From NCBI GenBank assembly GCA_020073615.1, contig JAIQEX010000003.1:1-64000 (forward strand): 64,000 nt of DNA. Direction: 5' to 3'. The translations under genes and the position numbers were made by a program. Below, one piece after another: positions 1-64,000 of the stretch (position 1 is the first letter of the stretch; every line of letters starts with the position of its first letter). This DNA is from Terriglobia bacterium (lineage in GTDB: Bacteria > Acidobacteriota > Terriglobia > Bryobacterales > Bryobacteraceae). The notes beneath the pieces are model-generated. The model did not search any database. It saw only the letters and a list, made by a program, of their open reading frames with translations, and was not told where the DNA came from.

Positions 1-62
1 GAATGGTGAGTCCGCACATTGTGATTGTGAGTCAGTGGCGAGGCGAGGGGAAAATTAGGGTT

Positions 63-287
63 TCAGGGAGACAAAGAGGCAGGAACGAGGTCGAGTAACA
101 TCGGCTGCGGAGAGCGCAGTAGGGTGACGAACTGCTGGAAGGCGTCTTTGCCCTGTTGCCAGCAAGTACGCAAAACGCTCGACAAAATCTGCTGCGTTCG
201 GGCGCCGTTCCAGGTCCGGTTCCCACCCCAGGTTTTGTGAGCCACCACCATTAGCCGAATCGCTGCTTCAATGAAGTTCTGGTTCAA
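63..287 (-). pseudogene. IS66-type transposase, C-terminal remnant
   Basis: Read on the minus strand, the last ~74 codons match the C-terminal end of IS66-type transposases as I remember it: an LNQNFIEAAIRLMV stretch, then KTWGGNRTWNGARTQ, then SVLRTCWQQ and a final LLRSP. The reading frame stays open upstream to about position 806, but that part (poly-Arg/Pro, no motif) does not look like transposase. No DDE catalytic core and no terminal inverted repeats are visible, so this is a fragment of a dead element. The family name is from memory of motif patterns and was not checked by a search. Confidence 0.5.
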
Positions 288-847
288 TTGCAGGGTCCGA
301 ATCAGACAGGCCGACGGCCTCAAATTTCTCCGCTGCCCCGATTCAAACCACCGCCGCTGGCGGGCTTTCATCGCCTTCGGTGGCCCTTCGGGCCATGGGG
401 ACAGGGTCGAAAGACCATCCCGACCATCGGGGAATCTCCTGGGCCTCGTGGGGTTTTTCATGAAGTTTCGCGGGCGGAACGCCCATCCCAACAGGCCGGG
501 AGGCCTACCCCACTGCACTGTTAACACTCCTTTCCTCTCCAACAACAAACTCCCGTCCCTGCCGCAGTATAGCCCGGAAAGAGCGGGCTGCTTATCGGTA
601 AAAGTATCTAGATTGACCCGGCAAAAGTGAGGCGTACGCAACAGTTTACACAAGCGTCTATCCTCTCGACTGGTAATCCGAACGAAGAGTAACTGGAGCA
701 TCCTCACAATATCCCGGCGGCTGATCCTCACATATCCGCACCATCCCTCGGGTGTTGTTCCGATACCCGAAGATATGGCGATTTTGTAAAAAGAATCTAC
801 CGGCAAGAGCGCCGGAAAGACTCAGAGAGGTAACAAAAGGGAAAACC
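288..847. other. Intergenic stretch without a supported gene
   Basis: About 560 bases between the transposase remnant and the first secreted protein. It contains short GC-rich palindromes, for example GGCCCTTCGGGCC near 384, and a GGGAGGCCTACCCC string near 501 that resembles the repeat at 22924-22992. Neither strand gives a convincing protein, and no tRNA or sigma70-like promoter of good quality was seen. It may be further debris from the mobile element. Confidence 0.45.
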
Positions 848-3532
848 ATGAGAAGTGCAACTCAGATTACAAAGCTAGACAGATTACGGAGGCGTCCGTC
901 GCTTGCGGCGGGCGTGGCTGTTGTTCTCCTGATGGGAACGGCGGCGGGGACTGCCAACGCGCAGGTATTTGTCAACGTGCCGACCACAACCACGCTGTGG
1001 GGTGGAACGGCGGATTTTAACGCATTCGGACTGGCGAGCATGACCGCGCCTGCGTCGGGCCTGATCCTGACCGGCACGGCCATCAGCACCATTACGGGCA
1101 AGCCGGTCCGCCACCTCTGGTATGGCGACCCCAGCAACGGGCTCTGCCGCATGGATCCGGAAGTGGACGCGGTTGCCCCGCCGGTGAATGGCATCGGCCT
1201 GCACCAGAATATTATCCAAACCTGCGTTGGCGCCATCCAGGCGAAGGCTTTTGCCCCCGGCCAACTGGCGTTTGATGGAGCCACCAACACCATCTACACC
1301 GTGGACATCGGGAGGGTTGCCACCGGTATTCTCCGCCTGCATTATGACCCCGCGGGGGACGCCGGACGCGGTACCATCGATCCCATTCACGTCGACAGCC
1401 TGGTGGGAACCCAGATCGGCAGAAACGCCCTTGGCGGCTGCCCGCAGATCACGGATCCCAAGACCGGCGCTAAGGTTCCGCTGGTGCCGGACGCGACCGC
1501 GATCGGGCCGGACGGCAACCTGTATGTCGGGAATATTCGCGACGGCGCGATCATCCGCATCGTCGGCCCGTCCACATTCGATCCGAACGTGAATAGCGAC
1601 TGCCAGAACAAGGTACAAATCCCGATTCTCAGCGCGGACTCGCGGCTTGGCTCGGGCCACACCTTTGGCTTGGGCTGGGTGGGGCACACCCTGTTTGGCG
1701 CCGACAACATTGCCCCCTGGATCATGACCAACGCCGACCAGTGCCTGACGCCGACCAACGGCAACAGGATTTGCGGCGCTCCGGCGGTCAGCGGCGCGCT
1801 GATGCCGACCGAAATCCTGGGAGCCTTTGTTCCCGGCCCGCAGGCGGGCGCGGTCAGCGACGCACAGTACCCCAATTTCCCGGGCAACATCATGTACTTT
1901 GCGACCTTCCCCAATCTGACCAAGGTCACAAACATCTTAGACTCGTCGAATATGACGGTCCAGACCAGCTTCGGCGGAACGTTCTCCTTCATCACCGGAC
2001 TGACTGCCGACCCGCAAGACTTGAACAATACCAACTTCTATGTTGGCGTGGACTCCACCCAGGGCAGTATCAACGGTGCCGCGGGCATGTACTTGGTCAC
2101 CTCACTGGCTCCGCCGCCGGGACCTCCGCTGCCGCCCGCCGGAACAACCGCTGTGGCCGGCCAGGCCTCGGCAACCGTGAGCTGGTTCCCGATCACCAAC
2201 GGGCAGCCCATCACCAGTTACGTGGTGCGGACGATGTTCGCGCCGCTGGTGCCGGGCGGCGCCGCGACGCCGACGGCGGTTCCCGATGTTACGGTCACTC
2301 CGGATCCCGTCAGCGGAGTGCTGGCGACCACCACTACCGTCCCCGGCCTAGTCAACGGCACCGCCTATGAGTTTAAGGTGGAGGCGTGCAACCTGAACGG
2401 CTGCAGCGCGTTCTCGGGCCTCAGCAATGCGGTGACTCCGCAGGCTCTATCGGTTCCCAGTGCTCCGACCCAGGTCAGTGCGATCCCGAACGTGGCCTCG
2501 GCCACGGTCGCCTGGACGGCTCCCGCTTCCAACGGCAACACACCCATCACCAGCTCCACAGTGAGCGCCTTTGACGGAGGCGCCACCACGGCGTCCGTCA
2601 CTACCATATTGGTTGGCACCGGCACCGGTGCCGTGGTGAATGGCCTGGTCGCCGGTCACTCCTACACTTTCAGCGTGCACGCCACCAACGCTATCGGCAA
2701 CAGCCCCGAGTCGGCGCTTTCCCCGCCGATCACAATTCCGACAGTGAACACGGCGGATATGTCTCTCACCATGAGCGTGCCGGCCAGCGTCAATGCCGGA
2801 TCCGTCCTTACCTACACCCTGACCGTCCACAACTCCGGCCCGTCCCCCGCCACGCAGGTGACGGTCACCGATGCGCTGCCGGCTCCGCTTTTCGGATTCA
2901 CCGCCAGCCAGGGCATCTGCGCCGGGACAGTGGGTGGCAACACCTTTAGCTGCAACCTGGGCGCCATGGCCGCCGGCTCCAGTGCCACGGTCACCGTTTC
3001 GGTGGCGCTGCCCAGCGGCATCACCTCGATTTCGAACAGCGCCAGCGTCTCCGCGCTTGACGGCGCAGGCGTCGCTATCCCCGATCCGAACACGGCCAAC
3101 AACACGGCCAGCGCGACGACCGCTGTCACCGCCGGCGGCGGCGGCGGTTCCGTCACGACTGACATTCAAGTGGGTGGCTCGTCCAACAACGGCAACCCAC
3201 TCCATGGCACCCCGGTCACCTACACGTGGCAGATCAAGGACAACCAGGGCACGGTCGCGGCTCCAGGCGTAGTGTTCACCGCCACCCTGCCGGCCAGCTT
3301 TACCTTCAACTCGGTTAGCTCGACCCTGGGAACCTGCGGCTTCGCGGCCGGCACGGTCACCTGCCAGGTCGGCACCATCAACGGCGGAGCCGCGGCGATC
3401 ATCACCGTCGTCGCCACGCCGACAGTAGCTGGACCGGCCAATTCCTTCGTTTCGACCGGTTCGGCGACCTTTGCCGGCACCGACTCGAACCCGGCGAACA
3501 ACTCGTTCAGCGTAGCGATCGGCGCCCAATAA
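848..3532 (+). CDS. Secreted beta-propeller-like protein with FN3 and DUF11 repeats
   Basis: 894 aa, exported. The ATG at 848 is preceded by an AGAGAGG Shine-Dalgarno-like stretch and opens a Sec signal peptide: Arg-rich start, hydrophobic core at residues 20-32, ANA|Q cleavage near 38. Residues ~40-420 look like an NHL/SMP-30-like propeller (repeated GNLYVGN-, TIYTVD-type strands). Two fibronectin type III domains follow (~426-532 and ~535-631), each ending in the typical Y-x-F-x-V-x-A-x-N strand. Two DUF11 conserved repeats come next (~637-760 and ~771-894), with the ANN(T/S) repeat ends. No LPxTG, membrane anchor or type IX sorting domain is visible, so it is probably released or loosely bound to the surface. 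Adhesive or carbohydrate-binding roles are inference. Confidence 0.8.
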   Translation: MRSATQITKLDRLRRRPSLAAGVAVVLLMGTAAGTANAQVFVNVPTTTTLWGGTADFNAFGLASMTAPASGLILTGTAISTITGKPVRHLWYGDPSNGLCRMDPEVDAVAPPVNGIGLHQNIIQTCVGAIQAKAFAPGQLAFDGATNTIYTVDIGRVATGILRLHYDPAGDAGRGTIDPIHVDSLVGTQIGRNALGGCPQITDPKTGAKVPLVPDATAIGPDGNLYVGNIRDGAIIRIVGPSTFDPNVNSDCQNKVQIPILSADSRLGSGHTFGLGWVGHTLFGADNIAPWIMTNADQCLTPTNGNRICGAPAVSGALMPTEILGAFVPGPQAGAVSDAQYPNFPGNIMYFATFPNLTKVTNILDSSNMTVQTSFGGTFSFITGLTADPQDLNNTNFYVGVDSTQGSINGAAGMYLVTSLAPPPGPPLPPAGTTAVAGQASATVSWFPITNGQPITSYVVRTMFAPLVPGGAATPTAVPDVTVTPDPVSGVLATTTTVPGLVNGTAYEFKVEACNLNGCSAFSGLSNAVTPQALSVPSAPTQVSAIPNVASATVAWTAPASNGNTPITSSTVSAFDGGATTASVTTILVGTGTGAVVNGLVAGHSYTFSVHATNAIGNSPESALSPPITIPTVNTADMSLTMSVPASVNAGSVLTYTLTVHNSGPSPATQVTVTDALPAPLFGFTASQGICAGTVGGNTFSCNLGAMAAGSSATVTVSVALPSGITSISNSASVSALDGAGVAIPDPNTANNTASATTAVTAGGGGGSVTTDIQVGGSSNNGNPLHGTPVTYTWQIKDNQGTVAAPGVVFTATLPASFTFNSVSSTLGTCGFAAGTVTCQVGTINGGAAAIITVVATPTVAGPANSFVSTGSATFAGTDSNPANNSFSVAIGAQ

Positions 3533-3546
3533 ACACCCTGTAGTGG

Positions 3547-3590
3547 CCGGCTGCCCGGGAGCGATCCTCCCCGGCAGCCGGTTTCTTTTT
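3547..3590 (+). terminator. Rho-independent terminator
   Basis: A perfect 9-bp stem (CCGGCTGCC at 3547-3555 with GGCAGCCGG at 3573-3581) is extended by GGGAG/CTCCC after one mismatch and followed by TTTCTTTTT. It lies 15 bases after the stop codon of the secreted FN3/DUF11 protein and separates it from the foldase gene. Confidence 0.9.
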
Positions 3591-3692
3591 GTCCGCCCGG
3601 CTTACCGTAGTCGGCATATCGAAAACTCAGTAGTTTATCAGGATGCCTTGTAAAGCAGTTGTATGTAAGTTATGAAGAGTGAGGTCCAAGCA

Positions 3693-4712
3693 ATGAAACG
3701 TAGACTGTCGATTGTCATGCTTGCTGCCGTGGCGGCCCTGGCGCAGGACAAGAGCGGACACCAGGCCACGCAGGTATCCGCAAAAACGGTCCCTTCCGCC
3801 GAGCCGGTCATCACCATCCACGGGCTGTGCGATCCCCAGGGCAGCCACGCGGCAAAGGCAGGCTCGTGCGCTACGGCCATCACCAGGAAGCAGTTTGAAT
3901 CCCTGGTGGAAGCTCTGAAGGCGACGTCTCGGGACATCCCGCCCGACATGCGCCGCGGTTTGGCCGAGAGCTATTCGGAGCTACTGGTTTACTCGGACGC
4001 GGCCAGGAAAGCCGGCCTCGAGCAGGATCCCCGCTTCGAACAAGTGAAGCAATTCGCCCTCATGCGCGCCCTGGCGGACATGTACCGCGTGCACCGGGCC
4101 GAACGGGCGCGCAACGTTTCTCCCGAGGAGATCCAGGCTTACTACCAGAAGAACATCGTTACTTTTGAAGAGTTTCAGCTCAGCCGCATCACCCTTCCCA
4201 GGAATAACCCGGCAAACTTGAACGACCTGGAATTCCGCGCAAAAGCGCAGCATCTGGCCGGCGATTTGCACGAGCGCGCCGCCAAGGGCGAGGACCTGGA
4301 TAAGCTTCAGAAGAAAGCCTATGAGACGCTGGGCGTCAAGAACCCACCCGCGACGCGCATGGTTGCCGTGCGGAGGGGAGCGTTCGACCCCGAGACGGAA
4401 GCGGAAATCCTGGCGCTGAAGCCGGGCAGCGTGACCAAGGTGGTGGAACGGCCCGGGGTATACATTTTCTACCGCATGGAAAACAAGAGAACCGCATCCC
4501 TCGACGAGGCCAGAGCGGAGATTTCCCGGAGACTGATCCTCGAGAAGATGGATATGCTGACGAAGGCGCTGACCAACTCGGTGAAAGTCGATTACAACGA
4601 CCGGTACTTCGGTTCGACGGCTTCCTCCGGCTGGGTCACGGCCGGCGAACTGCAAGGCGGCGATTCCGGCGGCTCGTCCGCTGTGCCGCAAAAGCCCGCG
4701 CCGCTCAAGTAG
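3693..4712 (+). CDS. Exported PpiC/SurA-like peptidyl-prolyl isomerase
   Basis: 339 aa. I chose the ATG at 3693 over 3672 because a GTGAGG sequence sits ~8 bases upstream and the signal peptide (KRR, then a short hydrophobic run ending ALAQ) then starts at residue 2. The layout resembles SurA/PrsA foldases: a helical N-terminal region (~65-145, SurA_N-like, with the KxFExLVxAL start), then a parvulin-like segment (~150-275) opening with the PEEIxxYYxxN hinge and ending in PGVYIFYRMENKRxASLDEAR. Such proteins help outer-membrane or secreted proteins fold in the periplasm. It directly follows a large secreted protein, but a terminator separates them. The parvulin core is divergent, so it may act as a chaperone more than as an isomerase. 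Confidence 0.75.
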   Translation: MKRRLSIVMLAAVAALAQDKSGHQATQVSAKTVPSAEPVITIHGLCDPQGSHAAKAGSCATAITRKQFESLVEALKATSRDIPPDMRRGLAESYSELLVYSDAARKAGLEQDPRFEQVKQFALMRALADMYRVHRAERARNVSPEEIQAYYQKNIVTFEEFQLSRITLPRNNPANLNDLEFRAKAQHLAGDLHERAAKGEDLDKLQKKAYETLGVKNPPATRMVAVRRGAFDPETEAEILALKPGSVTKVVERPGVYIFYRMENKRTASLDEARAEISRRLILEKMDMLTKALTNSVKVDYNDRYFGSTASSGWVTAGELQGGDSGGSSAVPQKPAPLK

Positions 4713-4747
4713 CTGGCCTTGGCCCCGCGAGCGGGAGCCGGGCCCCC

Positions 4748-4776
4748 TTGACAGGTCACTCGGAATCCGATATAAC
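4748..4776 (+). promoter_or_regulatory. Sigma70-type promoter of the padR operon
   Basis: TTGACA (4748-4753), a 17-base spacer and TATAAC (4771-4776) form a near-consensus promoter. The start codon of padR is at 4786, only 9 bases after the -10 box, and no Shine-Dalgarno is present, so the transcript is probably leaderless. A CGGAATCCG palindrome inside the spacer, with a second ATCCGA just after the -10, could be an autoregulatory PadR site (inference). Confidence 0.7.
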
Positions 4777-4785
4777 AAAATCCGA

Positions 4786-5136
4786 ATGACAGAGGACATC
4801 GCGCCGTTCCTTCCGCTTTCGCCCGCCAGCCTCCATATCCTTCTCGCGCTGGCCGCCGAGGACCGCCACGGCTACGGCATCATGCAGGAAGTCGCCCGCC
4901 AGTCCGAGGACCGGTACAAGCTCGGACCCGGAACCCTGTACGACAATCTCCAGCGGCTCATGACCCAGGCCCTGGTGGAGGAGTCCAGCCGCCGTTTTCC
5001 GAATGAAGATCCGCGCCGCCGCTACTACCACCTGACCTCTTTCGGGCGCCGCGTTCTGGCCGCCGAAGTCGCCCGCCTGGAAGGGGTGGTCCGCGAGGCC
5101 CGCGTGCACCTGCGCGTTCCGCGGAGGGCCATGTGA
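4786..5136 (+). CDS. PadR-family transcriptional regulator
   Basis: 116 aa, the usual short PadR length. The winged-helix core covers residues ~12-95: LSPASLHILLALA (helix 1), then HGYGIMQEV, then the PadR hallmark LGPGTLYDNLQRL recognition region, then RRRYYHLTSFGRRVL in the wing. PadR proteins usually repress an adjacent membrane or efflux operon and respond to small molecules. Here the gene leads a unit with a small membrane protein, an ABC ATPase and a giant permease, with overlaps or near-overlaps throughout. Its stop codon overlaps the GTG of the next gene. The ligand cannot be guessed. Confidence 0.9.
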   Translation: MTEDIAPFLPLSPASLHILLALAAEDRHGYGIMQEVARQSEDRYKLGPGTLYDNLQRLMTQALVEESSRRFPNEDPRRRYYHLTSFGRRVLAAEVARLEGVVREARVHLRVPRRAM

Positions 5137-5582
5137 CTCGCGCCCTCTACCGCGGTCTGCTCCGGCTCCATCCGGCGGCCTTCCGCCGCGCGTTCGCCGG
5201 TGAGATGCTGTGGATCTTCGACGAAGCGGTAGCCGACCGGGGCCCGCGGCCGCTCCTCGCCGACGCCTTTCGCTCCCTGGCGCGCCAATGGCTGCTGCGC
5301 TCCGCCCTCTGGAAGATTGCCGCCGCCGTGTGTCTCGCGCTGCTTCAGGTGGCCGCCGGGGGCCTCGGAATGCTCCTTTTCGGACGCCGCCAGATCGCCC
5401 ATCTGGACGTTACCCCTCCGGCGGGGCACACCTCCCTGGCGCAAACTCCCGTCACGGTGGAGAACCTGGTCTTCCTCGCCGTCGCGGTAGTGGGCGGCCT
5501 GGTGCTGATGGTGCTGTTTCTGGTGTCCTGGGTCAACCGCATCTCGCGAAAGCGCGGTCTATGCTCGAACTCCGGTCGGTAA
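5133..5582 (+). CDS. Small membrane protein of PadR-ABC operon
   Basis: 149 aa, GTG start overlapping the padR stop by 4 bases. The N-terminus carries LYRGLLRLHPAAFRRAFAGEM, a motif I associate with small acidobacterial proteins coded between PadR regulators and ABC exporters. Two membrane segments are visible, ~55-80 and ~109-132, with a positively charged end. There is no catalytic motif. Its 3' end overlaps the ABC ATPase start by 22 bases, which implies translational coupling. It is probably an accessory or regulatory subunit of the transporter (inference from context only). Confidence 0.65.
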   Translation: MTRALYRGLLRLHPAAFRRAFAGEMLWIFDEAVADRGPRPLLADAFRSLARQWLLRSALWKIAAAVCLALLQVAAGGLGMLLFGRRQIAHLDVTPPAGHTSLAQTPVTVENLVFLAVAVVGGLVLMVLFLVSWVNRISRKRGLCSNSGR

Positions 5583-6325
5583 GCAAACGCTATCCCGGCG
5601 TCACCGCCGTCGACGAGGTCAGCTTCATCGCACGCGCGGGCGAAGTTACCGGCTACCTCGGCCCCAACGGCTCCGGCAAATCGACCACGCTCAAAATGAT
5701 CACCGGGCTCATCGACCCCACCGCAGGCCAGATCCTGTTTCGCGGGCAGCCCATCAGAGCCGACCGCATGGCCTGGCGCCGCATGCTCGGCTACGTGCCC
5801 GAGGAGCCGCAGCTCTACCCGCACCTCACCGGCGCCGAGTATCTCGAAATGATTGGGCAGTTGCGCGGCCTTCCGGAGCGCGCGCTCGCCCGCAAGATCG
5901 ACGGCTTCCTGCAGCTCCTGTCGCTGCACGAGGACCGCCACGTGCCCATTTCGTCTTACTCCAAGGGCATGCGCCAGAAGGTGCTCCTCGCGGCCGCCCT
6001 GCTCCACAACCCGGAACTCGTGCTCCTCGACGAACCCTTCTCCGGCCTCGATGTCAATTCGGCGCTGGTGCTGCGCGATTTCATCCGTCAGCTCGCCGCG
6101 CGCGGAAAAGTGGTCCTCTTCAGCGCGCACGAAATGGATACCGTGGAGCGCGTCTGTTCGCGCGTCGTCATCCTGCACAAAGGCCGCGTGGTGGCCAACG
6201 ATTCCATCGAGCAGTTGCGCGCCCTTATGTCGCTCCCGACGCTCGAGGAGATCTTCTCGCAACTGGCCATTGAGCAGGACACCGGCGCCATCTCGCAGGA
6301 GATGGTGCGGCTGATGGAGTCGTGA
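5561..6325 (+). CDS. ABC transporter ATP-binding protein
   Basis: 254 aa, a single nucleotide-binding domain of ABC-2 exporter type. Walker A is GPNGSGKST (34-42), the signature is YSKGMRQ (133-139) in place of LSGGQ, Walker B is LVLLDEP (153-159), and the switch His is H190 (SAHEMD). The YSKGM(R/K)Q signature and the C-terminal 'bacitracin-type' tail are typical of export or drug-resistance ATPases paired with ABC-2 permeases. The ATG at 5561 is the first start consistent with the domain; longer starts run into the upstream gene. Its TGA overlaps the ATG of the permease (TGATG), so the two are coupled. Confidence 0.93.
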   Translation: MLELRSVSKRYPGVTAVDEVSFIARAGEVTGYLGPNGSGKSTTLKMITGLIDPTAGQILFRGQPIRADRMAWRRMLGYVPEEPQLYPHLTGAEYLEMIGQLRGLPERALARKIDGFLQLLSLHEDRHVPISSYSKGMRQKVLLAAALLHNPELVLLDEPFSGLDVNSALVLRDFIRQLAARGKVVLFSAHEMDTVERVCSRVVILHKGRVVANDSIEQLRALMSLPTLEEIFSQLAIEQDTGAISQEMVRLMES

Positions 6326-9300
6326 TGGCGCAGTTCCGGATTCTGTATCGCGACTTCCTGACGCGCATTCTCGACCTCGAGCTGCTTTCTTCGCGCGGCG
6401 AGATCGAGCGGCTGCTGGCGCAGTTCGGCGCCCTGCTAGCCGCCTTCAGCTTCACCTTCGCGGTGTACTTCGTTCCGCGCTACGCTCTGGCCACGCTGCC
6501 CTACGCTGCGCTCAGCAAGCTGGCGCAGGTGGATCAGGACCTGCTGATCGCCACCACCATGGCCGTGGCCGGCCTGTTCACCGTGCTCGCCTGGAACACC
6601 GTGCTGCCCGACCGCCGCGACTGCCTGATCCTCGGCCTTCTGCCCATCCGCCAGCGCACCATCTTCTGCGCCAAACTGGCGGCGCTGGCCACCATTCTCG
6701 GGCTGAGCATCGCCGCCATCAATCTCTTCACGGGCCTGTCCTATCCTTTCGCCGCTGCCGCGCCCGGCGCCGGTCTGCCGTCCGTCCTGCGATCCTTCGC
6801 GGCCTGGTGGATCGCCATGATCGCCGCCGGCACGTTCGTCTGCTGCGCGCTGCTGGGGATTCAGGGACTCGCCGCGCAACTGCTGCCGTACCGCCTTTTC
6901 CTGAGGCTGTCCAGCATCCTGCAACTGGGCGCGTTCTTCGTGATCCTGGCCGCATATTTCCTGAAGCCGCCGTTTCCGCACCGGCTGCCCTCGGCCTGGT
7001 TCCTGGGCCTGTACCAGCAACTCAACGGCACGAGCGATCCGCAGTTGGCTGCGCTGGCCGCGCGCGCCTGGACAGCGCTGGCCATCGCCCTGCCCACCGC
7101 CGCGTTCACCTTCGCGCTCGCCTTCCGCCGCAACAACCGCCGCATCGTCGAACAGCCCGATATCGCTCCGGCCCGCCGCCACTGGCCCATCCTCGGGAAG
7201 CTGTTCTCCAGGCCCATCGACCGTGCCATCGTGCTGTTCACGGCGCGCACCATCGCACGCAGCCGGCATCATCGCCTGCTTCTGGCCGCGTACGGCGGCA
7301 TCGGGCTCGCCATCGCGCTCGCCTATGCGCGCGATCTGCTCTACGGCCCGTCCACCTACGAGCTACGCTGGCGGAACCTGCATTGGAACCAACCGAACGC
7401 GCCGCTGCTGGTGGGCAGCTTCATCCTGCTGTTCTTCGCCGTCATCGCTACGCGCGCGGTTTTCTCACTGCCCATGGCGCTCGCGGCCAATTGGACGTTC
7501 CGCGTGACCGCCGTGCATCCACCCGCCGCCTACCGCGCCGCCATTCGCAAAGCGCTGCTCGCGCTCTGCGCGCTGCCGGTCTGGCTGGCGTGGGCGGCGC
7601 TTTACCTCGCCATCTGGCCGGTGCGGCCATCGCTCCAGCATCTCGCCATTCTCGCCGTTGCCGCCATCCTGATGACCGATCTGGCGCTCTATCGTTTCCG
7701 CAAGATCCCCTTCGCCTGTTCCTACCTGCCGGGCAAGGCCAACCTGCACGTCCGGCTCGGCCTCGGCGCCATCGGGTTCATTTTCGTCACCACGCAAGGC
7801 GTGGAGCTCGAATACAACACTCTCCAGCACCCGATCGGCTTCCTGGTTTTGTTCACCGTGCTCGCGGTCATCGCGCGCTGGGCGTATCGCCGCACGGCCT
7901 CGTACCCGGTCGCCGCACTGCAATTCGAAGATTTGCCACCGGCCGAAATCGAGACGCTTAACCTGCACGACGACGACGGCGCCGTTCCTCCGGACGCAGG
8001 CACCGACATCCCGCGCACGCCGTTCTCCTTCGAACAACTGATCCGCGATTTTCTGGGCGGCGCGCGCATCCTCACGCGCGCTCCCGGCCTCAGCGCCGCC
8101 GCCATCGCCATGATCGCGCTCTGCCTGGGCTGGAACGCCACCATCTACTCCATCGTTCACTCCATCCTCAGCAAGCCCGCGCCCGCCATCAAAGCCGAGG
8201 GCCTGGTCAGCTTCGGCGTCGCGCGCCAGGGGCGTCTTACCGACCCCGGCGACAACAGCTATCCCGAGTACCTGCAGTATGCCGCGAACTCGCGCACCAT
8301 CGAGTCCATCGCCGCCAGCCGGTCCGAGCGCTTCAATATGATCCTGCCCGAGGGCGCCAGCTATCGCCTGCGCGGCACGCTGGTCGCGGAGAATTACTTC
8401 GCTACGCTGGGCGTGCGCCTGGCGATGGGCCGCGAGTTCACCGCGGAAGAATCGCGCGGCGCCGCCCCTCTGGCCGCCATCGTCGCCTGGCCTGTCTGGC
8501 AGACGCAATTCCAAGCCGCGCCCGGCGTGCTCGGCCAGACCGTGATGCTCAACGGCTACGCGGCTACGATCGTGGGCGTCGCCCCGCCGCATTTTCATGG
8601 CACCCGCTTCGTACCCAATCTGGAAATATGCGTCCCGTTGATCGCCTACGCGCGCCTCGAAGGCGTTGCCGGGTTGCAGCAACAGTTGGGCCGCGGCATC
8701 GAGATGATCGGACGCCTGGCCGGTGGCGCATCGCTAACCTCCGCGCAAGCCGAATTTGACACCCTGTCGCAGCGCCTGCAAGTCGCCTTGCCGGAGAGCG
8801 AACGCGGCAAGAGGGCGGTACTGGCTCCGTATACCGCCACCGCCTTCGGCCCCAACTCCGGCCGCCAGGCGCGCCTGTTCCTGGGGATCGTGATGGCTGT
8901 GACGCTGCTGACCCTGCTGATTGTCTGCGCCAACGTGGCCAACCTGATGCTGGCCCGCTCCATCGCACGCCAGCGCGAAATCGCCGTGCGTCTTTCCATG
9001 GGCGCCTCGCGTGCGCGCCTGCTGCGCATGCTGCTCGCCGAAGGCCTGGTGCTTTCGCTCACCGCCGCCGGAGTGGCATGGCTGTTCGCCTCCTGGGCCA
9101 CGCGCGCTTTGGTCAAGCTTTTGCCACCGCTCGAATCCGGCGCGCGGTTCGATCTCGACCTCACGCCCGATTGGCGCGTCGCGGTCTACGCCCTGGCCCT
9201 GGCGCTGGCGGGAACGCTCGCCTTCACCATGGCTCCGGCGCTCCGCGCCTGGCGGCAGGAGTTGCTGCCCATCGCTCAAAGCCGGCGAGCACGGCGTGAT

Positions 9301-10462
9301 CGGCGGCCGCTCCCGGCTGGCCACCGCGCTCATGGTGGCGCAACTGGCGCTGTGCGCCATTCTGTCGATCGGCGGCGGGCTCGCCTGGCGCTCGCTCGGT
9401 CTGATCGACACGGCCGATTTGGGATACAACCGGGACCATGTCCTGCTCGCTGGCGTCAACGCTGCCGGCGTTCCGGCGGCTGATATTCTGCCGCGGATCC
9501 GGCAACGGCTCACCGCTGTGCCGGGGGTCGTCTCCGTTTCCTGGTCCATCGCCGCGCCTCCCCACAGTCACCCCGGAATGGCCGTGCCCGCGCGTGCCGC
9601 CGGTTCCGATCGATTCGTTCCCACCGATGTCACCCTGGCCGGCCCGGGCTATCTGCGCACCCTTGGCGTCCCTCTTCTCGCGGGACGCGACATCGCGGCC
9701 GCGGACCGCGATGCGGCCGTCATCAACCGTAAGCTGGCCGGCGCCCTCTGGCCCAACCAATCCGCGCTCGGGCAAACCCTCACGCTGGCCGGAAGCACCC
9801 TGGTAGTCGTGGGCGTGGTGCCGGACGCCGCGTTCAACGCGGTCGCGTCCGACGGTTCGATCTCGGGCCTCGCCCCAGCGGAACGCCGCCCCTTCCTTTT
9901 TGTGGCCGACCAGGAAACGGCGCAGGAGCGCACCTTTCACATCCGCTACACGGGCGAGTTGGCGTCCGTCGTGCCTGCCGTGCGCGCGGCCATCCGCCAG
10001 GTAGACAACCGTCTCTCGGTCTTCTCGATCCGCACCATGCAGGCCGAGTGGCGGGAGTTCACGTCTCCCATCCGCGCGCTGGTGACCCTGCTGACCCTGT
10101 TTGCCGTTGGCTCGCTGGTGCTTGCCGCGATCGGCCTCTATGCCGTGACGGCGTTCTACACGGCCCGGCGGACCCGCGAATTCGGCATCCGCATGGCGCT
10201 GGGGGCCACGCCGCGCCAGACGTTGCGGGCGGTGCTCCAGGAGTCGGTGTGGCTGACCGTTGCGGGTCTGGCGATCGGGCTCGGGGTCTGCGCCGCGGCC
10301 AGTGGCGCGCTCGCCCGTCTGCTGTTCGGCATTACGCCAACGGATGCCCGGACCTACGTCACGGTCACGATCCTGCTCGCCGCGGTTTCGCTGTTGGCGT
10401 CCTATCTGCCCGCGCGCCGGGCCGCCCGCATCGACCCGATCCAGGCCCTGCGCGAGGATTAA
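6325..10462 (+). pseudogene. Giant ABC-2/ADOP fusion permease, frameshifted
   Basis: Reads as one ~1378-aa protein if one C is removed from the CCC run at 9268-9270. Before the shift the frame gives PALRAWRQELLP and dies at 9483; the +1 frame continues ...SLKAGEHGVIGG to 10462. Residues 1-~550 hold a dozen or so hydrophobic segments, like an ABC-2 permease matching the upstream ATPase. Residues ~570-1378 are an ADOP-type MacB/FtsX permease: DFLGGARILTRAPGLSAAAIAMIALCLG, a MacB periplasmic core, a first FtsX block ([35 protein letters not shown]) and a second (RTREFGIRMALGATPRQTLR). Fusing the two permease types is unusual. The single-base lesion could be real decay or a consensus error. Confidence 0.8.
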
Positions 10463-10469
10463 AAAGAGC

Positions 10470-13194
<2,725 letters not shown>

Positions 13195-13208
<14 letters not shown>

Positions 13209-13428
13209 GGTCTTCGCTATCCATTTCTGTACCGAACGCGGCTTGATTCAGTGCGTCCACGACGGTGCGCACGTCAAGCCCGTTTTTGCGCGCCACGGTT
13301 TCGATATCGCAGTCGTCGCACGGGGAGCGGAAACGGAACTGCTCGAAGACGGGGATCGTTGCCGGATACTGCTGTTTCACGTCGCGTATGATAGTGCTCC
13401 GCCGTATCAACTGATCGAATCGAAACAT
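13195..13428 (-). CDS. DUF1858/ScdA_N-like mini-protein
   Basis: 77 aa, too short for many gene callers. The pattern [18 protein letters not shown] is followed by a CDDC pair ([17 protein letters not shown]) and VVDALNQ. This resembles the DUF1858 / ScdA N-terminal helical domain: 'the pathogen-type' sequence YPExxxVFxxxGxxCxxC, then a helix with xGLDxxxLxxxLN. Such domains occur beside redox or metal-cluster proteins and can bind hydrophobic or thiol-reactive ligands; the function is not settled. It overlaps the start of the acyl-CoA synthetase/GNAT gene, so the two are co-translated. The ATG at 13426-13428 gives the natural N-terminus MFRFDQL. Confidence 0.6.
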
Positions 13429-13522
13429 AGTTGGAACCTGTTCGGTAAGCCCCATTTTACCAAATGGCGGCCTCAGGCCTTGCAGCAGGTTGTGGCGCAG
13501 CGCCGTGCGATGATGTTGGGCG

Positions 13523-14227
13523 ATGCCTACCACGCCGCACGTTGAAAAGCACTTTGAAGCCACCGCGACGGTCCGGGACGTAGTGATCGGGATGTCCGAC
13601 GGCCTGACGGTGCCGTTCGCCCTGGCGGCGGGCCTGACCGGAACGGCGGCGGCCACCAGCACCATCGTAGTGATTGCCGGCCTCGCGGAGATTGCCGCAG
13701 GCTCCATCGCCATGGGGCTGGGCGGCTATCTGGCTGCGCGCACCGACCGCGACCACTACCTGTCGGAGCGCGAGCGCGAGATTCGGGAGACGGTGGAGGT
13801 GCCCGAAAAAGAGGCCGAAGAGGTGGCCGATGTTTTTCGCGGTTACGGCATGTCGGAGGGGGACATCGCGCCGGTGGTGGCGGCCATTCGCGCCGATCAG
13901 AACCGCTGGGTGGACTTCATGATGCGCTTTGAGCTGGGCTTCGAGGAGCCGGATCCCAAGCGCGCGCGCAACAGCGCGGCCACGATCGCGATTTCCTACA
14001 TCCTGGGCGGGCTGGTGCCGCTGGCGCCGTACATGTTGGTGCGTACCCTATACGATGCGCTGGCGGTTTCGGTGGTGGTGACGCTGGCCGCGCTATTTGT
14101 GTTCGGATATGTCAAGGGCAAGCTGACGGGCATACACCCGCTACGCGGCGGCTTGCAGACGGTCGTCATTGGGGGTCTGGCGTCGGCGGTGGCGTTCGGG
14201 CTGGCGAGGCTGATCGGACAGGGGTGA
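13523..14227 (+). CDS. VIT1/CCC1 family metal transporter
   Basis: 234 aa with five predicted membrane segments. The hallmark first segments are present: DVVIGMSDGLTVPFALAAGL, then GLAEIAAGSIAMGLGGYLAAR. The cytosolic acidic, metal-binding stretch with EREREIRETVEVPEKEAEEV follows, and three C-terminal helices end in LARLIGQG. VIT/CCC1 proteins move Fe2+ or Mn2+ out of the cytosol, often into a store; in bacteria they probably protect against iron overload. The last 88 bp, coding the end of the last helix, recur at 17690-17776 on the far side of an R-M gene. Transcribed divergently from the Pat-like pair. Confidence 0.9.
   Translation: MPTTPHVEKHFEATATVRDVVIGMSDGLTVPFALAAGLTGTAAATSTIVVIAGLAEIAAGSIAMGLGGYLAARTDRDHYLSEREREIRETVEVPEKEAEEVADVFRGYGMSEGDIAPVVAAIRADQNRWVDFMMRFELGFEEPDPKRARNSAATIAISYILGGLVPLAPYMLVRTLYDALAVSVVVTLAALFVFGYVKGKLTGIHPLRGGLQTVVIGGLASAVAFGLARLIGQG
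14138..14225 (+). repeat. Direct repeat, left copy (3' end of VIT gene)
   Basis: 88 bases inside the 3' end of the VIT gene, matching 17690-17776 with about four substitutions and one G indel (GGGGG versus GGGG). The left copy keeps the reading frame of the transporter intact. Together the two copies bracket 3.5 kb with one restriction-modification gene, as expected of an element integrated at a gene's 3' end. Confidence 0.85.
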
Positions 14228-14318
14228 GGGGCGGCGTGAACGAGGCTGTGGCAATATATGATTTGCTGCAAAACGCCGGGACCTTTCGAGGATGTGGGCC
14301 AGGGGGCTACCGAGAGAC

Positions 14319-17300
14319 ATGAAACTGACCATCGACTCGGCGATTGCTGCTTTCGGAGCCGAAGCCAAGGAAAAACTATCGAACCCGGCAGCCACTGGGC
14401 AGCCGGAGGACCAACTCCGCGCGCCATTCGAGGGTCTGCTCGCGGACCTGGCGGAGCTTTCACGCCTGCCGAAATCGGCCGTAGCCGCCGTAGGTGAATC
14501 GTCGATCGGCGATCTGAAGACCCGTCCCGACTACGCGATCACCGTTCACAGAGCGCTTGTAGGGTTCGTTGAACTGAAATCACCGGGCAAGGGCGCCGAT
14601 CCGAGGAAGTTCAAGGACCCGCACGACAAAACGCAGTGGGACAGACTACGTTCCCTCCCTAACCTGATCTACTCTGACGGCAACGCATTCAGCCTTTGGC
14701 AAAACGGCGAGTTGGTGGATTCGGTGGTCAGTTTGATCGGAGACATCGAATCTTCGGGCGCCAAACTGGAAGCGCCACCCGGCCTTTTGAATCTTTTCGA
14801 AACCTTCCTGCGTTGGGAGCCCGTGCCACCGCGGAGTGCCCGGGATTTGGCTCACACTACTGCCCGCCTCTGCCGGCTATTGCGGGATGAAGTGACAGAG
14901 CAGTTGGCCATGGGAAGTGAAGCCCTCACCGGGCTGGCCGCGGATTGGCGGAAGCTGCTTTTCCCCGATGCGACCGACGAGAGATTCGCCGACGGATACG
15001 CGCAGGCGGTTACGTTCGGCTTGCTTATGGCGCGAGCCAAGGGAATCGGGCTTGCGGCTGGACTTCAGCAGGTCGCCGGTGAACTAAGTCAGACAAGCTC
15101 CTTAATCGGCGGAGCACTCAGGCTACTGACCGATAATGCGGAGAACCAGGCCACGCTCAAGACATCGCTAGGAACTCTGACACGAGTGCTTGACGCAGTC
15201 GACTGGTCGAAGATCAGCAAAGATAAGCCGGACGCATGGCTCTATTTCTATGAAGACTTTCTGGATGTTTACGATCACCAACTGCGGAAGCAAACCGGTT
15301 CCTATTACACACCGCCTGAAGTTGTCGGCGCGATGGTCGCACTGGTAGACGAGGCGTTGCGGACGCCCCGTTTCGGACTTCACGCGGGGCTAGCCTCGCC
15401 TTCGGTTACGTTAGCCGATCCCGCCATGGGCACCGGCACCTTCATTCTCGGCGTCCTTGGGAAGATAGCTGAAACCGTCAGGGCGGACGAAGGGGAAGGT
15501 TCGGTGAGAGGCGCGATCGCCGCCGCCGTCAAGCGCCTGGTAGCGTTCGAGATGCAACTGGGCCCTTTCGCAGTCGCGCAGTTGCGAATTCTCGCGGAGA
15601 TCGTAAACCTTGCGGGCGCGGCGCCGGCGACGCCAGTCCGAGTGTTCGTCACCGATACGCTCGGAAATCCTCATGACGATGAAGGATGGATTCCCGGAAT
15701 ACTGGCCCCGATTGCCAAGTCGCGCAAAGAAGCGAACAAGATTAAGAGAGAAGAGCCAATCACCGTTGTGATCGGGAACCCGCCTTATAAGGAGAAGGCC
15801 AAGGGGCGCGGCGGTTGGGTTGAAAGTGGAGATAAGAATGCCAAGGAAAGGCCCCTGCTGGCAGATTGGATGCCACCCCGCGAGTGGGGTGCAGGGGTCC
15901 ACAGCAAGCACCTGCGCAACCTGTATGTCTACTTCTGGCGTTGGGCCACGTGGAAGGTCTACGACCATGACCCTGCCAATAAGTCGGGCATCGTTTGCTT
16001 CATTACGGTAGCCGGCTTTCTCAACGGACCGGGCTTTCAGAAGATGCGCGATTATTTGCGTCGAACCTGTGACGACATTTGGGTGGTCGACTGCTCTCCG
16101 GAGGGTCACCAGCCGGAAGTCAATACGCGCATCTTTCAAGGCGTTCAACAGCCGGTTTGTATTGTCCTGGCCTCGCGCTCCGCCAAGAGCAAAGCCGACA
16201 CTCCAGCAAGAGTAGTCTTCCAGGCTCTTCCCAACGGCCATCGACTGGACAAGTTCAAGGCACTCGGGGCCTTGAGGCTGGAAAGTAAGGCGTGGATGAA
16301 GTGCCCGTCCGGCTGGCGCGCGCCTTTCCTGCCAGAGTCGCAGCGAGCCTGGGCGACTTACCCCAAGCTGGAAGACTTCTTCGTTTACAACGGCTCGGGA
16401 GTGATGCCAGGCCGTACCTGGATCATTGCGCCTGATGCCGAGTCGTTAGAGCGGCGTTGGGAGAAGCTCGTCCATGCGCCAGTGGATCAGAAGGAGGTGC
16501 TCTTTCATCCGCACCTCTCCGGTGACAGGCACAGCAGGCGAGTGGTGCGGGATGGCCTCTCCGGATACGGGGCGCCGACCAAGACAGTTGCCGACGAGCG
16601 TGGTTGCTGTATCAAGCCCGTACGTTACGGGTTTCGCTCCTTCGATCGGCAATGGATTATTCCCGACAATCGCGTTATCAACCGTCCCAACCCGGAACTG
16701 TGGGAATCGCGATCGGACGAGCAGGTCTATCTGACGGCGCTTTCGCGAACGTCGCCTTCCTCGGGACCAGCGCTTACTTTCACCGGCTTTGTTCCGGATC
16801 TAGATCACTATAACGGTAGAGGCGGGCGCGTCTTCCCCCTCTGGACGGATCAGAAAGCATCCGACCCAAATCTGCCTCTAAAGCTCCTGTCGTTTCTGGC
16901 TCAGAAGTATGGAACTGAAGTGAATGCCGAGGATATCGTCGCCTACATCGCAGGAGTCGCCGCCCATCCGGCCTTCACCGCGCGCTTTCAGGAGGACCTC
17001 TCGACGCCGGGGTTGCGAATCCCTCTTACAAGCGAGCGGGAAACCTTCGCCGAGGTCGCCGGTCTTGGGCGCACTATCATATGGCTCCATACTTTCGGCG
17101 AGCGTATGACTGACCCGCAGAAAGGGCGGCCAGCCCAACCGCCGCGACTCCCACCGGTAAGGATGCCTCGTATTCCAAAGGCAGGCGCGATTCCCCAGCA
17201 ACCAGCGGCAATGCCGGACTCGATCAACTACGACGCCGGCAAGAGAAGGCTGCTAGTCGGGCAAGGATACGTCGAAAACGTCGAGCCTGGAGTGTGGCTG

Positions 17301-17648
17301 TATGAGGTTTCGGGCAAGCAGGTCCTGCTGCAGTGGTTCAGTTACCGCCAGGCCCACCGGGAGCGGCCGATCATCGGCGACCGGCGTACTCCATCGCCGC
17401 TAGGCGAAATTCAGCCCGATTACTGGCTTGCGGAATACACGACTGAGCTGATCAACGTGCTGAACGTGCTGGGCTGCCTGTTGGACCTTGAACCGGCGCA
17501 GGCCGTGTTGCTGGAAAGAGTCTGCGCCGGTCCGACAATCCCGGCGGAAGAGTTACTCGCCGCCGGAGCATTACAGGTTCCTACCCAACCGAAGCGCGGA
17601 GTGCCGAAGTCGTTCGGACCAGGACTTTTTGACGCGGTGGGCTTCTGA
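14319..17648 (+). CDS. Single-chain restriction-modification enzyme (Type IIG/ISP-like)
   Basis: 1109 aa. An N-terminal nuclease-like part has a PD-(D/E)xK pattern (D71, then E85-L-K87: RPDYAI...FVELK). A helical segment leads to a gamma-class N6-adenine methyltransferase with motif I DPAMGTGTF (367-375) and motif IV NPPY (487-490). The C-terminal ~450 residues resemble the target-recognition part of Type ISP enzymes. Unlike LlaBIII-type ISP enzymes I see no helicase motifs between nuclease and methylase, so a Type IIG-like mode is more likely. The ATG at 14319 fits the domain start better than 14292. Codon use appears less GC-biased than in neighbours, and it is bracketed by the VIT repeats, so it is probably horizontally acquired. 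Confidence 0.85.
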   Translation: MKLTIDSAIAAFGAEAKEKLSNPAATGQPEDQLRAPFEGLLADLAELSRLPKSAVAAVGESSIGDLKTRPDYAITVHRALVGFVELKSPGKGADPRKFKDPHDKTQWDRLRSLPNLIYSDGNAFSLWQNGELVDSVVSLIGDIESSGAKLEAPPGLLNLFETFLRWEPVPPRSARDLAHTTARLCRLLRDEVTEQLAMGSEALTGLAADWRKLLFPDATDERFADGYAQAVTFGLLMARAKGIGLAAGLQQVAGELSQTSSLIGGALRLLTDNAENQATLKTSLGTLTRVLDAVDWSKISKDKPDAWLYFYEDFLDVYDHQLRKQTGSYYTPPEVVGAMVALVDEALRTPRFGLHAGLASPSVTLADPAMGTGTFILGVLGKIAETVRADEGEGSVRGAIAAAVKRLVAFEMQLGPFAVAQLRILAEIVNLAGAAPATPVRVFVTDTLGNPHDDEGWIPGILAPIAKSRKEANKIKREEPITVVIGNPPYKEKAKGRGGWVESGDKNAKERPLLADWMPPREWGAGVHSKHLRNLYVYFWRWATWKVYDHDPANKSGIVCFITVAGFLNGPGFQKMRDYLRRTCDDIWVVDCSPEGHQPEVNTRIFQGVQQPVCIVLASRSAKSKADTPARVVFQALPNGHRLDKFKALGALRLESKAWMKCPSGWRAPFLPESQRAWATYPKLEDFFVYNGSGVMPGRTWIIAPDAESLERRWEKLVHAPVDQKEVLFHPHLSGDRHSRRVVRDGLSGYGAPTKTVADERGCCIKPVRYGFRSFDRQWIIPDNRVINRPNPELWESRSDEQVYLTALSRTSPSSGPALTFTGFVPDLDHYNGRGGRVFPLWTDQKASDPNLPLKLLSFLAQKYGTEVNAEDIVAYIAGVAAHPAFTARFQEDLSTPGLRIPLTSERETFAEVAGLGRTIIWLHTFGERMTDPQKGRPAQPPRLPPVRMPRIPKAGAIPQQPAAMPDSINYDAGKRRLLVGQGYVENVEPGVWLYEVSGKQVLLQWFSYRQAHRERPIIGDRRTPSPLGEIQPDYWLAEYTTELINVLNVLGCLLDLEPAQAVLLERVCAGPTIPAEELLAAGALQVPTQPKRGVPKSFGPGLFDAVGF

Positions 17649-17689
17649 TACGCAAGTCGTGGCGCACCAGGCAATGAATTGGCTCGACT

Positions 17690-17776
17690 CCGCTGCGCGG
17701 CGGCCTGCAGACGGTCGTCATTGGGGTCTGGCGTCGGCGGTGGCGTTCGGGCTGGCGAGACTGATCGGGCAGGGGT
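17690..17776 (+). repeat. Direct repeat, right copy (displaced VIT 3' end)
   Basis: Second copy of the VIT 3'-terminal sequence, with a 1-base deletion that breaks the reading frame and a few substitutions. It lies 41 bases after the R-M stop codon and just before the stop of the convergent Hsp70 gene. It is best read as the original end of the VIT gene pushed downstream by the insertion, now free to decay. Confidence 0.8.
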
Positions 17777-17790
17777 AGGGACGCCTTTGC

Positions 17791-20430
17791 TCACCCCTCC
17801 GCCAGCACCAGTCCCGATGGAAGCTCCTCGCCGAAGATGCGGCCCAGCGCGCGGTCGTCTTCCGCTTCGCCCTCGAATTCCGCCAGCAGGCGCGCGGCGT
17901 GCGGCAGGGCGGCGAGCTTGCGCTGGACGTTCTCGCGCGTGGCCGGGGGAAGATCGCGCATGGGGTCCTCGGTGCGGCGGGCTAGGGCGGCCAGGGCATC
18001 GCCCGCGCCCGCTATGTTGAGCAGCGCTTCAGTCCAACGCGTGACGGTGGCCGCCGGCACCACTAAGTTGAGCGGCCCGTAGAAGAGCTTGCGCGCGCCC
18101 AGGCGCGAGAGGCACCATAATTCGCTCTCTTTGAAATCGCCCGTTTTCACGCGCTTGACGAGCGCGTCGCCCAGCTCCGTTTTGGTGCCGATGGGCAGCA
18201 GCTCCAGGCTGGCGGCGGTGCGCCACATTTCGCGCAGCAGGGCGGCGTTGATGCGCTGGGGCTTCTTGTTGCCGCGCGGCAGCAGGAACGCGGAAAGGCG
18301 CTGGTACATGTCGGTCTGCTGGTTGCGGTTCAGCCCGCCGGCCAGGCGCCCCCAGAAGATCCACCAGTCGATTTCGCACTGCACCTGATTGCCGAACGCC
18401 AGGCCGGCGGAGTAGACGCGGCGGGCCTGCTCGATGCGGAAATCGTCGCCCGGGTAGCCGAATCCGGGGCGCAGGCAGAAGCCGCACAGGTTGAGCCAGC
18501 GAATCTCGTAAGCGGCGCTTTTCTTGCGGCTGTCGGCGGCGGAGAGGAAGCGGTCGGCCATCTGACGGATGGTGGAAAGCGGCCACGAATTCTTGCCCAG
18601 CCCCATGGTCTGCTCGAGCTTTGCGGGGATCTCTTCGGGCGCCAGCAGCGATTTGCCGCCGAACGCGCTCTCGATCAGTTCGAGCGAAGACTTCAGGGCC
18701 TGCTCGCTGACCACGGCGGCGGCCTTGCGTTCCGCCGTCGCCGAAGCGGCTTGCTTGCGGAGCTCGAACTGGAGGCGCCAGCGGTTGTCGCTGATCTTCG
18801 ATTCGCACCAGGTCTCGAGCGTGCCGATTTCCGTCAGCCGCGCTCCCAGTTTCACGGGGATGAGCCGCTCCTCGGCCTTTTTGCCGAAGCGGATGACGGC
18901 ATGGAGCGGCGCGTGCATGTGGAGGCCCGGATCGCCCGCGGGAAACTCGATCACGTCGCCGAGCTTGTCCTCGGTGCGCGTCAGCGAGCTGTACAGGCGA
19001 AACGAAACGGGCCGGTTGGCGACGAGCTGGAGCGCGTCGTTATCGATCTCGATGGCCGCGCCCTCCTCGGCGCCGCGGGGCACCAGGCACACGGTGGGGA
19101 ATATGCCGTCGCGCGGCTCGCCGAGCGCGATGTAATAGGTACGCGGGAGGCCGCCGCGCACCAGCACGCCGCTGCCCGTGGAGCGCACGTAGGAGTAGTA
19201 GGCCGCGCCGCGCGCCACGGCGAGATCGAGCTCGCTGTTCTCCAGGATTTCGGGGCGCCGGCCGTACCACCGGCCCACCACATCGGCCACGCGCTCGCGC
19301 AGGATTTCGGGAATGAAGAAGCCGCCATTAAAGAGGATGGCGTCGGGCACCTGGCCGGTGGGTTCGAGAAAGGCGTTCAGGTGGCGCGTGACCGCGGGAT
19401 CGGAGACATAGGGCAGGCCAAGCTCGCGGAAGAGGCTGCGCTTCTCCTCCTTGGGCGCTTCGCCGCGTTCCGTGAACGGCAGGAAGCCTTCGAGCGCGAG
19501 CTCGAGCGCCTCTTCGCGCGTGATCTCGGTCTTGAGCGAGCGGCCGATCAGCGCCGAGCCGGAGCCCAGCACGGTGATCTCCACGCTCTGCAGGTTGGGA
19601 TCGTTGAGCAGCTTCTCCTTGGCGCCGGAACACTGGCGGCGCAGGCCGCTGCGCTGGCGAATGGAGAGCGGCACGCCAAGCTTGGTTTCCACCAGCCAGG
19701 CGAGCGTGAGGTCCAGGTTGTCGCCGCCCAGCAGGAGGTGCTTGCCCACGGCGGTGCGCGTGAAGTCCACCAGGTCGCCGGCGCGCGAGACGCGGATGAG
19801 GCTGAAATCGCTGGTGCCGCCGCCCACGTCGCACACCAGAACCACCTGGCCGTCGAAGAGCTTTTTGCGCGACTGCGCCAGGTTGTTGGCGATCCACGAG
19901 TAGAAGGCCGCGGCCGGCTCTTCGAGCAGCGTCAGGCGCTCCAGCCCGGCGTCGCGCGCGGCCATGACGGTGAGTTCGCGCGCTTCCTCATCGAACGAGG
20001 CGGGTACGGTGAGGACGATCTCCTGGCCGGCCAGCGGCTCACTCTGCGCGCGGTCCCACTCCTCGCGGAACTTGGCGATCAGGCGCGCGGAGACCTCGAC
20101 GGGCGAAAGCACGCGGCCGGTCTCGGGCGAATCCCAGGGCAGGATTTTGGCGGTGCGGTCCACGTCGGGGTTGGACAGCCAGGACTTGGCCGAATGCACC
20201 AGCTTGGTGGGCACCAGCGCGCCCTGGTCGCGGGCATATGCGCCCACCGGCTGCCCTTCTTCGAGGAAGAGGAACGAGGGCAGCGTGCGGCGCGGCTCGA
20301 CGCGCCCGGCAGCGACCAGTTGCGGCGTTTCGAAAATGTGGAGCGGGGGGAAGTCGCGGCCCTCGGCCTCACGCTCGTCGATGTAGGCGAGGGCGGAGTT
20401 GGTGGTGCCGAGATCGATGCCGACCTTCAT
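17791..20430 (-). CDS. Hsp70-family protein with C-terminal DUF3731
   Basis: 879 aa. The start MKVGIDLGTTNSALAYID is at 20430 and forms an ATGA overlap with the preceding Hsp70 gene. The actin-like ATPase has phosphate-1 GIDLGTTNS (4-12), phosphate-2 VCDVGGGTSDFSLI (~200) and a LLLGGDNLDLTLA region. The peptide-binding domain of DnaK is not recognisable. The last ~240 residues instead carry a WLNLCGFCLRPGFGYPGDDFR / IDWWIFWGRLAGGLN region that I associate with DUF3731, a domain known behind Hsp70-like ATPases. It likely works with the two upstream genes as one module. Its client is unknown, and it is not canonical DnaK because no grpE or dnaJ is adjacent. Confidence 0.88.
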   Translation of the reverse strand: MKVGIDLGTTNSALAYIDEREAEGRDFPPLHIFETPQLVAAGRVEPRRTLPSFLFLEEGQPVGAYARDQGALVPTKLVHSAKSWLSNPDVDRTAKILPWDSPETGRVLSPVEVSARLIAKFREEWDRAQSEPLAGQEIVLTVPASFDEEARELTVMAARDAGLERLTLLEEPAAAFYSWIANNLAQSRKKLFDGQVVLVCDVGGGTSDFSLIRVSRAGDLVDFTRTAVGKHLLLGGDNLDLTLAWLVETKLGVPLSIRQRSGLRRQCSGAKEKLLNDPNLQSVEITVLGSGSALIGRSLKTEITREEALELALEGFLPFTERGEAPKEEKRSLFRELGLPYVSDPAVTRHLNAFLEPTGQVPDAILFNGGFFIPEILRERVADVVGRWYGRRPEILENSELDLAVARGAAYYSYVRSTGSGVLVRGGLPRTYYIALGEPRDGIFPTVCLVPRGAEEGAAIEIDNDALQLVANRPVSFRLYSSLTRTEDKLGDVIEFPAGDPGLHMHAPLHAVIRFGKKAEERLIPVKLGARLTEIGTLETWCESKISDNRWRLQFELRKQAASATAERKAAAVVSEQALKSSLELIESAFGGKSLLAPEEIPAKLEQTMGLGKNSWPLSTIRQMADRFLSAADSRKKSAAYEIRWLNLCGFCLRPGFGYPGDDFRIEQARRVYSAGLAFGNQVQCEIDWWIFWGRLAGGLNRNQQTDMYQRLSAFLLPRGNKKPQRINAALLREMWRTAASLELLPIGTKTELGDALVKRVKTGDFKESELWCLSRLGARKLFYGPLNLVVPAATVTRWTEALLNIAGAGDALAALARRTEDPMRDLPPATRENVQRKLAALPHAARLLAEFEGEAEDDRALGRIFGEELPSGLVLAEG

Positions 20431-22304
20431 GCTTCCACGCGCTCGCGGACGTTGAATTCGAGCTTCCAGCGGCGCCCGTCGCGGGCCACGCACCAGAGCT
20501 GGAGCATGCCGGTTTCCGTAACCATGCTCTCGAAGGAGACGGGCACCACCTCGGATGTGCTTTGCGCCGCGTCGAAGCTCACTTCCATGGGCGAGAGTTC
20601 TTCGAGCTCGCCGGCGAAATCCTCGATTAGGTCGCCGGGGCGGTCGTTCTTACGTGCGGCGGACGTGAAGAAGCGGAACTCGGCGGGCTGGCCAATCACC
20701 AGACCGAACTCGCGGCCGGGAATCGCCGCCTCGGTTCCTTCCTCCATGCCGAAGGGAGCCACGGCGAGAGCCTTGAGCGGGGCGGGGAAGCCGGGCACCG
20801 ACGGCATGGCGCTTTCGATGCCCACGTAGTAGGTGCGCGGGACGCCGCCGCGGATGCGCACGCCGCGTCCCTGCCGCGCGAGGCCGTAGTACGCGGCGCC
20901 GCGCGAAACCGCGTGCATGAGATCTTCGCCGCTCAACAGCTTCGCCTCGCTCATGCCCTCGGCGCCGAGCCAGGCATTCAGCACGGCGAGAATGCGCTCG
21001 CGCACCAGCGCGGCATTGAGCACGCCCCCGTTGAACAGCACGTGGGTGGGGCAGGCCAGGCCGCTGGGGCCGCGGCGCACCGCGCCCTGCTCGTTGCCGG
21101 CCGCCTGCTGCCGCAGGAAACGTGCCATGTGCCGGGTAATGGCGGGGTCGGCGGCATACGGCAGTCCGAGCTCCTGCAGGCCGACGCGCCGCTGCTGGGC
21201 GGGCATATCCGTACTCGATACCGTGGGCAGGAAACCCTCGCCCAGCACCTGTTCGATATCGCTGCGCAGCAGCGCGGCCTTGATGGTGCCGCCCACCAGA
21301 CCGGTGCCCTTGCCGAGAATCGTGACGGGATGCTCCTTGGCCTTGGAGTCCGGTTCCAGCAGTTTCTCTTTGGCCAGACGGCAGTTGTTCCACAGCGATT
21401 GAAGCTGGCGGCTGTCGATGCGCGTGCCCTTCTCGGCGAGACGCTGCGAGACCACGCCGGCCAGCGCGAGATCGATATTGTCGCCCCCGAGCAGGATGTG
21501 CTCGCCCACGGCGATGCGGTTGAGCGCCAGCTCGCCCGCGGCTTCGGTGACCGCGATGAGCGTGAAATCGGTAGTGCCGCCGCCGATGTCCACCACCAGG
21601 ATCAAGTCGCCAAGTTGCACGCGGCGGCGCCAGTCGGGGTGGCGTTCGATCCACGCATAGAAAGCGGCCTGCGGCTCTTCGAGCAGGGTGATGTTCTGGT
21701 AGCCGGCCAGCTTGGCGGCTTCGAGCGTCAACTCGCGCGCCACGGCATCGAAGGAGGCCGGCACGGTGACCAGCACCTGCTGGGCGGCGAAGGGCGCGTC
21801 GGGAATTTTGGCATCCCAGGCGTCGCGCAGGTGTTCCAGGTAGCGGCGGGTGGCTTCCACAGGCGATATTTTGGCGACCCCGTCGGGGGCGCGGAAGGGC
21901 AGCAGGGGCGCGGTGCGGTCCACGCCGGAATGCGACAGCCAACTCTTGGCCGAGGAGACCAGGCGGCCAGCGTTTTCCGCGCCGCGCTTCTGGGCCAGGC
22001 GGCCCACCACGAAGTCGCGGCTCTCGTCCCAGGGCAGGGCGATCGCGCCCGCGGGAAAATCGGAGGGGCCGGGCAGGTAGAGAAACGACGGAAGCAAATC
22101 TTCGTCGCGAACTTCGCCGGGGTTTTCCAGTTGCGCCAGCGTCAGCAACTGCACGTTGGCGGGCGCGAAGGGGTCGGCGCCGGCCTGGATCTCGGCGTAC
22201 GCTAGCGCGGAGTTGGTGGTACCCAGGTCGATGCCGATGACGTATTTGGCCTGCAAAGTTTTCTTACTCAATTTCGATTTCCGCGGGAGCGATGATAGCG
22301 GCAT
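20427..22304 (-). CDS. Hsp70-family ATPase (second paralogue)
   Basis: About 625 aa. The ATPase starts with YVIGIDLGTTNSALAY; later motifs are LVSSAKSWLSH, LVVDIGGGTTDFTLIAV and HILLGGDNIDLALA. The C-terminal part is short, and the substrate domain is replaced by a beta-rich tail (FRFFTSAARKNDRPGD..). The start is uncertain. The ATG at 22304 has AGG at a usable distance; a TTG at 22271 overlapping the DUF2760 stop would remove 11 residues outside the domain. The protein is a paralogue of its downstream neighbour, and the ATGA overlap suggests the two ATPases are made in equal amounts and may form a hetero-complex (inference). Confidence 0.87.
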   Translation of the reverse strand: MPLSSLPRKSKLSKKTLQAKYVIGIDLGTTNSALAYAEIQAGADPFAPANVQLLTLAQLENPGEVRDEDLLPSFLYLPGPSDFPAGAIALPWDESRDFVVGRLAQKRGAENAGRLVSSAKSWLSHSGVDRTAPLLPFRAPDGVAKISPVEATRRYLEHLRDAWDAKIPDAPFAAQQVLVTVPASFDAVARELTLEAAKLAGYQNITLLEEPQAAFYAWIERHPDWRRRVQLGDLILVVDIGGGTTDFTLIAVTEAAGELALNRIAVGEHILLGGDNIDLALAGVVSQRLAEKGTRIDSRQLQSLWNNCRLAKEKLLEPDSKAKEHPVTILGKGTGLVGGTIKAALLRSDIEQVLGEGFLPTVSSTDMPAQQRRVGLQELGLPYAADPAITRHMARFLRQQAAGNEQGAVRRGPSGLACPTHVLFNGGVLNAALVRERILAVLNAWLGAEGMSEAKLLSGEDLMHAVSRGAAYYGLARQGRGVRIRGGVPRTYYVGIESAMPSVPGFPAPLKALAVAPFGMEEGTEAAIPGREFGLVIGQPAEFRFFTSAARKNDRPGDLIEDFAGELEELSPMEVSFDAAQSTSEVVPVSFESMVTETGMLQLWCVARDGRRWKLEFNVRERVEA

Positions 22305-22803
22305 CCTGCCTGGCGGCAAGGGCCGGGAGATCCACCTTGGCGGCGCGCCATCCCTTGTGGCGGAGCGTGCCGCCGGAGGGGGCCGCGGCCGGGACATTGC
22401 CCACGAACTTCACCACGTTGGGATCGGTGGAGGGCGCTTTGGCGAAGGTGCCTTCGACGCCATCAATCACGGGTTGCAGGGTGACATAACGCGCCAGGGA
22501 ATCGCGGCACTGGTTGTGCAGTTCACGGACGGCGGCGCCCACCTGGTCGTCGGAGTAGGAAGCGATATCTTCCATCAGGAAATCGACGAGCCGGGAGTCC
22601 CGCTGGAGGATTGCGAGCATCTGCAGGGCGCCATCGGAGGTGCGCACCGCGGCGGGCACGGGCGCCGCCGATGTCGGCTTGGCGGCTGCCGGGGCGGCGC
22701 CGCCGCGCCGTATCAGGTTGAGGGCGGCCAGCACGCTGGCGGAAAGGGCGCCTTGAAATAAGATATTGAAGAAGCAGCGGAAGGCGAGCAGGATGCGGTT
22801 CAA
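22264..22803 (-). CDS. DUF2760 domain protein
   Basis: 179 aa. The N-terminal hydrophobic stretch (ILLAFRCFFNILFQGALSASVLAAL) looks like a membrane anchor. It is followed by a Pro/Ala linker and a compact DUF2760-like domain: ALQMLAILQRDSRLVDFLMEDI, YSDDQVGAAVRELH, CRDSL, then V-E-G and GTLRHKGW. It is the first gene of the Hsp70 operon and overlaps the next gene at its 3' end. DUF2760 proteins sit beside divergent Hsp70 genes in several phyla, so it is plausibly a membrane adaptor or recruiter for the ATPases. No biochemical role is established that I know of. Confidence 0.8.
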   Translation of the reverse strand: MNRILLAFRCFFNILFQGALSASVLAALNLIRRGGAAPAAAKPTSAAPVPAAVRTSDGALQMLAILQRDSRLVDFLMEDIASYSDDQVGAAVRELHNQCRDSLARYVTLQPVIDGVEGTFAKAPSTDPNVVKFVGNVPAAAPSGGTLRHKGWRAAKVDLPALAARQDAAIIAPAEIEIE

Positions 22804-22923
22804 ATGTGTGGCTCCAAGGTCTTAGGATAGCGGAAAAGGCGCCGCTTGGGCCGCCTGTCGCGAACCACACGGCGCCCTTCTTCTCAGGAACCATGAACAC
22901 TGCGGCCGCAGGCGCGGTGGGGC

Positions 22924-22992
22924 GTAGGCCTCCGGGCCGGCCTCGCGCCGGCGGCACCGCACTTAGCGCTCGGGGCATGTCCGGAGGCCTGC
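22924..22992. repeat. Short inverted repeat, possible dispersed element
   Basis: GTAGGCCTCCGG (22924-22935) and CCGGAGGCCTGC (22981-22992) are complementary at 11 of 12 positions and flank a GC-rich loop. A similar GGGAGGCCTACCCC string occurs near position 501. It occupies the gap between the DUF2760 promoter region and the pterin dehydratase gene. Confidence 0.45.
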
Positions 22993-23000
22993 CTGGAAGC

Positions 23001-23297
23001 CTACACTCCTGCCAGTCGGGCGGCGAGCGCTTCGAGCTTCCTGGCCAGTTCCACGTCTTTGGCGGTGATGCCGCCGGCATCGTGGGTGGTCAGATCGACG
23101 GTCACGCGGTTGTAGACGTTGGACCACTCGGGATGGTGTCCCATGGCCTCTATGGCGATGGCGGCGGTGGCCATAAAACCGAAGGCGTGAACGAAGTCGG
23201 CAAACTGGTACTCGCGATGGAGCTTGTCGCGCACCACTGTCCAGCCGCTCAATTCCTGCAAAGCAGCTTGTATCCCGGATTCGGAGAGTCGGGCCAT
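23001..23297 (-). CDS. phhB: 4a-hydroxytetrahydrobiopterin dehydratase (PCD)
   Basis: 98 aa, normal for the family. The dehydratase signature is complete: H54-H55-P56 with W58 (GHHPEWSNVYNRV), then H72 in LTTHD and D81. The enzyme removes water from 4a-hydroxytetrahydropterin and so recycles the pterin cofactor of aromatic amino-acid hydroxylases; some bacterial homologues serve molybdopterin synthesis. No hydroxylase gene is in this window. It follows the M48 peptidase by 21 bases on the same strand, so the two are probably co-transcribed. Confidence 0.93.
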   Translation of the reverse strand: MARLSESGIQAALQELSGWTVVRDKLHREYQFADFVHAFGFMATAAIAIEAMGHHPEWSNVYNRVTVDLTTHDAGGITAKDVELARKLEALAARLAGV

Positions 23298-23318
23298 GGT
23301 TCCAGTCTACGACCCTCT

Positions 23319-24263
23319 CTACGCTTCTTGCGCGCGGGCTTTCATTTGCGGTGCACGGGCCACCAGCGGACTCCGCGAGAATTCCGCCAATGCCACGATC
23401 CGCTTGGCGAGCAAAGGGTGGCTGCTAAACAGCTCGTTAGCCTTGGTGGCCACATCGCCATCATAGGCCTGTTTGACGAACTCTTCGACGTTGAGCCGGT
23501 CGAACAGCTCCGCTCCGATGACTAACCGGGCCAGAGCCTTTTGGCTTGCGGCCAGGTCCCCGCAGGCGATCAATCCTCCGCGATCGGCCGTCAACTCGGC
23601 CTGGCGCGACCACCAACTGAAGAACAGGGGCAGTACGAAATTCAAAATCGGAACGCTTCCCAAAAGCGGGTTCTTGGCCGCAATCGTCTGCCATAAGACG
23701 TGGGAGCATTTGATGTGAGTGAATTCGTGGCCGATGATGAACTGCAATTCCCGCGGCGCATGCTCCGTGGCAGAAACGATCTCGGAGTGCACCACCACGC
23801 ATGCGGATCCTACGAAACCCATGGCATAGGCGTTCAGTTCCCGGGACTGTTTGATGAACAGGTTCGGCTTTCCGATGCCGAGCCGGGAGGCGGCTTCCTG
23901 GGCGAGCGATTCGATGTCCGGGAAATTCCGCGGGCTCACGGCCACGCTGGAACCCTTGAGCGCGCCTTGTTGGTACAACACGTAGACGATCAATCCCACG
24001 GTTCCCAGCAGGACCGGAACGAATGCGGTGGTGACGTCGAGGACCACCCACGACAAGGCGAACAAGCCGAACCCAAACAGCAACGCTGCACTCTCGCCCC
24101 GCGATCGCAGTGCCCCCACACCGACCGTCGAGTGGCCGAATGCCGCTTCAACCGGTGGGGTTCCGCGAGGGGCGGCGGCGGCCGGTGTCGGGGCGCCGCA
24201 CTTAGCGCAGTAGGCGGCCGTATCCGCGCTGAGGGCGGTTCCGCACTTCATGCAGTAAGCCAT
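23319..24263 (-). CDS. Membrane M48-family metallopeptidase with N-terminal zinc ribbon
   Basis: 314 aa. The ATG at 24263 has an excellent AGGAGGAG ribosome site. An N-terminal zinc ribbon is formed by C4/C7 and C19/C22 (CMKCG, CAKCG). Two adjacent membrane segments follow at ~58-75 and ~80-98. The protease domain has HEFTH (179-183) as zinc site and AELTADRGG as the third-ligand (Glu) segment. This is an HtpX/Ste24-like layout, used for quality control of membrane proteins. The double-zinc-finger front end is uncommon for HtpX and may bind a partner. It is transcribed away from the alpha/beta hydrolase across a ~400-base gap. Confidence 0.88.
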   Translation of the reverse strand: MAYCMKCGTALSADTAAYCAKCGAPTPAAAAPRGTPPVEAAFGHSTVGVGALRSRGESAALLFGFGLFALSWVVLDVTTAFVPVLLGTVGLIVYVLYQQGALKGSSVAVSPRNFPDIESLAQEAASRLGIGKPNLFIKQSRELNAYAMGFVGSACVVVHSEIVSATEHAPRELQFIIGHEFTHIKCSHVLWQTIAAKNPLLGSVPILNFVLPLFFSWWSRQAELTADRGGLIACGDLAASQKALARLVIGAELFDRLNVEEFVKQAYDGDVATKANELFSSHPLLAKRIVALAEFSRSPLVARAPQMKARAQEA

Positions 24264-24659
24264 GTTTCTCCTCCTGTTTTGTCGCGTGAATGGAGCTTTC
24301 CGCGGATGACGCGAGAATATCACAAGATTCACGTGCCCGGAAGGGCGGGCCGCCGGGAATCCATTTACGAAGCTTTTCCTTCGGCGCCGACGCTATTTCT
24401 GTGACCTTTGTAGTCACGTTCATTGACTGGCCGGGATCTTCTGCCGATCTACGAGCGAGCGGCAATAGCCCGGCTCCCGCGGTCACCGAAGACCGCTAAC
24501 TGACGCGTGCGGCTCGATCGGAGCCGCGGCGGTGAGGGGAGCGGGAAAACCGCGGAGCGCAGGCGGTGCCGGCTTCCGCGCCTGACGGAGCGGTCCAGGA
24601 CCAGAAGGGGGCCCCGCCCGGCAAGCGGTGTGAGAGAGCGGTATGCTACCTTGTCACCC
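24264..24659. other. Intergenic gap, nothing recognised
   Basis: 396 bases between the divergent M48 peptidase and hydrolase genes. The M48 ribosome site lies at its left edge. A small GTGAC...GTCAC hairpin occurs near 24400. No tRNA, riboswitch core or convincing small gene was seen on either strand. Confidence 0.4.
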
Positions 24660-25655
24660 ATGAAGCCCGCATTCCTGATTCTGCTGTCGGTGACGGCTTA
24701 TGCCGCGCCTTGCACCACGGCCACAACCGCCTGCACCGAGTGGGTCGCGCTGGGCGGCGGCGCGGCGCGGTCGCTGGTCTACCGCACGCATCCGCTCACG
24801 GCCAAGGACGACAAGATCACGCGCGCGCTGATCATGATCCACGGGGCGGGCCGCGACGCCGACAATTACTTCCGCACCGCCGTGGCCGCGGCGTTCCTGG
24901 CCGGCGCTCTGGAGGACACTATCGTGATCGCGCCGCGGTTCGCATCCAACAACGGCGGGTGCCGCGACACGCTGGCCCCCAACGAAGTCAGTTGGAGCTG
25001 CGCGGGCGACAGTTGGCGCTCGGGCGGCGTGGCATCGAGCGACGACAAGCTGACTTCCTACGACTTCGCCGACGAGATCCTGCGAAAACTGGCGCACAAA
25101 GAGGTGTTCCCCAACCTGAAGGCCGTGGTGGTGGCGGGCCACTCCGCGGGCGGCCAGTACGTGACGCGCTACGAGATGGCCAACCAGGTGCACGATACCC
25201 TGGGCGTGACCATCACGTACGTGGTTTCGAATCCCTCGAGCTACGCCTACCTGGACGCCACGCGCCCCTCGGCCGACGACGCCGCGGGCGCCTTCCGCCC
25301 GTTCCGGGATAGCCGCAACTGCACCACGTACGACCGCTGGCCCTACGGCCTGCAGAACCGCACCGGCTACACCGCGAAACTCACCGACGACCAGTTGAAG
25401 AAGCAGCTCGCCTCGCGGCCGGTCACCTACCTGCTCGGCGAAATCGACATCCTGCCGCTCGGCGGCTTCGACGGATCGTGCCCCGCCATGGCGCAGGGCC
25501 CGACGCGCCTGGCGCGCGGCCAGGCGTTCGGCAAATACGTCAATGAAAAGTACGCCGCGAAGCACACGGTGACCGTGGTGCCCCTGTGCGGCCACAACGC
25601 CCGGTGCATGTTCACGGCGGAAGTAGCGCTGCCGATTCTGTTTCCGAAGCAGTAG
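24660..25655 (+). CDS. Secreted alpha/beta hydrolase
   Basis: 331 aa. The ATG at 24660 opens a short signal peptide (KPAFLILLSVTAYAA|PC). The alpha/beta-hydrolase core has an oxyanion-type HGAGR loop (61-65) and the nucleophile elbow GHSAGG with Ser162. A late GHNARCMF segment supplies the probable catalytic His. Several cysteine pairs (C18/C25, C101/C114) suggest disulfides and a periplasmic or extracellular location. The substrate is not evident; it may be an esterase or a PHB-depolymerase-like enzyme. The start chosen avoids a long upstream extension with no homology features. Confidence 0.8.
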   Translation: MKPAFLILLSVTAYAAPCTTATTACTEWVALGGGAARSLVYRTHPLTAKDDKITRALIMIHGAGRDADNYFRTAVAAAFLAGALEDTIVIAPRFASNNGGCRDTLAPNEVSWSCAGDSWRSGGVASSDDKLTSYDFADEILRKLAHKEVFPNLKAVVVAGHSAGGQYVTRYEMANQVHDTLGVTITYVVSNPSSYAYLDATRPSADDAAGAFRPFRDSRNCTTYDRWPYGLQNRTGYTAKLTDDQLKKQLASRPVTYLLGEIDILPLGGFDGSCPAMAQGPTRLARGQAFGKYVNEKYAAKHTVTVVPLCGHNARCMFTAEVALPILFPKQ

Positions 25656-25687
25656 GTTTTGTACCTTCCCGCCGATGAGTCGAATAG

Positions 25688-26849
25688 ATGAGCGAACGCA
25701 CGGTGGAGAACGGTACAATCTCTGTGAGCATGCCCAAATTGATCTTTGGCCAGGGTTCGCCCGACAGGACAGTGAACAAGTCCCGAAGAAATGAGGACAC
25801 GCTGCAGGACGGTCTCTTCGCCAGGGACGCTGCGAAGAGAGCCAGGCGCCGTTTGCCGTTGCTTCCGCTGGAAGACAATACTCCCGAGGGCATGCAGGCG
25901 CTGCTCGCGGCCAACCGGCACTACCGCCAGGTGGAGTGGCCGGAACCATTCAATTGCACGACTCATCGGTTGCACCTGGGCGACGCCCGCGATCTATCGT
26001 GGATACCCGATGCCACGGTCCACCTGGTGGTGACCTCGCCGCCTTACTGGACGCTCAAGGAATACGCGCCACACAAAGATCAGATGGGCCACTTCGAGGA
26101 CTACGGACACTTTCTTGCGGAGCTGGATCGCGTCTGGCGGGAATGCGCGCGTCCTCGTGGGCGGCGGACGGATCTGCTGTGTCGTGGGCGATGTCTGCAT
26201 CCCGCGCAAAAAAGGGGGTCGGCACTATATTGTTCCTCTCCACTCCGATATCCAGGTGCGAGCCCGCGGGCTGGGCCTCGACTGCCTCCAGCCGATCCTC
26301 TGGCACAAAATTGCCAACGGCGTGACTGAGGTGGCCGGGAACGGCGCCGGCTTTTATGGAAAGCCATACCAGCCGGGCAGCATCATCAAGAACGACATCG
26401 AGTACATTCTGTTCCTGCGCAAAGGCGGTGAATATCGTTCCGCCCCCACGATGCAAAAGGCGTTGTCCATGATCTCACGGGAAGAGATGAAGACCTGGCA
26501 GCGCTCCATCTGGGCCGATGTGCGCGGTGCTTCCACCCGTGAGGGGCATCCCGCGCCATACCCGGTCGAACTGGCGGAGCGTCTTATCAAAATGTTTTCG
26601 TTCGCGGGCGATACCGTGCTGGACCCATTCGCCGGCACTGGCTCGACCTCGCAGGCTGCGATCCTTTCCGGCAGAAACTCGGTCGCCAATGAAATCGAGC
26701 CCCGGTATCTCGAAATCGCGCGGCATCGGATCATGACCACGGCCCGCCAGCCGCGCGCCGTTGGCGCGACGGTCGCCAAGGTGATTCTTGACGGAGAAGC
26801 CTGGAAAACTGGAATATCGCCTGCTGACGGAATTCCGGCGGCTGTTTGA
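25688..26849 (+). pseudogene. DNA methyltransferase (beta-class, SPPYW), frameshifted
   Basis: Motif IV TSPPYW (116-121 of the first frame) precedes motif I DPFAGTGS near the C-terminus, the permuted beta-class order. The SPPYW form points to N4-cytosine or a related specificity. The first frame runs through FLAELDRVWRECAR and then goes off at the CG-repeat around 26146-26152; the frame starting just there gives VLVGGGRICCVVGDVCIPRKKGG and continues to the end. Loss of one CG pair (or gain of one base) explains it. The neighbouring endonuclease gene also has a frameshift, so either the R-M pair is decaying or the assembly has indels here. Confidence 0.8.
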
Positions 26850-27523
26850 AGGGAAGATCTACAAACACCGCTCTTCCCATCAGGGTGACTTCGTAGCGAT
26901 GCATCTCTACGAGGACCTGATCGGTGTGAATCGCTCCTCGAAACTCGTCGAAGCCGCCGTCAACCGGAAAGACCGTGTGCTGAACGTCCAGAACAAACGT
27001 CGTGGCGTCGAAGCCCGGCGCGGTGACGCGACGTTTGGCGAGATCCTTCCTGGGGAAACGGCAATCGGCGATACCGGTTACCTCGTTCATCGAGGACCCA
27101 TTGCGACCGTCGAAATCGGCGTCGAAGTAAAGATATTGGCCAAGGCAATGATCAAACAGATCGACCGTGTGATCAACGACCTTCGTAATCAGGTGGTCCA
27201 GTTTAAGCGTGGCGGCGGAAATCCAATCTGTGTAGCGGTGATAGGCGTCAACACAGCGGAAAGCACCATCGGGTATGAGGGCGACCGCCCCTTTCCCACC
27301 ACGGGAAAAGGCGGGTTTCTACACCCTTATCCAGGAAGCCCCGGAGGCGGAACGGCGATTGCGTGCCGCCGCGGCGGCGGAATTCGACGAATTTCTCGTC
27401 CTCCGGTTCACGGCAACCAATGCGCCACCGTACCCTTTCCACTGGGTCGACTACCACGAGACGCGGCTGGACTATGCGGCAATTCTGTCTCGAATCAGCG
27501 CCCGGTATCAGCAGCGATTTTAG
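26788..27523 (+). pseudogene. Type II restriction endonuclease partner, frameshifted
   Basis: Begins with TTG at 26788 inside the 3' end of the methyltransferase gene. The first ~165 codons (MTEKPGKLEYRLLTEFRRLFEGKIY.., then VEIGVEVKILAKAMIKQIDRVINDLRNQV) show a plausible PD-(D/E)xK strand E-V-K. Near 27280-27300 the frame is lost; the +1 frame continues PFPPREKAGFYTLIQEAPEAE to the stop at 27523 with a coherent ending. Position and overlap with the methyltransferase make it the cognate endonuclease. No search was run, so specificity and family are unknown. An intact restoring base would give roughly 245 aa. Confidence 0.6.
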
Positions 27524-27649
27524 CCACCTTCCCCGCGCAGCGCTCGGTTGCTTCTTTCTGACGAAAGTCTCACAATAAACCCTGTTGCCACTTTTGCCGG
27601 CCGCCGTACCCGCCTAGGGCGGGGTGTTCCCTGGCGGCCTGGAGGTTTC

Positions 27650-28519
27650 ATGTCTCGCATCGTCCGGTGTTCCCTGATTCAGGCTTCGAATGCCGCTCCC
27701 CCTGATGCTTCGCTCGAAGCCACCAAGAAGGCCATGATCGACAAGCACGTGGCCTACATCCGCCAGGCCGCCGAGGCCGGGGCGCAGGTGGCATGCCTTC
27801 AGGAGATTTTCTACGGCCCTTACTTCTGCGCGGAACAGACCACGCGCTGGTACGACTTTACCGAGCCGGTCCCCGACGGGCCCACCATCCGCCTGATGCG
27901 CGATCTTGCGCGGCAGCACCACATGGCGTTGATTGTGCCGGTCTACGAGGTGGAACAGGAGGGCGTCTACTACAACACCGCGGCCGTGATCCACAGCGAT
28001 GGAAGCTTCCTCGGCAAGTACCGCAAGACGCACATCCCGCACGTGGCGCCGGGCTTCTGGGAGAAATTTTACTTCCGGCCGGGCAACCTGGGCTTTCCGG
28101 TATTCGATCTCGGCCCGGTCAAAATCGGCGTGTACATCTGCTACGACCGGCATTTTCCCGAGGGCGCGCGCGCTCTCGGATTGAACGGCGCCGAGCTCGT
28201 CTTCAATCCCTCGGCCACGGTTGCGGGCCTGAGCGAATACCTGTGGAAGCTGGAGCAGCCGGCGCACGCCGTGGCCAACGGCTACTTCATCGCCGCCATC
28301 AACCGCGTGGGAGTGGAAGCGCCGTGGAACATCGGTGAGTTCTACGGCTCGAGCTATTTCTGCGATCCGCGCGGGCGCATCGTGGCGCAGGCGGCGCGCG
28401 ACCGCGACGAGGTGCTGACGGCGGACCTCGACCTGGACCTCATCGGCGAAGTCCGCAAGACCTGGCAGTTCTACCGCGACCGCCGTCCCGAGATGTACCA
28501 TTCCCTCATCGAGGCGTAA
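27650..28519 (+). CDS. Beta-ureidopropionase (N-carbamoyl-beta-alanine amidohydrolase)
   Basis: 289 aa, nitrilase superfamily. The Glu-Lys-Cys triad is clear: E52 (CLQEIFYGPYF), K126 (KYRKTHIPH) and C164 (VYICYDRHFPE). The KTHIPH and YICYDRHFPE motifs are typical of the beta-ureidopropionase / N-carbamoyl-amino-acid amidase branch. It hydrolyses N-carbamoyl-beta-alanine to beta-alanine, CO2 and ammonia, step three of reductive pyrimidine breakdown. A strong GGAGG sits 9 bases before the ATG. First gene of a seven-gene operon; the next start is 5 bases downstream. A CCCGCC/GGGCGGG hairpin lies just upstream (27608-27623). Confidence 0.92.
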   Translation: MSRIVRCSLIQASNAAPPDASLEATKKAMIDKHVAYIRQAAEAGAQVACLQEIFYGPYFCAEQTTRWYDFTEPVPDGPTIRLMRDLARQHHMALIVPVYEVEQEGVYYNTAAVIHSDGSFLGKYRKTHIPHVAPGFWEKFYFRPGNLGFPVFDLGPVKIGVYICYDRHFPEGARALGLNGAELVFNPSATVAGLSEYLWKLEQPAHAVANGYFIAAINRVGVEAPWNIGEFYGSSYFCDPRGRIVAQAARDRDEVLTADLDLDLIGEVRKTWQFYRDRRPEMYHSLIEA

Positions 28520-28523
28520 ACCC

Positions 28524-29828
28524 ATGACCAAAGACGAAATCATTCTAGCCAACAAGGAATTCCTCTTTCCGGCCGTTTTTCATTACTACAAGGAGCCGCT
28601 GGTAGTGGCGCGCGCCAAGAACCAGTACGTCTGGGATGCCGACGGCAACCAGTACCTGGATTTTTTCGGCGGCATCGTCACCGTGAGCGTGGGCCATGCC
28701 AACGACCAAGTCAACGCCAAGGTGCACAAGCAGCTCGACACCCTGCAGCACGTTTCGACGGTGTTTGCCAACGAGCCGCAGGCCGCGCTGGCCAAGAAGA
28801 TCGCCTCGCTCACGCCCGGCGGCCAGCTCACCAAATCGTTCTTCACCAACAGCGGCACGGAGGCCAACGAGACGGCCATCCTGGCGGCGCGCTGCTACAC
28901 CGGCAACACGGAAATCGTGGCGCTGCGCCACTCCTATCACGGGCGCTCCTCGATGGCGATGTCGCTCACCGGACAGGGGGCGTGGCGCCTTGGTCCGGCG
29001 CAGGCCGGCATCGTGCACGCGCACAACGCGTACTGCTACCGCTGCCCGTTCGGCCTGACCTATCCGGATTGCGAAGTGCGCTGCGCGCAGGACATGGAAG
29101 AGCTGATCCGCAGCACGACGGGCGGCGCGATCGCCGGCTTCATCGGGGAGCCGATTCAAGGAGTGGGCGGGTTCGTCACGCCGCCCAAGGAGTATTTTCC
29201 GATCGTCGAAAAAATCGTGCGCAACCACGGCGGCATTTTTATCAGCGATGAAGTGCAGACCGGGTGGGGACGCACGGGCGGCAAGTGGTTCGGCATCGAG
29301 CACTGGGGCGTTACGCCGGACATCATGACCGCCGCCAAGGGCCTCGGCAACGGCGCTCCCATCGGCCTGACGGTAGCCAAGCCGCAAGTGGCCGACGCGG
29401 TCCAGGGCCTCACGATTTCGACCTTCGGCGGCAACCCGGTGACCACCACGCAGGCCAAAGCGGTGATCGATTTCATCGAGGAGCAGAACCTGCTGGCCAA
29501 CTGCACGGAGACCGGCGCCTATCTGCGCGATGGCCTGGAGGAACTGAAGGACAAGCACGAGATCGTAGGCGACGTGCGCGGCATGGGCCTGATGCAGGCC
29601 ATCGAGCTGGTGGAGGACCGCAAGACCAAGGCGCCGGCCACACGGCAGACGGCGATGGCCATGGAGGCGGCGCGCGAGCACCGGCTGCTGATCGGCAAGG
29701 GCGGGATGTTCGGCAACGTGCTGCGGATTACGCCGCCGTTGAACGTCGGGCGCGCCGACGTGGACCAGTTCATCGAGCTGCTCGACCACAGCCTGGCGGC
29801 CTGCGGCGCCCTGGCGGCGGTGAAGTAG
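28524..29828 (+). CDS. Class III aminotransferase (beta-alanine/alanine-glyoxylate type)
   Basis: 434 aa, PLP-dependent class III family. Landmarks are FFTNSGTEANETAILAAR, GEPIQGVGGF, FISDEVQTGWGRTG and the Schiff-base lysine K272 (AAKGLGNGAPIG). It sits between ureidopropionase and the dihydropyrimidine dehydrogenase genes, so its likely job is transamination of beta-alanine (or 3-aminoisobutyrate from thymine) to malonate semialdehyde (or methylmalonate semialdehyde). The family also includes alanine-glyoxylate aminotransferases, so sequence alone does not settle the substrate. It is packed without a gap against preT. Confidence 0.9.
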   Translation: MTKDEIILANKEFLFPAVFHYYKEPLVVARAKNQYVWDADGNQYLDFFGGIVTVSVGHANDQVNAKVHKQLDTLQHVSTVFANEPQAALAKKIASLTPGGQLTKSFFTNSGTEANETAILAARCYTGNTEIVALRHSYHGRSSMAMSLTGQGAWRLGPAQAGIVHAHNAYCYRCPFGLTYPDCEVRCAQDMEELIRSTTGGAIAGFIGEPIQGVGGFVTPPKEYFPIVEKIVRNHGGIFISDEVQTGWGRTGGKWFGIEHWGVTPDIMTAAKGLGNGAPIGLTVAKPQVADAVQGLTISTFGGNPVTTTQAKAVIDFIEEQNLLANCTETGAYLRDGLEELKDKHEIVGDVRGMGLMQAIELVEDRKTKAPATRQTAMAMEAAREHRLLIGKGGMFGNVLRITPPLNVGRADVDQFIELLDHSLAACGALAAVK

Positions 29829-31166
29829 ATGGGCACCGCGGCGCTGCCGGTCGCGCGCAACCTCGAGCGCTTTCCGGAGCTGCATCCGGCGCTCGATGCA
29901 CAATCCGCGCTGGCCGAGGCCAACCGCTGCCTCTTCTGTTTCGATGCGCCGTGCATCGCGGCGTGCCCCACGCACATCGAGGTGCCGCGGTTCATCAAGA
30001 AGATCGCGACGGGCAACCTGCGTGGCTCGGCGCTGACGATCTTCGACGCCAACATCCTGGGGCTGAGCTGTTCGCGCGTGTGCCCGGTGGACGTGCTGTG
30101 CGAAGGCTCCTGCGTGATGCACCGCTACAACAAGAAGCCCATCGAGATCGGCCGCCTGCAACGCTACGCCATGGACCAGTTTTATGCCAGCGGGGCGGGC
30201 CTCCCGGTCCGCCCCGCTTCCAGAATCGCCAAAATCGCGTGCATCGGCGGCGGTCCGGCATCCCTCGCGTGCGCCGCCGAAGTACGGCGCCACGGCTACG
30301 CGGTCACGGTGTTCGACAACCGCCCGCTGCCCGGCGGGCTGAACACCTACGGAGTGGCCGAATACAAGCTGCGCCCTTCCGACAGCCTGCGCGAAGTGGA
30401 GTTGATCCGCTCGCTGGGCGTGGAATTCCGGCGCGCCGAAGTGGGCGCCGCGGTAGCGATCGAAGACCTGGAGAAGGAGTTCTCGTTCCTGTTTCTGGGC
30501 CTGGGGCTGGGCGCGATGGAACGGATGGGCATTTCCGGCGAAGATCTGCGCGGCGTCGTGAACGCGCTCCACTTCATCGAGCGCTACAAGACCTCGGCCG
30601 AATTCGAGGCGGGCCGCCGGGTGGTGGTGATCGGCGGCGGCAACACGGCCATCGACGCAGCCAACGCGGCGCGGCGCCTGGGCTCGAGCGAGGTGCACCT
30701 GTTCTACCGGCGCAGCGAAAAGGAGATGCCCGCGTTCTCCTTCGAGTACGAGCATTCCAAGGTGGAAGGCGTGCAGTTCCACTGGCTGGCGCAGCCGGTG
30801 GAGATTCTCGCGGAAAACGGCCGCGCGGTAGGCGTGCGGTTCCAGGAGATGCGGTTGCGGGAGCCGGACGGCAGCGGCCGGCGCCATGTCGAGCCGGTCC
30901 CCGGTTCCCGCTTCGATTTCGCGTGCGACATGGTGATTCCCGCGCTCGGGCAATCGCGCCTGGTGGGCATGCTGCAAGCCACGCGCGGCATCGAGTTGCA
31001 GGGCGGCTCGATCGTGGTGGACCGTCCCACAGGCCAGACGGGCAATCCCAAATACTACGCCGGCGGCGATTGCGTGAACGGCGGCCGCGAAGTGGTGGAC
31101 GCGGTGGCCGACGGCAAGCGCGCCGCCCGGGCGATCGTGGAGGCACTAAGCCCATGGCTGATCTGA
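29829..31166 (+). CDS. preT: NAD-dependent dihydropyrimidine dehydrogenase, PreT subunit
   Basis: 445 aa. The N-terminus has a Cys-rich GltD-like iron-sulfur module: RCLFCFDAPCIAACPT, then SCSRVCPVDVLCEGSC. Two Rossmann folds follow, FAD (IGGGPASLACAAEVRRHG) and NAD(P)H (VVIGGGNTAIDAANAARRLG). With PreA it reduces uracil or thymine to the 5,6-dihydro form, passing electrons from NADH through FAD and the clusters. PreT and PreA correspond to the N- and C-terminal halves of mammalian DPD. It abuts the aminotransferase and overlaps preA by 13 bases, matching a tight 1:1 complex. Confidence 0.93.
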   Translation: MGTAALPVARNLERFPELHPALDAQSALAEANRCLFCFDAPCIAACPTHIEVPRFIKKIATGNLRGSALTIFDANILGLSCSRVCPVDVLCEGSCVMHRYNKKPIEIGRLQRYAMDQFYASGAGLPVRPASRIAKIACIGGGPASLACAAEVRRHGYAVTVFDNRPLPGGLNTYGVAEYKLRPSDSLREVELIRSLGVEFRRAEVGAAVAIEDLEKEFSFLFLGLGLGAMERMGISGEDLRGVVNALHFIERYKTSAEFEAGRRVVVIGGGNTAIDAANAARRLGSSEVHLFYRRSEKEMPAFSFEYEHSKVEGVQFHWLAQPVEILAENGRAVGVRFQEMRLREPDGSGRRHVEPVPGSRFDFACDMVIPALGQSRLVGMLQATRGIELQGGSIVVDRPTGQTGNPKYYAGGDCVNGGREVVDAVADGKRAARAIVEALSPWLI

Positions 31167-32503
31167 CGACGATATTTGCCGGGGGCATTCGCTGCCCCAA
31201 CCCCTTCTGGCTGGCCTCCGGTCCGCCGACCAACTGCGGCGAGCAGGTCATGCGCGCCTTCGATGCGGGCTGGGGCGGCGCCGTCTGGAAGACCATCGGC
31301 GAGCCCATCCTCAACGTCTCCTCGCGCTACTCCTCGGTCGATTGGAACGGCCAGCGCATGATGGGGCTGAACAACATCGAGCTCATCAGCGACCGGCCCA
31401 TCGACGTCAACCTGCGCGAAATCACGGAAGTCAAGAGGCGGTATCCGAAGCACGCCGTGGTGGCGTCGCTGATGGTGGATTCCAAGCGCGAGACGTGGCA
31501 CGATATCGTGCGGCGCAGTGAGGACGCAGGCGCCGACGGCCTGGAGCTGAATTTCGGCTGCCCGCACGGCATGAGCGAGCGCGGCATGGGCAGCGCCGTA
31601 GGCCAGGTCCCGAAATACACGCGCATGATCACCGAATGGGTGAAGGAAGTGGCGCGCACCCCGGTGCTGGTGAAGCTCACCCCCAACATCACCGACATCC
31701 GCATGGTGGCGCGCGCGGCCCGGCAAGGCGGCGCCGACGGCCTCTCGGCCATCAATACTATCAACTCCATCACGGGCATCGATCTCGATACCTTTACACC
31801 ACGGCCCAATGTGGGCGGCGCCTCGGCGCACGGCGGCTACTGCGGGCCGGCGGTGAAGCCCATCGCGCTGCACCTGGTGCAGCAGATCGCCGGCGACGCC
31901 GAGGTCGGGCTGCCCATTTCGGGCATCGGCGGCATTGCGGGGTGGCGGGAAGCGGCCGAGTTCATGCTGCTGGGCTGCGGTACGGTGCAGGTCTGCACCG
32001 CGGCCATGCACTACGGCTACCGCATCGTGGAAGACATGATCGACGGCCTGAGCAACTGGATGGACGAGAAAGGCTTTCGCACCATCGAGGATTTTCGCGG
32101 CCTCACCCTGCCCAAGATCACGGAGTGGAAGCACCTCGATCTCAACTATAAGATTGTCGCGCGCATCGACGCCCAGAAATGCATCGGCTGCGAACTGTGC
32201 TACGTGGCCTGCTGGGACGGCGCGCACCAGTGCATTCACCTGGATGGGCACGCCACGCCTGCGGAGGTGGAAGCAGCTAGCCGCGCGCGCATCGCGACCA
32301 CGCCCATCGCCAAACTGGACGCCCTCGAGGCATGGGACGGCAAGACGCCGGCCGCGCGCATTCCGCGCATCGACGAAGCCGAATGCGTGGGCTGCAACCT
32401 GTGCTGGCTGGTCTGTCCGGTGGAGGGCTGCATCACCATGGAGCAGGTGGAAACGGGGAAGCAGCACGAATCGTGGGAACAGCGCACCGCGAGGAGAGTA
32501 TGA
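31154..32503 (+). CDS. preA: Dihydropyrimidine dehydrogenase, PreA subunit
   Basis: 449 aa. The first ~330 residues are an FMN-binding TIM barrel of the dihydroorotate dehydrogenase type, with the catalytic cysteine loop GADGLELNFGCPHGMSERGMG. The C-terminus carries two 4Fe-4S ferredoxin motifs: CIGCELCYVACWDGAHQC and CVGCNLCWLVCPVEGC. This subunit binds the pyrimidine and takes electrons from PreT. The ATG at 31154 is the first start in frame with the barrel. It overlaps preT by 13 bases at its start and dihydropyrimidinase by ATGA at its end. Confidence 0.94.
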   Translation: MADLTTIFAGGIRCPNPFWLASGPPTNCGEQVMRAFDAGWGGAVWKTIGEPILNVSSRYSSVDWNGQRMMGLNNIELISDRPIDVNLREITEVKRRYPKHAVVASLMVDSKRETWHDIVRRSEDAGADGLELNFGCPHGMSERGMGSAVGQVPKYTRMITEWVKEVARTPVLVKLTPNITDIRMVARAARQGGADGLSAINTINSITGIDLDTFTPRPNVGGASAHGGYCGPAVKPIALHLVQQIAGDAEVGLPISGIGGIAGWREAAEFMLLGCGTVQVCTAAMHYGYRIVEDMIDGLSNWMDEKGFRTIEDFRGLTLPKITEWKHLDLNYKIVARIDAQKCIGCELCYVACWDGAHQCIHLDGHATPAEVEAASRARIATTPIAKLDALEAWDGKTPAARIPRIDEAECVGCNLCWLVCPVEGCITMEQVETGKQHESWEQRTARRV

Positions 32504-33891
32504 ACACACTGATTCGCAACGGCACAGTAATCACGGCGCACGACACCCGGGCCGCCGACGTACTGATCGAGGGCGAGCGCATCAAAGAAGTGCGCGCGGG
32601 GATTCCCGTAAGCGCGGCGGCGAAGGTGATCGATGCCGCCGGCATGTATGTGATCCCCGGCGGCATCGACGCGCACACCCATCTCGATATGCCCTTCGGC
32701 GGGACCACTTCGGCCGACGACTTCGAGACCGGAACGCGCGCGGCGGCCTTCGGCGGCACCACCAGCATCGTGGATTTCGCCATCCAGGCGCGCGGCACGC
32801 GCATGCGCGACGCCCTGGACACCTGGTGGAAGAAGGGCGAGGGCCGCGCCACCATCGATTACGGCCTGCATATGATCGTCACCGACCTGGGCGCCTCCGG
32901 CCTGGAAGACATGGACGACATGGTGGAGGAAGGCGTGGCCAGCTTCAAGCTGTTCATGGCCTACCCCAACGTGCTGATGGTGGACGACGCGACTATTTTC
33001 AAAGCACTCTCGCAGACCGCGAAAAACGGCGCGCTCATCTGCATGCACGCGGAAAACGGCAGCGTGATCGACGTGATCATTGCGCGCGCCCTGGCCGAGG
33101 GCAAGACGGCGCCGGTGTACCACGCGCTCACGCGGCCGCCGCGCGCCGAGGCCGAAGCGGTGCACCGCGCCATCGCCATGGCGGAGATCGCGGGTGTGCC
33201 GGTCTACATCGTGCACCTCTCCTCGGAAGAAGCGCTGCACGAGGTGCGCGAGGCCCGCGACCGCGGCGTGCCGGCATTCGCGGAGACCTGCCCGCAATAC
33301 CTGCTGCTCTCCATCGAGGACCTGGAGCGGCCCAACTTCGAGGGCGCCAAGTATGTCTTCACGCCCCCCCTGCGGCCCAAGCACCATCAGCCGATACTCT
33401 GGGACGGTCTCAAGGACGACCACCTGCAAGTGGTCTCGACCGACCATTGCCCGTTCTGCTTCGCCGACCAGAAGATACTCGGCAAAGACGATTTCACCAA
33501 GATTCCCAACGGCGGGCCGGGGATCGAGAACCGCCTCCAGTTGATCCACCATTACGGCGTGAATTCGGGCAAGCTCACACTCAACCGCTTCGTGGAGCTT
33601 ACCTCCACCACGCCCGCGCGCATCTTCGGCATGTATCCGAAGAAGGGCGAAATCGCCGCAGGCAGCGACGCGGACCTGGTGATCTGGGACCCCGAGGCGG
33701 CATACACCATCAGCGCGCGGACGCATCACATGCGCGTGGACTACTCCATGTTCGAGGGATTCCAGGTGCGCGGCAACGCGCGCATGGTGCTTTCCCGCGG
33801 CGAGGTGATTGTGGATGGCGACAAGTTTCTCGGCAAACCCGGCCGCGGCAATTACCTGAAGCGCGCGGCACGCGGAGGGGCCTGGAAGTAA
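32500..33891 (+). CDS. hydA: Dihydropyrimidinase (hydantoinase)
   Basis: 463 aa, amidohydrolase superfamily. Metal ligands are visible: H59 and H61 (DAHTHLD), the carboxylated lysine K150 (SFKLFMAY), then CMHAENG, YIVHLSSEEAL and VSTDHCPFC with the catalytic Asp. The enzyme opens dihydrouracil or dihydrothymine to N-carbamoyl-beta-amino acids, step two of the pathway; it can also act on hydantoins. It starts in an ATGA overlap with preA, and its stop is directly followed by the transporter ATG. Confidence 0.94.
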   Translation: MNTLIRNGTVITAHDTRAADVLIEGERIKEVRAGIPVSAAAKVIDAAGMYVIPGGIDAHTHLDMPFGGTTSADDFETGTRAAAFGGTTSIVDFAIQARGTRMRDALDTWWKKGEGRATIDYGLHMIVTDLGASGLEDMDDMVEEGVASFKLFMAYPNVLMVDDATIFKALSQTAKNGALICMHAENGSVIDVIIARALAEGKTAPVYHALTRPPRAEAEAVHRAIAMAEIAGVPVYIVHLSSEEALHEVREARDRGVPAFAETCPQYLLLSIEDLERPNFEGAKYVFTPPLRPKHHQPILWDGLKDDHLQVVSTDHCPFCFADQKILGKDDFTKIPNGGPGIENRLQLIHHYGVNSGKLTLNRFVELTSTTPARIFGMYPKKGEIAAGSDADLVIWDPEAAYTISARTHHMRVDYSMFEGFQVRGNARMVLSRGEVIVDGDKFLGKPGRGNYLKRAARGGAWK

Positions 33892-35301
33892 ATGGCGCAG
33901 TACGACCCGGCGCTGTATAACAAGGACCTCGCGCCCATCCCCATCGAGCGGCGCACCTGGGGCCTGTATAACTACGCTTCCCTGTGGGTGGCGATGAGCG
34001 TGTGCATCCCCACCTACATGCTGGCGTCGGGGCTGATCGCGGGCGGTATGAGCTGGTGGCAGGCCGTGGGAACCATCTTGCTGGGCAACCTCATCGTGCT
34101 CGTGCCCATGCTGCTCAACGCGCACGCCGGCGCGAAGTACGGCATTCCCTTTCCCGTGCTGGTGCGCGCCTCGTTCGGCGTGCGCGGCGCCAACATCCCC
34201 GCGGTGCTGCGCGCGCTGGTGGCGTGCGGCTGGTTCGGCATCCAGACGTGGATCGGCGGGCAAGCCATCTACTCCATGCTGAAGATCCTCTGGCCGGCCG
34301 TGCCCGCGAACGGCGCGTGGCTCTGCTTCTTCGCGTTCTGGCTCCTGAACATCGCAGTGATCTGGCGGGGCATCGAGACCATCAAGTTCCTGGAGGGCAT
34401 CGGCGCGCCCTTCATGCTGGGGATCGGGCTGCTGCTGCTGTGGTGGATCGCGGGCAAGGCGGGCGGCCTGGGCCCGGTGCTGCGCGCTCCCAGCCGGTTT
34501 CGCTCGACGGCCGAGTTCATGCGCTTCTTCATCCCCTCGCTCACCGGGATGGTGGGGTTCTGGGCCACGGTGGCGCTCAACATCCCCGATTTCACGCGCT
34601 ACGCGAAATCGCAGAAGGCGCAGATGTGGGGGCAGGCGCTGGGGCTGCCCACGGCCATGACGCTCTATTCATTCATCGGCGTGGCGGTGACTTCGGCTTC
34701 CGTGGTGCTGTTCGGCGAGGCCGTCTGGGACCCGGTGGTGCTGCTCGGCAAATTCAATCAGCCGGTGGTAGCGGTAATCGCGCTCGTGGCGCTGCTGGTG
34801 GCCACGCTGAATACCAACGTGGCGGCCAATGTGGTGTCGCCCTCGAACGATTTTTCGAACCTCAATCCGCGGCTGATTTCGTTCCGCACGGGCGGGCTGA
34901 TCACCGGCGTCGCCGGCGTCCTCATGATGCCGTGGAAGCTGATGAGCGATTTCAGCGCTTACATATTCGGCTGGCTGGTGGGCTACTCGGCGCTGCTCGG
35001 GCCCATCGCCGGGGTCATGATCGCGGATTATTTTCTGGTGCGGCGCTCGCGGCTGAAGGTGGACGATCTTTACCGGCGCAAGGGCGCCTACGAATACGAA
35101 GGCGGCGTCAATTGGCGCGCGGTCGCGGCGCTGGTGGTGGGAGTAGCGATGGCGTTGCTAGGCCTGGTGGCGCCGCCCGTGCGATTCTTGTATGACTACG
35201 CCTGGTTCGTCGGTTTCGGCGTGGCGGGCGCGGTTTACGTGATGCTCATGCAGCGCGCCGAGGCGCCTGCCAACCAACCGGAATGGGAAGGTGAAGGATG
35301 A
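33892..35301 (+). CDS. NCS1-family nucleobase:cation symporter
   Basis: 469 aa with about 12 membrane helices. NCS1 landmarks include the NYASLWVAMSVCIPTYMLASGLI first helix, the GIPFPVLVRASFGVRGANIPAVLRA segment, GWFGIQTWIGGQAIY, and the late NVAANVVSPSNDFSNLNPR. These are typical of the Mhp1 / allantoin / uracil permease group. In this operon it very likely imports uracil, thymine or hydantoins. Its stop overlaps the next start by 4 bases. Confidence 0.92.
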   Translation: MAQYDPALYNKDLAPIPIERRTWGLYNYASLWVAMSVCIPTYMLASGLIAGGMSWWQAVGTILLGNLIVLVPMLLNAHAGAKYGIPFPVLVRASFGVRGANIPAVLRALVACGWFGIQTWIGGQAIYSMLKILWPAVPANGAWLCFFAFWLLNIAVIWRGIETIKFLEGIGAPFMLGIGLLLLWWIAGKAGGLGPVLRAPSRFRSTAEFMRFFIPSLTGMVGFWATVALNIPDFTRYAKSQKAQMWGQALGLPTAMTLYSFIGVAVTSASVVLFGEAVWDPVVLLGKFNQPVVAVIALVALLVATLNTNVAANVVSPSNDFSNLNPRLISFRTGGLITGVAGVLMMPWKLMSDFSAYIFGWLVGYSALLGPIAGVMIADYFLVRRSRLKVDDLYRRKGAYEYEGGVNWRAVAALVVGVAMALLGLVAPPVRFLYDYAWFVGFGVAGAVYVMLMQRAEAPANQPEWEGEG

Positions 35302-36761
35302 TTGCAACAGAATCGAAGGTGGAATTCGTTTCGTTTTACGTCAACGGAGTTTGGGAGAAGCCCTCGGGGCGCACCACGCAACCGGTGACCAACCCGGCCA
35401 CGGGCGCGGTGCTGGCCGAGGTGCCGTTTGCCGAGAAGTCCGATATCGACCGCGCCGTCGCCGCGGCGCACGAGGCGTTCCTCAAGTGGCGCGAGGTGCC
35501 GGTGGTGGACCGCGTGCAGGCGCTCTACCGCTATAAGACTCTGCTCGAACAGCACGCCGCGGAGTTGGCCGCCATCCTCACGCGGGAAAACGGCAAGACC
35601 GCCGACGACGCCAAGGCCGAAGTGCGGCGCGCCATCCAGATGGTGGAAGTGGCCTGCGGCATGCCCAGTCTCATGCTGGGCGATTCGCTGAACGACGTGG
35701 CGCAGGGCATCGACTGCAAGACCGTTCGCCAGCCCATTGGCGTCTGCGCCGGCATCACGCCGTTCAACTTTCCCGCCATGGTGCCCATGTGGATGCACCC
35801 CTTCGCCATCGCCTGCGGCAATACCTTCATCCTGAAACCCTCGGAGAAGGTGCCGCTCACGCCCACTCGCACCATCGAACTGCTGCACGATGCCGGCCTG
35901 CCGCCGGGCGTAATCAACCTGGTGCACGGCGGCAAGGAGGCGGTGGACGCGCTGCTCCATCATCCGCTGGTGAAGGCCGTTTCGTTCGTCGGCTCGACTC
36001 CCGTGGCGAAGTATATCTACGCCACCGCCGCGGCCAATGGGAAGCGCGTGCAAGCGCTGGGCGGCGCCAAGAATCACCTCGTGGTGATGCCCGATGCCGA
36101 TATGCCCAAGACCGTGGAGGCCATCATTGGCTCGGCATTCGGCGCCGCGGGCGAGCGCTGCCTGGCGGGCAGCGTGCTGGTGACCGTGGGCGATGCGGCC
36201 GCTCCGCTGCTCGAGCTGCTGGTCAAACGCACCAGCGCGCTGGCCGTGGGCGACGGCTCCCAAGCGGGTGTCGAAATGGGCCCGCTGGTGACCTCGGACC
36301 ATTGCCGCCGCGTGGAAGGGTATGTGGAGAAGGGCGTCGCCGAAGGCGCTACGCCGCTGGTGGACGGACGCCAGGCGAAGAAATCGGGCGGCGGATTCTT
36401 CCTCGGCCCCACGATTTTCGACCATGTGACCCCCGAGATGACCATCGCGCGCGAGGAGATTTTTGGCCCCGTGCTCTCCGTCATCCGCGTGAAGACGCTC
36501 GACGAGGCGATCCAGTTGGTGAACCGGTCGCCTTTCGGCAACGCCACTTCGATCTTCACCACCAGTGGCAAGGCCGCCCGTGAATACTCGTCGCGCATCG
36601 AAGTCGGGATGGTGGGCGTCAACGTGGGCGTGGCCGCGCCCATGGCGTTCTTCCCGTTCGCCGGCTGGAAGAATTCCTTCTTCGGCGACCTGCACGCGCA
36701 CGGCAAGGACGCTGTTGCGTTTTACACCGAGCAAAAAGTGATCATGAGCAGGTGGTTCTAG
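35298..36761 (+). CDS. mmsA: CoA-acylating (methyl)malonate-semialdehyde dehydrogenase
   Basis: 487 aa, aldehyde dehydrogenase fold. The catalytic cysteine is C288 (GERCLAGS). The usual general-base Glu is replaced, giving LGGAKNH, which marks the CoA-acylating methylmalonate-semialdehyde dehydrogenase (IolA/MmsA) group. TPFNFPAMVPMWM is the NAD/substrate channel motif. It turns malonate semialdehyde into acetyl-CoA and methylmalonate semialdehyde into propionyl-CoA, so it completes the pathway to central metabolism. Last gene of the operon. Confidence 0.93.
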   Translation: MIATESKVEFVSFYVNGVWEKPSGRTTQPVTNPATGAVLAEVPFAEKSDIDRAVAAAHEAFLKWREVPVVDRVQALYRYKTLLEQHAAELAAILTRENGKTADDAKAEVRRAIQMVEVACGMPSLMLGDSLNDVAQGIDCKTVRQPIGVCAGITPFNFPAMVPMWMHPFAIACGNTFILKPSEKVPLTPTRTIELLHDAGLPPGVINLVHGGKEAVDALLHHPLVKAVSFVGSTPVAKYIYATAAANGKRVQALGGAKNHLVVMPDADMPKTVEAIIGSAFGAAGERCLAGSVLVTVGDAAAPLLELLVKRTSALAVGDGSQAGVEMGPLVTSDHCRRVEGYVEKGVAEGATPLVDGRQAKKSGGGFFLGPTIFDHVTPEMTIAREEIFGPVLSVIRVKTLDEAIQLVNRSPFGNATSIFTTSGKAAREYSSRIEVGMVGVNVGVAAPMAFFPFAGWKNSFFGDLHAHGKDAVAFYTEQKVIMSRWF

Positions 36762-36938
36762 TACCTTTTTATCCGAAATAACTGCGCCGGTGAGTTGCTT
36801 CCCGGTTAGAATGTGGATGCGGTCCCGAATCGCTCCAGTTGCCGCGCTCGAATTCAGGCTCCACTTCAACCGGGACCGCACTCCTCAGCGGCCAACCCGA
36901 GTTCTTCACCGCTCTCTTCCGGTCGCGGTTCCGAGGCG

Positions 36939-37388
36939 CTATTTTCCCGCCGGCGTGATATCGGTGACGGGAAGATCCCAGTGCCCCAGCAGAATCTCGA
37001 AGCGCCGCTGTTCTTCGCGCTTGTAAGTCTCCTGGTCGGGCCAGAGCTGGTGGATCATACGTTCTTCGCCGGGATTGGCGGTGGTCGCCACCGTCGAGTT
37101 CTTGAAGCGGATGGTGACGCGATAGTCCCAGCGGCCGTCCTCCGTGGTGTGGTTGGCCGGCTGCTCGATTCTCACCGAGATCATGCGACCGCTCTCGACC
37201 TGCTTCTTGAGCAGCGGGTAGTGGTTCTTCAAAAAGAGCTGCAGGAATTCCTGCTGGTGCCCCCATTGCACCTTGTAGTAATACTCCATGACGTAGGGCT
37301 GGTCGGATGCCGCCTGCGGCGGGGAGCCTTGGGCGAGCAGCGGCCCCGCCGAAATGGAGAGCAACAGCGAAAGCAGTAGGTTTCTCAT
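36939..37388 (-). CDS. Exported protein of unknown function
   Basis: 149 aa. The ATG at 37386-37388 follows a GGAGG at a good distance on the minus strand. A signal peptide (MRNLLLSLLLSISAGPLLAQ) ends with an ALA-like cleavage (LLA|Q). The mature part has the pattern YYYKVQWGHQQEFLQLFLKNHYPLLKKQVESGR..., many aromatic and charged residues, then GHWDLPVTDITPAGK; this looks like a small alpha/beta (ferredoxin-like, 'EthD/dimeric barrel') fold. The role is not known. It lies alone between the pyrimidine operon and thiE, on the opposite strand to both. Confidence 0.7.
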   Translation of the reverse strand: MRNLLLSLLLSISAGPLLAQGSPPQAASDQPYVMEYYYKVQWGHQQEFLQLFLKNHYPLLKKQVESGRMISVRIEQPANHTTEDGRWDYRVTIRFKNSTVATTANPGEERMIHQLWPDQETYKREEQRRFEILLGHWDLPVTDITPAGK

Positions 37389-37521
37389 CGGTCCTCCAGG
37401 TAGTAGGCAAGGATATTGCAAGTATAACGGCAGGAGCGATGGCGCTGGCGGCCGCCATGGCGGCCTAAAGCCGTGCCCCACCAAAACGGCTTGGGGACGC
37501 GGTGTATTATGGATCGACCGC

Positions 37522-38169
37522 ATGACCTTCTTGAAGCTGCCGCGGGTATATCCGATCCTCGATACGGAATCGCTGGAGCGGCGCGGCACTTCGCTGGCGG
37601 CTGCGGCTGCGGCGTTTCTGGAGGGGGGCGCGGGGATTCTGCAGATCCGCCATAAGCAGCACTGGAGCCGCGAGGTTTTCGAGGCGGCGCAGCAGGTGGC
37701 GCGCTTGTGCCGGGAAGCGGGCGCGATGCTGGTGGTCAACGATCGCGCCGATTTCGCCATGCTGCTGGGGGCGGGGCTGCACATCGGGCAGGACGATCTG
37801 GCGGCACGCGACGCGCGGCGGCTGATGGGCGGCGATGCGGTGGTGGGGCTGTCGAGCCATAGCGTCACGCAGCTTTGCGCGGCCGGCGGGGAGCCGGTGG
37901 ATTATGTTGCCCTCGGGCCCGTGTTCGGTACGGCGTCGAAGCGCAACCCCGATCCGGTGGTGGGCGTCGAAGAGATACGCCGTGCGCGCGGGCTGGTGGA
38001 GAAACCGCTGGTGGCCATCGGCGGGATCACGCGCGAGAACGCGCTCGCGGTTTTGGAGGCCGGCGCGGATGCGGTGGCCGTCATCGCCGGCCTGCTGCCC
38101 GAGGTGGCGACGGCGCACTCGCTGCGGGAACGGATGGAGGAATGGCAACAACTCGTGAAAGCGGCTTAG
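37522..38169 (+). CDS. thiE: Thiamine-phosphate synthase (ThiE-like)
   Basis: 215 aa TIM barrel. It keeps ThiE landmarks: LQIRHK (thiazole/pyrophosphate site), VVNDRADFAMLLGAGLHIGQDDL, and the conserved ALGPVFGTASK loop that binds the pyrophosphate, then AIGGITRENALAVLEAGADAVAVI. ThiE joins HMP-PP and thiazole phosphate to thiamine phosphate. No TPP riboswitch (THI box) is visible upstream, and no other thi gene is near, so the family includes possible TenI-like relatives and the role is not certain. It overlaps the next transporter gene by 28 bases. Confidence 0.82.
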   Translation: MTFLKLPRVYPILDTESLERRGTSLAAAAAAFLEGGAGILQIRHKQHWSREVFEAAQQVARLCREAGAMLVVNDRADFAMLLGAGLHIGQDDLAARDARRLMGGDAVVGLSSHSVTQLCAAGGEPVDYVALGPVFGTASKRNPDPVVGVEEIRRARGLVEKPLVAIGGITRENALAVLEAGADAVAVIAGLLPEVATAHSLRERMEEWQQLVKAA

Positions 38170-39527
38170 TCAAGGCCCTGGGGCTGGTTTCGGCCACCAC
38201 CCTGGTGATGGGGTCGATGATCGGCTCGGGCGTGTTCATCGTGGCCGCGGACATTTCGCGCCAGGTGCAGTCGCCGGGGCTGATGATCATGACCTGGGTG
38301 GTGACGGCGGCGCTCACCATGACGGCGGCGTTGAGCTATGGCGAGCTGGCGGCGGCCATGCCGCACGCGGGCGGGCAGTACGTGTACCTGCGGGAAGCGT
38401 TTGGGCCGCTGTGGGGATTCCTGTACGGCTGGACGCTGCTGTTGGTGATCCAAACGGGCACCATTGCCGCGGTGGCGGTGGCCTTTGCCAAATTCATGGG
38501 AGTATTCTTACCGTGGGTTTCGGCGCAGAACTACCTGGTGGGCAGCGGCCGCATAGGAGTGACCACGCAGCAAGTGGTGGCCATTGCCTCGATCGTGTTC
38601 CTGACGTGGTCGAACACGCGCGGGATCCGCACGGGGGCCGCGGTGCAGAACGTATTCACGTTTGCCAAGATCGCGGCGCTGGCGGGCCTGATCGGGCTGG
38701 GGTTTCTGGTGGGCCGCAACGCCGCGGCGGTGGGCGCCAACTTCACCGGCTTTTGGCGCAACTCGGGCTGGAGCTTCGATACCATCCGGCTGGTGGGCGT
38801 GGCCACGGTGGGCGCGCTGTTCTCCTCCGACGCGTGGAACAACGTGACGTTTACAGCGGGCGAGGTGCGCAACCCGCGGCGCAATCTGCCGCTTTCGCTG
38901 GCGTTGGGAGTGGCCATTGTTTCCGCGCTGTATATACTGGCCAACCTGGTATACCTGAACGTGCTGCCGCTGGCCGACATCCAGACGGCGCCGCAGGACC
39001 GGGTGGCCACCGCGGCGGCGGTGCGGATGCTGGGGCCGGGCGCGGAGCTGCTGATGGCGGCGGCCATCATGATTTCCACCTTCGGCTGCAATAACGGTTT
39101 GATCCTGTCGGGCGCGCGCGTGTATTATGCCATGGCGCAGGATGGGCTGTTCTTCCGCAAGGCGGGCCTGCTGGACGCCGTGCACCACGCGCCGGTCTTT
39201 TCGCTGGCGGTGCAGTGCGTGTGGGCGGTGCTGCTGACGCTGAGCGGGAGCTACAACGACCTGCTGGATTATGTTATCTTTGCCGTACTGCTTTTCTATA
39301 TTCTGACGATCGCCGGCCTGTTCGTGCTGCGCCGTACACGTCCGGAGCTGGACCGGCCCTACAGGGCTTTTGGATATCCGCTGCTGCCAGCGGCCTACAT
39401 GGTTGCGGCGGGGCTGATCGAGGTATTGCTGTTGCTGTACAAGCCGAACTACACGTGGCCGGGGCTCATCATCGTTCTGCTGGGAGTGCCGGTGTACTTT
39501 ATTTGGCGGGGGAAAGCGACGATATGA
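38142..39527 (+). CDS. APC-family amino acid permease
   Basis: 461 aa with ~12 membrane segments. It starts with the APC signature GLVSATTLVMGSMIGSGVFIVAAD (unwound first helix, GSGVF). The sixth helix region has VGALFSSDAWNNVTFTAGEVRNPRRNLP, which resembles LAT/SteT-type exchangers (amino acid antiporters). It begins inside the end of thiE behind a GGAGG site. Its stop is in an ATGA overlap with a second APC gene, so the two are co-translated. The substrate is probably neutral amino acids (inference). Confidence 0.87.
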   Translation: MATTRESGLVKALGLVSATTLVMGSMIGSGVFIVAADISRQVQSPGLMIMTWVVTAALTMTAALSYGELAAAMPHAGGQYVYLREAFGPLWGFLYGWTLLLVIQTGTIAAVAVAFAKFMGVFLPWVSAQNYLVGSGRIGVTTQQVVAIASIVFLTWSNTRGIRTGAAVQNVFTFAKIAALAGLIGLGFLVGRNAAAVGANFTGFWRNSGWSFDTIRLVGVATVGALFSSDAWNNVTFTAGEVRNPRRNLPLSLALGVAIVSALYILANLVYLNVLPLADIQTAPQDRVATAAAVRMLGPGAELLMAAAIMISTFGCNNGLILSGARVYYAMAQDGLFFRKAGLLDAVHHAPVFSLAVQCVWAVLLTLSGSYNDLLDYVIFAVLLFYILTIAGLFVLRRTRPELDRPYRAFGYPLLPAAYMVAAGLIEVLLLLYKPNYTWPGLIIVLLGVPVYFIWRGKATI

Positions 39528-40978
39528 GCCTGTTTGCGACGAAATCGATCGGCCGCATCATGTCCGAAGCGGAGGGCGGCAAACATCATCTGAAGCGCAC
39601 GCTGGGCCCGGTGAACCTGATCGCGCTGGGGATCGGCGCGATCATCGGAGCGGGACTGTTCTCGTTGACCGGTCTGGCGGCGTCGAAAGCGGCGGGGCCG
39701 GCGGTGGCGCTGTCCATGGTGGTGGCGGCCATCGGCTGCGCCTTCGCGGGGCTGTGCTACAGCGAATTTTCGTGCATGATTCCGGTGGCGGGTAGCGCCT
39801 ACACGTACGCCTACGCGACGCTGGGGGAATGGCTGGCGTGGATCATCGGCTGGGACCTGGTGCTGGAGTACGCGGTGGGGTCGGCCACGGTGTCCATAAG
39901 CTGGTCGGGGTACGTGTACTCGTTGCTCAAGGATTTCGGGATCACGCTGCCGGCGGCCATCGCGGCGGGGCCGCTGGGGATGAAACTGCCGGACGGCTCG
40001 CACATCACCGGTTATTTCAACCTGCCGGCGGTGATCATTATCGTGCTGATTTCGATGTTGCTGATCGTGGGGATCAAGGAATCGGCGCGCACCAACGGCA
40101 TCGTGGTAACGATCAAGCTGCTCGTGGTGCTGGTATTCATCGGGCTGGGGTGGAAGTACATCAACCCGGTCAACTATCACCCGTTCATTCCGCCGAACAC
40201 CGGCGTATTCGGCGAATTCGGCATCAGCGGCATCATGTTCGGGGCGGGCATCATCTTCTTCGCGTACATTGGATTCGACGCGGTTTCGACGACCGCGCAG
40301 GAGGCCAGGAACCCGCAGCGGGACATGCCCATCGGCATCATCGGATCGCTGGCGGTCTGCACCGTGCTGTATATATTGTTCTCCGGTGTGCTGACCGGCA
40401 TTCTGCCGTACACCAAACTGGGCGGGGTGGCGCCGGTAGCCGACGCGGTGAACGAAACGGGCATTCGCTGGCTGATGCTGGCGATCAAGGTGGGCATCAT
40501 ATGCGGCTACACGTCGGTGATGCTGGTGATGCTGTTGGGGCAGAGCCGGGTATTCTTCTCGATGTCGCGCGACGGGCTGGTGCCGCCGGTGTTTTCGGCG
40601 ATTCACGCGCGTTTCCATACGCCCTGGCGGTCGAACATCCTGTTCTGCTTTTTCGTGGCCCCGTTCTCGGCGTTCTTGTCGCTGGACATCGTGGGCGAAA
40701 TGACCAGCATCGGCACCCTGTTTGCGTTCGTGATCGTGTGCGCGGGGGTGTGGATGATGCGCGTGAAGAACCCGGACACGCCGCGGCCGTTTAGGGTGCC
40801 GTGGGTTCCCGTGGTACCCATCCTGGGGATTGTCTGGAACTTCGCCATGATGTACTCGCTGGGCTGGACCAACTGGGCGCGGCTGATCGTGTGGCTGATC
40901 ATCGGCCAGGTGATCTACTTCAGCTACAGCCGGTATCACAGCCACTTGCGGCAGGGCGGGCAGACGGTGAGCAAGTAG
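39524..40978 (+). CDS. Cationic amino acid transporter-like APC permease
   Basis: 484 aa with 12 or more membrane segments. The N-terminus HHLKRTLGPVNLIALGIGAIIGAGLFSLTG is typical of the CAT/YfnA branch of the APC superfamily. The helix-6 region IIFFAYIGFDAVSTTAQEARNPQRDMPIGI, and GYTSVMLVMLLGQSRVFFSMSRDGLVP later, confirm it. It transports cationic or general amino acids with protons. The two adjacent, tandem APC genes are from different branches and so are not a simple duplication. Confidence 0.9.
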   Translation: MSLFATKSIGRIMSEAEGGKHHLKRTLGPVNLIALGIGAIIGAGLFSLTGLAASKAAGPAVALSMVVAAIGCAFAGLCYSEFSCMIPVAGSAYTYAYATLGEWLAWIIGWDLVLEYAVGSATVSISWSGYVYSLLKDFGITLPAAIAAGPLGMKLPDGSHITGYFNLPAVIIIVLISMLLIVGIKESARTNGIVVTIKLLVVLVFIGLGWKYINPVNYHPFIPPNTGVFGEFGISGIMFGAGIIFFAYIGFDAVSTTAQEARNPQRDMPIGIIGSLAVCTVLYILFSGVLTGILPYTKLGGVAPVADAVNETGIRWLMLAIKVGIICGYTSVMLVMLLGQSRVFFSMSRDGLVPPVFSAIHARFHTPWRSNILFCFFVAPFSAFLSLDIVGEMTSIGTLFAFVIVCAGVWMMRVKNPDTPRPFRVPWVPVVPILGIVWNFAMMYSLGWTNWARLIVWLIIGQVIYFSYSRYHSHLRQGGQTVSK

Positions 40979-40998
40979 GGGGCGGGCGGGGATCAAAG

Positions 40999-41203
40999 CT
41001 CACCGCGGAGACGCCGAGAACGCTGCGGCAGCGCGGAGCACACAACTTAAGCTCAGCGATCTCAGCCGCCTCTGCGCCCGAACCCTGGGTTCCAGCTCAG
41101 TGCTTGCCCGGATGAGCCCGCGGAGCAGGCGGAGTTTCGGCAGAGCCGGTCTTACATCGTCTTCTCCGCGCAGTCTCTGCGTGCTCCGCGTCTCCGCGGT
41201 GAG
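40999..41203. repeat. Long-span inverted repeat element in intergenic region
   Basis: CTCACCGCGGAGACGC (40999-41014) is perfectly complementary to GCGTCTCCGCGGTGAG (41188-41203). A second pair (GCGGAGCAC near 41033 and GTGCTCCGC near 41181) extends the pairing. The arms are ~170 bases apart. Strings of the type 'CTCCGCGTCTCCGCGGTG' are dispersed in many bacterial genomes in my memory; whether this is a mobile miniature element is not known. The 300 bases hold no gene that I can support. Confidence 0.6.
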
Positions 41204-41278
41204 TTGCCCGATTGCGCGGGCCGGGGGCTGGGAGCTAAGGATTTGCCGGCGAATAGCCGATAACCTTACCGTGCACGC

Positions 41279-42277
41279 GTGATCTCCATCAAGAAGTTCC
41301 TGCAGATCGATAGTGAAACCGAGCAGACCCTGCTGCACATCGTACAGCTTCTTCTTCAGGGCATCGGACTCCACACGGTGGAGGGCGACCCGGCGGAATA
41401 CCGCCAATTTCGGGATAGCATCCAGCAGATTTCGGATTCGGTGGACGAGAGTCTCCCCGTTGCCAAGATGCTGGGGAAGGCCGGGGCGGCGCTGCAAGCG
41501 ATGGAGGAGTACAACCGGCGCACGACGCAATACCTGTTCCGGCAGAGCGCCGAGCTGCAAACCATGGTGCGAATGTTGACTTCGACGGTGGGATCGATGT
41601 CCGCGGCGAGCAACGAGAACGTGCACCGCCTGCAGAAGATCGACGCACAGGTATCCTCGGCCACCGAGATTGACGATGTGCGGATGGTGAAGGTCAAGCT
41701 GTACGAGTGTCTGGACCAGATCCGGCTGGAATCAGAGCGGCAGCGGATCGAAGCGCGCCAGACCATCGAACGGCTGAACGTCAGCCTGGAGAGAACCCAG
41801 CAAGCCGCGGTGAGCGGCGGCAGAGATTTCGGTCTCGTCAGCGGCTTGGCGGGGCGACCCGCGGCTGAGGGTTGGATCACAGACGCCTGCCGGTCGGAGG
41901 CGCCGTCGTACGCGGTGGTGATGGTGCTGGATCGGATGCCGAGCATCAACCTGCGGTTCGGCCGGGCCGTGGGGGATCAGGTGCTGGCCGCTTTCGCCGA
42001 GTTTCTCAAGCGCCAGGTGATGCCGGAAGACAGGCTGTGCCGTTGGACTGGGGTCACGTTCCTGGGATTGCTGGCCCGGGCGGGGGGCATCGATCGCGTG
42101 CGCGGGGAGGTCGGCCGCATCATGGGCAACCGCCTGGAACATAAGGTTCGCACCGAGTCGCGGTCCTTCCGGATCCCGATCACGGCGCGCTGGGCCCTGT
42201 TCCCGATGATGGCCTCGCCCCGCCTGGTGATCCATAAAATCGACAGCTTCTCGGCATTTCAGACTTCGCGGGGGTAA
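41279..42277 (+). CDS. Degenerate GGDEF-domain protein with coiled-coil front
   Basis: 332 aa, GTG start. Residues 1-~185 are mostly helical with coiled-coil-like heptads (QSAELQTMVRMLTSTVGSMSAASNENVHRLQKIDAQ). Residues ~185-315 follow the GGDEF fold: VSGLAGRPAAE matches D-x-LTGLxNR, YAVVMVLDRMPSINLRFGRAVGDQVL matches the metal/dimer strand, and DRLCRWTGVTF-LGLLARAG aligns with RYGGDEFAVLL. The signature is thus TGVTF (257-261) instead of GGDEF, so diguanylate cyclase activity is unlikely. Expected role: a c-di-GMP or GTP sensor or a scaffold. It sits alone, upstream of the SRP RNA. Confidence 0.65.
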   Translation: MISIKKFLQIDSETEQTLLHIVQLLLQGIGLHTVEGDPAEYRQFRDSIQQISDSVDESLPVAKMLGKAGAALQAMEEYNRRTTQYLFRQSAELQTMVRMLTSTVGSMSAASNENVHRLQKIDAQVSSATEIDDVRMVKVKLYECLDQIRLESERQRIEARQTIERLNVSLERTQQAAVSGGRDFGLVSGLAGRPAAEGWITDACRSEAPSYAVVMVLDRMPSINLRFGRAVGDQVLAAFAEFLKRQVMPEDRLCRWTGVTFLGLLARAGGIDRVRGEVGRIMGNRLEHKVRTESRSFRIPITARWALFPMMASPRLVIHKIDSFSAFQTSRG

Positions 42278-42354
42278 ATTAGTGGACCGGCGCCCGAGTT
42301 TCGTCGAGCAACCGGAGCCCGCGAAAAGGGGACGTGCTAGGATGGATACTTGTC

Positions 42355-42455
42355 AGGTCTCGGGCTCCGTGCAACGAGCGGCTGCAAACCCCGCCAGGTC
42401 CGGAAGGAAGCAACGGTAGCGGTGCGGCGCGTGTGCCGCGGATTACCCGGGGCCT
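42355..42455 (+). ncRNA. ffs: Signal recognition particle RNA (4.5S type)
   Basis: The apical domain is nearly invariant: GCCAGGTCCGGAAGGAAGCA (42383-42402) holds the GGAA tetraloop and the asymmetric internal loops that bind Ffh. The ends pair: AGGTCTCGGG (42355-42364) with CCCGGGGCCT (42446-42455), with GU pairs, which sets the borders at ~101 nt. GCGCGTGTGCCGCGGAT on the 3' side matches the E. coli 4.5S pattern. This is the small bacterial form without an Alu domain. It lies just upstream of dnaX, a common arrangement. Confidence 0.95.
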
Positions 42456-42471
42456 GGCATACACCCGCCGC

Positions 42472-44127
42472 ATGTACCAGGTAATCGCCCGCAAATACCG
42501 GCCGCAGACGTTCCAGGATGTCGTCAACCAGGAACATGTCAAGACCACTCTGGCCAACGCCATCGCGCAGAAGCGCATCGCCCACGGATATATTTTTTCC
42601 GGGCAGCGCGGCACGGGGAAGACCACTATCGCTCGCATTCTGGCCCGCTCGGTGAATTGCGTGGAAGGGCCGACGCCCGAGCCGTGCGGCGTGTGCGCAA
42701 ACTGCCTGGAGGCCTCCGGCGGCGGGGGGCTGAACGTCATTGAAATCGACGCCGCCAGCAACCGCGGCATCAACGAGATGCGCGAGCTGAACCAGAGCGT
42801 GCGCCAGCGGCCGGCCAGCGCGCGGTACAAGGTCTTCATCGTCGACGAAGCGCACCAGATCACCAGCGACGCTTTCAACGCGCTGCTGAAGACGATCGAA
42901 GAGCCGCCGGAGTGGGTGATCTTCATCCTGTGCACCACCGAGGCGCACAAAATTCCGGCCACCATCGCGTCCCGCTGCCAGCACTTCAGCTTCCGCTCGG
43001 TGGATTTCGAAGATCTGGTAGCGCGCCTGACCTGGATCTGCGGGCAGGAGGGGATCGAGGCCGATGGCGAGGTGCTGGCGGTGCTGGCGCAGGCGGGCGA
43101 GGGCAGCGTGCGCGATTCGCTCTCGGCGTTGGACCAGGCGATCGCCTGCTGCGGCACCCACCTGAATGCGGCCGAGGTGCGCGCGCTGCTGGGCGCGTTT
43201 TCCCTGGAATCGCTGGAGAAGGTGACGGCGGCGCTGGCCGCGAGCGATTCGCGCCGCATGCTGGAAGTGGTGGACGAGCTGGAGCGCAACGGTCAGAACC
43301 TGCAGCACTTCAGCCGCGAGCTGGCGCGCTATTTCCGCAATCTGCTGGTGACGCGCATCGCCGGGGGGGACGCGCTGGGGGCCCGCCTGGTGGCGGCTTC
43401 GCCCGAGCAGCGCGCCAGAATGGCGGAGGTTTCGCAGAGTTTCTCGGAAGAAGATCTGACGCGCTACGTGCAGCTTTCGCTCGATCTGTTTCGCGACCTG
43501 CAGTCTTCTTTGCAGCCGCGCTTCCATCTGGAGATGGGGTTGGTGCGCCTGGTGCAGGCCGGGCGGCTGGTGACCATCGAGCAGGCGCTGGCGGAGGCCG
43601 GCGGGCCGGCGCCCGGCGCTGGTAAAACGGCTCCCGCGCCTCCTGCCGCCGCGCGGGCGGCGGCGCCGCCACCGCCGCGGACGGGACCATCGCCGTTCGA
43701 GGCAGACCGCGCGAAGAAAGCGCCGGCACGCCCGCCGGAGCCGAAGGCCGAGACTGCGCGCACGGGAAGTGCGCGCGACCAACTGCACCGCTATCTGCTC
43801 GAGAAGGGCCTCTCGCACCTGGCCGATGCCGTGGAAAACGCGGCGGTCACGGTGGCGGGCAGCGACCTGGAGGTGCTGGCGGCGAAGTCGTACGCGCGCT
43901 ATTTCAAGGACCGCGCCTTCGATGAGGCGGTCCGGGAGGTGTTCGGCAGGCCGCTGCGGCTGAAGGTCACGGAGGGCGATGCGGGGCCGCAACCGGCGGC
44001 GACGGCGTCCCCGGCGGGCGCCGAAGACGACGCCACATCGCGGGCGCTGGCCAACCCGGAGGTGCGGCGTTTCCGGGAAGTGTTCGGCGGCGAAGTTCGT
44101 AAAGTGCGAAACCTGAAGGAGTCGTAA
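42472..44127 (+). CDS. dnaX: DNA polymerase III subunit gamma/tau
   Basis: 551 aa. The start MYQVIARKYRPQTFQDVVNQEHV is canonical. The P-loop is SGQRGTGKTT; a Cys4 zinc site lies in CVEGPTPEPCGVCANC; the DEAH-like Walker B is FIVDEAHQI; the SRC motif is IASRCQHF. Next come the collar domain (~220-360) and an Ala/Pro-rich linker (~360-430), then a tau-like C-terminal part. DnaX is the ATPase that loads the beta clamp and couples the polymerases. The in-frame extension upstream overlaps the SRP RNA and is not coding. Confidence 0.95.
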   Translation: MYQVIARKYRPQTFQDVVNQEHVKTTLANAIAQKRIAHGYIFSGQRGTGKTTIARILARSVNCVEGPTPEPCGVCANCLEASGGGGLNVIEIDAASNRGINEMRELNQSVRQRPASARYKVFIVDEAHQITSDAFNALLKTIEEPPEWVIFILCTTEAHKIPATIASRCQHFSFRSVDFEDLVARLTWICGQEGIEADGEVLAVLAQAGEGSVRDSLSALDQAIACCGTHLNAAEVRALLGAFSLESLEKVTAALAASDSRRMLEVVDELERNGQNLQHFSRELARYFRNLLVTRIAGGDALGARLVAASPEQRARMAEVSQSFSEEDLTRYVQLSLDLFRDLQSSLQPRFHLEMGLVRLVQAGRLVTIEQALAEAGGPAPGAGKTAPAPPAAARAAAPPPPRTGPSPFEADRAKKAPARPPEPKAETARTGSARDQLHRYLLEKGLSHLADAVENAAVTVAGSDLEVLAAKSYARYFKDRAFDEAVREVFGRPLRLKVTEGDAGPQPAATASPAGAEDDATSRALANPEVRRFREVFGGEVRKVRNLKES

Positions 44128-44128
44128 C

Positions 44129-44437
44129 GTGAAACTACCGGGAAACATGCAGCAGATGATGCGGCAGGCGCAGCAGATGCAGGAGAAACTGGCGCAAGAG
44201 ATCGCGCAGATCAAGGTGGAGGCCTCCGCCGGCGGCGGCATGGTGACGGTGAAAATGGATGGCCAGAAAAACCTGCTGACCGTCAAGATCGATCCGGAGG
44301 TGGCGGGCGACGTAGAGATGCTGCAGGATATGATCGTGGCGGCGTGCAACGAAGCGGTGAAGAAGGTGGACGACGAGAGCAAGCAGAAGATGGGCGGCAT
44401 GCTGGGCGGCATGGGGCTGCCGCCGGGTCTGTTTTAA
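44129..44437 (+). CDS. ybaB: YbaB/EbfC nucleoid-associated protein
   Basis: 102 aa, GTG start at 44129. The sequence KLPGNMQQMMRQAQQMQEKLAQEIAQIKVEASAGGGMVTVKMDG is highly typical of the YbaB/EbfC family: an N-terminal coiled coil and a beta-sheet that forms a dimeric tweezer on DNA. It is nearly always found between dnaX and recR, as here. It starts 1 base after the dnaX stop, and recR begins 3 bases after its own stop. Confidence 0.95.
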   Translation: MKLPGNMQQMMRQAQQMQEKLAQEIAQIKVEASAGGGMVTVKMDGQKNLLTVKIDPEVAGDVEMLQDMIVAACNEAVKKVDDESKQKMGGMLGGMGLPPGLF

Positions 44438-44440
44438 GCG

Positions 44441-45040
44441 ATGCCCGATTTCGCCGAACCGCTGGCCCGGCTCATTACGGAATGCAAGCGCCTTCCCGGC
44501 ATCGGGCAGAAATCCGCGCAGCGCATTGCGTTTCACGTGCTGCGCGCCGGCCGGGAGGAGGCCGAGCACCTGGCGCAGGCGCTCCTCGATGTGAAGGACA
44601 AGCTGGGCCTGTGCCGCTTGTGCAACAACATCAGCGAAGGCGATTTGTGCGGGTACTGCCGCGACGGCAACCGCGATCCCAAAGTGGTCTGCGTGGTGGA
44701 GGAGCCGCCCAACATCGTGGGCATCGAGACCACGCGCCAGTTCGCCGGCCGGTACCACGTGCTGCACGGCGCGCTGTCGCCTTTGCGCGGCATCGGGCCC
44801 GACGCGTTGAAGATCAAGGGACTGGTGGAGCGCATCGGCCGGGGTGAAATTGAGGAAGTGATCGTGGCCACCAACCCCACGGTGGAAGGGGAAGCGACGG
44901 CGGTCTATCTGGCCCGACTGTTGAAGCCGCTGGGGGTGAAGGTGACGCGCATCGGGATGGGGGTCCCGGTGGGCAGCGACCTGGAGTTCGCCGACGAAGT
45001 GACCATCTCGAAGGCCATGGAGGGGCGGCGCGAGATGTAG
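44441..45040 (+). CDS. recR: Recombination protein RecR
   Basis: 199 aa, the usual length. Features: helix-hairpin-helix ([19 protein letters not shown]), a C4 zinc finger ([16 protein letters not shown]), a Toprim domain ([14 protein letters not shown]...) and the C-terminal Walker-like [22 protein letters not shown]. RecR works with RecO and RecF in loading RecA at gaps. Third gene of the dnaX-ybaB-recR unit and convergent to the S10 peptidase. Confidence 0.96.
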
Positions 45041-45069
45041 GATGGCGGCGAGCGGAGTTAGTGAGTTAT

Positions 45070-46650
45070 TCAGTGAGAGTAACTTGAGTTAATAAACTCA
45101 TCCACATCCTTGTGTAACTTGTCGTGCGCCTTGCGGTCGATATAGATCATGTGGCCGGATTCGTAGTAGGCGAAGGCGACGTTCTTTCGCATGGGCGGTT
45201 CCAGGCTCATGTGGGACACGGTCTCCTCGATGCCGTTGAAAGGCGTGGCGACGTCGTAGTAGCCGCACCGCACGAGCACCTTGAGGTTGGTCTGCTGGGT
45301 CATGGCGGCGCGCAACACTTCGGCGACGGCGGTGTTGCCGGTCTGGTCCCAGGGCCGCACATTGCCGGAGATGGCGTAGTACATATCGCTCGGCCACTTC
45401 AACTCGCGGCGGACGTAGTCTTGGAACGCGGCCGAATACGCGCCCTCGTAGGAGGCCTCGCTGGAATCGTATTCGTTGCGCTCGCCGGCGGCGTCGGCGT
45501 CCATTCCCTCAAAGCGCGAATCCAGGCGGCCGATGGTCTTTCGCTGGTCGCGCTCCAATTCCTTGAACCAGCGCTGGGGGCTGATGCGCAGGTTGCTGTG
45601 TTCGATGTACTTCGGGGACAAGCCGGTAAAGCGCGCGAGGTCCGCGACCACCTTCTGATATTCGGAGGGCGCCAACTGGTCGCCCTTCTCCAGCGCGGCG
45701 GCATATTCGCCGTGCGCGAACTGGCGCGCCGCCTGGGCCACCGCTTCGACGTTCTCTCCCTGTAAGTCGGGTGGCAGCAGGTGGTGATACCAGGCGGTGA
45801 CGGTGTAAGTGGGGAGGAAGAACTTGGAACGGTCGTCTGCGCCCCAATTCGAGAAAGCAACCGAGGAGAGGAGCACGATGCCGTTGAGATAGATCTGGTG
45901 GCGCTGCTGGAGCACGCCGGCCAGCTCGGCGGAGCGCGTGGTGCCGTAGCTTTCGCCGATGAGGAACTTAGGCGAGGCCCAGCGTTCGTTGCGCGTGAGG
46001 TACTGGTAGATAAAATCGGCGAAATAGTTGGCGTCCTGGACGATGCCGTAGAACTGCGCGGTATTCTGACCGGGCGCGGGGCGGCTGTAGCCGGTGCCAA
46101 TGGCGTCCACAAACACCAGGTCGCTGGCATCGAGGAAGGAATCCTCGTCGTCGACGACCGAATAGGGTGCGGGCATGCCGTGTCCATCGGGCGTCAGCAC
46201 CACGCGCCGCGGCCCCATGCCCATATGGGTAAACAGAGAAGCCGAGCCGGGGCCGCCGTTATATACAAACGCCACCGGGCGGCGGGCGGAGCCGGGCACA
46301 TCGTCCCTGGTGTACGCCACGAAAAAGAAAGTGACTTTGGGAGTATCGTCTTCGGCTTTGATTACATAAGTGGCCGCCGTGGCGGTGTAACTAAGCTGCT
46401 GGCCGCCGATACGCGCGCTGTGATGGGTGACTACGGTCTTCTCTTCGGGCGCCGGACCACTGTGTGGCGGCTGCGGTTCGGCCGGCGTGCGGGCACGCTC
46501 GCGCTGTTGTTGCGGCTGCTGCTGGGCGGCGGGGATGGTAACGCGCTGCGCGGGCTGCTCCGCGGGGGGATTGCCGCCCCGCTGCTGCGCCGCCGCACAA
46601 ACAGCCAGCAAAATGGCCGACCCAATGGCGAAAAGCCGATTCATGCGCAT
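45070..46650 (-). CDS. Secreted S10 serine carboxypeptidase
   Basis: 526 aa. The start at 46648-46650 gives MRMNRLFAIGSAILLAVCAAAQ as signal peptide, then a Gln/Pro-rich linker (22-68). The S10 core has the oxyanion region NGGPGSAS (131-138), the nucleophile GESYGT with S234, and late Asp and His segments (YYDVATPFN, ESGHMIY). Family members cut single residues from peptide C-termini, mainly at acidic pH; acidobacteria have many exported ones. It is probably periplasmic or extracellular, with peptide scavenging as its role. An alternative start at 46644 differs by two residues. Confidence 0.92.
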   Translation of the reverse strand: MRMNRLFAIGSAILLAVCAAAQQRGGNPPAEQPAQRVTIPAAQQQPQQQRERARTPAEPQPPHSGPAPEEKTVVTHHSARIGGQQLSYTATAATYVIKAEDDTPKVTFFFVAYTRDDVPGSARRPVAFVYNGGPGSASLFTHMGMGPRRVVLTPDGHGMPAPYSVVDDEDSFLDASDLVFVDAIGTGYSRPAPGQNTAQFYGIVQDANYFADFIYQYLTRNERWASPKFLIGESYGTTRSAELAGVLQQRHQIYLNGIVLLSSVAFSNWGADDRSKFFLPTYTVTAWYHHLLPPDLQGENVEAVAQAARQFAHGEYAAALEKGDQLAPSEYQKVVADLARFTGLSPKYIEHSNLRISPQRWFKELERDQRKTIGRLDSRFEGMDADAAGERNEYDSSEASYEGAYSAAFQDYVRRELKWPSDMYYAISGNVRPWDQTGNTAVAEVLRAAMTQQTNLKVLVRCGYYDVATPFNGIEETVSHMSLEPPMRKNVAFAYYESGHMIYIDRKAHDKLHKDVDEFINSSYSH

Positions 46651-46718
46651 CTCCGTGCTCTCCTTCTGGGGGACTGTATCATGACTGGCGGCGGGGTTCA
46701 ATCGGCTGCCGGAGCCAG

Positions 46719-47234
46719 TTAACCACGGCACGGCTGGTGCTTCGCCAAGGGCGAGACCCACGCGTACAGGATCACGGCTGCCGCGAGGAAAGGCAGCGCC
46801 GGCGTAAACCCGGCGAAAAGACCCACTCCCAGCGCTGCCAGTAGCCCGGTAAGGGGCACGAGCAAGGCGGGAGTTTCGGGCCAGCCCAGGCGCCTCATGA
46901 CCGTTGCACTGGCGGTGAAGAACACCAGGTCGCCCTCACCAATGACGGGAACGAGCGTCCCTTTCCACCATATCGAGACGGCGAAATACTGGAGCAGCGG
47001 GACACCGTGGGGGTGGAGCGCCTGGCCGGCGAGCCACCGCGAGGGGCCGGCAAGCGTGGAGATCAGGTCCACGATGGCAGCGACGGCCAGCATGGTCACC
47101 AGGGCGCCCCCGGAACGGACCTGGCGGCTCAGGAGCGTCCCGGCGAACAGGGCGGCGGACAGGACAGTTCCGCCGGTCACCAGGATGTTGGCGGGGAAGA
47201 GGGCGAGCGCCAGCGCGCAAAACGCGAGCGACAC
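46719..47234 (-). CDS. Compact presenilin-like (GxGD) intramembrane aspartyl protease candidate
   Basis: 171 aa, GTG start, ~6 hydrophobic segments. Three elements match the presenilin/SPP active site in order and spacing: Asp56 in a membrane segment (LAVAAIVDLIST; the family has YD or xD there), G99-E-G101-D102 (VIGEGDLVFF; presenilin GLGDFIFY), and P145-A-L147 (FTPALPFL; the family PAL motif). The Asp-to-GxGD distance (~45 residues) and GxGD-to-PAL distance (~45) agree with the family as I know it. The protein lacks the first helices and large loops of presenilins. A type IV prepilin peptidase (also GxGD) is less likely because of the PAL motif and the missing N-terminal zinc domain. Function is untested. 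It ends a gene string with a GNAT and a sugar isomerase-like protein. Confidence 0.6.
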   Translation of the reverse strand: MSLAFCALALALFPANILVTGGTVLSAALFAGTLLSRQVRSGGALVTMLAVAAIVDLISTLAGPSRWLAGQALHPHGVPLLQYFAVSIWWKGTLVPVIGEGDLVFFTASATVMRRLGWPETPALLVPLTGLLAALGVGLFAGFTPALPFLAAAVILYAWVSPLAKHQPCRG

Positions 47235-47310
47235 AACGGCCAGGCGGTTCTGTTTGGTGGGAGCCGCTGGCGCAAGCAGCCTGGTGCCGCAGTACTCTGA
47301 GTGCCGCGGT

Positions 47311-47757
47311 TCACGGACGGATTACAAAGCTGTAGCCGTGGCGTTCGAAGCCGAGAGAGTCGTAGAAGCGGTGCGCGGCGGTGCGTGGCAGGCCGCTCGA
47401 AAGCATCAGCTTATAGCAGCCGGCCGCCTGGCACTGCGCGCGCGCGTGGTGCATCATGGCCCGGCCGACGCCTTGCCTTTGATGCACCGGGGAGACGGCG
47501 ACGTCTTCGACCACGCCCGTCCGCGCGCCCCGCTTGGCGAGGTTGTCCATCGTCAGCAGGGCGTAGGTGCCGGTGATCGCTCCCTCTACCAGGGCCACGA
47601 AGACGCGGTAGTCCGGGTACCGGCGGAAACGGGCGAAGTGCGCGCGCGCCTCTTCCAGGGTGAACGGCCGCCCGCCGTCGATTCCCGCCTCCTCGTAGAG
47701 GCGAAGAATCTCCGCCAGGTCGGATTCCGCAGCCTCCCGGATGGCGACCTCGCTCAC
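47311..47757 (-). CDS. GNAT-family N-acetyltransferase
   Basis: 148 aa, GTG start. Typical GNAT order: IREAAESDLAEILRLYEEAG (helices 1-2), ALVEGAITGTYALLTMDNL, GVVEDVAVSPVHQRQGVGRAMMHHA with the acetyl-CoA loop Q-R-Q-G-V-G, and a C-terminal AHRFYDSLGFERHGYSF. The acceptor substrate is unknown. It begins 12 bases after the sugar isomerase-like gene on the same strand and precedes the presenilin-like gene by 76 bases. Confidence 0.88.
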   Translation of the reverse strand: MSEVAIREAAESDLAEILRLYEEAGIDGGRPFTLEEARAHFARFRRYPDYRVFVALVEGAITGTYALLTMDNLAKRGARTGVVEDVAVSPVHQRQGVGRAMMHHARAQCQAAGCYKLMLSSGLPRTAAHRFYDSLGFERHGYSFVIRP

Positions 47758-47769
47758 CGGACCATGCCC

Positions 47770-48729
47770 CTACACCCACCACGCCGCGGCCGGCTGCTCG
47801 CGCATGACGATGGCGTTCAGAAACGAGGCCGCTTTGGTAAGCCCTTCCTCGGGCGATAGAATGCTGTCCTCGTGCTCGATGGAAAGCACGTAGTCGTAGC
47901 CGAACATGCGCAGCGTGGAAGCGAACTCCTTCCACCACTCCTCGCCGTGGCCGTAGCCGCAGGTGCGGAAGATCCACGCGCGGTTGCGTTCGTCGGTGTA
48001 GCTCTTGGTGTCGAGCACGCCGGTGAGCGGCAGGTTGCGCTCGTAGATCTGAGTATCTTTGGCGTGGACGTGGAAGATGGCGTCGCCCAGCACGCGAATG
48101 GCGGCGATGGGGTCGATCGACTGCCAGAACATGTGGCTGGGGTCGTAATTGCAGCCGATCGATTTGCCGGCGATGGCGCGCAGTTTCAACATGGTCTCGG
48201 GGCTGTAGACCACGAATCCGGGGTGCATTTCGATGCCGACTTTCACGCCGTGGTCGGAGGCGAACTGCGCATGCTTCGTCCAGTAGGGCGCGACCACCTT
48301 GTCCCATTGCCACTTGAGGATCTCGAGATAGTCGGGCGGCCAGGGACAGGTCACCCAGTTGGGCCACTTCGAGGCTGGGGAATCGCCGGGGCAGCCGCTG
48401 AAATCGATCACCACGGGCACGCCCAGCTTCTCGGCGAGGCGAATCGTCTTGCGGCTCACTTCCTGGTCGTGTTTGGCGCGCGCCTTGTCGGGATGCAAAG
48501 GGTTTCCATGGCTGCTCAGCGCGCTGATGGTGAAGCCGCGATCGGCGAGCTTGCTCTTGAAGTCGTTGAGCTCGGTCTTGTTGTCGAGCATGGAGAGCTT
48601 GCAGTGGGCATCGCCGGGATAGTTTCCGGTGCCGAGCTCCACGGTGTCGATATGGTTGCTCTCTAACTTTTTTAGAACATCGTCCAGGGACAACTGCGAC
48701 AACAGCGGGGTGAATACGCCGACTCTCAC
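47770..48729 (-). CDS. Sugar phosphate isomerase/epimerase family protein
   Basis: 319 aa, GTG start with an AAGGAGAT ribosome site. The xylose-isomerase-like TIM barrel (AP endonuclease 2 family) shows VELGTGNYPG, ISALSSHGNPLHPD, a VVIDFSGCPGDSP strand, a GVKVGIEMHPGFVVYSPETM metal strand (Glu), NYDPSHMFWQSIDP, HVHAKDTQIYE and LSIEHEDSILSPEEG. These Glu/Asp/His positions are the usual divalent-metal ligands. Probably a cytoplasmic sugar or inositol-related isomerase; the substrate is not known. Confidence 0.9.
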   Translation of the reverse strand: MRVGVFTPLLSQLSLDDVLKKLESNHIDTVELGTGNYPGDAHCKLSMLDNKTELNDFKSKLADRGFTISALSSHGNPLHPDKARAKHDQEVSRKTIRLAEKLGVPVVIDFSGCPGDSPASKWPNWVTCPWPPDYLEILKWQWDKVVAPYWTKHAQFASDHGVKVGIEMHPGFVVYSPETMLKLRAIAGKSIGCNYDPSHMFWQSIDPIAAIRVLGDAIFHVHAKDTQIYERNLPLTGVLDTKSYTDERNRAWIFRTCGYGHGEEWWKEFASTLRMFGYDYVLSIEHEDSILSPEEGLTKAASFLNAIVMREQPAAAWWV

Positions 48730-48817
48730 GTGGGATCTCCTTGGTGGATTTTCAGAATCAAGAACAGAATATCACGCGCCTGGCCGGCGGCCGGCAATTT
48801 GGGGGATGATAGGTCCC

Positions 48818-50446
48818 ATGGCAAGACGTTTTTCGACGTTCGCGGTATTACTGGCGGCCTGCTGGTGCGCACCGGTCGCCCGGGCGCAGGGCGAGCCCAA
48901 ATTCGAGATCTCCTTTCCGCCGTCGGCGCACGCGGGGCCCATCACGGGGCGCGTCTTCGTGGCGCTGGCGAAACGCGAGATGCCGGAGCCGATCGCGCAG
49001 GTGGGCTCCTGGAACGGGCAGACGCCGTTTTTCGCCGCCGACGTGGAGGAGCTTGCGCCCGGAACGCCGGCGGTAATCGGCAGGCGCGCGGTGGGGTTTC
49101 CCGCGAGCAGCCTGAAGGACATTCCGGCGGGCGATTACTACGCGCAGGCGCTGGTGAACGTGTACACGCAGTTTCACCGCTCCGACGGTCACATTATCTG
49201 GGCGCACATGGACCAGTGGGAGGGCCAGCACTTCACGCGCTCGCCGGGAAATCTGACGAGCGAGGTGCAGAAGGTGCATCTCGATCCGGCCGCCGGTTAC
49301 GGCGTGAAACTGGAGCTCACCAGGACGATTCCGCCGGTCCAGGCGCCGCCCGATACGGCGTGGGTGAAGCGCATCAAGATTCAGAGCGCGCTGCTGACGA
49401 AGTTCTGGGGGCACGCGATGTATCTGGGCGCCACGGTGCTGCTGCCCAAAGGCTACGACGAGCATACGGGCGTGCGCTACCCCGCGATCTACATTCAGGG
49501 GCATTTTGGTTTGGGCGCGCCGTTCGGGTTCAGCGAGAAGCCGGCGACGGGCGGCGGACGCGGGGCGGCGGGCTACGAGTTCTACCAGCAGTGGACGGGG
49601 GAGGATTTCCCGCGCATGTTCGCGGTGACGTTCCAGCATCCCACGCCGTACTTCGACGACTCCTATGCGGTGAACTCGGCCAACGACGGCCCTTACGGCG
49701 ACGCGCTGCTCCAGGAGCTGATTCCGTACCTGGAGGAGCACTTCCGCATGATCCGGTCGCCCCATGCCCGCGTGCTTACGGGCGGCTCCACGGGAGGCTG
49801 GGAGTCGCTTGCGCTGCAGGTGTATCATCCCGATTTTTTCGGCGGCACCTGGACCATGTATCCCGACCCGATCGATTTCCGGCGTTACCAACTGGTGAAC
49901 ATCTACGAAGACGCCAACGCATTTCAGCCACCCGGGTTCGAGTACAACATTCCCGAACGGCCGCTGATGCGTACCGCGGAAGGACAGGTGACCGTGACCA
50001 TGCGCCAGATGTGCCAACTGGAGGAGGCTCTGGGGAGCAAGGGCCGCTCGGCGCAGCAACTGGAGGCGTGGGAGGCGGTCTACGGACCGGTGGGCGAGGA
50101 CGGCTACCCGCGCCCGCTGTGGGACAAGACGACCGGCAAGATCGATCGCGAAGTCGCCCTGTATATGCGCGACCATGGCTACGATCTGACTTACTATTTG
50201 AAGCAGAACTGGCCGAAGCTGGGCCTGCGGTTGAAAGGTAAGCTGCACTTATACGTCGGAGATATGGATAACTTCTATCTCAACCTGGCGGTCTACATGC
50301 TGGAAGAGTTTCTGAAGACCACCGATGCGGGCGCGACCTTCGAATACGGGCGTCCGATGAAGGGACACGGCTGGCAGCCCATGAGTAACGCCGAGTTAGT
50401 AAGAATGATGGCGGCGGAGATACAAAGGAACGCGCCGGGGCGGTGA
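48818..50446 (+). CDS. Secreted esterase (esterase D/enterochelin esterase-like)
   Basis: 542 aa. Signal peptide MARRFSTFAVLLAACWCAPVARAQ with AxA|Q cleavage. An N-terminal beta-rich region (~25-150) comes first, then the alpha/beta-hydrolase part: YPAIYIQGHFGLG, then VLTGGSTGGWESLALQVYHPDFFGG with the nucleophile in GGSTGG, then LYVGDMDNFYLN and a final GHGWQP His. The family contains Fes-like enterochelin esterases and feruloyl or acyl esterases. Substrate unknown. The ATG at 48818 is chosen for AGG spacing; an ATG at 48806 in the same frame gives 4 more residues. Confidence 0.85.
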   Translation: MARRFSTFAVLLAACWCAPVARAQGEPKFEISFPPSAHAGPITGRVFVALAKREMPEPIAQVGSWNGQTPFFAADVEELAPGTPAVIGRRAVGFPASSLKDIPAGDYYAQALVNVYTQFHRSDGHIIWAHMDQWEGQHFTRSPGNLTSEVQKVHLDPAAGYGVKLELTRTIPPVQAPPDTAWVKRIKIQSALLTKFWGHAMYLGATVLLPKGYDEHTGVRYPAIYIQGHFGLGAPFGFSEKPATGGGRGAAGYEFYQQWTGEDFPRMFAVTFQHPTPYFDDSYAVNSANDGPYGDALLQELIPYLEEHFRMIRSPHARVLTGGSTGGWESLALQVYHPDFFGGTWTMYPDPIDFRRYQLVNIYEDANAFQPPGFEYNIPERPLMRTAEGQVTVTMRQMCQLEEALGSKGRSAQQLEAWEAVYGPVGEDGYPRPLWDKTTGKIDREVALYMRDHGYDLTYYLKQNWPKLGLRLKGKLHLYVGDMDNFYLNLAVYMLEEFLKTTDAGATFEYGRPMKGHGWQPMSNAELVRMMAAEIQRNAPGR

Positions 50447-50459
50447 GCCGGGATGGCCG

Positions 50460-51611
50460 CTACAGGGCCTGCGGGGCCGATCCCAGGTGCACCTGCACTT
50501 TTTCAGTGCGGCCGTTGCGATAAACCGTCAGGTTCAAGATGTCGCCGCCGTGTTTGCGGTTCATCACGTGCTGCAGCGATTCGTTGCCCTGCGCCGGCTC
50601 GCCTTCCACCGCGGTGATGAGATCTCCGCCGACGCCAATCTGGTAATTGCCCACGATGACCACCTGGCGCGGGCCGCGCAATCCGGCAACGTCGGCAGGC
50701 GATCCGCGCTCCACGCGCTGGATCAACAGGCCGCCTTCGACGGGCAGGTGCAGGGCCTCGGCAAGATCGCCCGATACCGGGAAGGTGGCGATGCCGAGCG
50801 TGGGCCGCGAAATGTGGCCGCTCTTCTGGAACTCGTCGAGGATCGACTTGGCGCGGTTGATGGGCATGGCAAAGCCGATCCCGACATTGCTCTCGTTGGG
50901 GCCGTAGATCGCGGTATTGATGCCGATCACGTTGCCGCGCGAATCGAGCAGCGGTCCGCCGCTGTTTCCGGGATTGATGGCGGCGTCGGTTTGGACCATG
51001 CCTTCCAACTGCTGGTTGTCTTCAGTCTGGATGGTGCGGCCGAGCGAGCTGACCACCCCGGTGGTGAGCGTGCCGCCGAACTGGCCGAACGGATTGCCGA
51101 TGGCCAGCACCTTTTGCCCCACCACCAGGGAGTCGGAATCGCCCAGGTGCAGGGTGGGGAGCTTCCGGCCGGCCTCGATTTTGAGCAGGGCCAAATCGTC
51201 GCGGGCGTCGGTGAAGAGGACCTTGGCGCGGTACGATTTCTTGTCGGCCAGGGTCACCGTCACCTGCGCCGTGCCGCTCACGACGTGATTATTGGTAAGA
51301 ACCTCGCCGTCCGGGTTGACGATAAAGCCCGAACCGGCCCCGCGTACGGGATAAGCCTCGAAGAACCAGTTCTCGCGATACACGATCGAGGCGATATTGA
51401 CGGTGGCATCGCGGGCGCCGCGATAGATGTCGATATTGTTTTGCTCGTCGGGCGCAAAGCCGGGAGCGGCGGAAGCGGGCGCGCTCCACAGGCGTCCCAG
51501 AGAACGCGCCGGCGGAAAGACGCGCGCGAAATCCCAATGCGCCAGGGAAGTGACGTACACGAATGCGGCCACCATCAGGGCCGCCCAAAGGAAGGGTCGC
51601 AGAAGTCTCAT
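50460..51611 (-). CDS. htrA: HtrA/DegP-type serine protease with PDZ domain
   Basis: 383 aa. N-terminal membrane anchor (residues 7-24), then a trypsin-like domain with His109 (LTNNHVV), Asp138/139 (DARDDLALLKI) and Ser217 (NPGNSGGPL). One PDZ domain follows (~290-375, PTLGIATF.., VERGSPADVAGLRGP, GGDLITAVEGEPAQ). This is the DegS-like single-PDZ form, bound to the inner membrane with the protease in the periplasm, used for envelope stress quality control. It overlaps coaE by 4 bases (ATGA). Confidence 0.93.
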   Translation of the reverse strand: MRLLRPFLWAALMVAAFVYVTSLAHWDFARVFPPARSLGRLWSAPASAAPGFAPDEQNNIDIYRGARDATVNIASIVYRENWFFEAYPVRGAGSGFIVNPDGEVLTNNHVVSGTAQVTVTLADKKSYRAKVLFTDARDDLALLKIEAGRKLPTLHLGDSDSLVVGQKVLAIGNPFGQFGGTLTTGVVSSLGRTIQTEDNQQLEGMVQTDAAINPGNSGGPLLDSRGNVIGINTAIYGPNESNVGIGFAMPINRAKSILDEFQKSGHISRPTLGIATFPVSGDLAEALHLPVEGGLLIQRVERGSPADVAGLRGPRQVVIVGNYQIGVGGDLITAVEGEPAQGNESLQHVMNRKHGGDILNLTVYRNGRTEKVQVHLGSAPQAL

Positions 51612-52213
51612 GATTCAATGCTCCGTAACGCCTGGTAGACGGCCCGGGTCTGCCGTAGCGTATCTTGCTTTTCCCCGGATGTGTCTATGACGAAGTGGGC
51701 GAACTTTCGTTTCTCCGCCAGCGGCATCTGTCGGCTGAGGCGGGCGCGCACGTCGCTCGGGAGCGCACCGCCGCGGCGCAAGGCGCGCTCCACCTGCTGC
51801 TCTTCGGTGCAAGCCACCAGGATGATGCGGTCGAAACGCTTATAGCTGCCGGTTTCGATGAGAATGGCCGCCTCTACCACGGCGATTCCGCGGGGCTGGC
51901 GCAGGGCGAAGGCGGCGATGAGTTCTTCCTCGCGCCGCAGCACCGGCGGATGTACCAGGGCATTGAGCCGCGCCAGGCGCTCGGACGAGCCGAAGACGCG
52001 GGCGGCCAGAGCGGCGCGATCGATGCGGCCGCCGGGGTCTAGGATTTCCGTGCCGAATTCCCCCAGCACGGCCTCATGTGCTTCGCCGCCGGGGGCCAGC
52101 ACTTCGTGACCCAGCTCATCGGCCTGGATGAGCAGACAACCCAAACTCTCGAGCGATTCGCCCACAAATGTCTTCCCACAGGCGAGCCCGCCCGTGAGGC
52201 CCACTCTCAGCAT
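51608..52213 (-). CDS. coaE: Dephospho-CoA kinase
   Basis: 201 aa. P-loop LTGGLACGKT (7-16), LIQADELGHEVLAPG (substrate Asp), VEAAILIETG and the lid with RLSRQMPLAEKRKFAHFVIDTSG are all classic CoaE. It adds the 3'-phosphate to dephospho-CoA, the last step of CoA synthesis. The start overlaps the folD 3' end by 7 bases and the stop overlaps htrA, so folD-coaE-htrA is one transcript. Confidence 0.95.
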   Translation of the reverse strand: MLRVGLTGGLACGKTFVGESLESLGCLLIQADELGHEVLAPGGEAHEAVLGEFGTEILDPGGRIDRAALAARVFGSSERLARLNALVHPPVLRREEELIAAFALRQPRGIAVVEAAILIETGSYKRFDRIILVACTEEQQVERALRRGGALPSDVRARLSRQMPLAEKRKFAHFVIDTSGEKQDTLRQTRAVYQALRSIES

Positions 52214-53127
52214 AAGCCGGTCCGGCGCTCCGCGGAAGCCACGGTGTTGACCATGAGCATGGCGATGGTGAGAGGGCCGACGCCTCCGGGAACGGGCGTG
52301 TAGGCGGCGGCCACTTCGGCCACGTCGAGCGGATGCACGTCGCCGACCAGCAGGCTGCCTTTCTTATCGAAGGCGGCGAGCTTCGCGGGGGAACTCCGGA
52401 AGATACGCGCCGCCTCCGCGCGGCTGTCGATGCGGTTCATGCCGACGTCGATGACGGTGGCGCCGGGCCGGATGAACTCGGCGGTGATCATCGCCGGGCG
52501 GCCGATGGCCGCCACCAGAATCTCGCCCTCGCGGCAGACGGCGGCGAGCGAGGGAGTGCGCGAGTGGCAGATGGTCACGGTGGCGTGCTCGTGGAGCAAC
52601 AGCAGGGCCACGGGCTTCCCCACGATATCGCTGCGGCCGACTACGACGGCGCGCTTGCCGGCGATGGGAATACCGTACCGCTCGAGCAATTCGATGATTC
52701 CGGCGGGCGTGCAGGCCCGCGGCCCCGGCAAGCCGGCGACCAAATTGCCGACGTTGCAGGGGTGGAAGCCATCGACGTCCTTGGCCGGCGCCACCGCCAG
52801 CAGAATGCGCCGCGAGTCGACCTGCGCCGGCAGGGGGAGTTGCACCAGGATGCCGTCGATATCGTGGCGCGCGTTCAACTGTTCGACGATGGCGAGCAGC
52901 TCTTCGGTGGAGACTGAGCTAGGCGGCGTCACCGACTCGGAGTGGATGCCCAGATCGCGGCACGCCTTCACTTTGTTGCGCACATAGATTTCCGACGCCG
53001 GATGGTGGCCCACCAGCACCACCGCCAGACCCGGCGGCCGGCCGTGCGCGGCCAGCGCCGCCACGCGCGGCTTCAGCTCGTTTTGGATGTCGTCGCGCAC
53101 GCGCGTTCCGTCGAGGATCTGCGCCAT
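52207..53127 (-). CDS. folD: FolD: methylene-THF dehydrogenase/methenyl-THF cyclohydrolase
   Basis: 306 aa. Catalytic pieces: YVRNKVKAC (the general-acid Lys/Tyr), DGILVQLPLP, PAKDVDGFHPCN, GRSDIVGKPVALLLL (NADP loop) and the ending PVPGGVGPLTIAMLMVNT. It interconverts 5,10-methylene-, 5,10-methenyl- and 10-formyl-THF. The neighbour across the divergent promoter region, ftcD, produces 5,10-methenyl-THF from formiminoglutamate, a natural metabolic hand-off. MAQILDG at 53127 is a more typical start than the TTG 9 bases upstream. Confidence 0.95.
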   Translation of the reverse strand: MAQILDGTRVRDDIQNELKPRVAALAAHGRPPGLAVVLVGHHPASEIYVRNKVKACRDLGIHSESVTPPSSVSTEELLAIVEQLNARHDIDGILVQLPLPAQVDSRRILLAVAPAKDVDGFHPCNVGNLVAGLPGPRACTPAGIIELLERYGIPIAGKRAVVVGRSDIVGKPVALLLLHEHATVTICHSRTPSLAAVCREGEILVAAIGRPAMITAEFIRPGATVIDVGMNRIDSRAEAARIFRSSPAKLAAFDKKGSLLVGDVHPLDVAEVAAAYTPVPGGVGPLTIAMLMVNTVASAERRTGLC

Positions 53128-53197
53128 TCCTATCAATAATAGCGTGCGCGGCGGGCGCGCCCGGCCGGTGGGAAATGCGCGTTAGAATGTGAGATCC

Positions 53198-54607
53198 ATG
53201 GCGAGACAACTGGTGGAGTGTGTTCCAAACTTTTCCGAAGGGCGCGATGCCGCCAAAATGGACGCCATTGTCCAGGCGGTTCTTTCGGTGCCCGAGGTGG
53301 CGCTGCTCGACCGCGAGTCGGACGCCGATCACAACCGCGCGGTGCTGACGTTTGTCGGCCCGCCTGCCGCGGTGGCGGAAGCCGCTTTGCGCGCGGTGGA
53401 AAAGGCCGTGGCGCTGATCGACCTGACGAAGCACCAGGGGGCGCACCCGCGCATCGGAGCGGCCGACGTAGTGCCGTTCATCCCCATCGAGGGCGTCACG
53501 CTGGAGGACTGCGTCAAGCTGGCCGAGCGGGTGGGAAACGAAATCTGGAGCCGGTTCCAGGTGCCGGTCTACCTGTATGAAGCGGCGGCGCGGCGGCCCG
53601 ACCGCGTGAACCTGGAGAATATCCGGCGTGGGCAGTTCGAGGCGGTGGCGAAGGAAATGGGCGCGGTGGCCGACCGCCACCCCGACATCGGCGACCCGGT
53701 CTGCCATCCGACGGCGGGCGCCACGGTGGTGGGCGCCCGCAAATTCCTGATCGCGTACAACGTGAATCTGGGCACCGCCGACGTGGCGATCGCCAAGAAG
53801 ATCGCCAAGACGATTCGCTTTTCCTCGGGCGGTTTCCGCTACGTGAAGTCGATGGGGGTGACGCTGGCATCGCGCAACCTGGCGCAGGTTTCGATCAACC
53901 TGACCGATTTCGAGCAGACGCCCATGCACCTGGTCTACGAAACCGTGCGCCGCGAGGCGGAGCGCTACGGCGTGCCCGTAGTGGGCAGCGAGATTGTGGG
54001 GCTGATTCCGAAGAAGGCCATCGAAATGTCGGCCGAGTATTTCCTGCGCTATGAGAATTTCCGGCCGGAACTGGTGTTAGAGAACCGCATTGCCGAGGCC
54101 ATGGCGGCGCGCGGCGGCTTGCCGGAGTTCCTGGATGCGCTGGCCGCGCCCACGGCGACGCCGGGAGGCGGCAGCGCCTCGGCGGCGGCGGCGGCCATGG
54201 CGGCCGCGCTGGGCGCGATGGTGACGCGGCTGGCCAAGCAGGACAGCAGCGCATTCGAGGAGGACCGGCGCTTCTTCACGGACGCGGTAGAGCGGGATGC
54301 GGCGGCGTTTCAGCGGGTGATGGCGGCGTACAAGCGTCCCAAGGAGGAGCGCGGCCCGTTTGTGGAAGAGGCGCTGCACGGCGCGGCCGAAGTTCCGCTC
54401 GAAGTGCTGGAGCACGCCGCGGCAATGCAGGCGCGCCTGGAGAGCCTGCAGATTCCGGCGAAGTTCGGCTCCGATTTAGCGGTTGCGAAGGCGCTCACGG
54501 TGGCCGCCAAGGCGGGTGTGCTGGAGAACGTCCGCATCAACCTGGACTCCATCGGCGACGAAGCCTTCAAGGCTGCGGTGCAGGCGCGGCTGGGCGCGAC
54601 CGCCTGA
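53198..54607 (+). CDS. ftcD: Glutamate formimidoyltransferase/formimidoyl-THF cyclodeaminase (FtcD)
   Basis: 469 aa, bifunctional like mammalian FTCD. The transferase N-terminal half starts RQLVECVPNFSEGRD, then GAHPRIGAADVVPFIP, and continues through the C-terminal transferase part (~180-300, LASRNLAQVSINLTDFEQTP). The cyclodeaminase is all-helical (~310-465, PTATPGGGSASAAAAAMAAALGAMVTRLA). It moves the formimino group of formiminoglutamate (from histidine) to THF and releases ammonia, giving methenyl-THF. hutU and hutI are 3.2 kb downstream on the same strand, and hutH is not in the window. Confidence 0.94.
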   Translation: MARQLVECVPNFSEGRDAAKMDAIVQAVLSVPEVALLDRESDADHNRAVLTFVGPPAAVAEAALRAVEKAVALIDLTKHQGAHPRIGAADVVPFIPIEGVTLEDCVKLAERVGNEIWSRFQVPVYLYEAAARRPDRVNLENIRRGQFEAVAKEMGAVADRHPDIGDPVCHPTAGATVVGARKFLIAYNVNLGTADVAIAKKIAKTIRFSSGGFRYVKSMGVTLASRNLAQVSINLTDFEQTPMHLVYETVRREAERYGVPVVGSEIVGLIPKKAIEMSAEYFLRYENFRPELVLENRIAEAMAARGGLPEFLDALAAPTATPGGGSASAAAAAMAAALGAMVTRLAKQDSSAFEEDRRFFTDAVERDAAAFQRVMAAYKRPKEERGPFVEEALHGAAEVPLEVLEHAAAMQARLESLQIPAKFGSDLAVAKALTVAAKAGVLENVRINLDSIGDEAFKAAVQARLGATA

Positions 54608-54609
54608 TC

Positions 54610-54621
54610 TGAACGCGTTCA
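54610..54621. promoter_or_regulatory. Palindromic operator 1 of TetR gene
   Basis: TGAACGCGTTCA is a perfect 12-base palindrome located 2 bases after the ftcD stop and 9 bases before the -35 box of the TetR promoter. It shares TGAAC-NN-GTTCA with operator 2. Confidence 0.75.
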
Positions 54622-54630
54622 AAATAGTGG

Positions 54631-54660
54631 TTGACAGGCGCCTCCTTTCGCGCGTATCCT
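54631..54660 (+). promoter_or_regulatory. Promoter of the TetR cassette
   Basis: TTGACA (54631-54636), 18-base spacer and TATCCT (54655-54660). The expected start of transcription falls at or just inside operator 2, so the repressor would block both initiation and early elongation. The start codon is ~15 bases downstream of the expected start and has no clear Shine-Dalgarno. Confidence 0.8.
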
Positions 54661-54664
54661 GTTC

Positions 54665-54678
54665 TTGAACACGTTCAA
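54665..54678. promoter_or_regulatory. Palindromic operator 2 of TetR gene
   Basis: TTGAACACGTTCAA has perfect 6-base arms (TTGAAC/GTTCAA) with a 2-base centre. It lies between the -10 box and the ATG of the regulator gene. Centre-to-centre distance from operator 1 is 56 bases, about five helical turns. Confidence 0.75.
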
Positions 54679-54682
54679 TTCC

Positions 54683-55363
54683 ATGGCATCCCCGAAAGCG
54701 ACCCCCAAAGCGGAAGAGACTAGCCTGCGGATTCTGGAAGCCGCACTCGATCTGTTCCGGCAGGAAGGCTTCGACACCGCGACCATGCGCGACATTGCGC
54801 AGAAGGCGGGGGTCGCGACCGGCGCGGCGTACTACTACTATCCGTCCAAGGAAGCCATCGTCATGGAGTTCTACCGGCGCTCGTGCGCGGAGATGCAGCC
54901 GAAGATCGCGGCGTCGCTGGAAGGGGTGTCCGGCCTGGAAAGGCGGCTGCGCGAGGCGATTCGCGTCAAATTCGCGCACTTCACGCCCAACCGCGGGGTG
55001 CTGCGCGCGCTGCTGCGCAACGGCGCAGACCCGCGGCATCCGCTGTCGCCGTTCAGCCCGCAAACCAGCGAGATCCGCGACATCGACGTCGCCTGGTTCC
55101 GCCGCATTCTGGACGATTGCGGCATGCGGATTCCACGCGACCTCGCGCCGCACCTGCCGGGCGTGCTGTGGTTCTTCCAGATGGGCGTAATTTATTTCTG
55201 GGTGATTGACGATTCGCCCGGCCAGACGCGGACGGCGCGGCTGCTGGAGCTGGCCGCGAAGAGCGTGGTTTTTCTGATCCGCATTTCCGCGCTGCCGCTC
55301 ATGCGGCCGCTGCGCAAAACCGCGCTCGAACTGATCGGCATCGCGAAAGGAGGCAGGCCGTGA
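54683..55363 (+). CDS. TetR-family transcriptional regulator
   Basis: 226 aa with the ATG at 54683. The N-terminal HTH is SLRILEAALDLFRQEGFDTATMRDIAQKAGVATGAAYYYYPSKEAIV, the TetR signature. The helical ligand domain extends to ~226. The promoter with twin TGAAC-NN-GTTCA palindromes upstream points to autoregulation. It is first of a coupled set with a membrane/SRPBCC protein, an SRPBCC protein and an epimerase, so it probably controls these, perhaps in response to a lipophilic compound (inference). The GTG of the next gene overlaps its stop. Confidence 0.9.
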   Translation: MASPKATPKAEETSLRILEAALDLFRQEGFDTATMRDIAQKAGVATGAAYYYYPSKEAIVMEFYRRSCAEMQPKIAASLEGVSGLERRLREAIRVKFAHFTPNRGVLRALLRNGADPRHPLSPFSPQTSEIRDIDVAWFRRILDDCGMRIPRDLAPHLPGVLWFFQMGVIYFWVIDDSPGQTRTARLLELAAKSVVFLIRISALPLMRPLRKTALELIGIAKGGRP

Positions 55364-56301
55364 GCACCTGGGGGCGTGTCTGCATCGGAATGGTGCTCCT
55401 CGCGGCCCTGTCGGCCGGCGGAGCCGGGCTCCTGCGGCGCGGCATCTATGGCTGGACTGTTTTCGTACTGGCGCCGGTGATTTTGGGCGCGCTCGCCGGC
55501 TGGGTGGCGCAGCCGGAGACCGGGGGCCGCGCGGGAGGGGTGGGCGCGCTCACGGTGCTGGTGACGCTCGGTGCGCTGCTTGGTTTCGGACTCGAAGGAG
55601 CGATCTGCATCGTCATGGCCGCGCCGCTGGCTCTCCCTCTGGGCGCGCTGGGCGGCTGGCTGGTCTACCGGATGGCACCCTCGCGAGCGGCGGCAAGCGG
55701 CGGGGCGGCAATGTTGCTGCTGCTCGCGCCCGCAGGCTTCACCTGGGACACGCACGCCCGGCCTCCGGTGTTCACGGTCCGGACCGCCATCGAGATCGCG
55801 GCCTCCCCGGAGCAGGTGTGGCGGCGCATGGTGGCCTTCGCGGAGATGCCGGAGCCGCGGGAATGGTATTTTCGTGCCGGGCTGGCGTATCCGACGCGCG
55901 CCCGCATCGACGGGGCCGGCCGTGGCGCCACGCGCTACTGCGAGTTCTCCACCGGGCCGGTGGTGGAGCCCATCGACGTCTGGGACCGGCCGCGCCGGCT
56001 GCGGTTCCACGTCACCCAGACCCCGTCGCCCATGCGCGAGTGGAGCCCGTACGCCCAGGTGCAGCCCAAACATTTGCACGGCTACATGATTTCGCGGGCC
56101 GGCGAGTTCCGGCTCACGCCCTTGCCCGGCAACCGCGCGCTGCTCGAAGGAACAAGCTGGTACCAGCATGGCTTATGGCCTGCGGAATACTGGCGCTGGT
56201 GGTCGGATGCGATCGTCCATCGCATCCATCTGCGCGTGTTTCGCCACATCCAGGCAATGGCGGAAGCCGACGCCCGCGGCCAGGTCGCGCGTTCATGGTG
56301 A
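55360..56301 (+). CDS. Membrane protein with C-terminal SRPBCC-like domain
   Basis: 313 aa, GTG start. Four hydrophobic segments occupy residues ~5-125 (Gly/Ala-rich). A START/SRPBCC-like domain follows (~140-305): VFTVRTAIEIAASPEQVWRRMVAFAEMPEPREW..., then EFSTGPVVEPIDVWDRPRRLRFHVTQ, and GTSWYQHGLWPAEYWRWWSDAIVHRIHLRVFRHIQ. The EIAASPEQVW start is typical of polyketide cyclase-like folds, which bind hydrophobic ligands. The combination of membrane anchor and lipid-like pocket suggests a membrane-lipid or hydrophobe role, unproven. In the TetR operon. Confidence 0.7.
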   Translation: MSTWGRVCIGMVLLAALSAGGAGLLRRGIYGWTVFVLAPVILGALAGWVAQPETGGRAGGVGALTVLVTLGALLGFGLEGAICIVMAAPLALPLGALGGWLVYRMAPSRAAASGGAAMLLLLAPAGFTWDTHARPPVFTVRTAIEIAASPEQVWRRMVAFAEMPEPREWYFRAGLAYPTRARIDGAGRGATRYCEFSTGPVVEPIDVWDRPRRLRFHVTQTPSPMREWSPYAQVQPKHLHGYMISRAGEFRLTPLPGNRALLEGTSWYQHGLWPAEYWRWWSDAIVHRIHLRVFRHIQAMAEADARGQVARSW

Positions 56302-56774
56302 CCATAGAAGAGTTGACGGCGCTTCGTGCGCCGATCGAACGATGCTTCGATCTGGCAAGGAGCGTGGAGGTACACCTCGCCGGAAACGTCCACTGCGGAG
56401 AGACCGCCGTGGCGACGGCCGGAGTCACCGGTGGGCTGGTAGGCATGGGGCAGGGTGTCACCTGGCGTGCGAAGCATTTCGGGGTCTGGCACCGCCTCAC
56501 CAGCGAGATCACGGCGATGGATCGGCCGGGCTACTTTCAGGACGCCATGATCCAGGGCATTTTCCGATTCATGAAGCACGATCATTTCTTTCGGCCGGTG
56601 GCGAACGGCGGGACTGAGATGAAGGACGTGTTCTGTTTTGCCGCCCCCACGGTTCTCGGACGTCTGGCCGAGATCGCATTCCTGCGGCGCTACATGCGCG
56701 CCCTTCTCCGCGAACGGAATGTGGTTCTCAAGGAGATCGCCGAATCCCCGGCTTGGCGGAGGTATCTGCCATGA
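56295..56774 (+). CDS. SRPBCC family protein
   Basis: 159 aa. It overlaps the preceding gene by 7 bases and the next by ATGA. The START-like fold is suggested by APIERCFDLARSVEVHLAGN at the start, ATAGVTGGLVGMGQGVTWRAKHFGVWHRLTSEITAMDRPGYFQDAMIQGIFRFMKHDHFF in the middle, then a long C-terminal helix. This resembles the 'cyclase/dehydrase' proteins coded beside TIGR01777 epimerases, as here. Likely binds a small hydrophobic compound. Confidence 0.78.
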   Translation: MVTIEELTALRAPIERCFDLARSVEVHLAGNVHCGETAVATAGVTGGLVGMGQGVTWRAKHFGVWHRLTSEITAMDRPGYFQDAMIQGIFRFMKHDHFFRPVANGGTEMKDVFCFAAPTVLGRLAEIAFLRRYMRALLRERNVVLKEIAESPAWRRYLP

Positions 56775-57907
56775 AGATTGTGATACCCGGCGGGAGCGGG
56801 CAGGTGGGCCAGATTCTCGCCCGCCATTTCCTTGCGCGGGGAGACAGTGTGACCGTATTCAGCCGTCATCCGCGCCCCGCTCCGTGGCGCGTGGCTTCCT
56901 GGGATGGCCTCACACCCGGCGACTGGATCGCCGATCTCGAGGGGAGCGATGTGTGCATCAACCTGACCGGACGGAGCGTCAATTGCCGGTACACCGCGGC
57001 GAACCGGCGCTCCATCTTAGAATCGCGAATTCGTAGCACGCTCCTGCTGAATGAGGTCATCGCTTCGCTCAACCACGCGCCGCGACTCTGGGTGAACGCC
57101 AGTACGGCAACCATTTACTGGCACGCGCTGGATCGCGCCATGGATGAGACCGATGGCGAATTGGGCGGTAACGAGCCGGGCGCTCCCGACACGTGGAACT
57201 TCTCCATCGACGTGGCGAAGGGATGGGAGGAAGCCTTTTTCTCAACCCCTACGCCGCGTACCCGTAAGGTCGCCATACGCAGCGCCATGACCTTCAGCCC
57301 GGATCGGGGCGGGGTCTTCGATGCATTCCTGGGCGTGGTCCGCCACGGCCTGGGCGGCAGGCAGGGGCGCGGCACGCAGTTTGTTTCCTGGATTCATGAA
57401 GCCGATTTCTGCCGGGCAGTCGATCTGCTGATCGCATGCGAGAAGTTTGACGGCGTAGTCAATCTGGCTTCTCCCAGCCCGCTTCCCAATGGCGAATTAA
57501 TGCGCGCCCTGCGCGACGCATGGGGCATCCGTATCGGCGTGCCCGCCCTGGGATGGATGACGGAAATCGGAACTTGGCTGATGCGGACCGAGTCGGAGCT
57601 CGTTCTCAAGAGCCGTCGCGTGGTTCCGGGCCGCCTGCTGGCTGCCGGCTTCCAGTTTCTCTTTCCGGACTGGCCTGCCGCGGCCCGCGACCTGGTAGCG
57701 CGCTGGCGGAAGGGCATTGGCCGATCTGCCATGCGCCTTCGCCGCGCCGCGCGCTATCATTGCCATCGGAGCCATCATCATGAGTCTCACTACCGCGATC
57801 CGGGCGCCGCGCGGGCGCGCCATGAGCTGCAAGGGCTGGCATCAGGAAGCGGCCTTGCGCATGCTTCACAACAACCTCGATCCGGAGGTCGCCGAGAAGC
57901 CCGATGA
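56771..57907 (+). CDS. NAD-dependent epimerase/dehydratase (TIGR01777/YfcH-like)
   Basis: 378 aa. The Rossmann start [25 protein letters not shown] is typical. The family motifs [37 protein letters not shown] and [16 protein letters not shown], and the final [22 protein letters not shown] (DUF1731) end near residue 310. The remaining ~65 residues are Arg/His-rich, without homology features, and overlap hutU by 128 bases. A lost stop or frameshift near 57710 is more likely than a real extension. Usual YfcH-like proteins are ~300 aa. Role: sugar or lipid-linked epimerase-like enzyme, substrate unknown. Confidence 0.82.
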
Positions 57908-59438
57908 GCTGATTGTCTATGGCGGGCGGGGGCGCGCGGCGCGCGACTGGCCCTCGTTTCACGCGATCGTGCGCTCGCTGGAGTCGCTCGAAAACGACGA
58001 GACCCTGATGGTGCAATCCGGCCGGCCGGTGGGCATTTTCCGCACCCATCCGGAGGCGCCGCGGGTGCTCATCGCCAACTCCAACCTGGTGGGCCACTGG
58101 TCGAACTTCGACGAGTTCACGCGCCTGGAAAAGCTGGGGCTGACCATGTACGGCCAGATGACCGCGGGTTCGTGGATCTACATCGGCAGCCAGGGCATCG
58201 TGCAGGGGACGTACGAAACTTTCGCGTCGCTGGGCCGCAAGCATTTCGGCGGAGGGCTCGCGGGTAAGCTCGTGGTGTCGGGCGGAATGGGCGGGATGGG
58301 CGGCGCGCAGCCGCTCGCGGCCACCATGAACGGGGCGTGCTTCCTGGGCATCGACGTCGATCCGCAGCGCATTCAGCGGCGCCTGGAAACCGGCTATTGC
58401 GACCGCGTGGCCGGCAATCTGGACGACGCGCTGCAACTGTTGGCGGAAGCGCAGCGCAGCCGTACGGCGCTTTCGGTGGCGCTAGTGGGGAATTGCGCGG
58501 ACGTGTTGCCGGAGTTGGCGCGGCGCGGCTTCGTCCCCGACGTGCTGACCGACCAGACCAGCGCGCACGACCCCTTGAACGGTTACGTGCCCAACAAGAT
58601 GACGCTGGAAGAGGCCCGCGGCCTGCGCGAGCGAAACGCGAAGGAGTACCTGGCGCGGTCGTTCGAGGCCATGGGCGTGCACGTGGAGGCCATGCTTGCG
58701 CTGCAGGAAAAAGGCGCGGTGACCTTCGATTACGGCAACAACATTCGCACGCAGGCGAAGCAGGCCGGGGTGGCGGACGCGTTCCGGATTCCGGGCTTCG
58801 TGCCGGAGTACATTCGGCCGCTGTTCTGCGAAGGCCGCGGCCCGTTCCGCTGGGTGGCGCTCTCGGGCGATCCCGAGGACATCTACCGCACCGACCGCCT
58901 GGCGCTGGAGCTTTTCCCGCACGACGAAACGCTGGCGCGATGGCTGCCGCTGGCGCGCGCGCGCGTCCACTTCCAGGGCTTGCCGGCGCGGATCTGCTGG
59001 CTGGGCTACGGCGAGCGGGCGGAATTCGGCGTCGCCATGAATCGCCTGGTGCGCTCGGGCGAGCTGAAGGCACCGATCGTGATCGGACGGGACCATCTGG
59101 ACGCGGGATCGGTGGCCTCGCCCTACCGTGAGACGGAGGCCATGCGCGACGGCTCCGACGCGATAGCCGATTGGCCGCTGCTCAACGCGCTGCTCAACAC
59201 GGCGGCGGGCGCGTCGTGGGTTTCCATTCATAACGGCGGCGGAGTGGGGATCGGCTATTCGCAACACGCGGGGATGGTGGTGGTGGCCGACGGCACAGAG
59301 GAGAGCGAACGGCGCCTGGAGCGCGTGCTCACCACCGACCCGGGAATGGGCGTGGTGCGGCATGCCGAGGCGGGCTACGAAGATGCCATCCGCTTCGCCA
59401 AGGCGCGCCATATCGCGCGGCCGATGGACCCCGCGTGA
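57780..59438 (+). CDS. hutU: Urocanate hydratase
   Basis: 552 aa, standard for HutU. Landmarks: [29 protein letters not shown], the NAD loop [31 protein letters not shown] and [15 protein letters not shown] with the conserved Cys near the active site. It adds water to urocanate to give imidazolone propionate, using NAD+ as an electrophile. The ATG at 57780 has GGAG ~9 bases upstream. Its stop overlaps the GTG of hutI (GTGA). Confidence 0.95.
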
Positions 59439-60691
59439 GCGAGCTGGCGGTCTGGAATGCCAGCCAGGTGGTGACGCTGGCGGGGCCGCCGCGCGCGCGC
59501 ACCAGCGCGGAAATGCGCGAGCTGGCAATTGTCGCAGATGGCGCCATGCTGGTGCGCGACGGCCGCATTCAGGCCGTCGGACGCCGCGCGGATATCGAAC
59601 CGCTGCTCTCCCAGGGCGCGCAGATCGTCGATGCCGGCGGGCGCATCGTGCTCCCCGGTTTCGTGGATGCGCACACCCATCCCGTGTTCGCGGGCACGCG
59701 GGCGGACGAGTTCGAGCAGCGCGCGGAGGGAGCGACTTATGGGGAGATCGCCGCGCACGGAGGGGGCATACGGTCCACCGTGCGGCTGACCCGCGAGGCG
59801 AGTGAAGCGGAGTTACTGGCGGCGGCGCGGCGATATCGCGAATGGTTTCTCCGCGGCGGGACCACCACCATCGAAGCGAAGTCGGGCTACGGCCTCTCGC
59901 TCGAAGCCGAGGCGAAGATCCTGCGGGTGATCCGGCAGCTCGGGGCCGAGGGGCGCCTGCGCTACGTACCCACGTTCCTGGGGGCGCATGAGGTACCGGA
60001 CGAGTATCGCGGCCGGACCGATGCCTATGTCGGCCTGGTAGTGGAAGAGATGTTGCCGCGGATCGCGGCAGAACATCTCGCGGAGTATTGCGACGTGTTC
60101 TGCGAGCCCACCGTGTTTCCCGTGGAGCAGGCGCGCATCGTTCTTCGCGCGGCGCAGCGCCTGGGCCTTGGCATTCGCCTGCACGCCGATCAATTCACTC
60201 CCGATCAGGGCGCGTGCCTGGCGGCGGAAGTGGGCGCCGCCACCGCGGACCACCTGGAGGCGACCGGAACGGCGGGCCTGGCGGCCCTGGCGGCCGCCAA
60301 CGTTCAGCCGGTTCTGCTGCCGGCGTCGGTCTACAACCTCGGCTCGACTCATTACCCGGCGGCGCGGCGCATGATCGAGCTTGGTCTCGCGGTGGTGCTG
60401 GCCACGGACTTTAATCCCGGGTCGTCGCCCACTGCGTCTATGCCCATGGTGCTGTCGCTGGCGTCAACGCAAATGAAAATGACGCCGGCGGAGTCCATTA
60501 CCGCGGCAACCGTCAACGCAGCGTATAGTCTGCGCCGCGGCGCGGAGATCGGCTCGCTCGAGCCGGGCAAGCTGGCGGATTTTACCATACACGATTGCGC
60601 CGATTACCGTGAACTTCCGTACTTCTTCGGACGCGAGCCGGCCCACGCCGTTTATGTTGCCGGCGTCTGTATTTATAGCGGGAACGTATAA
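59435..60691 (+). CDS. hutI: Imidazolonepropionase
   Basis: 418 aa, GTG start in overlap with hutU. Amidohydrolase metal ligands: [17 protein letters not shown] (two His), then [13 protein letters not shown] and [19 protein letters not shown] (catalytic Asp). It cleaves imidazolonepropionate to N-formimino-glutamate, the substrate of FtcD encoded 5 kb upstream. hutH (histidine ammonia-lyase) and a regulator of the hut genes are outside the window. Confidence 0.95.
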
Positions 60692-60881
60692 GTCGTCACC
60701 AAGATCGCGGCGGATCGCGGGAGTTTTTGCACCCGAGGAGAATTTTCTTCCTCACACAAGACCTCTGTTCCGGCCCTGCCAGTCAGCCAAGCTACTGAGA
60801 ACAGGTATTTGGCACTCAGGATGCTTCAGTCGGCTCAGCGCGCACACTTCGACAATCTGGAATCTGGAAGGAACGAGAACT

Positions 60882-61223
60882 ATGCGAAGAATCCTCACAT
60901 TGACCGCGTTGGTAGCCGTCTTCTCGGTGCTGGGATTAGCCGAGAGCTGGAGCGGGAGACTGCTGGACTCCTCCTGCTATGACCAACAGAAGAGCGCGAA
61001 GACGTGCGACGCAACCAGTACGACAACGGCGTTTGCCATCGACGTATCGGGCAAGGTTTATAAATTCGACGACACAGGCAACGCCAAGGCCGCCGAGGCT
61101 ATGAAGAGCCGCGCGGACCGCTCCACTAACCCCAACAGCCCGCCGAGCGGCCAGATCATGGCCAAGGTTTCCGGCACGAAGGACGGCGAAGCCTTGAAAG
61201 TCGAGTCCGTCGAAATACAATGA
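60882..61223 (+). CDS. Small secreted Cys-pair protein
   Basis: 113 aa. The ATG at 60882 with an AAGGAACGAG upstream gives signal peptide MRRILTLTALVAVFSVLGLAE. The mature part begins SWSGRLLDSSCYDQQKSAKTCDATSTTTAFAIDVSGKVYKFD. Two cysteines probably form a disulfide. The pattern GRLLDxxC...C.xxTTTxFAI recurs among small acidobacterial exported proteins in my memory, but no function is known. A longer start upstream (to 60609) overlaps hutI and is unlikely. Confidence 0.65.
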   Translation: MRRILTLTALVAVFSVLGLAESWSGRLLDSSCYDQQKSAKTCDATSTTTAFAIDVSGKVYKFDDTGNAKAAEAMKSRADRSTNPNSPPSGQIMAKVSGTKDGEALKVESVEIQ

Positions 61224-61235
61224 GTCGTTAACCAA

Positions 61236-61329
61236 GCCGTCCCCGAGGCCCCTGCGCGGTACATGCTCCGGCTCTCCGAGGCACGAGTTGGAGCATGTGC
61301 CGTCAGGGCGCTGAGGGACGGCCCTTTTT
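61236..61329 (+). terminator. Long nested hairpin with T tract
   Basis: The outer stem GCCGTCCC (61236-61243) pairs with GGGACGGC (61315-61322), followed by C2 and T5 (61325-61329). Inside, CCCTG (61250-61254) pairs with CAGGG (61304-61308), and GGTACATGCTCC (61258-61269) pairs with GGAGCATGTGCC (61290-61301). This makes one ~94-nt imperfect rod. It ends the small secreted gene. A structured RNA role beyond termination is possible. Confidence 0.75.
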
Positions 61330-61420
61330 CCGGGCACCGATCTTCCCCCTGTTTTTCCCTCAACTATTCCCTCCTTCTTGCGTCTAATAGATATACGACC
61401 AGAGGCAGGGCATTGAGGTG

Positions 61421-61747
61421 ATGGACTTCATAAATTACCAGGCGGAATCATCCAAGCTGGCCGAGTTGCGCGCGAAGACCGACCGGCAGCTCACTACGTT
61501 AATCGGCAGCAGCATCGAGCGCGGGCTCGCGTTCACGCGCCTGCTGGGGGACCGGAAATCCATGAACGGCTGGGCCTACGCGAGGGCGGAAGCGGCGTAT
61601 GCGGAAGCTTGCCTGTTGCTGCCCTGGGTCTACGACGCCAGCCGACTGGAGCGCCGCCGGTTGGAAATGAAGCTGGCGCTGCTCCGGGAGATCCTGGACG
61701 AGCTGTGCGCCCGGCCCGAAGGGCAAGTGCGCACCGCGTGCAGTTAA
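61421..61747 (+). CDS. Small hypothetical helical protein
   Basis: 108 aa from the ATG at 61421, where TGAGG lies 1-3 bases upstream; a GTG at 61418 gives one more residue. All-helical, rich in Arg/Glu/Ala/Leu: ELRAKTDRQLTTLIGSSIERGLAFTRLL, YARAEAAYAEACLLLPWV, RLERRRLEMKLALLREILDELC. No membrane segment or signal. I do not recognise the family; the shape suggests a helical-bundle or dimerisation module. Confidence 0.55.
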   Translation: MDFINYQAESSKLAELRAKTDRQLTTLIGSSIERGLAFTRLLGDRKSMNGWAYARAEAAYAEACLLLPWVYDASRLERRRLEMKLALLREILDELCARPEGQVRTACS

Positions 61748-61792
61748 TGGCGTCAGCCGATAGAATCCGCCACCCGTTGCTATTCTAGGGAC

Positions 61793-63055
61793 GTGGCCGG
61801 CAAGACCATCAGCGAAAAAATCCTTTCCGCCAAATCGGGCGAAGATGCGCGCGCCGGCGATGTTGTGGTATGCCGCGTCGATTGCGCGCTCGCGACCGAC
61901 GGGTCCGCGCCCATGGCACTCGACTATTTCGAGGCCATGGGTGGGCAGCGCGTAAGCGATCCGCGGCGGATCGTCTTCGCGCTGGATCATTACGCCCCGG
62001 CGCCGAGCCGGAACACCGCGCAGCTCCATCAGCGCATGCGCGAGTTCGCGGCGCTGCACGGCGTGACTCTGTTCGAGGTGGGTGAGGGCATCGGCCACCA
62101 GCTCATCGTGGAGAGCGGACGCGCGATTCCGGGCAGCCTGGTGCTGGGCGCCGACAGCCACTCGGTCACCTACGGCGCGCTCAATGCTTTCGCGACCGGG
62201 ATCGGTTCGTCCGATCTGGCGGCCATCATGATCGCCGGGCGCATCTGGCTGCGCGTCCCGGAATCCATCAAAGTGACGCTCACCGGCCGTCTGCCGGTGG
62301 GCGTGTATCCCAAGGACGTTGCGCTGGCGCTGGCGGGCTTGCTCGGCGCCGATGGCGCAACCTACCAGGCGCTGGAATTCGCCGGACCTGCCGTGCGCGA
62401 TCTCGATCTCGAGGACCGGCTGGTGTTGGCCAACTTCGCCGTGGAGATGGGCGCGAAGAACGCCATCTTCCCGGCCGACGACCGCACGTATGCCTATCTC
62501 GACGGGAGAGCGGCGGCGCCGTTCGCCGCGGTGGCGCCGGACGCCGGCGCGCACTACTGCCGCGAGATTTCGCTCGCGCTCGACTCGCTCGCACCGCAGG
62601 TTGCGCTGCCGCACCAGGTGGATCGCGTAACGGGCATCGCGAATGCCGCCGGTACGGCCGTGCAGATGGTGTACCTGGGGACCTGCACCGGTGGCCGGGT
62701 GCGCGATTTTCACCAGGCGCGCGATGTGCTTCGGGCCGCTGGCGGAATTGCGCGCGGGGTGCAGTTGGTGGTCACTCCAGCTTCGCGCACGGTGCTCGAG
62801 ACGCTGATGCGCGATGGCACGCTGGCCGACTTCATCGCGTGGGGCGCGGTCGTTGGGACCCCCGGATGCGGCTCGTGCTGCGGCACCTGCGGCGCCATTC
62901 CGGGCGATGGCGTGAACGTCATCTCCACCGCCAACCGCAATTTCAAAGGACGCATGGGCAACGGCCAGGCCGCCATCTACCTGGCTTCGCCCGCCAGTTG
63001 CGCCGCGGCGGCGGCGCGCGGCGCGATCGCCGATCCGCGGGAGGTCATGCCATGA
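61793..63055 (+). CDS. leuC: Aconitase-family hydro-lyase large subunit (LeuC-like)
   Basis: 420 aa, GTG start. The 4Fe-4S cysteines lie in GTCTGGR and PGCGSCCGTCG; the substrate loop GADSHSVTYGALNAFATGIGSSDLA and the NRNFKGRMGN motif are canonical. The 420-aa, two-subunit form resembles the archaeal-type / homoaconitase-like LeuC branch rather than the 460-470-aa enterobacterial one. With leuD it could be 3-isopropylmalate dehydratase or a relative such as homoaconitase or a 2-methylmalate-type enzyme. No leuA or leuB is in the window, so the substrate is open. Confidence 0.85.
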   Translation: MAGKTISEKILSAKSGEDARAGDVVVCRVDCALATDGSAPMALDYFEAMGGQRVSDPRRIVFALDHYAPAPSRNTAQLHQRMREFAALHGVTLFEVGEGIGHQLIVESGRAIPGSLVLGADSHSVTYGALNAFATGIGSSDLAAIMIAGRIWLRVPESIKVTLTGRLPVGVYPKDVALALAGLLGADGATYQALEFAGPAVRDLDLEDRLVLANFAVEMGAKNAIFPADDRTYAYLDGRAAAPFAAVAPDAGAHYCREISLALDSLAPQVALPHQVDRVTGIANAAGTAVQMVYLGTCTGGRVRDFHQARDVLRAAGGIARGVQLVVTPASRTVLETLMRDGTLADFIAWGAVVGTPGCGSCCGTCGAIPGDGVNVISTANRNFKGRMGNGQAAIYLASPASCAAAAARGAIADPREVMP

Positions 63056-63546
63056 CGGGCCGCGCCCGCGTGTTTGGCGGCGATGTCAACACGGATTACA
63101 TCATCACCTCGCGCCGCAAGCGCGAAAGCCTGGATCCACAGGTTCTGCGGCGCTATCTGTTCGAGGAGCTGGACGCAGATTTTGCCGCTTCCGTGGAGCC
63201 CGGCGACCTGATCGTCGCGGGAAAGAACTTCGGTTGCGGCTCGGCCATGGAGGTCGCGGTGACCGCGGTCGTCGGCGCCGGCATTCCGGGCGTGCTGGCT
63301 CCCAGCTTCTCCCGCACCTACTATCGCAACGCCGTGAACAACGGGCTGCTGCCGGTGGTTTGCGACACCAGCGGCATCCACGAGGGCGACCGGCTCACCG
63401 TGCTGCGAGGCGAGGGACTCGCGGTTCGCAACGAGACTACGGGCGAGACCATCGCCGCCGCGGCGCTGCCCAGGATCATGTGGGAGATCGTCGCGGCCGG
63501 CGGCCTGGTGCCCTATTTCCGCCGCCACGGCGATTTTCAGGTGTAG
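63052..63546 (+). CDS. leuD: Aconitase-family hydro-lyase small subunit (LeuD-like)
   Basis: 164 aa, ATGA overlap with the large subunit. The swivel domain begins RARVFGGDVNTDYIITSRRK and has KNFGCGSAMEVAVTAVVGAGIPGVLAPSFSRTYYRNAVNNGLLPV. The swivel-loop residue pattern (here around YIITSRRK) decides between isopropylmalate and homoaconitate-like substrates; I cannot fix it without an alignment. It forms a heterodimer with the preceding gene product. A class V aminotransferase starts 3 bases downstream. Confidence 0.87.
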   Translation: MTGRARVFGGDVNTDYIITSRRKRESLDPQVLRRYLFEELDADFAASVEPGDLIVAGKNFGCGSAMEVAVTAVVGAGIPGVLAPSFSRTYYRNAVNNGLLPVVCDTSGIHEGDRLTVLRGEGLAVRNETTGETIAAAALPRIMWEIVAAGGLVPYFRRHGDFQV

Positions 63547-63549
63547 CCG

Positions 63550-64000
63550 GTGACGGACGAGACGACTTACCGCCTTCGCCTGCCCGGACCCACCGCGGTG
63601 CCCGAAGCAGTGCGCCAAGCCATAGCGAGGCCGGCGCTGAGCCACCGCGGGCGCGAGTTCACGGCCATCCTGCGGCGCGTGGAAGAGCTCATTCAGCCGG
63701 TGCTGGGCACGCGCCAACCGGTGCTTTTCTTCGCCAGTTCGGGGACGGGCATGATGGAGGCCGCACTGGTCAATATTCTGGCGCCGGGCGAGCGCGTGCT
63801 GGTGGCCGTCAACGGCCAGTTCGGCGAGCGCTTCGCGGCCATCGCCCAGGCGCTGGGCGCGCAGGTGGACGCGCTCGAGATTCAGTGGGGGCGCGCGGTC
63901 GCGGCGGGCGAAGTGGAGCGGCGCATCGACGCCGCCGAGTATCGCGGCGTCGTGATCGTGCACAACGAAAGCTCCACCGGGGTGGTCTCCGATCTGGCGG
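63550..64000 (+). CDS. Class V aminotransferase, 5' part (cut by window end)
   Basis: GTG at 63550, open to the end of the window (150 codons seen). The frame reads YRLRLPGPTAVPEAVRQAI, LSHRGREFTAILRRVEELIQPVL, FFASSGTGMMEAALVNIL, GERVLVAVNGQFGERFAAIAQALG and VVIVHNESSTGVVSDLA. This is the N-terminal half of the alanine-glyoxylate/serine-glyoxylate aminotransferase family (PLP class V, GPTxVP start). The lysine and cofactor domain lie beyond the edge. Placed directly after leuC/leuD-like genes, it is probably part of one pathway with them. Confidence 0.8.
   Translation, partial: MTDETTYRLRLPGPTAVPEAVRQAIARPALSHRGREFTAILRRVEELIQPVLGTRQPVLFFASSGTGMMEAALVNILAPGERVLVAVNGQFGERFAAIAQALGAQVDALEIQWGRAVAAGEVERRIDAAEYRGVVIVHNESSTGVVSDLA

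Follow-up and report, generated by a model that had tools for sequence, protein, structure and literature searches.

A 5′-truncated open reading frame in a Terriglobia genome points to a compact presenilin-type protein family in Acidobacteriota

A presenilin-like open reading frame (ORF) was found on the minus strand, at positions 46719..47234, of a 64,000-nucleotide stretch of a Terriglobia bacterium contig (JAIQEX010000003.1; hereafter the window). We consider it likely that this ORF is a 5′-truncated copy from a compact presenilin/SPP-type family of Acidobacteriota, whose intact members would be proteases, while the activity of the window copy itself is probably absent or else uncertain. 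The predicted structures mark this out as a new, compact family of the presenilin type, with proteins of about 200-225 amino acids (aa) and seven long helices. By analogy with the known enzymes that carry the same active-site pattern, the intact members are probably intramembrane diaspartyl proteases.

Motifs and coding character of the window ORF

The ORF encodes 171 aa, counted from a GTG start codon at 47234, and its coordinates include the stop codon. The first-pass annotation had described it as a miniature bacterial presenilin-like protease on account of three motifs, and all three were recovered at the residues it had given. The first catalytic-type aspartate, D56 (47067..47069, minus strand), lies in the motif VDLIS, which follows the family pattern [VA]D-x-x-S. 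The second, D102, closes the GEGD motif at residues 99-102 (46929..46940, minus strand), and PAL at residues 145-147 is part of a PALP motif at residues 145-148 (46791..46802, minus strand). The spacings, which had been put at about 45 residues each, are 46 residues from D56 to D102 and 43 from D102 to P145. In the structure predicted for the window protein, D56 falls within a helix spanning residues 42-62, in agreement with the membrane segment proposed for it, while GEGD stands at the start of a helix at residues 100-115 and PALP at the start of the last membrane helix. A predicted β-hairpin, formed by residues 85-90 and 93-99 (46938..46982, minus strand), directly precedes the GxGD helix.

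When the window protein was shuffled 200,000 times with its composition kept, the pattern D-x(35-60)-GxGD-x(30-60)-PAL appeared in 16 cases. The window has 282 stop-to-stop frames of 100 aa or more, and the D/GxGD/PAL pattern was present in one of them, the ORF itself. Ten of the 1,262 frames in the retrieved loci carried it, nine of which were copies of the family; the tenth, an unrelated minus-strand frame of 662 aa in locus L037, fits the loose spacing by chance and shows how little weight the motif set carries without other evidence. That the set is not a product of chance in the window ORF follows from the retention of both aspartates in all 12 homologous sequences described below.

That the motifs arose by chance in some unrelated membrane protein, or that the frame is spurious, would agree with the lack of any accepted family match for the window ORF alone, and with the frame on the opposite strand, which is also open across this stretch. 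We regard these readings as hardly credible, as they are refuted by the conservation of the motifs over 12 sequences, and the coding-like substitution pattern and the specific fold matches speak against them as well. Composition is likewise coding-like (GC3 0.84 versus GC2 0.53), and comparison with the nearest relative gave a dN of 0.22 and a dS of 0.63 (dN/dS ~0.35). Long open frames also run along the plus strand at 45781-46722 and 46897-47859, opposite a serine carboxypeptidase (S10) gene and the presenilin-like gene; these are probably a by-product of high GC content and not genes.

A sparse and divergent family in Acidobacteriota

Homologs were collected from genome samples of increasing taxonomic breadth, which overlap. 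A first set of 61 relatives gave three matches: the window genome itself (G000), G036, and, weakly, G026. Within the taxonomic family of the window, 7 of the 237 genomes matched at E≤1e-3, the relatives retained having E-values from 8e-64 to 4e-13; the seven were G000, G196 (68% identity), G227, G228, G036, a remnant in G082, and the weak match in G026. An alignment used as query against the class gave matches in 10 of 399 genomes at E≤0.01. G000, G036, and G082 recurred there, G300 and G389 (with two copies) were strong and new, and five matches were weak; the strong matches had E-values from 4e-54 to 2e-50. A sample of the phylum yielded 6 matching genomes out of 396, namely G000, G556, G695, and G874 (strong matches, E 7e-40 to 1.5e-32) and the weak G402 and G598. 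The class of G874 contained 2 matching genomes among 162, adding G900 (E 2e-61 with the larger alignment A2), and the class of G556 contained one among nine. The weak hits in G026, G361, G402, G162, G394, G018, and G598 (E 6e-4 to 9e-3) were dropped, as none of the seven matched stretches held a GxGD motif.

A peptide-pattern scan of genome contigs with the window protein only returned 182 stretches and no relative. With alignment A3, the contig scan returned 152 pattern matches, of which six loci were confirmed; they lie in metagenome-assembled genomes (MAGs) titled Acidobacteriota, Acidobacteria, Blastocatellia, or Bryobacterales, and correspond to G556, G874, G900, G036, G227, and G228. No relative was found in viral contigs (21 stretches with the window protein, 40 with alignment A3), nor in plasmids, for which the window protein and an intact relative each served as query.

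The family is real, divergent, and sparse. It comprises 12 homologous sequences from 11 genomes, all of them Acidobacteriota, a set that includes the window copy and leaves out the G082 remnant. Restriction of the family to this phylum is not established: the whole genomes searched were those of Acidobacteriota, and coverage elsewhere came from the contig pattern scan and the empty viral and plasmid searches. The length of about 200-225 aa for intact members rests on start codons chosen in our analysis.

Conservation of the active-site residues

Eleven alignment columns are invariant in all 12 rows (window numbering): V24, L25, D56, S59, G63, G99, D102, A134, L135, G142, and P148. This holds in spite of pairwise identities that fall to 21% (among 11 of the 12 rows). 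G101, the third residue of the GxGD motif, is a glycine in nine rows, with GxSD, GxAD, and GxTD occurring once each, all in the clade of the window. That clade, consisting of the window copy, G196, G300, and the two rows of G389, is split from the other seven rows with a support of 100/99. The two divergent copies in G389 (L012 and L019) carry GVAD and GVTD at the second motif and are otherwise intact.

The PAL motif varies more. P145 is kept in 10 rows, A146 in 11, and P148 in all 12, and the exact sequence PAL occurs in six, the others having PAV (two rows), PAI, PVL, AAL, or FAI. The first-pass annotation had tied its reading to conservation of the aspartates or PAL across a family alignment; conservation of the aspartates is complete, whereas for PAL it extends to half of the rows in its exact form. 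The remnant in G082 (L040:6200-6500) is broken across two frames, and its second motif reads GVGA, with the second aspartate replaced by alanine; the part with PAL was not found in it. Loss of this aspartate in a broken copy is what one would predict if only intact copies retain D102.

The variation in these motifs could also be taken to mean that the proteins have a presenilin fold and are not, or never were, proteases, serving instead in lipid or peptide binding, as a chaperone, or as a channel. The serine, alanine, or threonine at the third GxGD position in 3 of the 12 rows and the altered PAL in six would suit such a role, as would the sparse occurrence of the family among the genomes searched and the absence of a recurring neighbor gene in the retrieved loci outside two pairs of close relatives (L026/L027 and L029/L030). 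We consider this rather improbable. Both aspartates are present in all 12 rows, whereas the broken G082 remnant lacks the second one, and presenilin itself partly tolerates a small residue in the third place of GxGD, as with G384A. As for the PAL motif, one report describes the archaeal enzyme MCMJR1 as active with the catalytic residues D162 and D220, 58 residues apart, and PPL in place of PAL (PMC2947513), so that a strict PAL is not required in the presenilin/SPP class. A proteolytic function thus remains the preferred reading for the intact members.

Predicted structure and fold matches

AlphaFold2, whose training included presenilin structures, was run on an intact relative of 214 aa (L028) with only seven aligned sequences as input. 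The best of five models had a pLDDT of 88.8 and a pTM of 0.85; the pLDDT of the other four ranged from 86.3 down to 67.7. This model contains seven long helices, a short helix at residues 105-114, and a hairpin (125-130/133-139) that leads straight into the GxGD helix at 140-155. The model of the 171-aa window protein was less confident (pLDDT 80.3, pTM 0.75) and has six helices, the first of which is short (residues 2-12) and of low confidence (block pLDDT 61 and 68). Both aspartates lie on successive long helices in the two models. With the models read at the level of helix assignment, neither of the outcomes that the first-pass annotation had named as fatal to its reading came to light, be it aspartates far apart in a predicted structure or an alignment in which aspartates and PAL vary freely.

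When the L028 model was compared with the PDB by Foldseek, rows 1-15 were all presenilin, SPPL2a, or the archaeal presenilin homolog PSH, at E-values of 0.014-0.72; rows 1-11 for the window model were also of the presenilin type, and neither model had a match at E≤0.001. The structural aligner VIA, with which the L028 model was compared only against the 884 chains ranked highest by Foldseek, placed presenilin, SPPL2a, and PSH at ranks 1-19 with Z-scores of 15.6-11.2, after which the first unrelated chain followed at 5.9. The best match was presenilin 1 in 6lr4, aligned over 198 of the 214 residues at 4.1 Å. For the window model, again compared with chains that Foldseek had ranked, ranks 1-19 were of the same kind and had Z-scores of 11.4-6.9, and the next chain had 5.4. 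These values call for caution: mostly helical models that have no clear match typically reach a best Z of 14, and a Z below about 13 may reflect just a common arrangement of helices, which places the L028 score of 15.6 slightly above these levels and the window score of 11.4 below them. The fold reading leans on the fall in score that follows rank 19 and on the conservation of the motifs no less than on the scores themselves. Taken together, the best fold rows and the invariance of both aspartates lend support to the presenilin/SPP-like fold and the order of its three motifs that had been proposed for this ORF, as far as predicted models can do so.

Relation to known protein families

At the level of sequence, the family stands apart. 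None of 11 members matched the Pfam models for presenilin (PF01080), Peptidase_A22B (PF04258), or SPP (PF06550) at E≤10, and family profiles searched against the PDB retrieved no presenilin chain at E≤10. The family is therefore not filed under those Pfam models. PF06550 matched none of 386 genomes of the window's phylum and did match the Haloferax and Methanosarcina controls. The window protein alone had no accepted match: NCBIfam gave nothing, and the PDB searched by sequence gave one hit at E 2. A similarity of the window protein to DUF3742, the one family that Pfam gave for it, was rejected (E 0.0021; 18.5 bits, below the cut-off of 27.2); it covers residues 112-161 only and was seen in 2 of the 11 members. 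Seven further Pfam families (best E 0.007) and six NCBIfam families (best E 0.0043, a polyprenyl-phosphate transporter) each matched a single member, and none recurs across the family. The most fitting view of these proteins is that of a compact branch of their own that has the fold and active-site pattern of presenilin.

We take presenilin 1, the catalytic subunit of gamma-secretase, to belong to MEROPS family A22A, SPP and SPPL to A22B, and prepilin peptidases and FlaK to A24. Prepilin peptidases and FlaK are the usual GxGD membrane proteases of prokaryotes, and, like the present family, they are prokaryotic proteins with GxGD in a membrane helix, so that a protease related to the type IV prepilin peptidases, not of the presenilin type, had to be considered. 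Yet no Pfam A24 model was among the matches of the 11 members at E≤10, the best fold matches were presenilin, SPPL2a, or PSH, and the family has a PAL(P)-type motif, which, to our knowledge, is absent from A24. An A24-like identity is accordingly very improbable. FlaK-type chains were also not among the fold matches listed, an absence that excludes nothing.

Presenilin is familiar from Alzheimer's disease as an enzyme that cuts within membranes. Most of the presenilin-type proteases described come from eukaryotes and archaea, and a bacterial family of this kind has apparently not been described so far. Among the matches listed for open-access titles and abstract openings, none reported such a family, and a 2021 study of the archaeal origins of these proteases (Raut and others) might include bacterial members. 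One review mentions a "bacterial presenilin homologue" (PMC8396450), which we take to mean the archaeal PSH.

A truncated 5′ end in the window copy

The first-pass annotation had regarded the 171-aa product as a reduced form lacking the N-terminal helices. The compactness stands, with seven long predicted helices in the relatives versus nine in presenilin, whereas the size of 171 aa does not: the natural form has about 200-225 aa with an additional first membrane helix, and part of the 5′ end is missing from the window copy. The presenilin-like frame stays open upstream of the GTG codon as far as a stop at 47322-47324, giving 200 open codons. Part of this upstream stretch (47235..47296, minus strand) is homologous to the nearest relative, where it follows the first helix that is missing here, and contains no ATG, GTG, or TTG. 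DNA similarity to G196 begins abruptly at about 47296, 14 nt beyond the stop codon of a GNAT acetyltransferase gene (47311..47757, minus strand), the upstream neighbor. Since homology to the relatives sets in ahead of the GTG, near 47296, the window gene has lost its original 5′ end. The open frame of the relative in G196 is 247 aa long and includes another hydrophobic stretch at the N-terminus. A corresponding first-helix stretch is present in all 11 other rows of the alignment, in 10 of which (all but G695) it gives a hydropathy peak over the threshold. The fold alignments show the same gap: that to presenilin starts near residue 168 for the window model and near 75 for L028, which indicates a missing N-terminal part.

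Comparison with a genome of the same genus (G001) is in keeping with this. There, genes for a TIM-barrel protein (96% aa identity), the GNAT protein (86%), and the S10 peptidase (87% in one comparison, 92% in another) are consecutive, and no presenilin-like gene was found between the latter two. In the window, the S10 gene lies downstream (45070..46647, minus strand; Pfam Peptidase_S10), and a segment of about 590 bp, at 46707..47296 with ends placed approximately by eye, separates it from the GNAT gene and holds a presenilin-like gene whose start and first helix are missing. The segment was either gained in the lineage of the window or lost in G001, two events that cannot be distinguished with certainty, and an assembly error at the junction may be involved. 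Two families of direct repeats (10-12 nt, two copies each) occur around the segment. As neither of them brackets it, we propose no mechanism involving a mobile element.

The window copy may well be inactive. An alternative is that the 171-aa product is a working minimal protease of six helices, translated from the GTG at 47234 and co-transcribed with the GNAT gene. In favor of this are the open frame with all its motifs, the dN/dS given above, the resemblance of the window model to presenilin (Z 11.4, below the caution level), and the position of the gene in a same-strand row with short gaps. A faster evolution of the window copy than of its sister (tree branch 0.44 versus 0.17) was considered and rejected once the non-homologous leader was removed: the relative-rate tests then counted 16 versus 11, 14 versus 8, and 13 versus 12 unique changes (p 0.29-1.0). 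As the frame is open, its changes are constrained, and there is no significant acceleration, some residual function may persist. Nevertheless, a working 171-aa enzyme is doubtful: the first-helix stretch of the other 11 rows is missing, the first helix of the window model (residues 2-12) is short and of low confidence, an aspartate or asparagine found in the third family helix of all 11 other rows is a glycine here, and a scan for sigma-70-type sites detected none on the strand of the gene in 46550-48900. We therefore retain the reading of a truncated copy, and this makes the ORF a poor choice as the useful minimal model that it had been proposed to be.

Comparison with presenilin-type proteases and possible mechanism

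The nine transmembrane segments described for presenilin (PMC2947513) are not reached in this family, with seven long predicted helices in the L028 model and six in the window model. The large loop between the two aspartate-bearing helices of presenilin is also lacking. Presenilin is far longer than the 200-225 aa of the family. The order of elements is nonetheless shared with presenilin 1, an aspartate helix being followed by the GxGD helix, one further helix, and the PAL helix. In presenilin 1, GLGD is at residues 382-385 and PAL at 433-435, and in the substrate-bound state a hybrid sheet is formed by strands from TM6, TM7, and the substrate (PMC7248309). The hairpin predicted before the GxGD motif in the family would occupy the place that matches the TM6 and TM7 strands.

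With SPPL2a (9k92 and 9k93), the L028 model matched at Z 13.6 and 13.3, scores to be read with the caution stated above; the family is smaller than SPP and SPPL, and has no extra N-terminal domain. The spacing of 46 residues between the aspartates is close to that of SPP. Archaeal PSH (4hyg and 4y6k; PF06550) resembles the family in being prokaryotic and of a single subunit, and the L028 fold matched it at Z 12.9-13.0, around the level at which a common helix arrangement may suffice. PSH and MCMJR1 have nine transmembrane segments, and the sequence DAIS at the first aspartate of two family members resembles that of archaeal enzymes.

On the basis of these likenesses, a mechanism can be proposed for the intact members. 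The aspartate of the fourth helix, corresponding to presenilin TM6, and the GxGD aspartate of the next helix, corresponding to TM7, would activate a water molecule. A membrane helix of the substrate would unwind and pair with the predicted hairpin as an added strand. The loop with PALP would line the active site. As to a general role, one guess is that the enzymes might clear leftover signal peptides or stubs of membrane proteins. On balance, we favor the view that Acidobacteriota hold undescribed minimal presenilin-type proteases, consisting of a single chain of seven helices with a built-in hairpin for substrate pairing, and hold it with less assurance than the assignment of the window ORF.

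In size, the intact members appear to fall below the presenilins described to date, and an intact bacterial family of about 205 aa would define the minimal catalytic core. It could provide a small single-chain model for the unwinding and cutting of membrane helices by gamma-secretase and SPP, and would bear on the origins of presenilin. The useful proteins for such work are full-length relatives (e.g., L025 with 205 aa, L026 with 202 aa, L027 with 206 aa, and L028 with 214 aa), not the window ORF, which illustrates that "miniature" enzymes spotted by their motifs can be truncated copies.

Gene neighborhoods

Pfam identified a few neighbors of family members: in L028 a nucleotide pyrophosphatase as well as a thioredoxin-like protein, in L025 an M24 peptidase, and in L034 an amidase. 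In the closely related loci L026 and L027, the presenilin-like gene is adjoined by a large gene in convergent orientation that is common to both and encodes 911-912 aa with a signal-peptide-like start (L026:6566-9301 and L027:6570-9308). In the window, the region 42334-45040 holds a RecR gene (44441-45040, Pfam) beside two further frames, a small one at 44129-44437, presumably EbfC-like, and a long one at 42334-44127, presumably DnaX-like.
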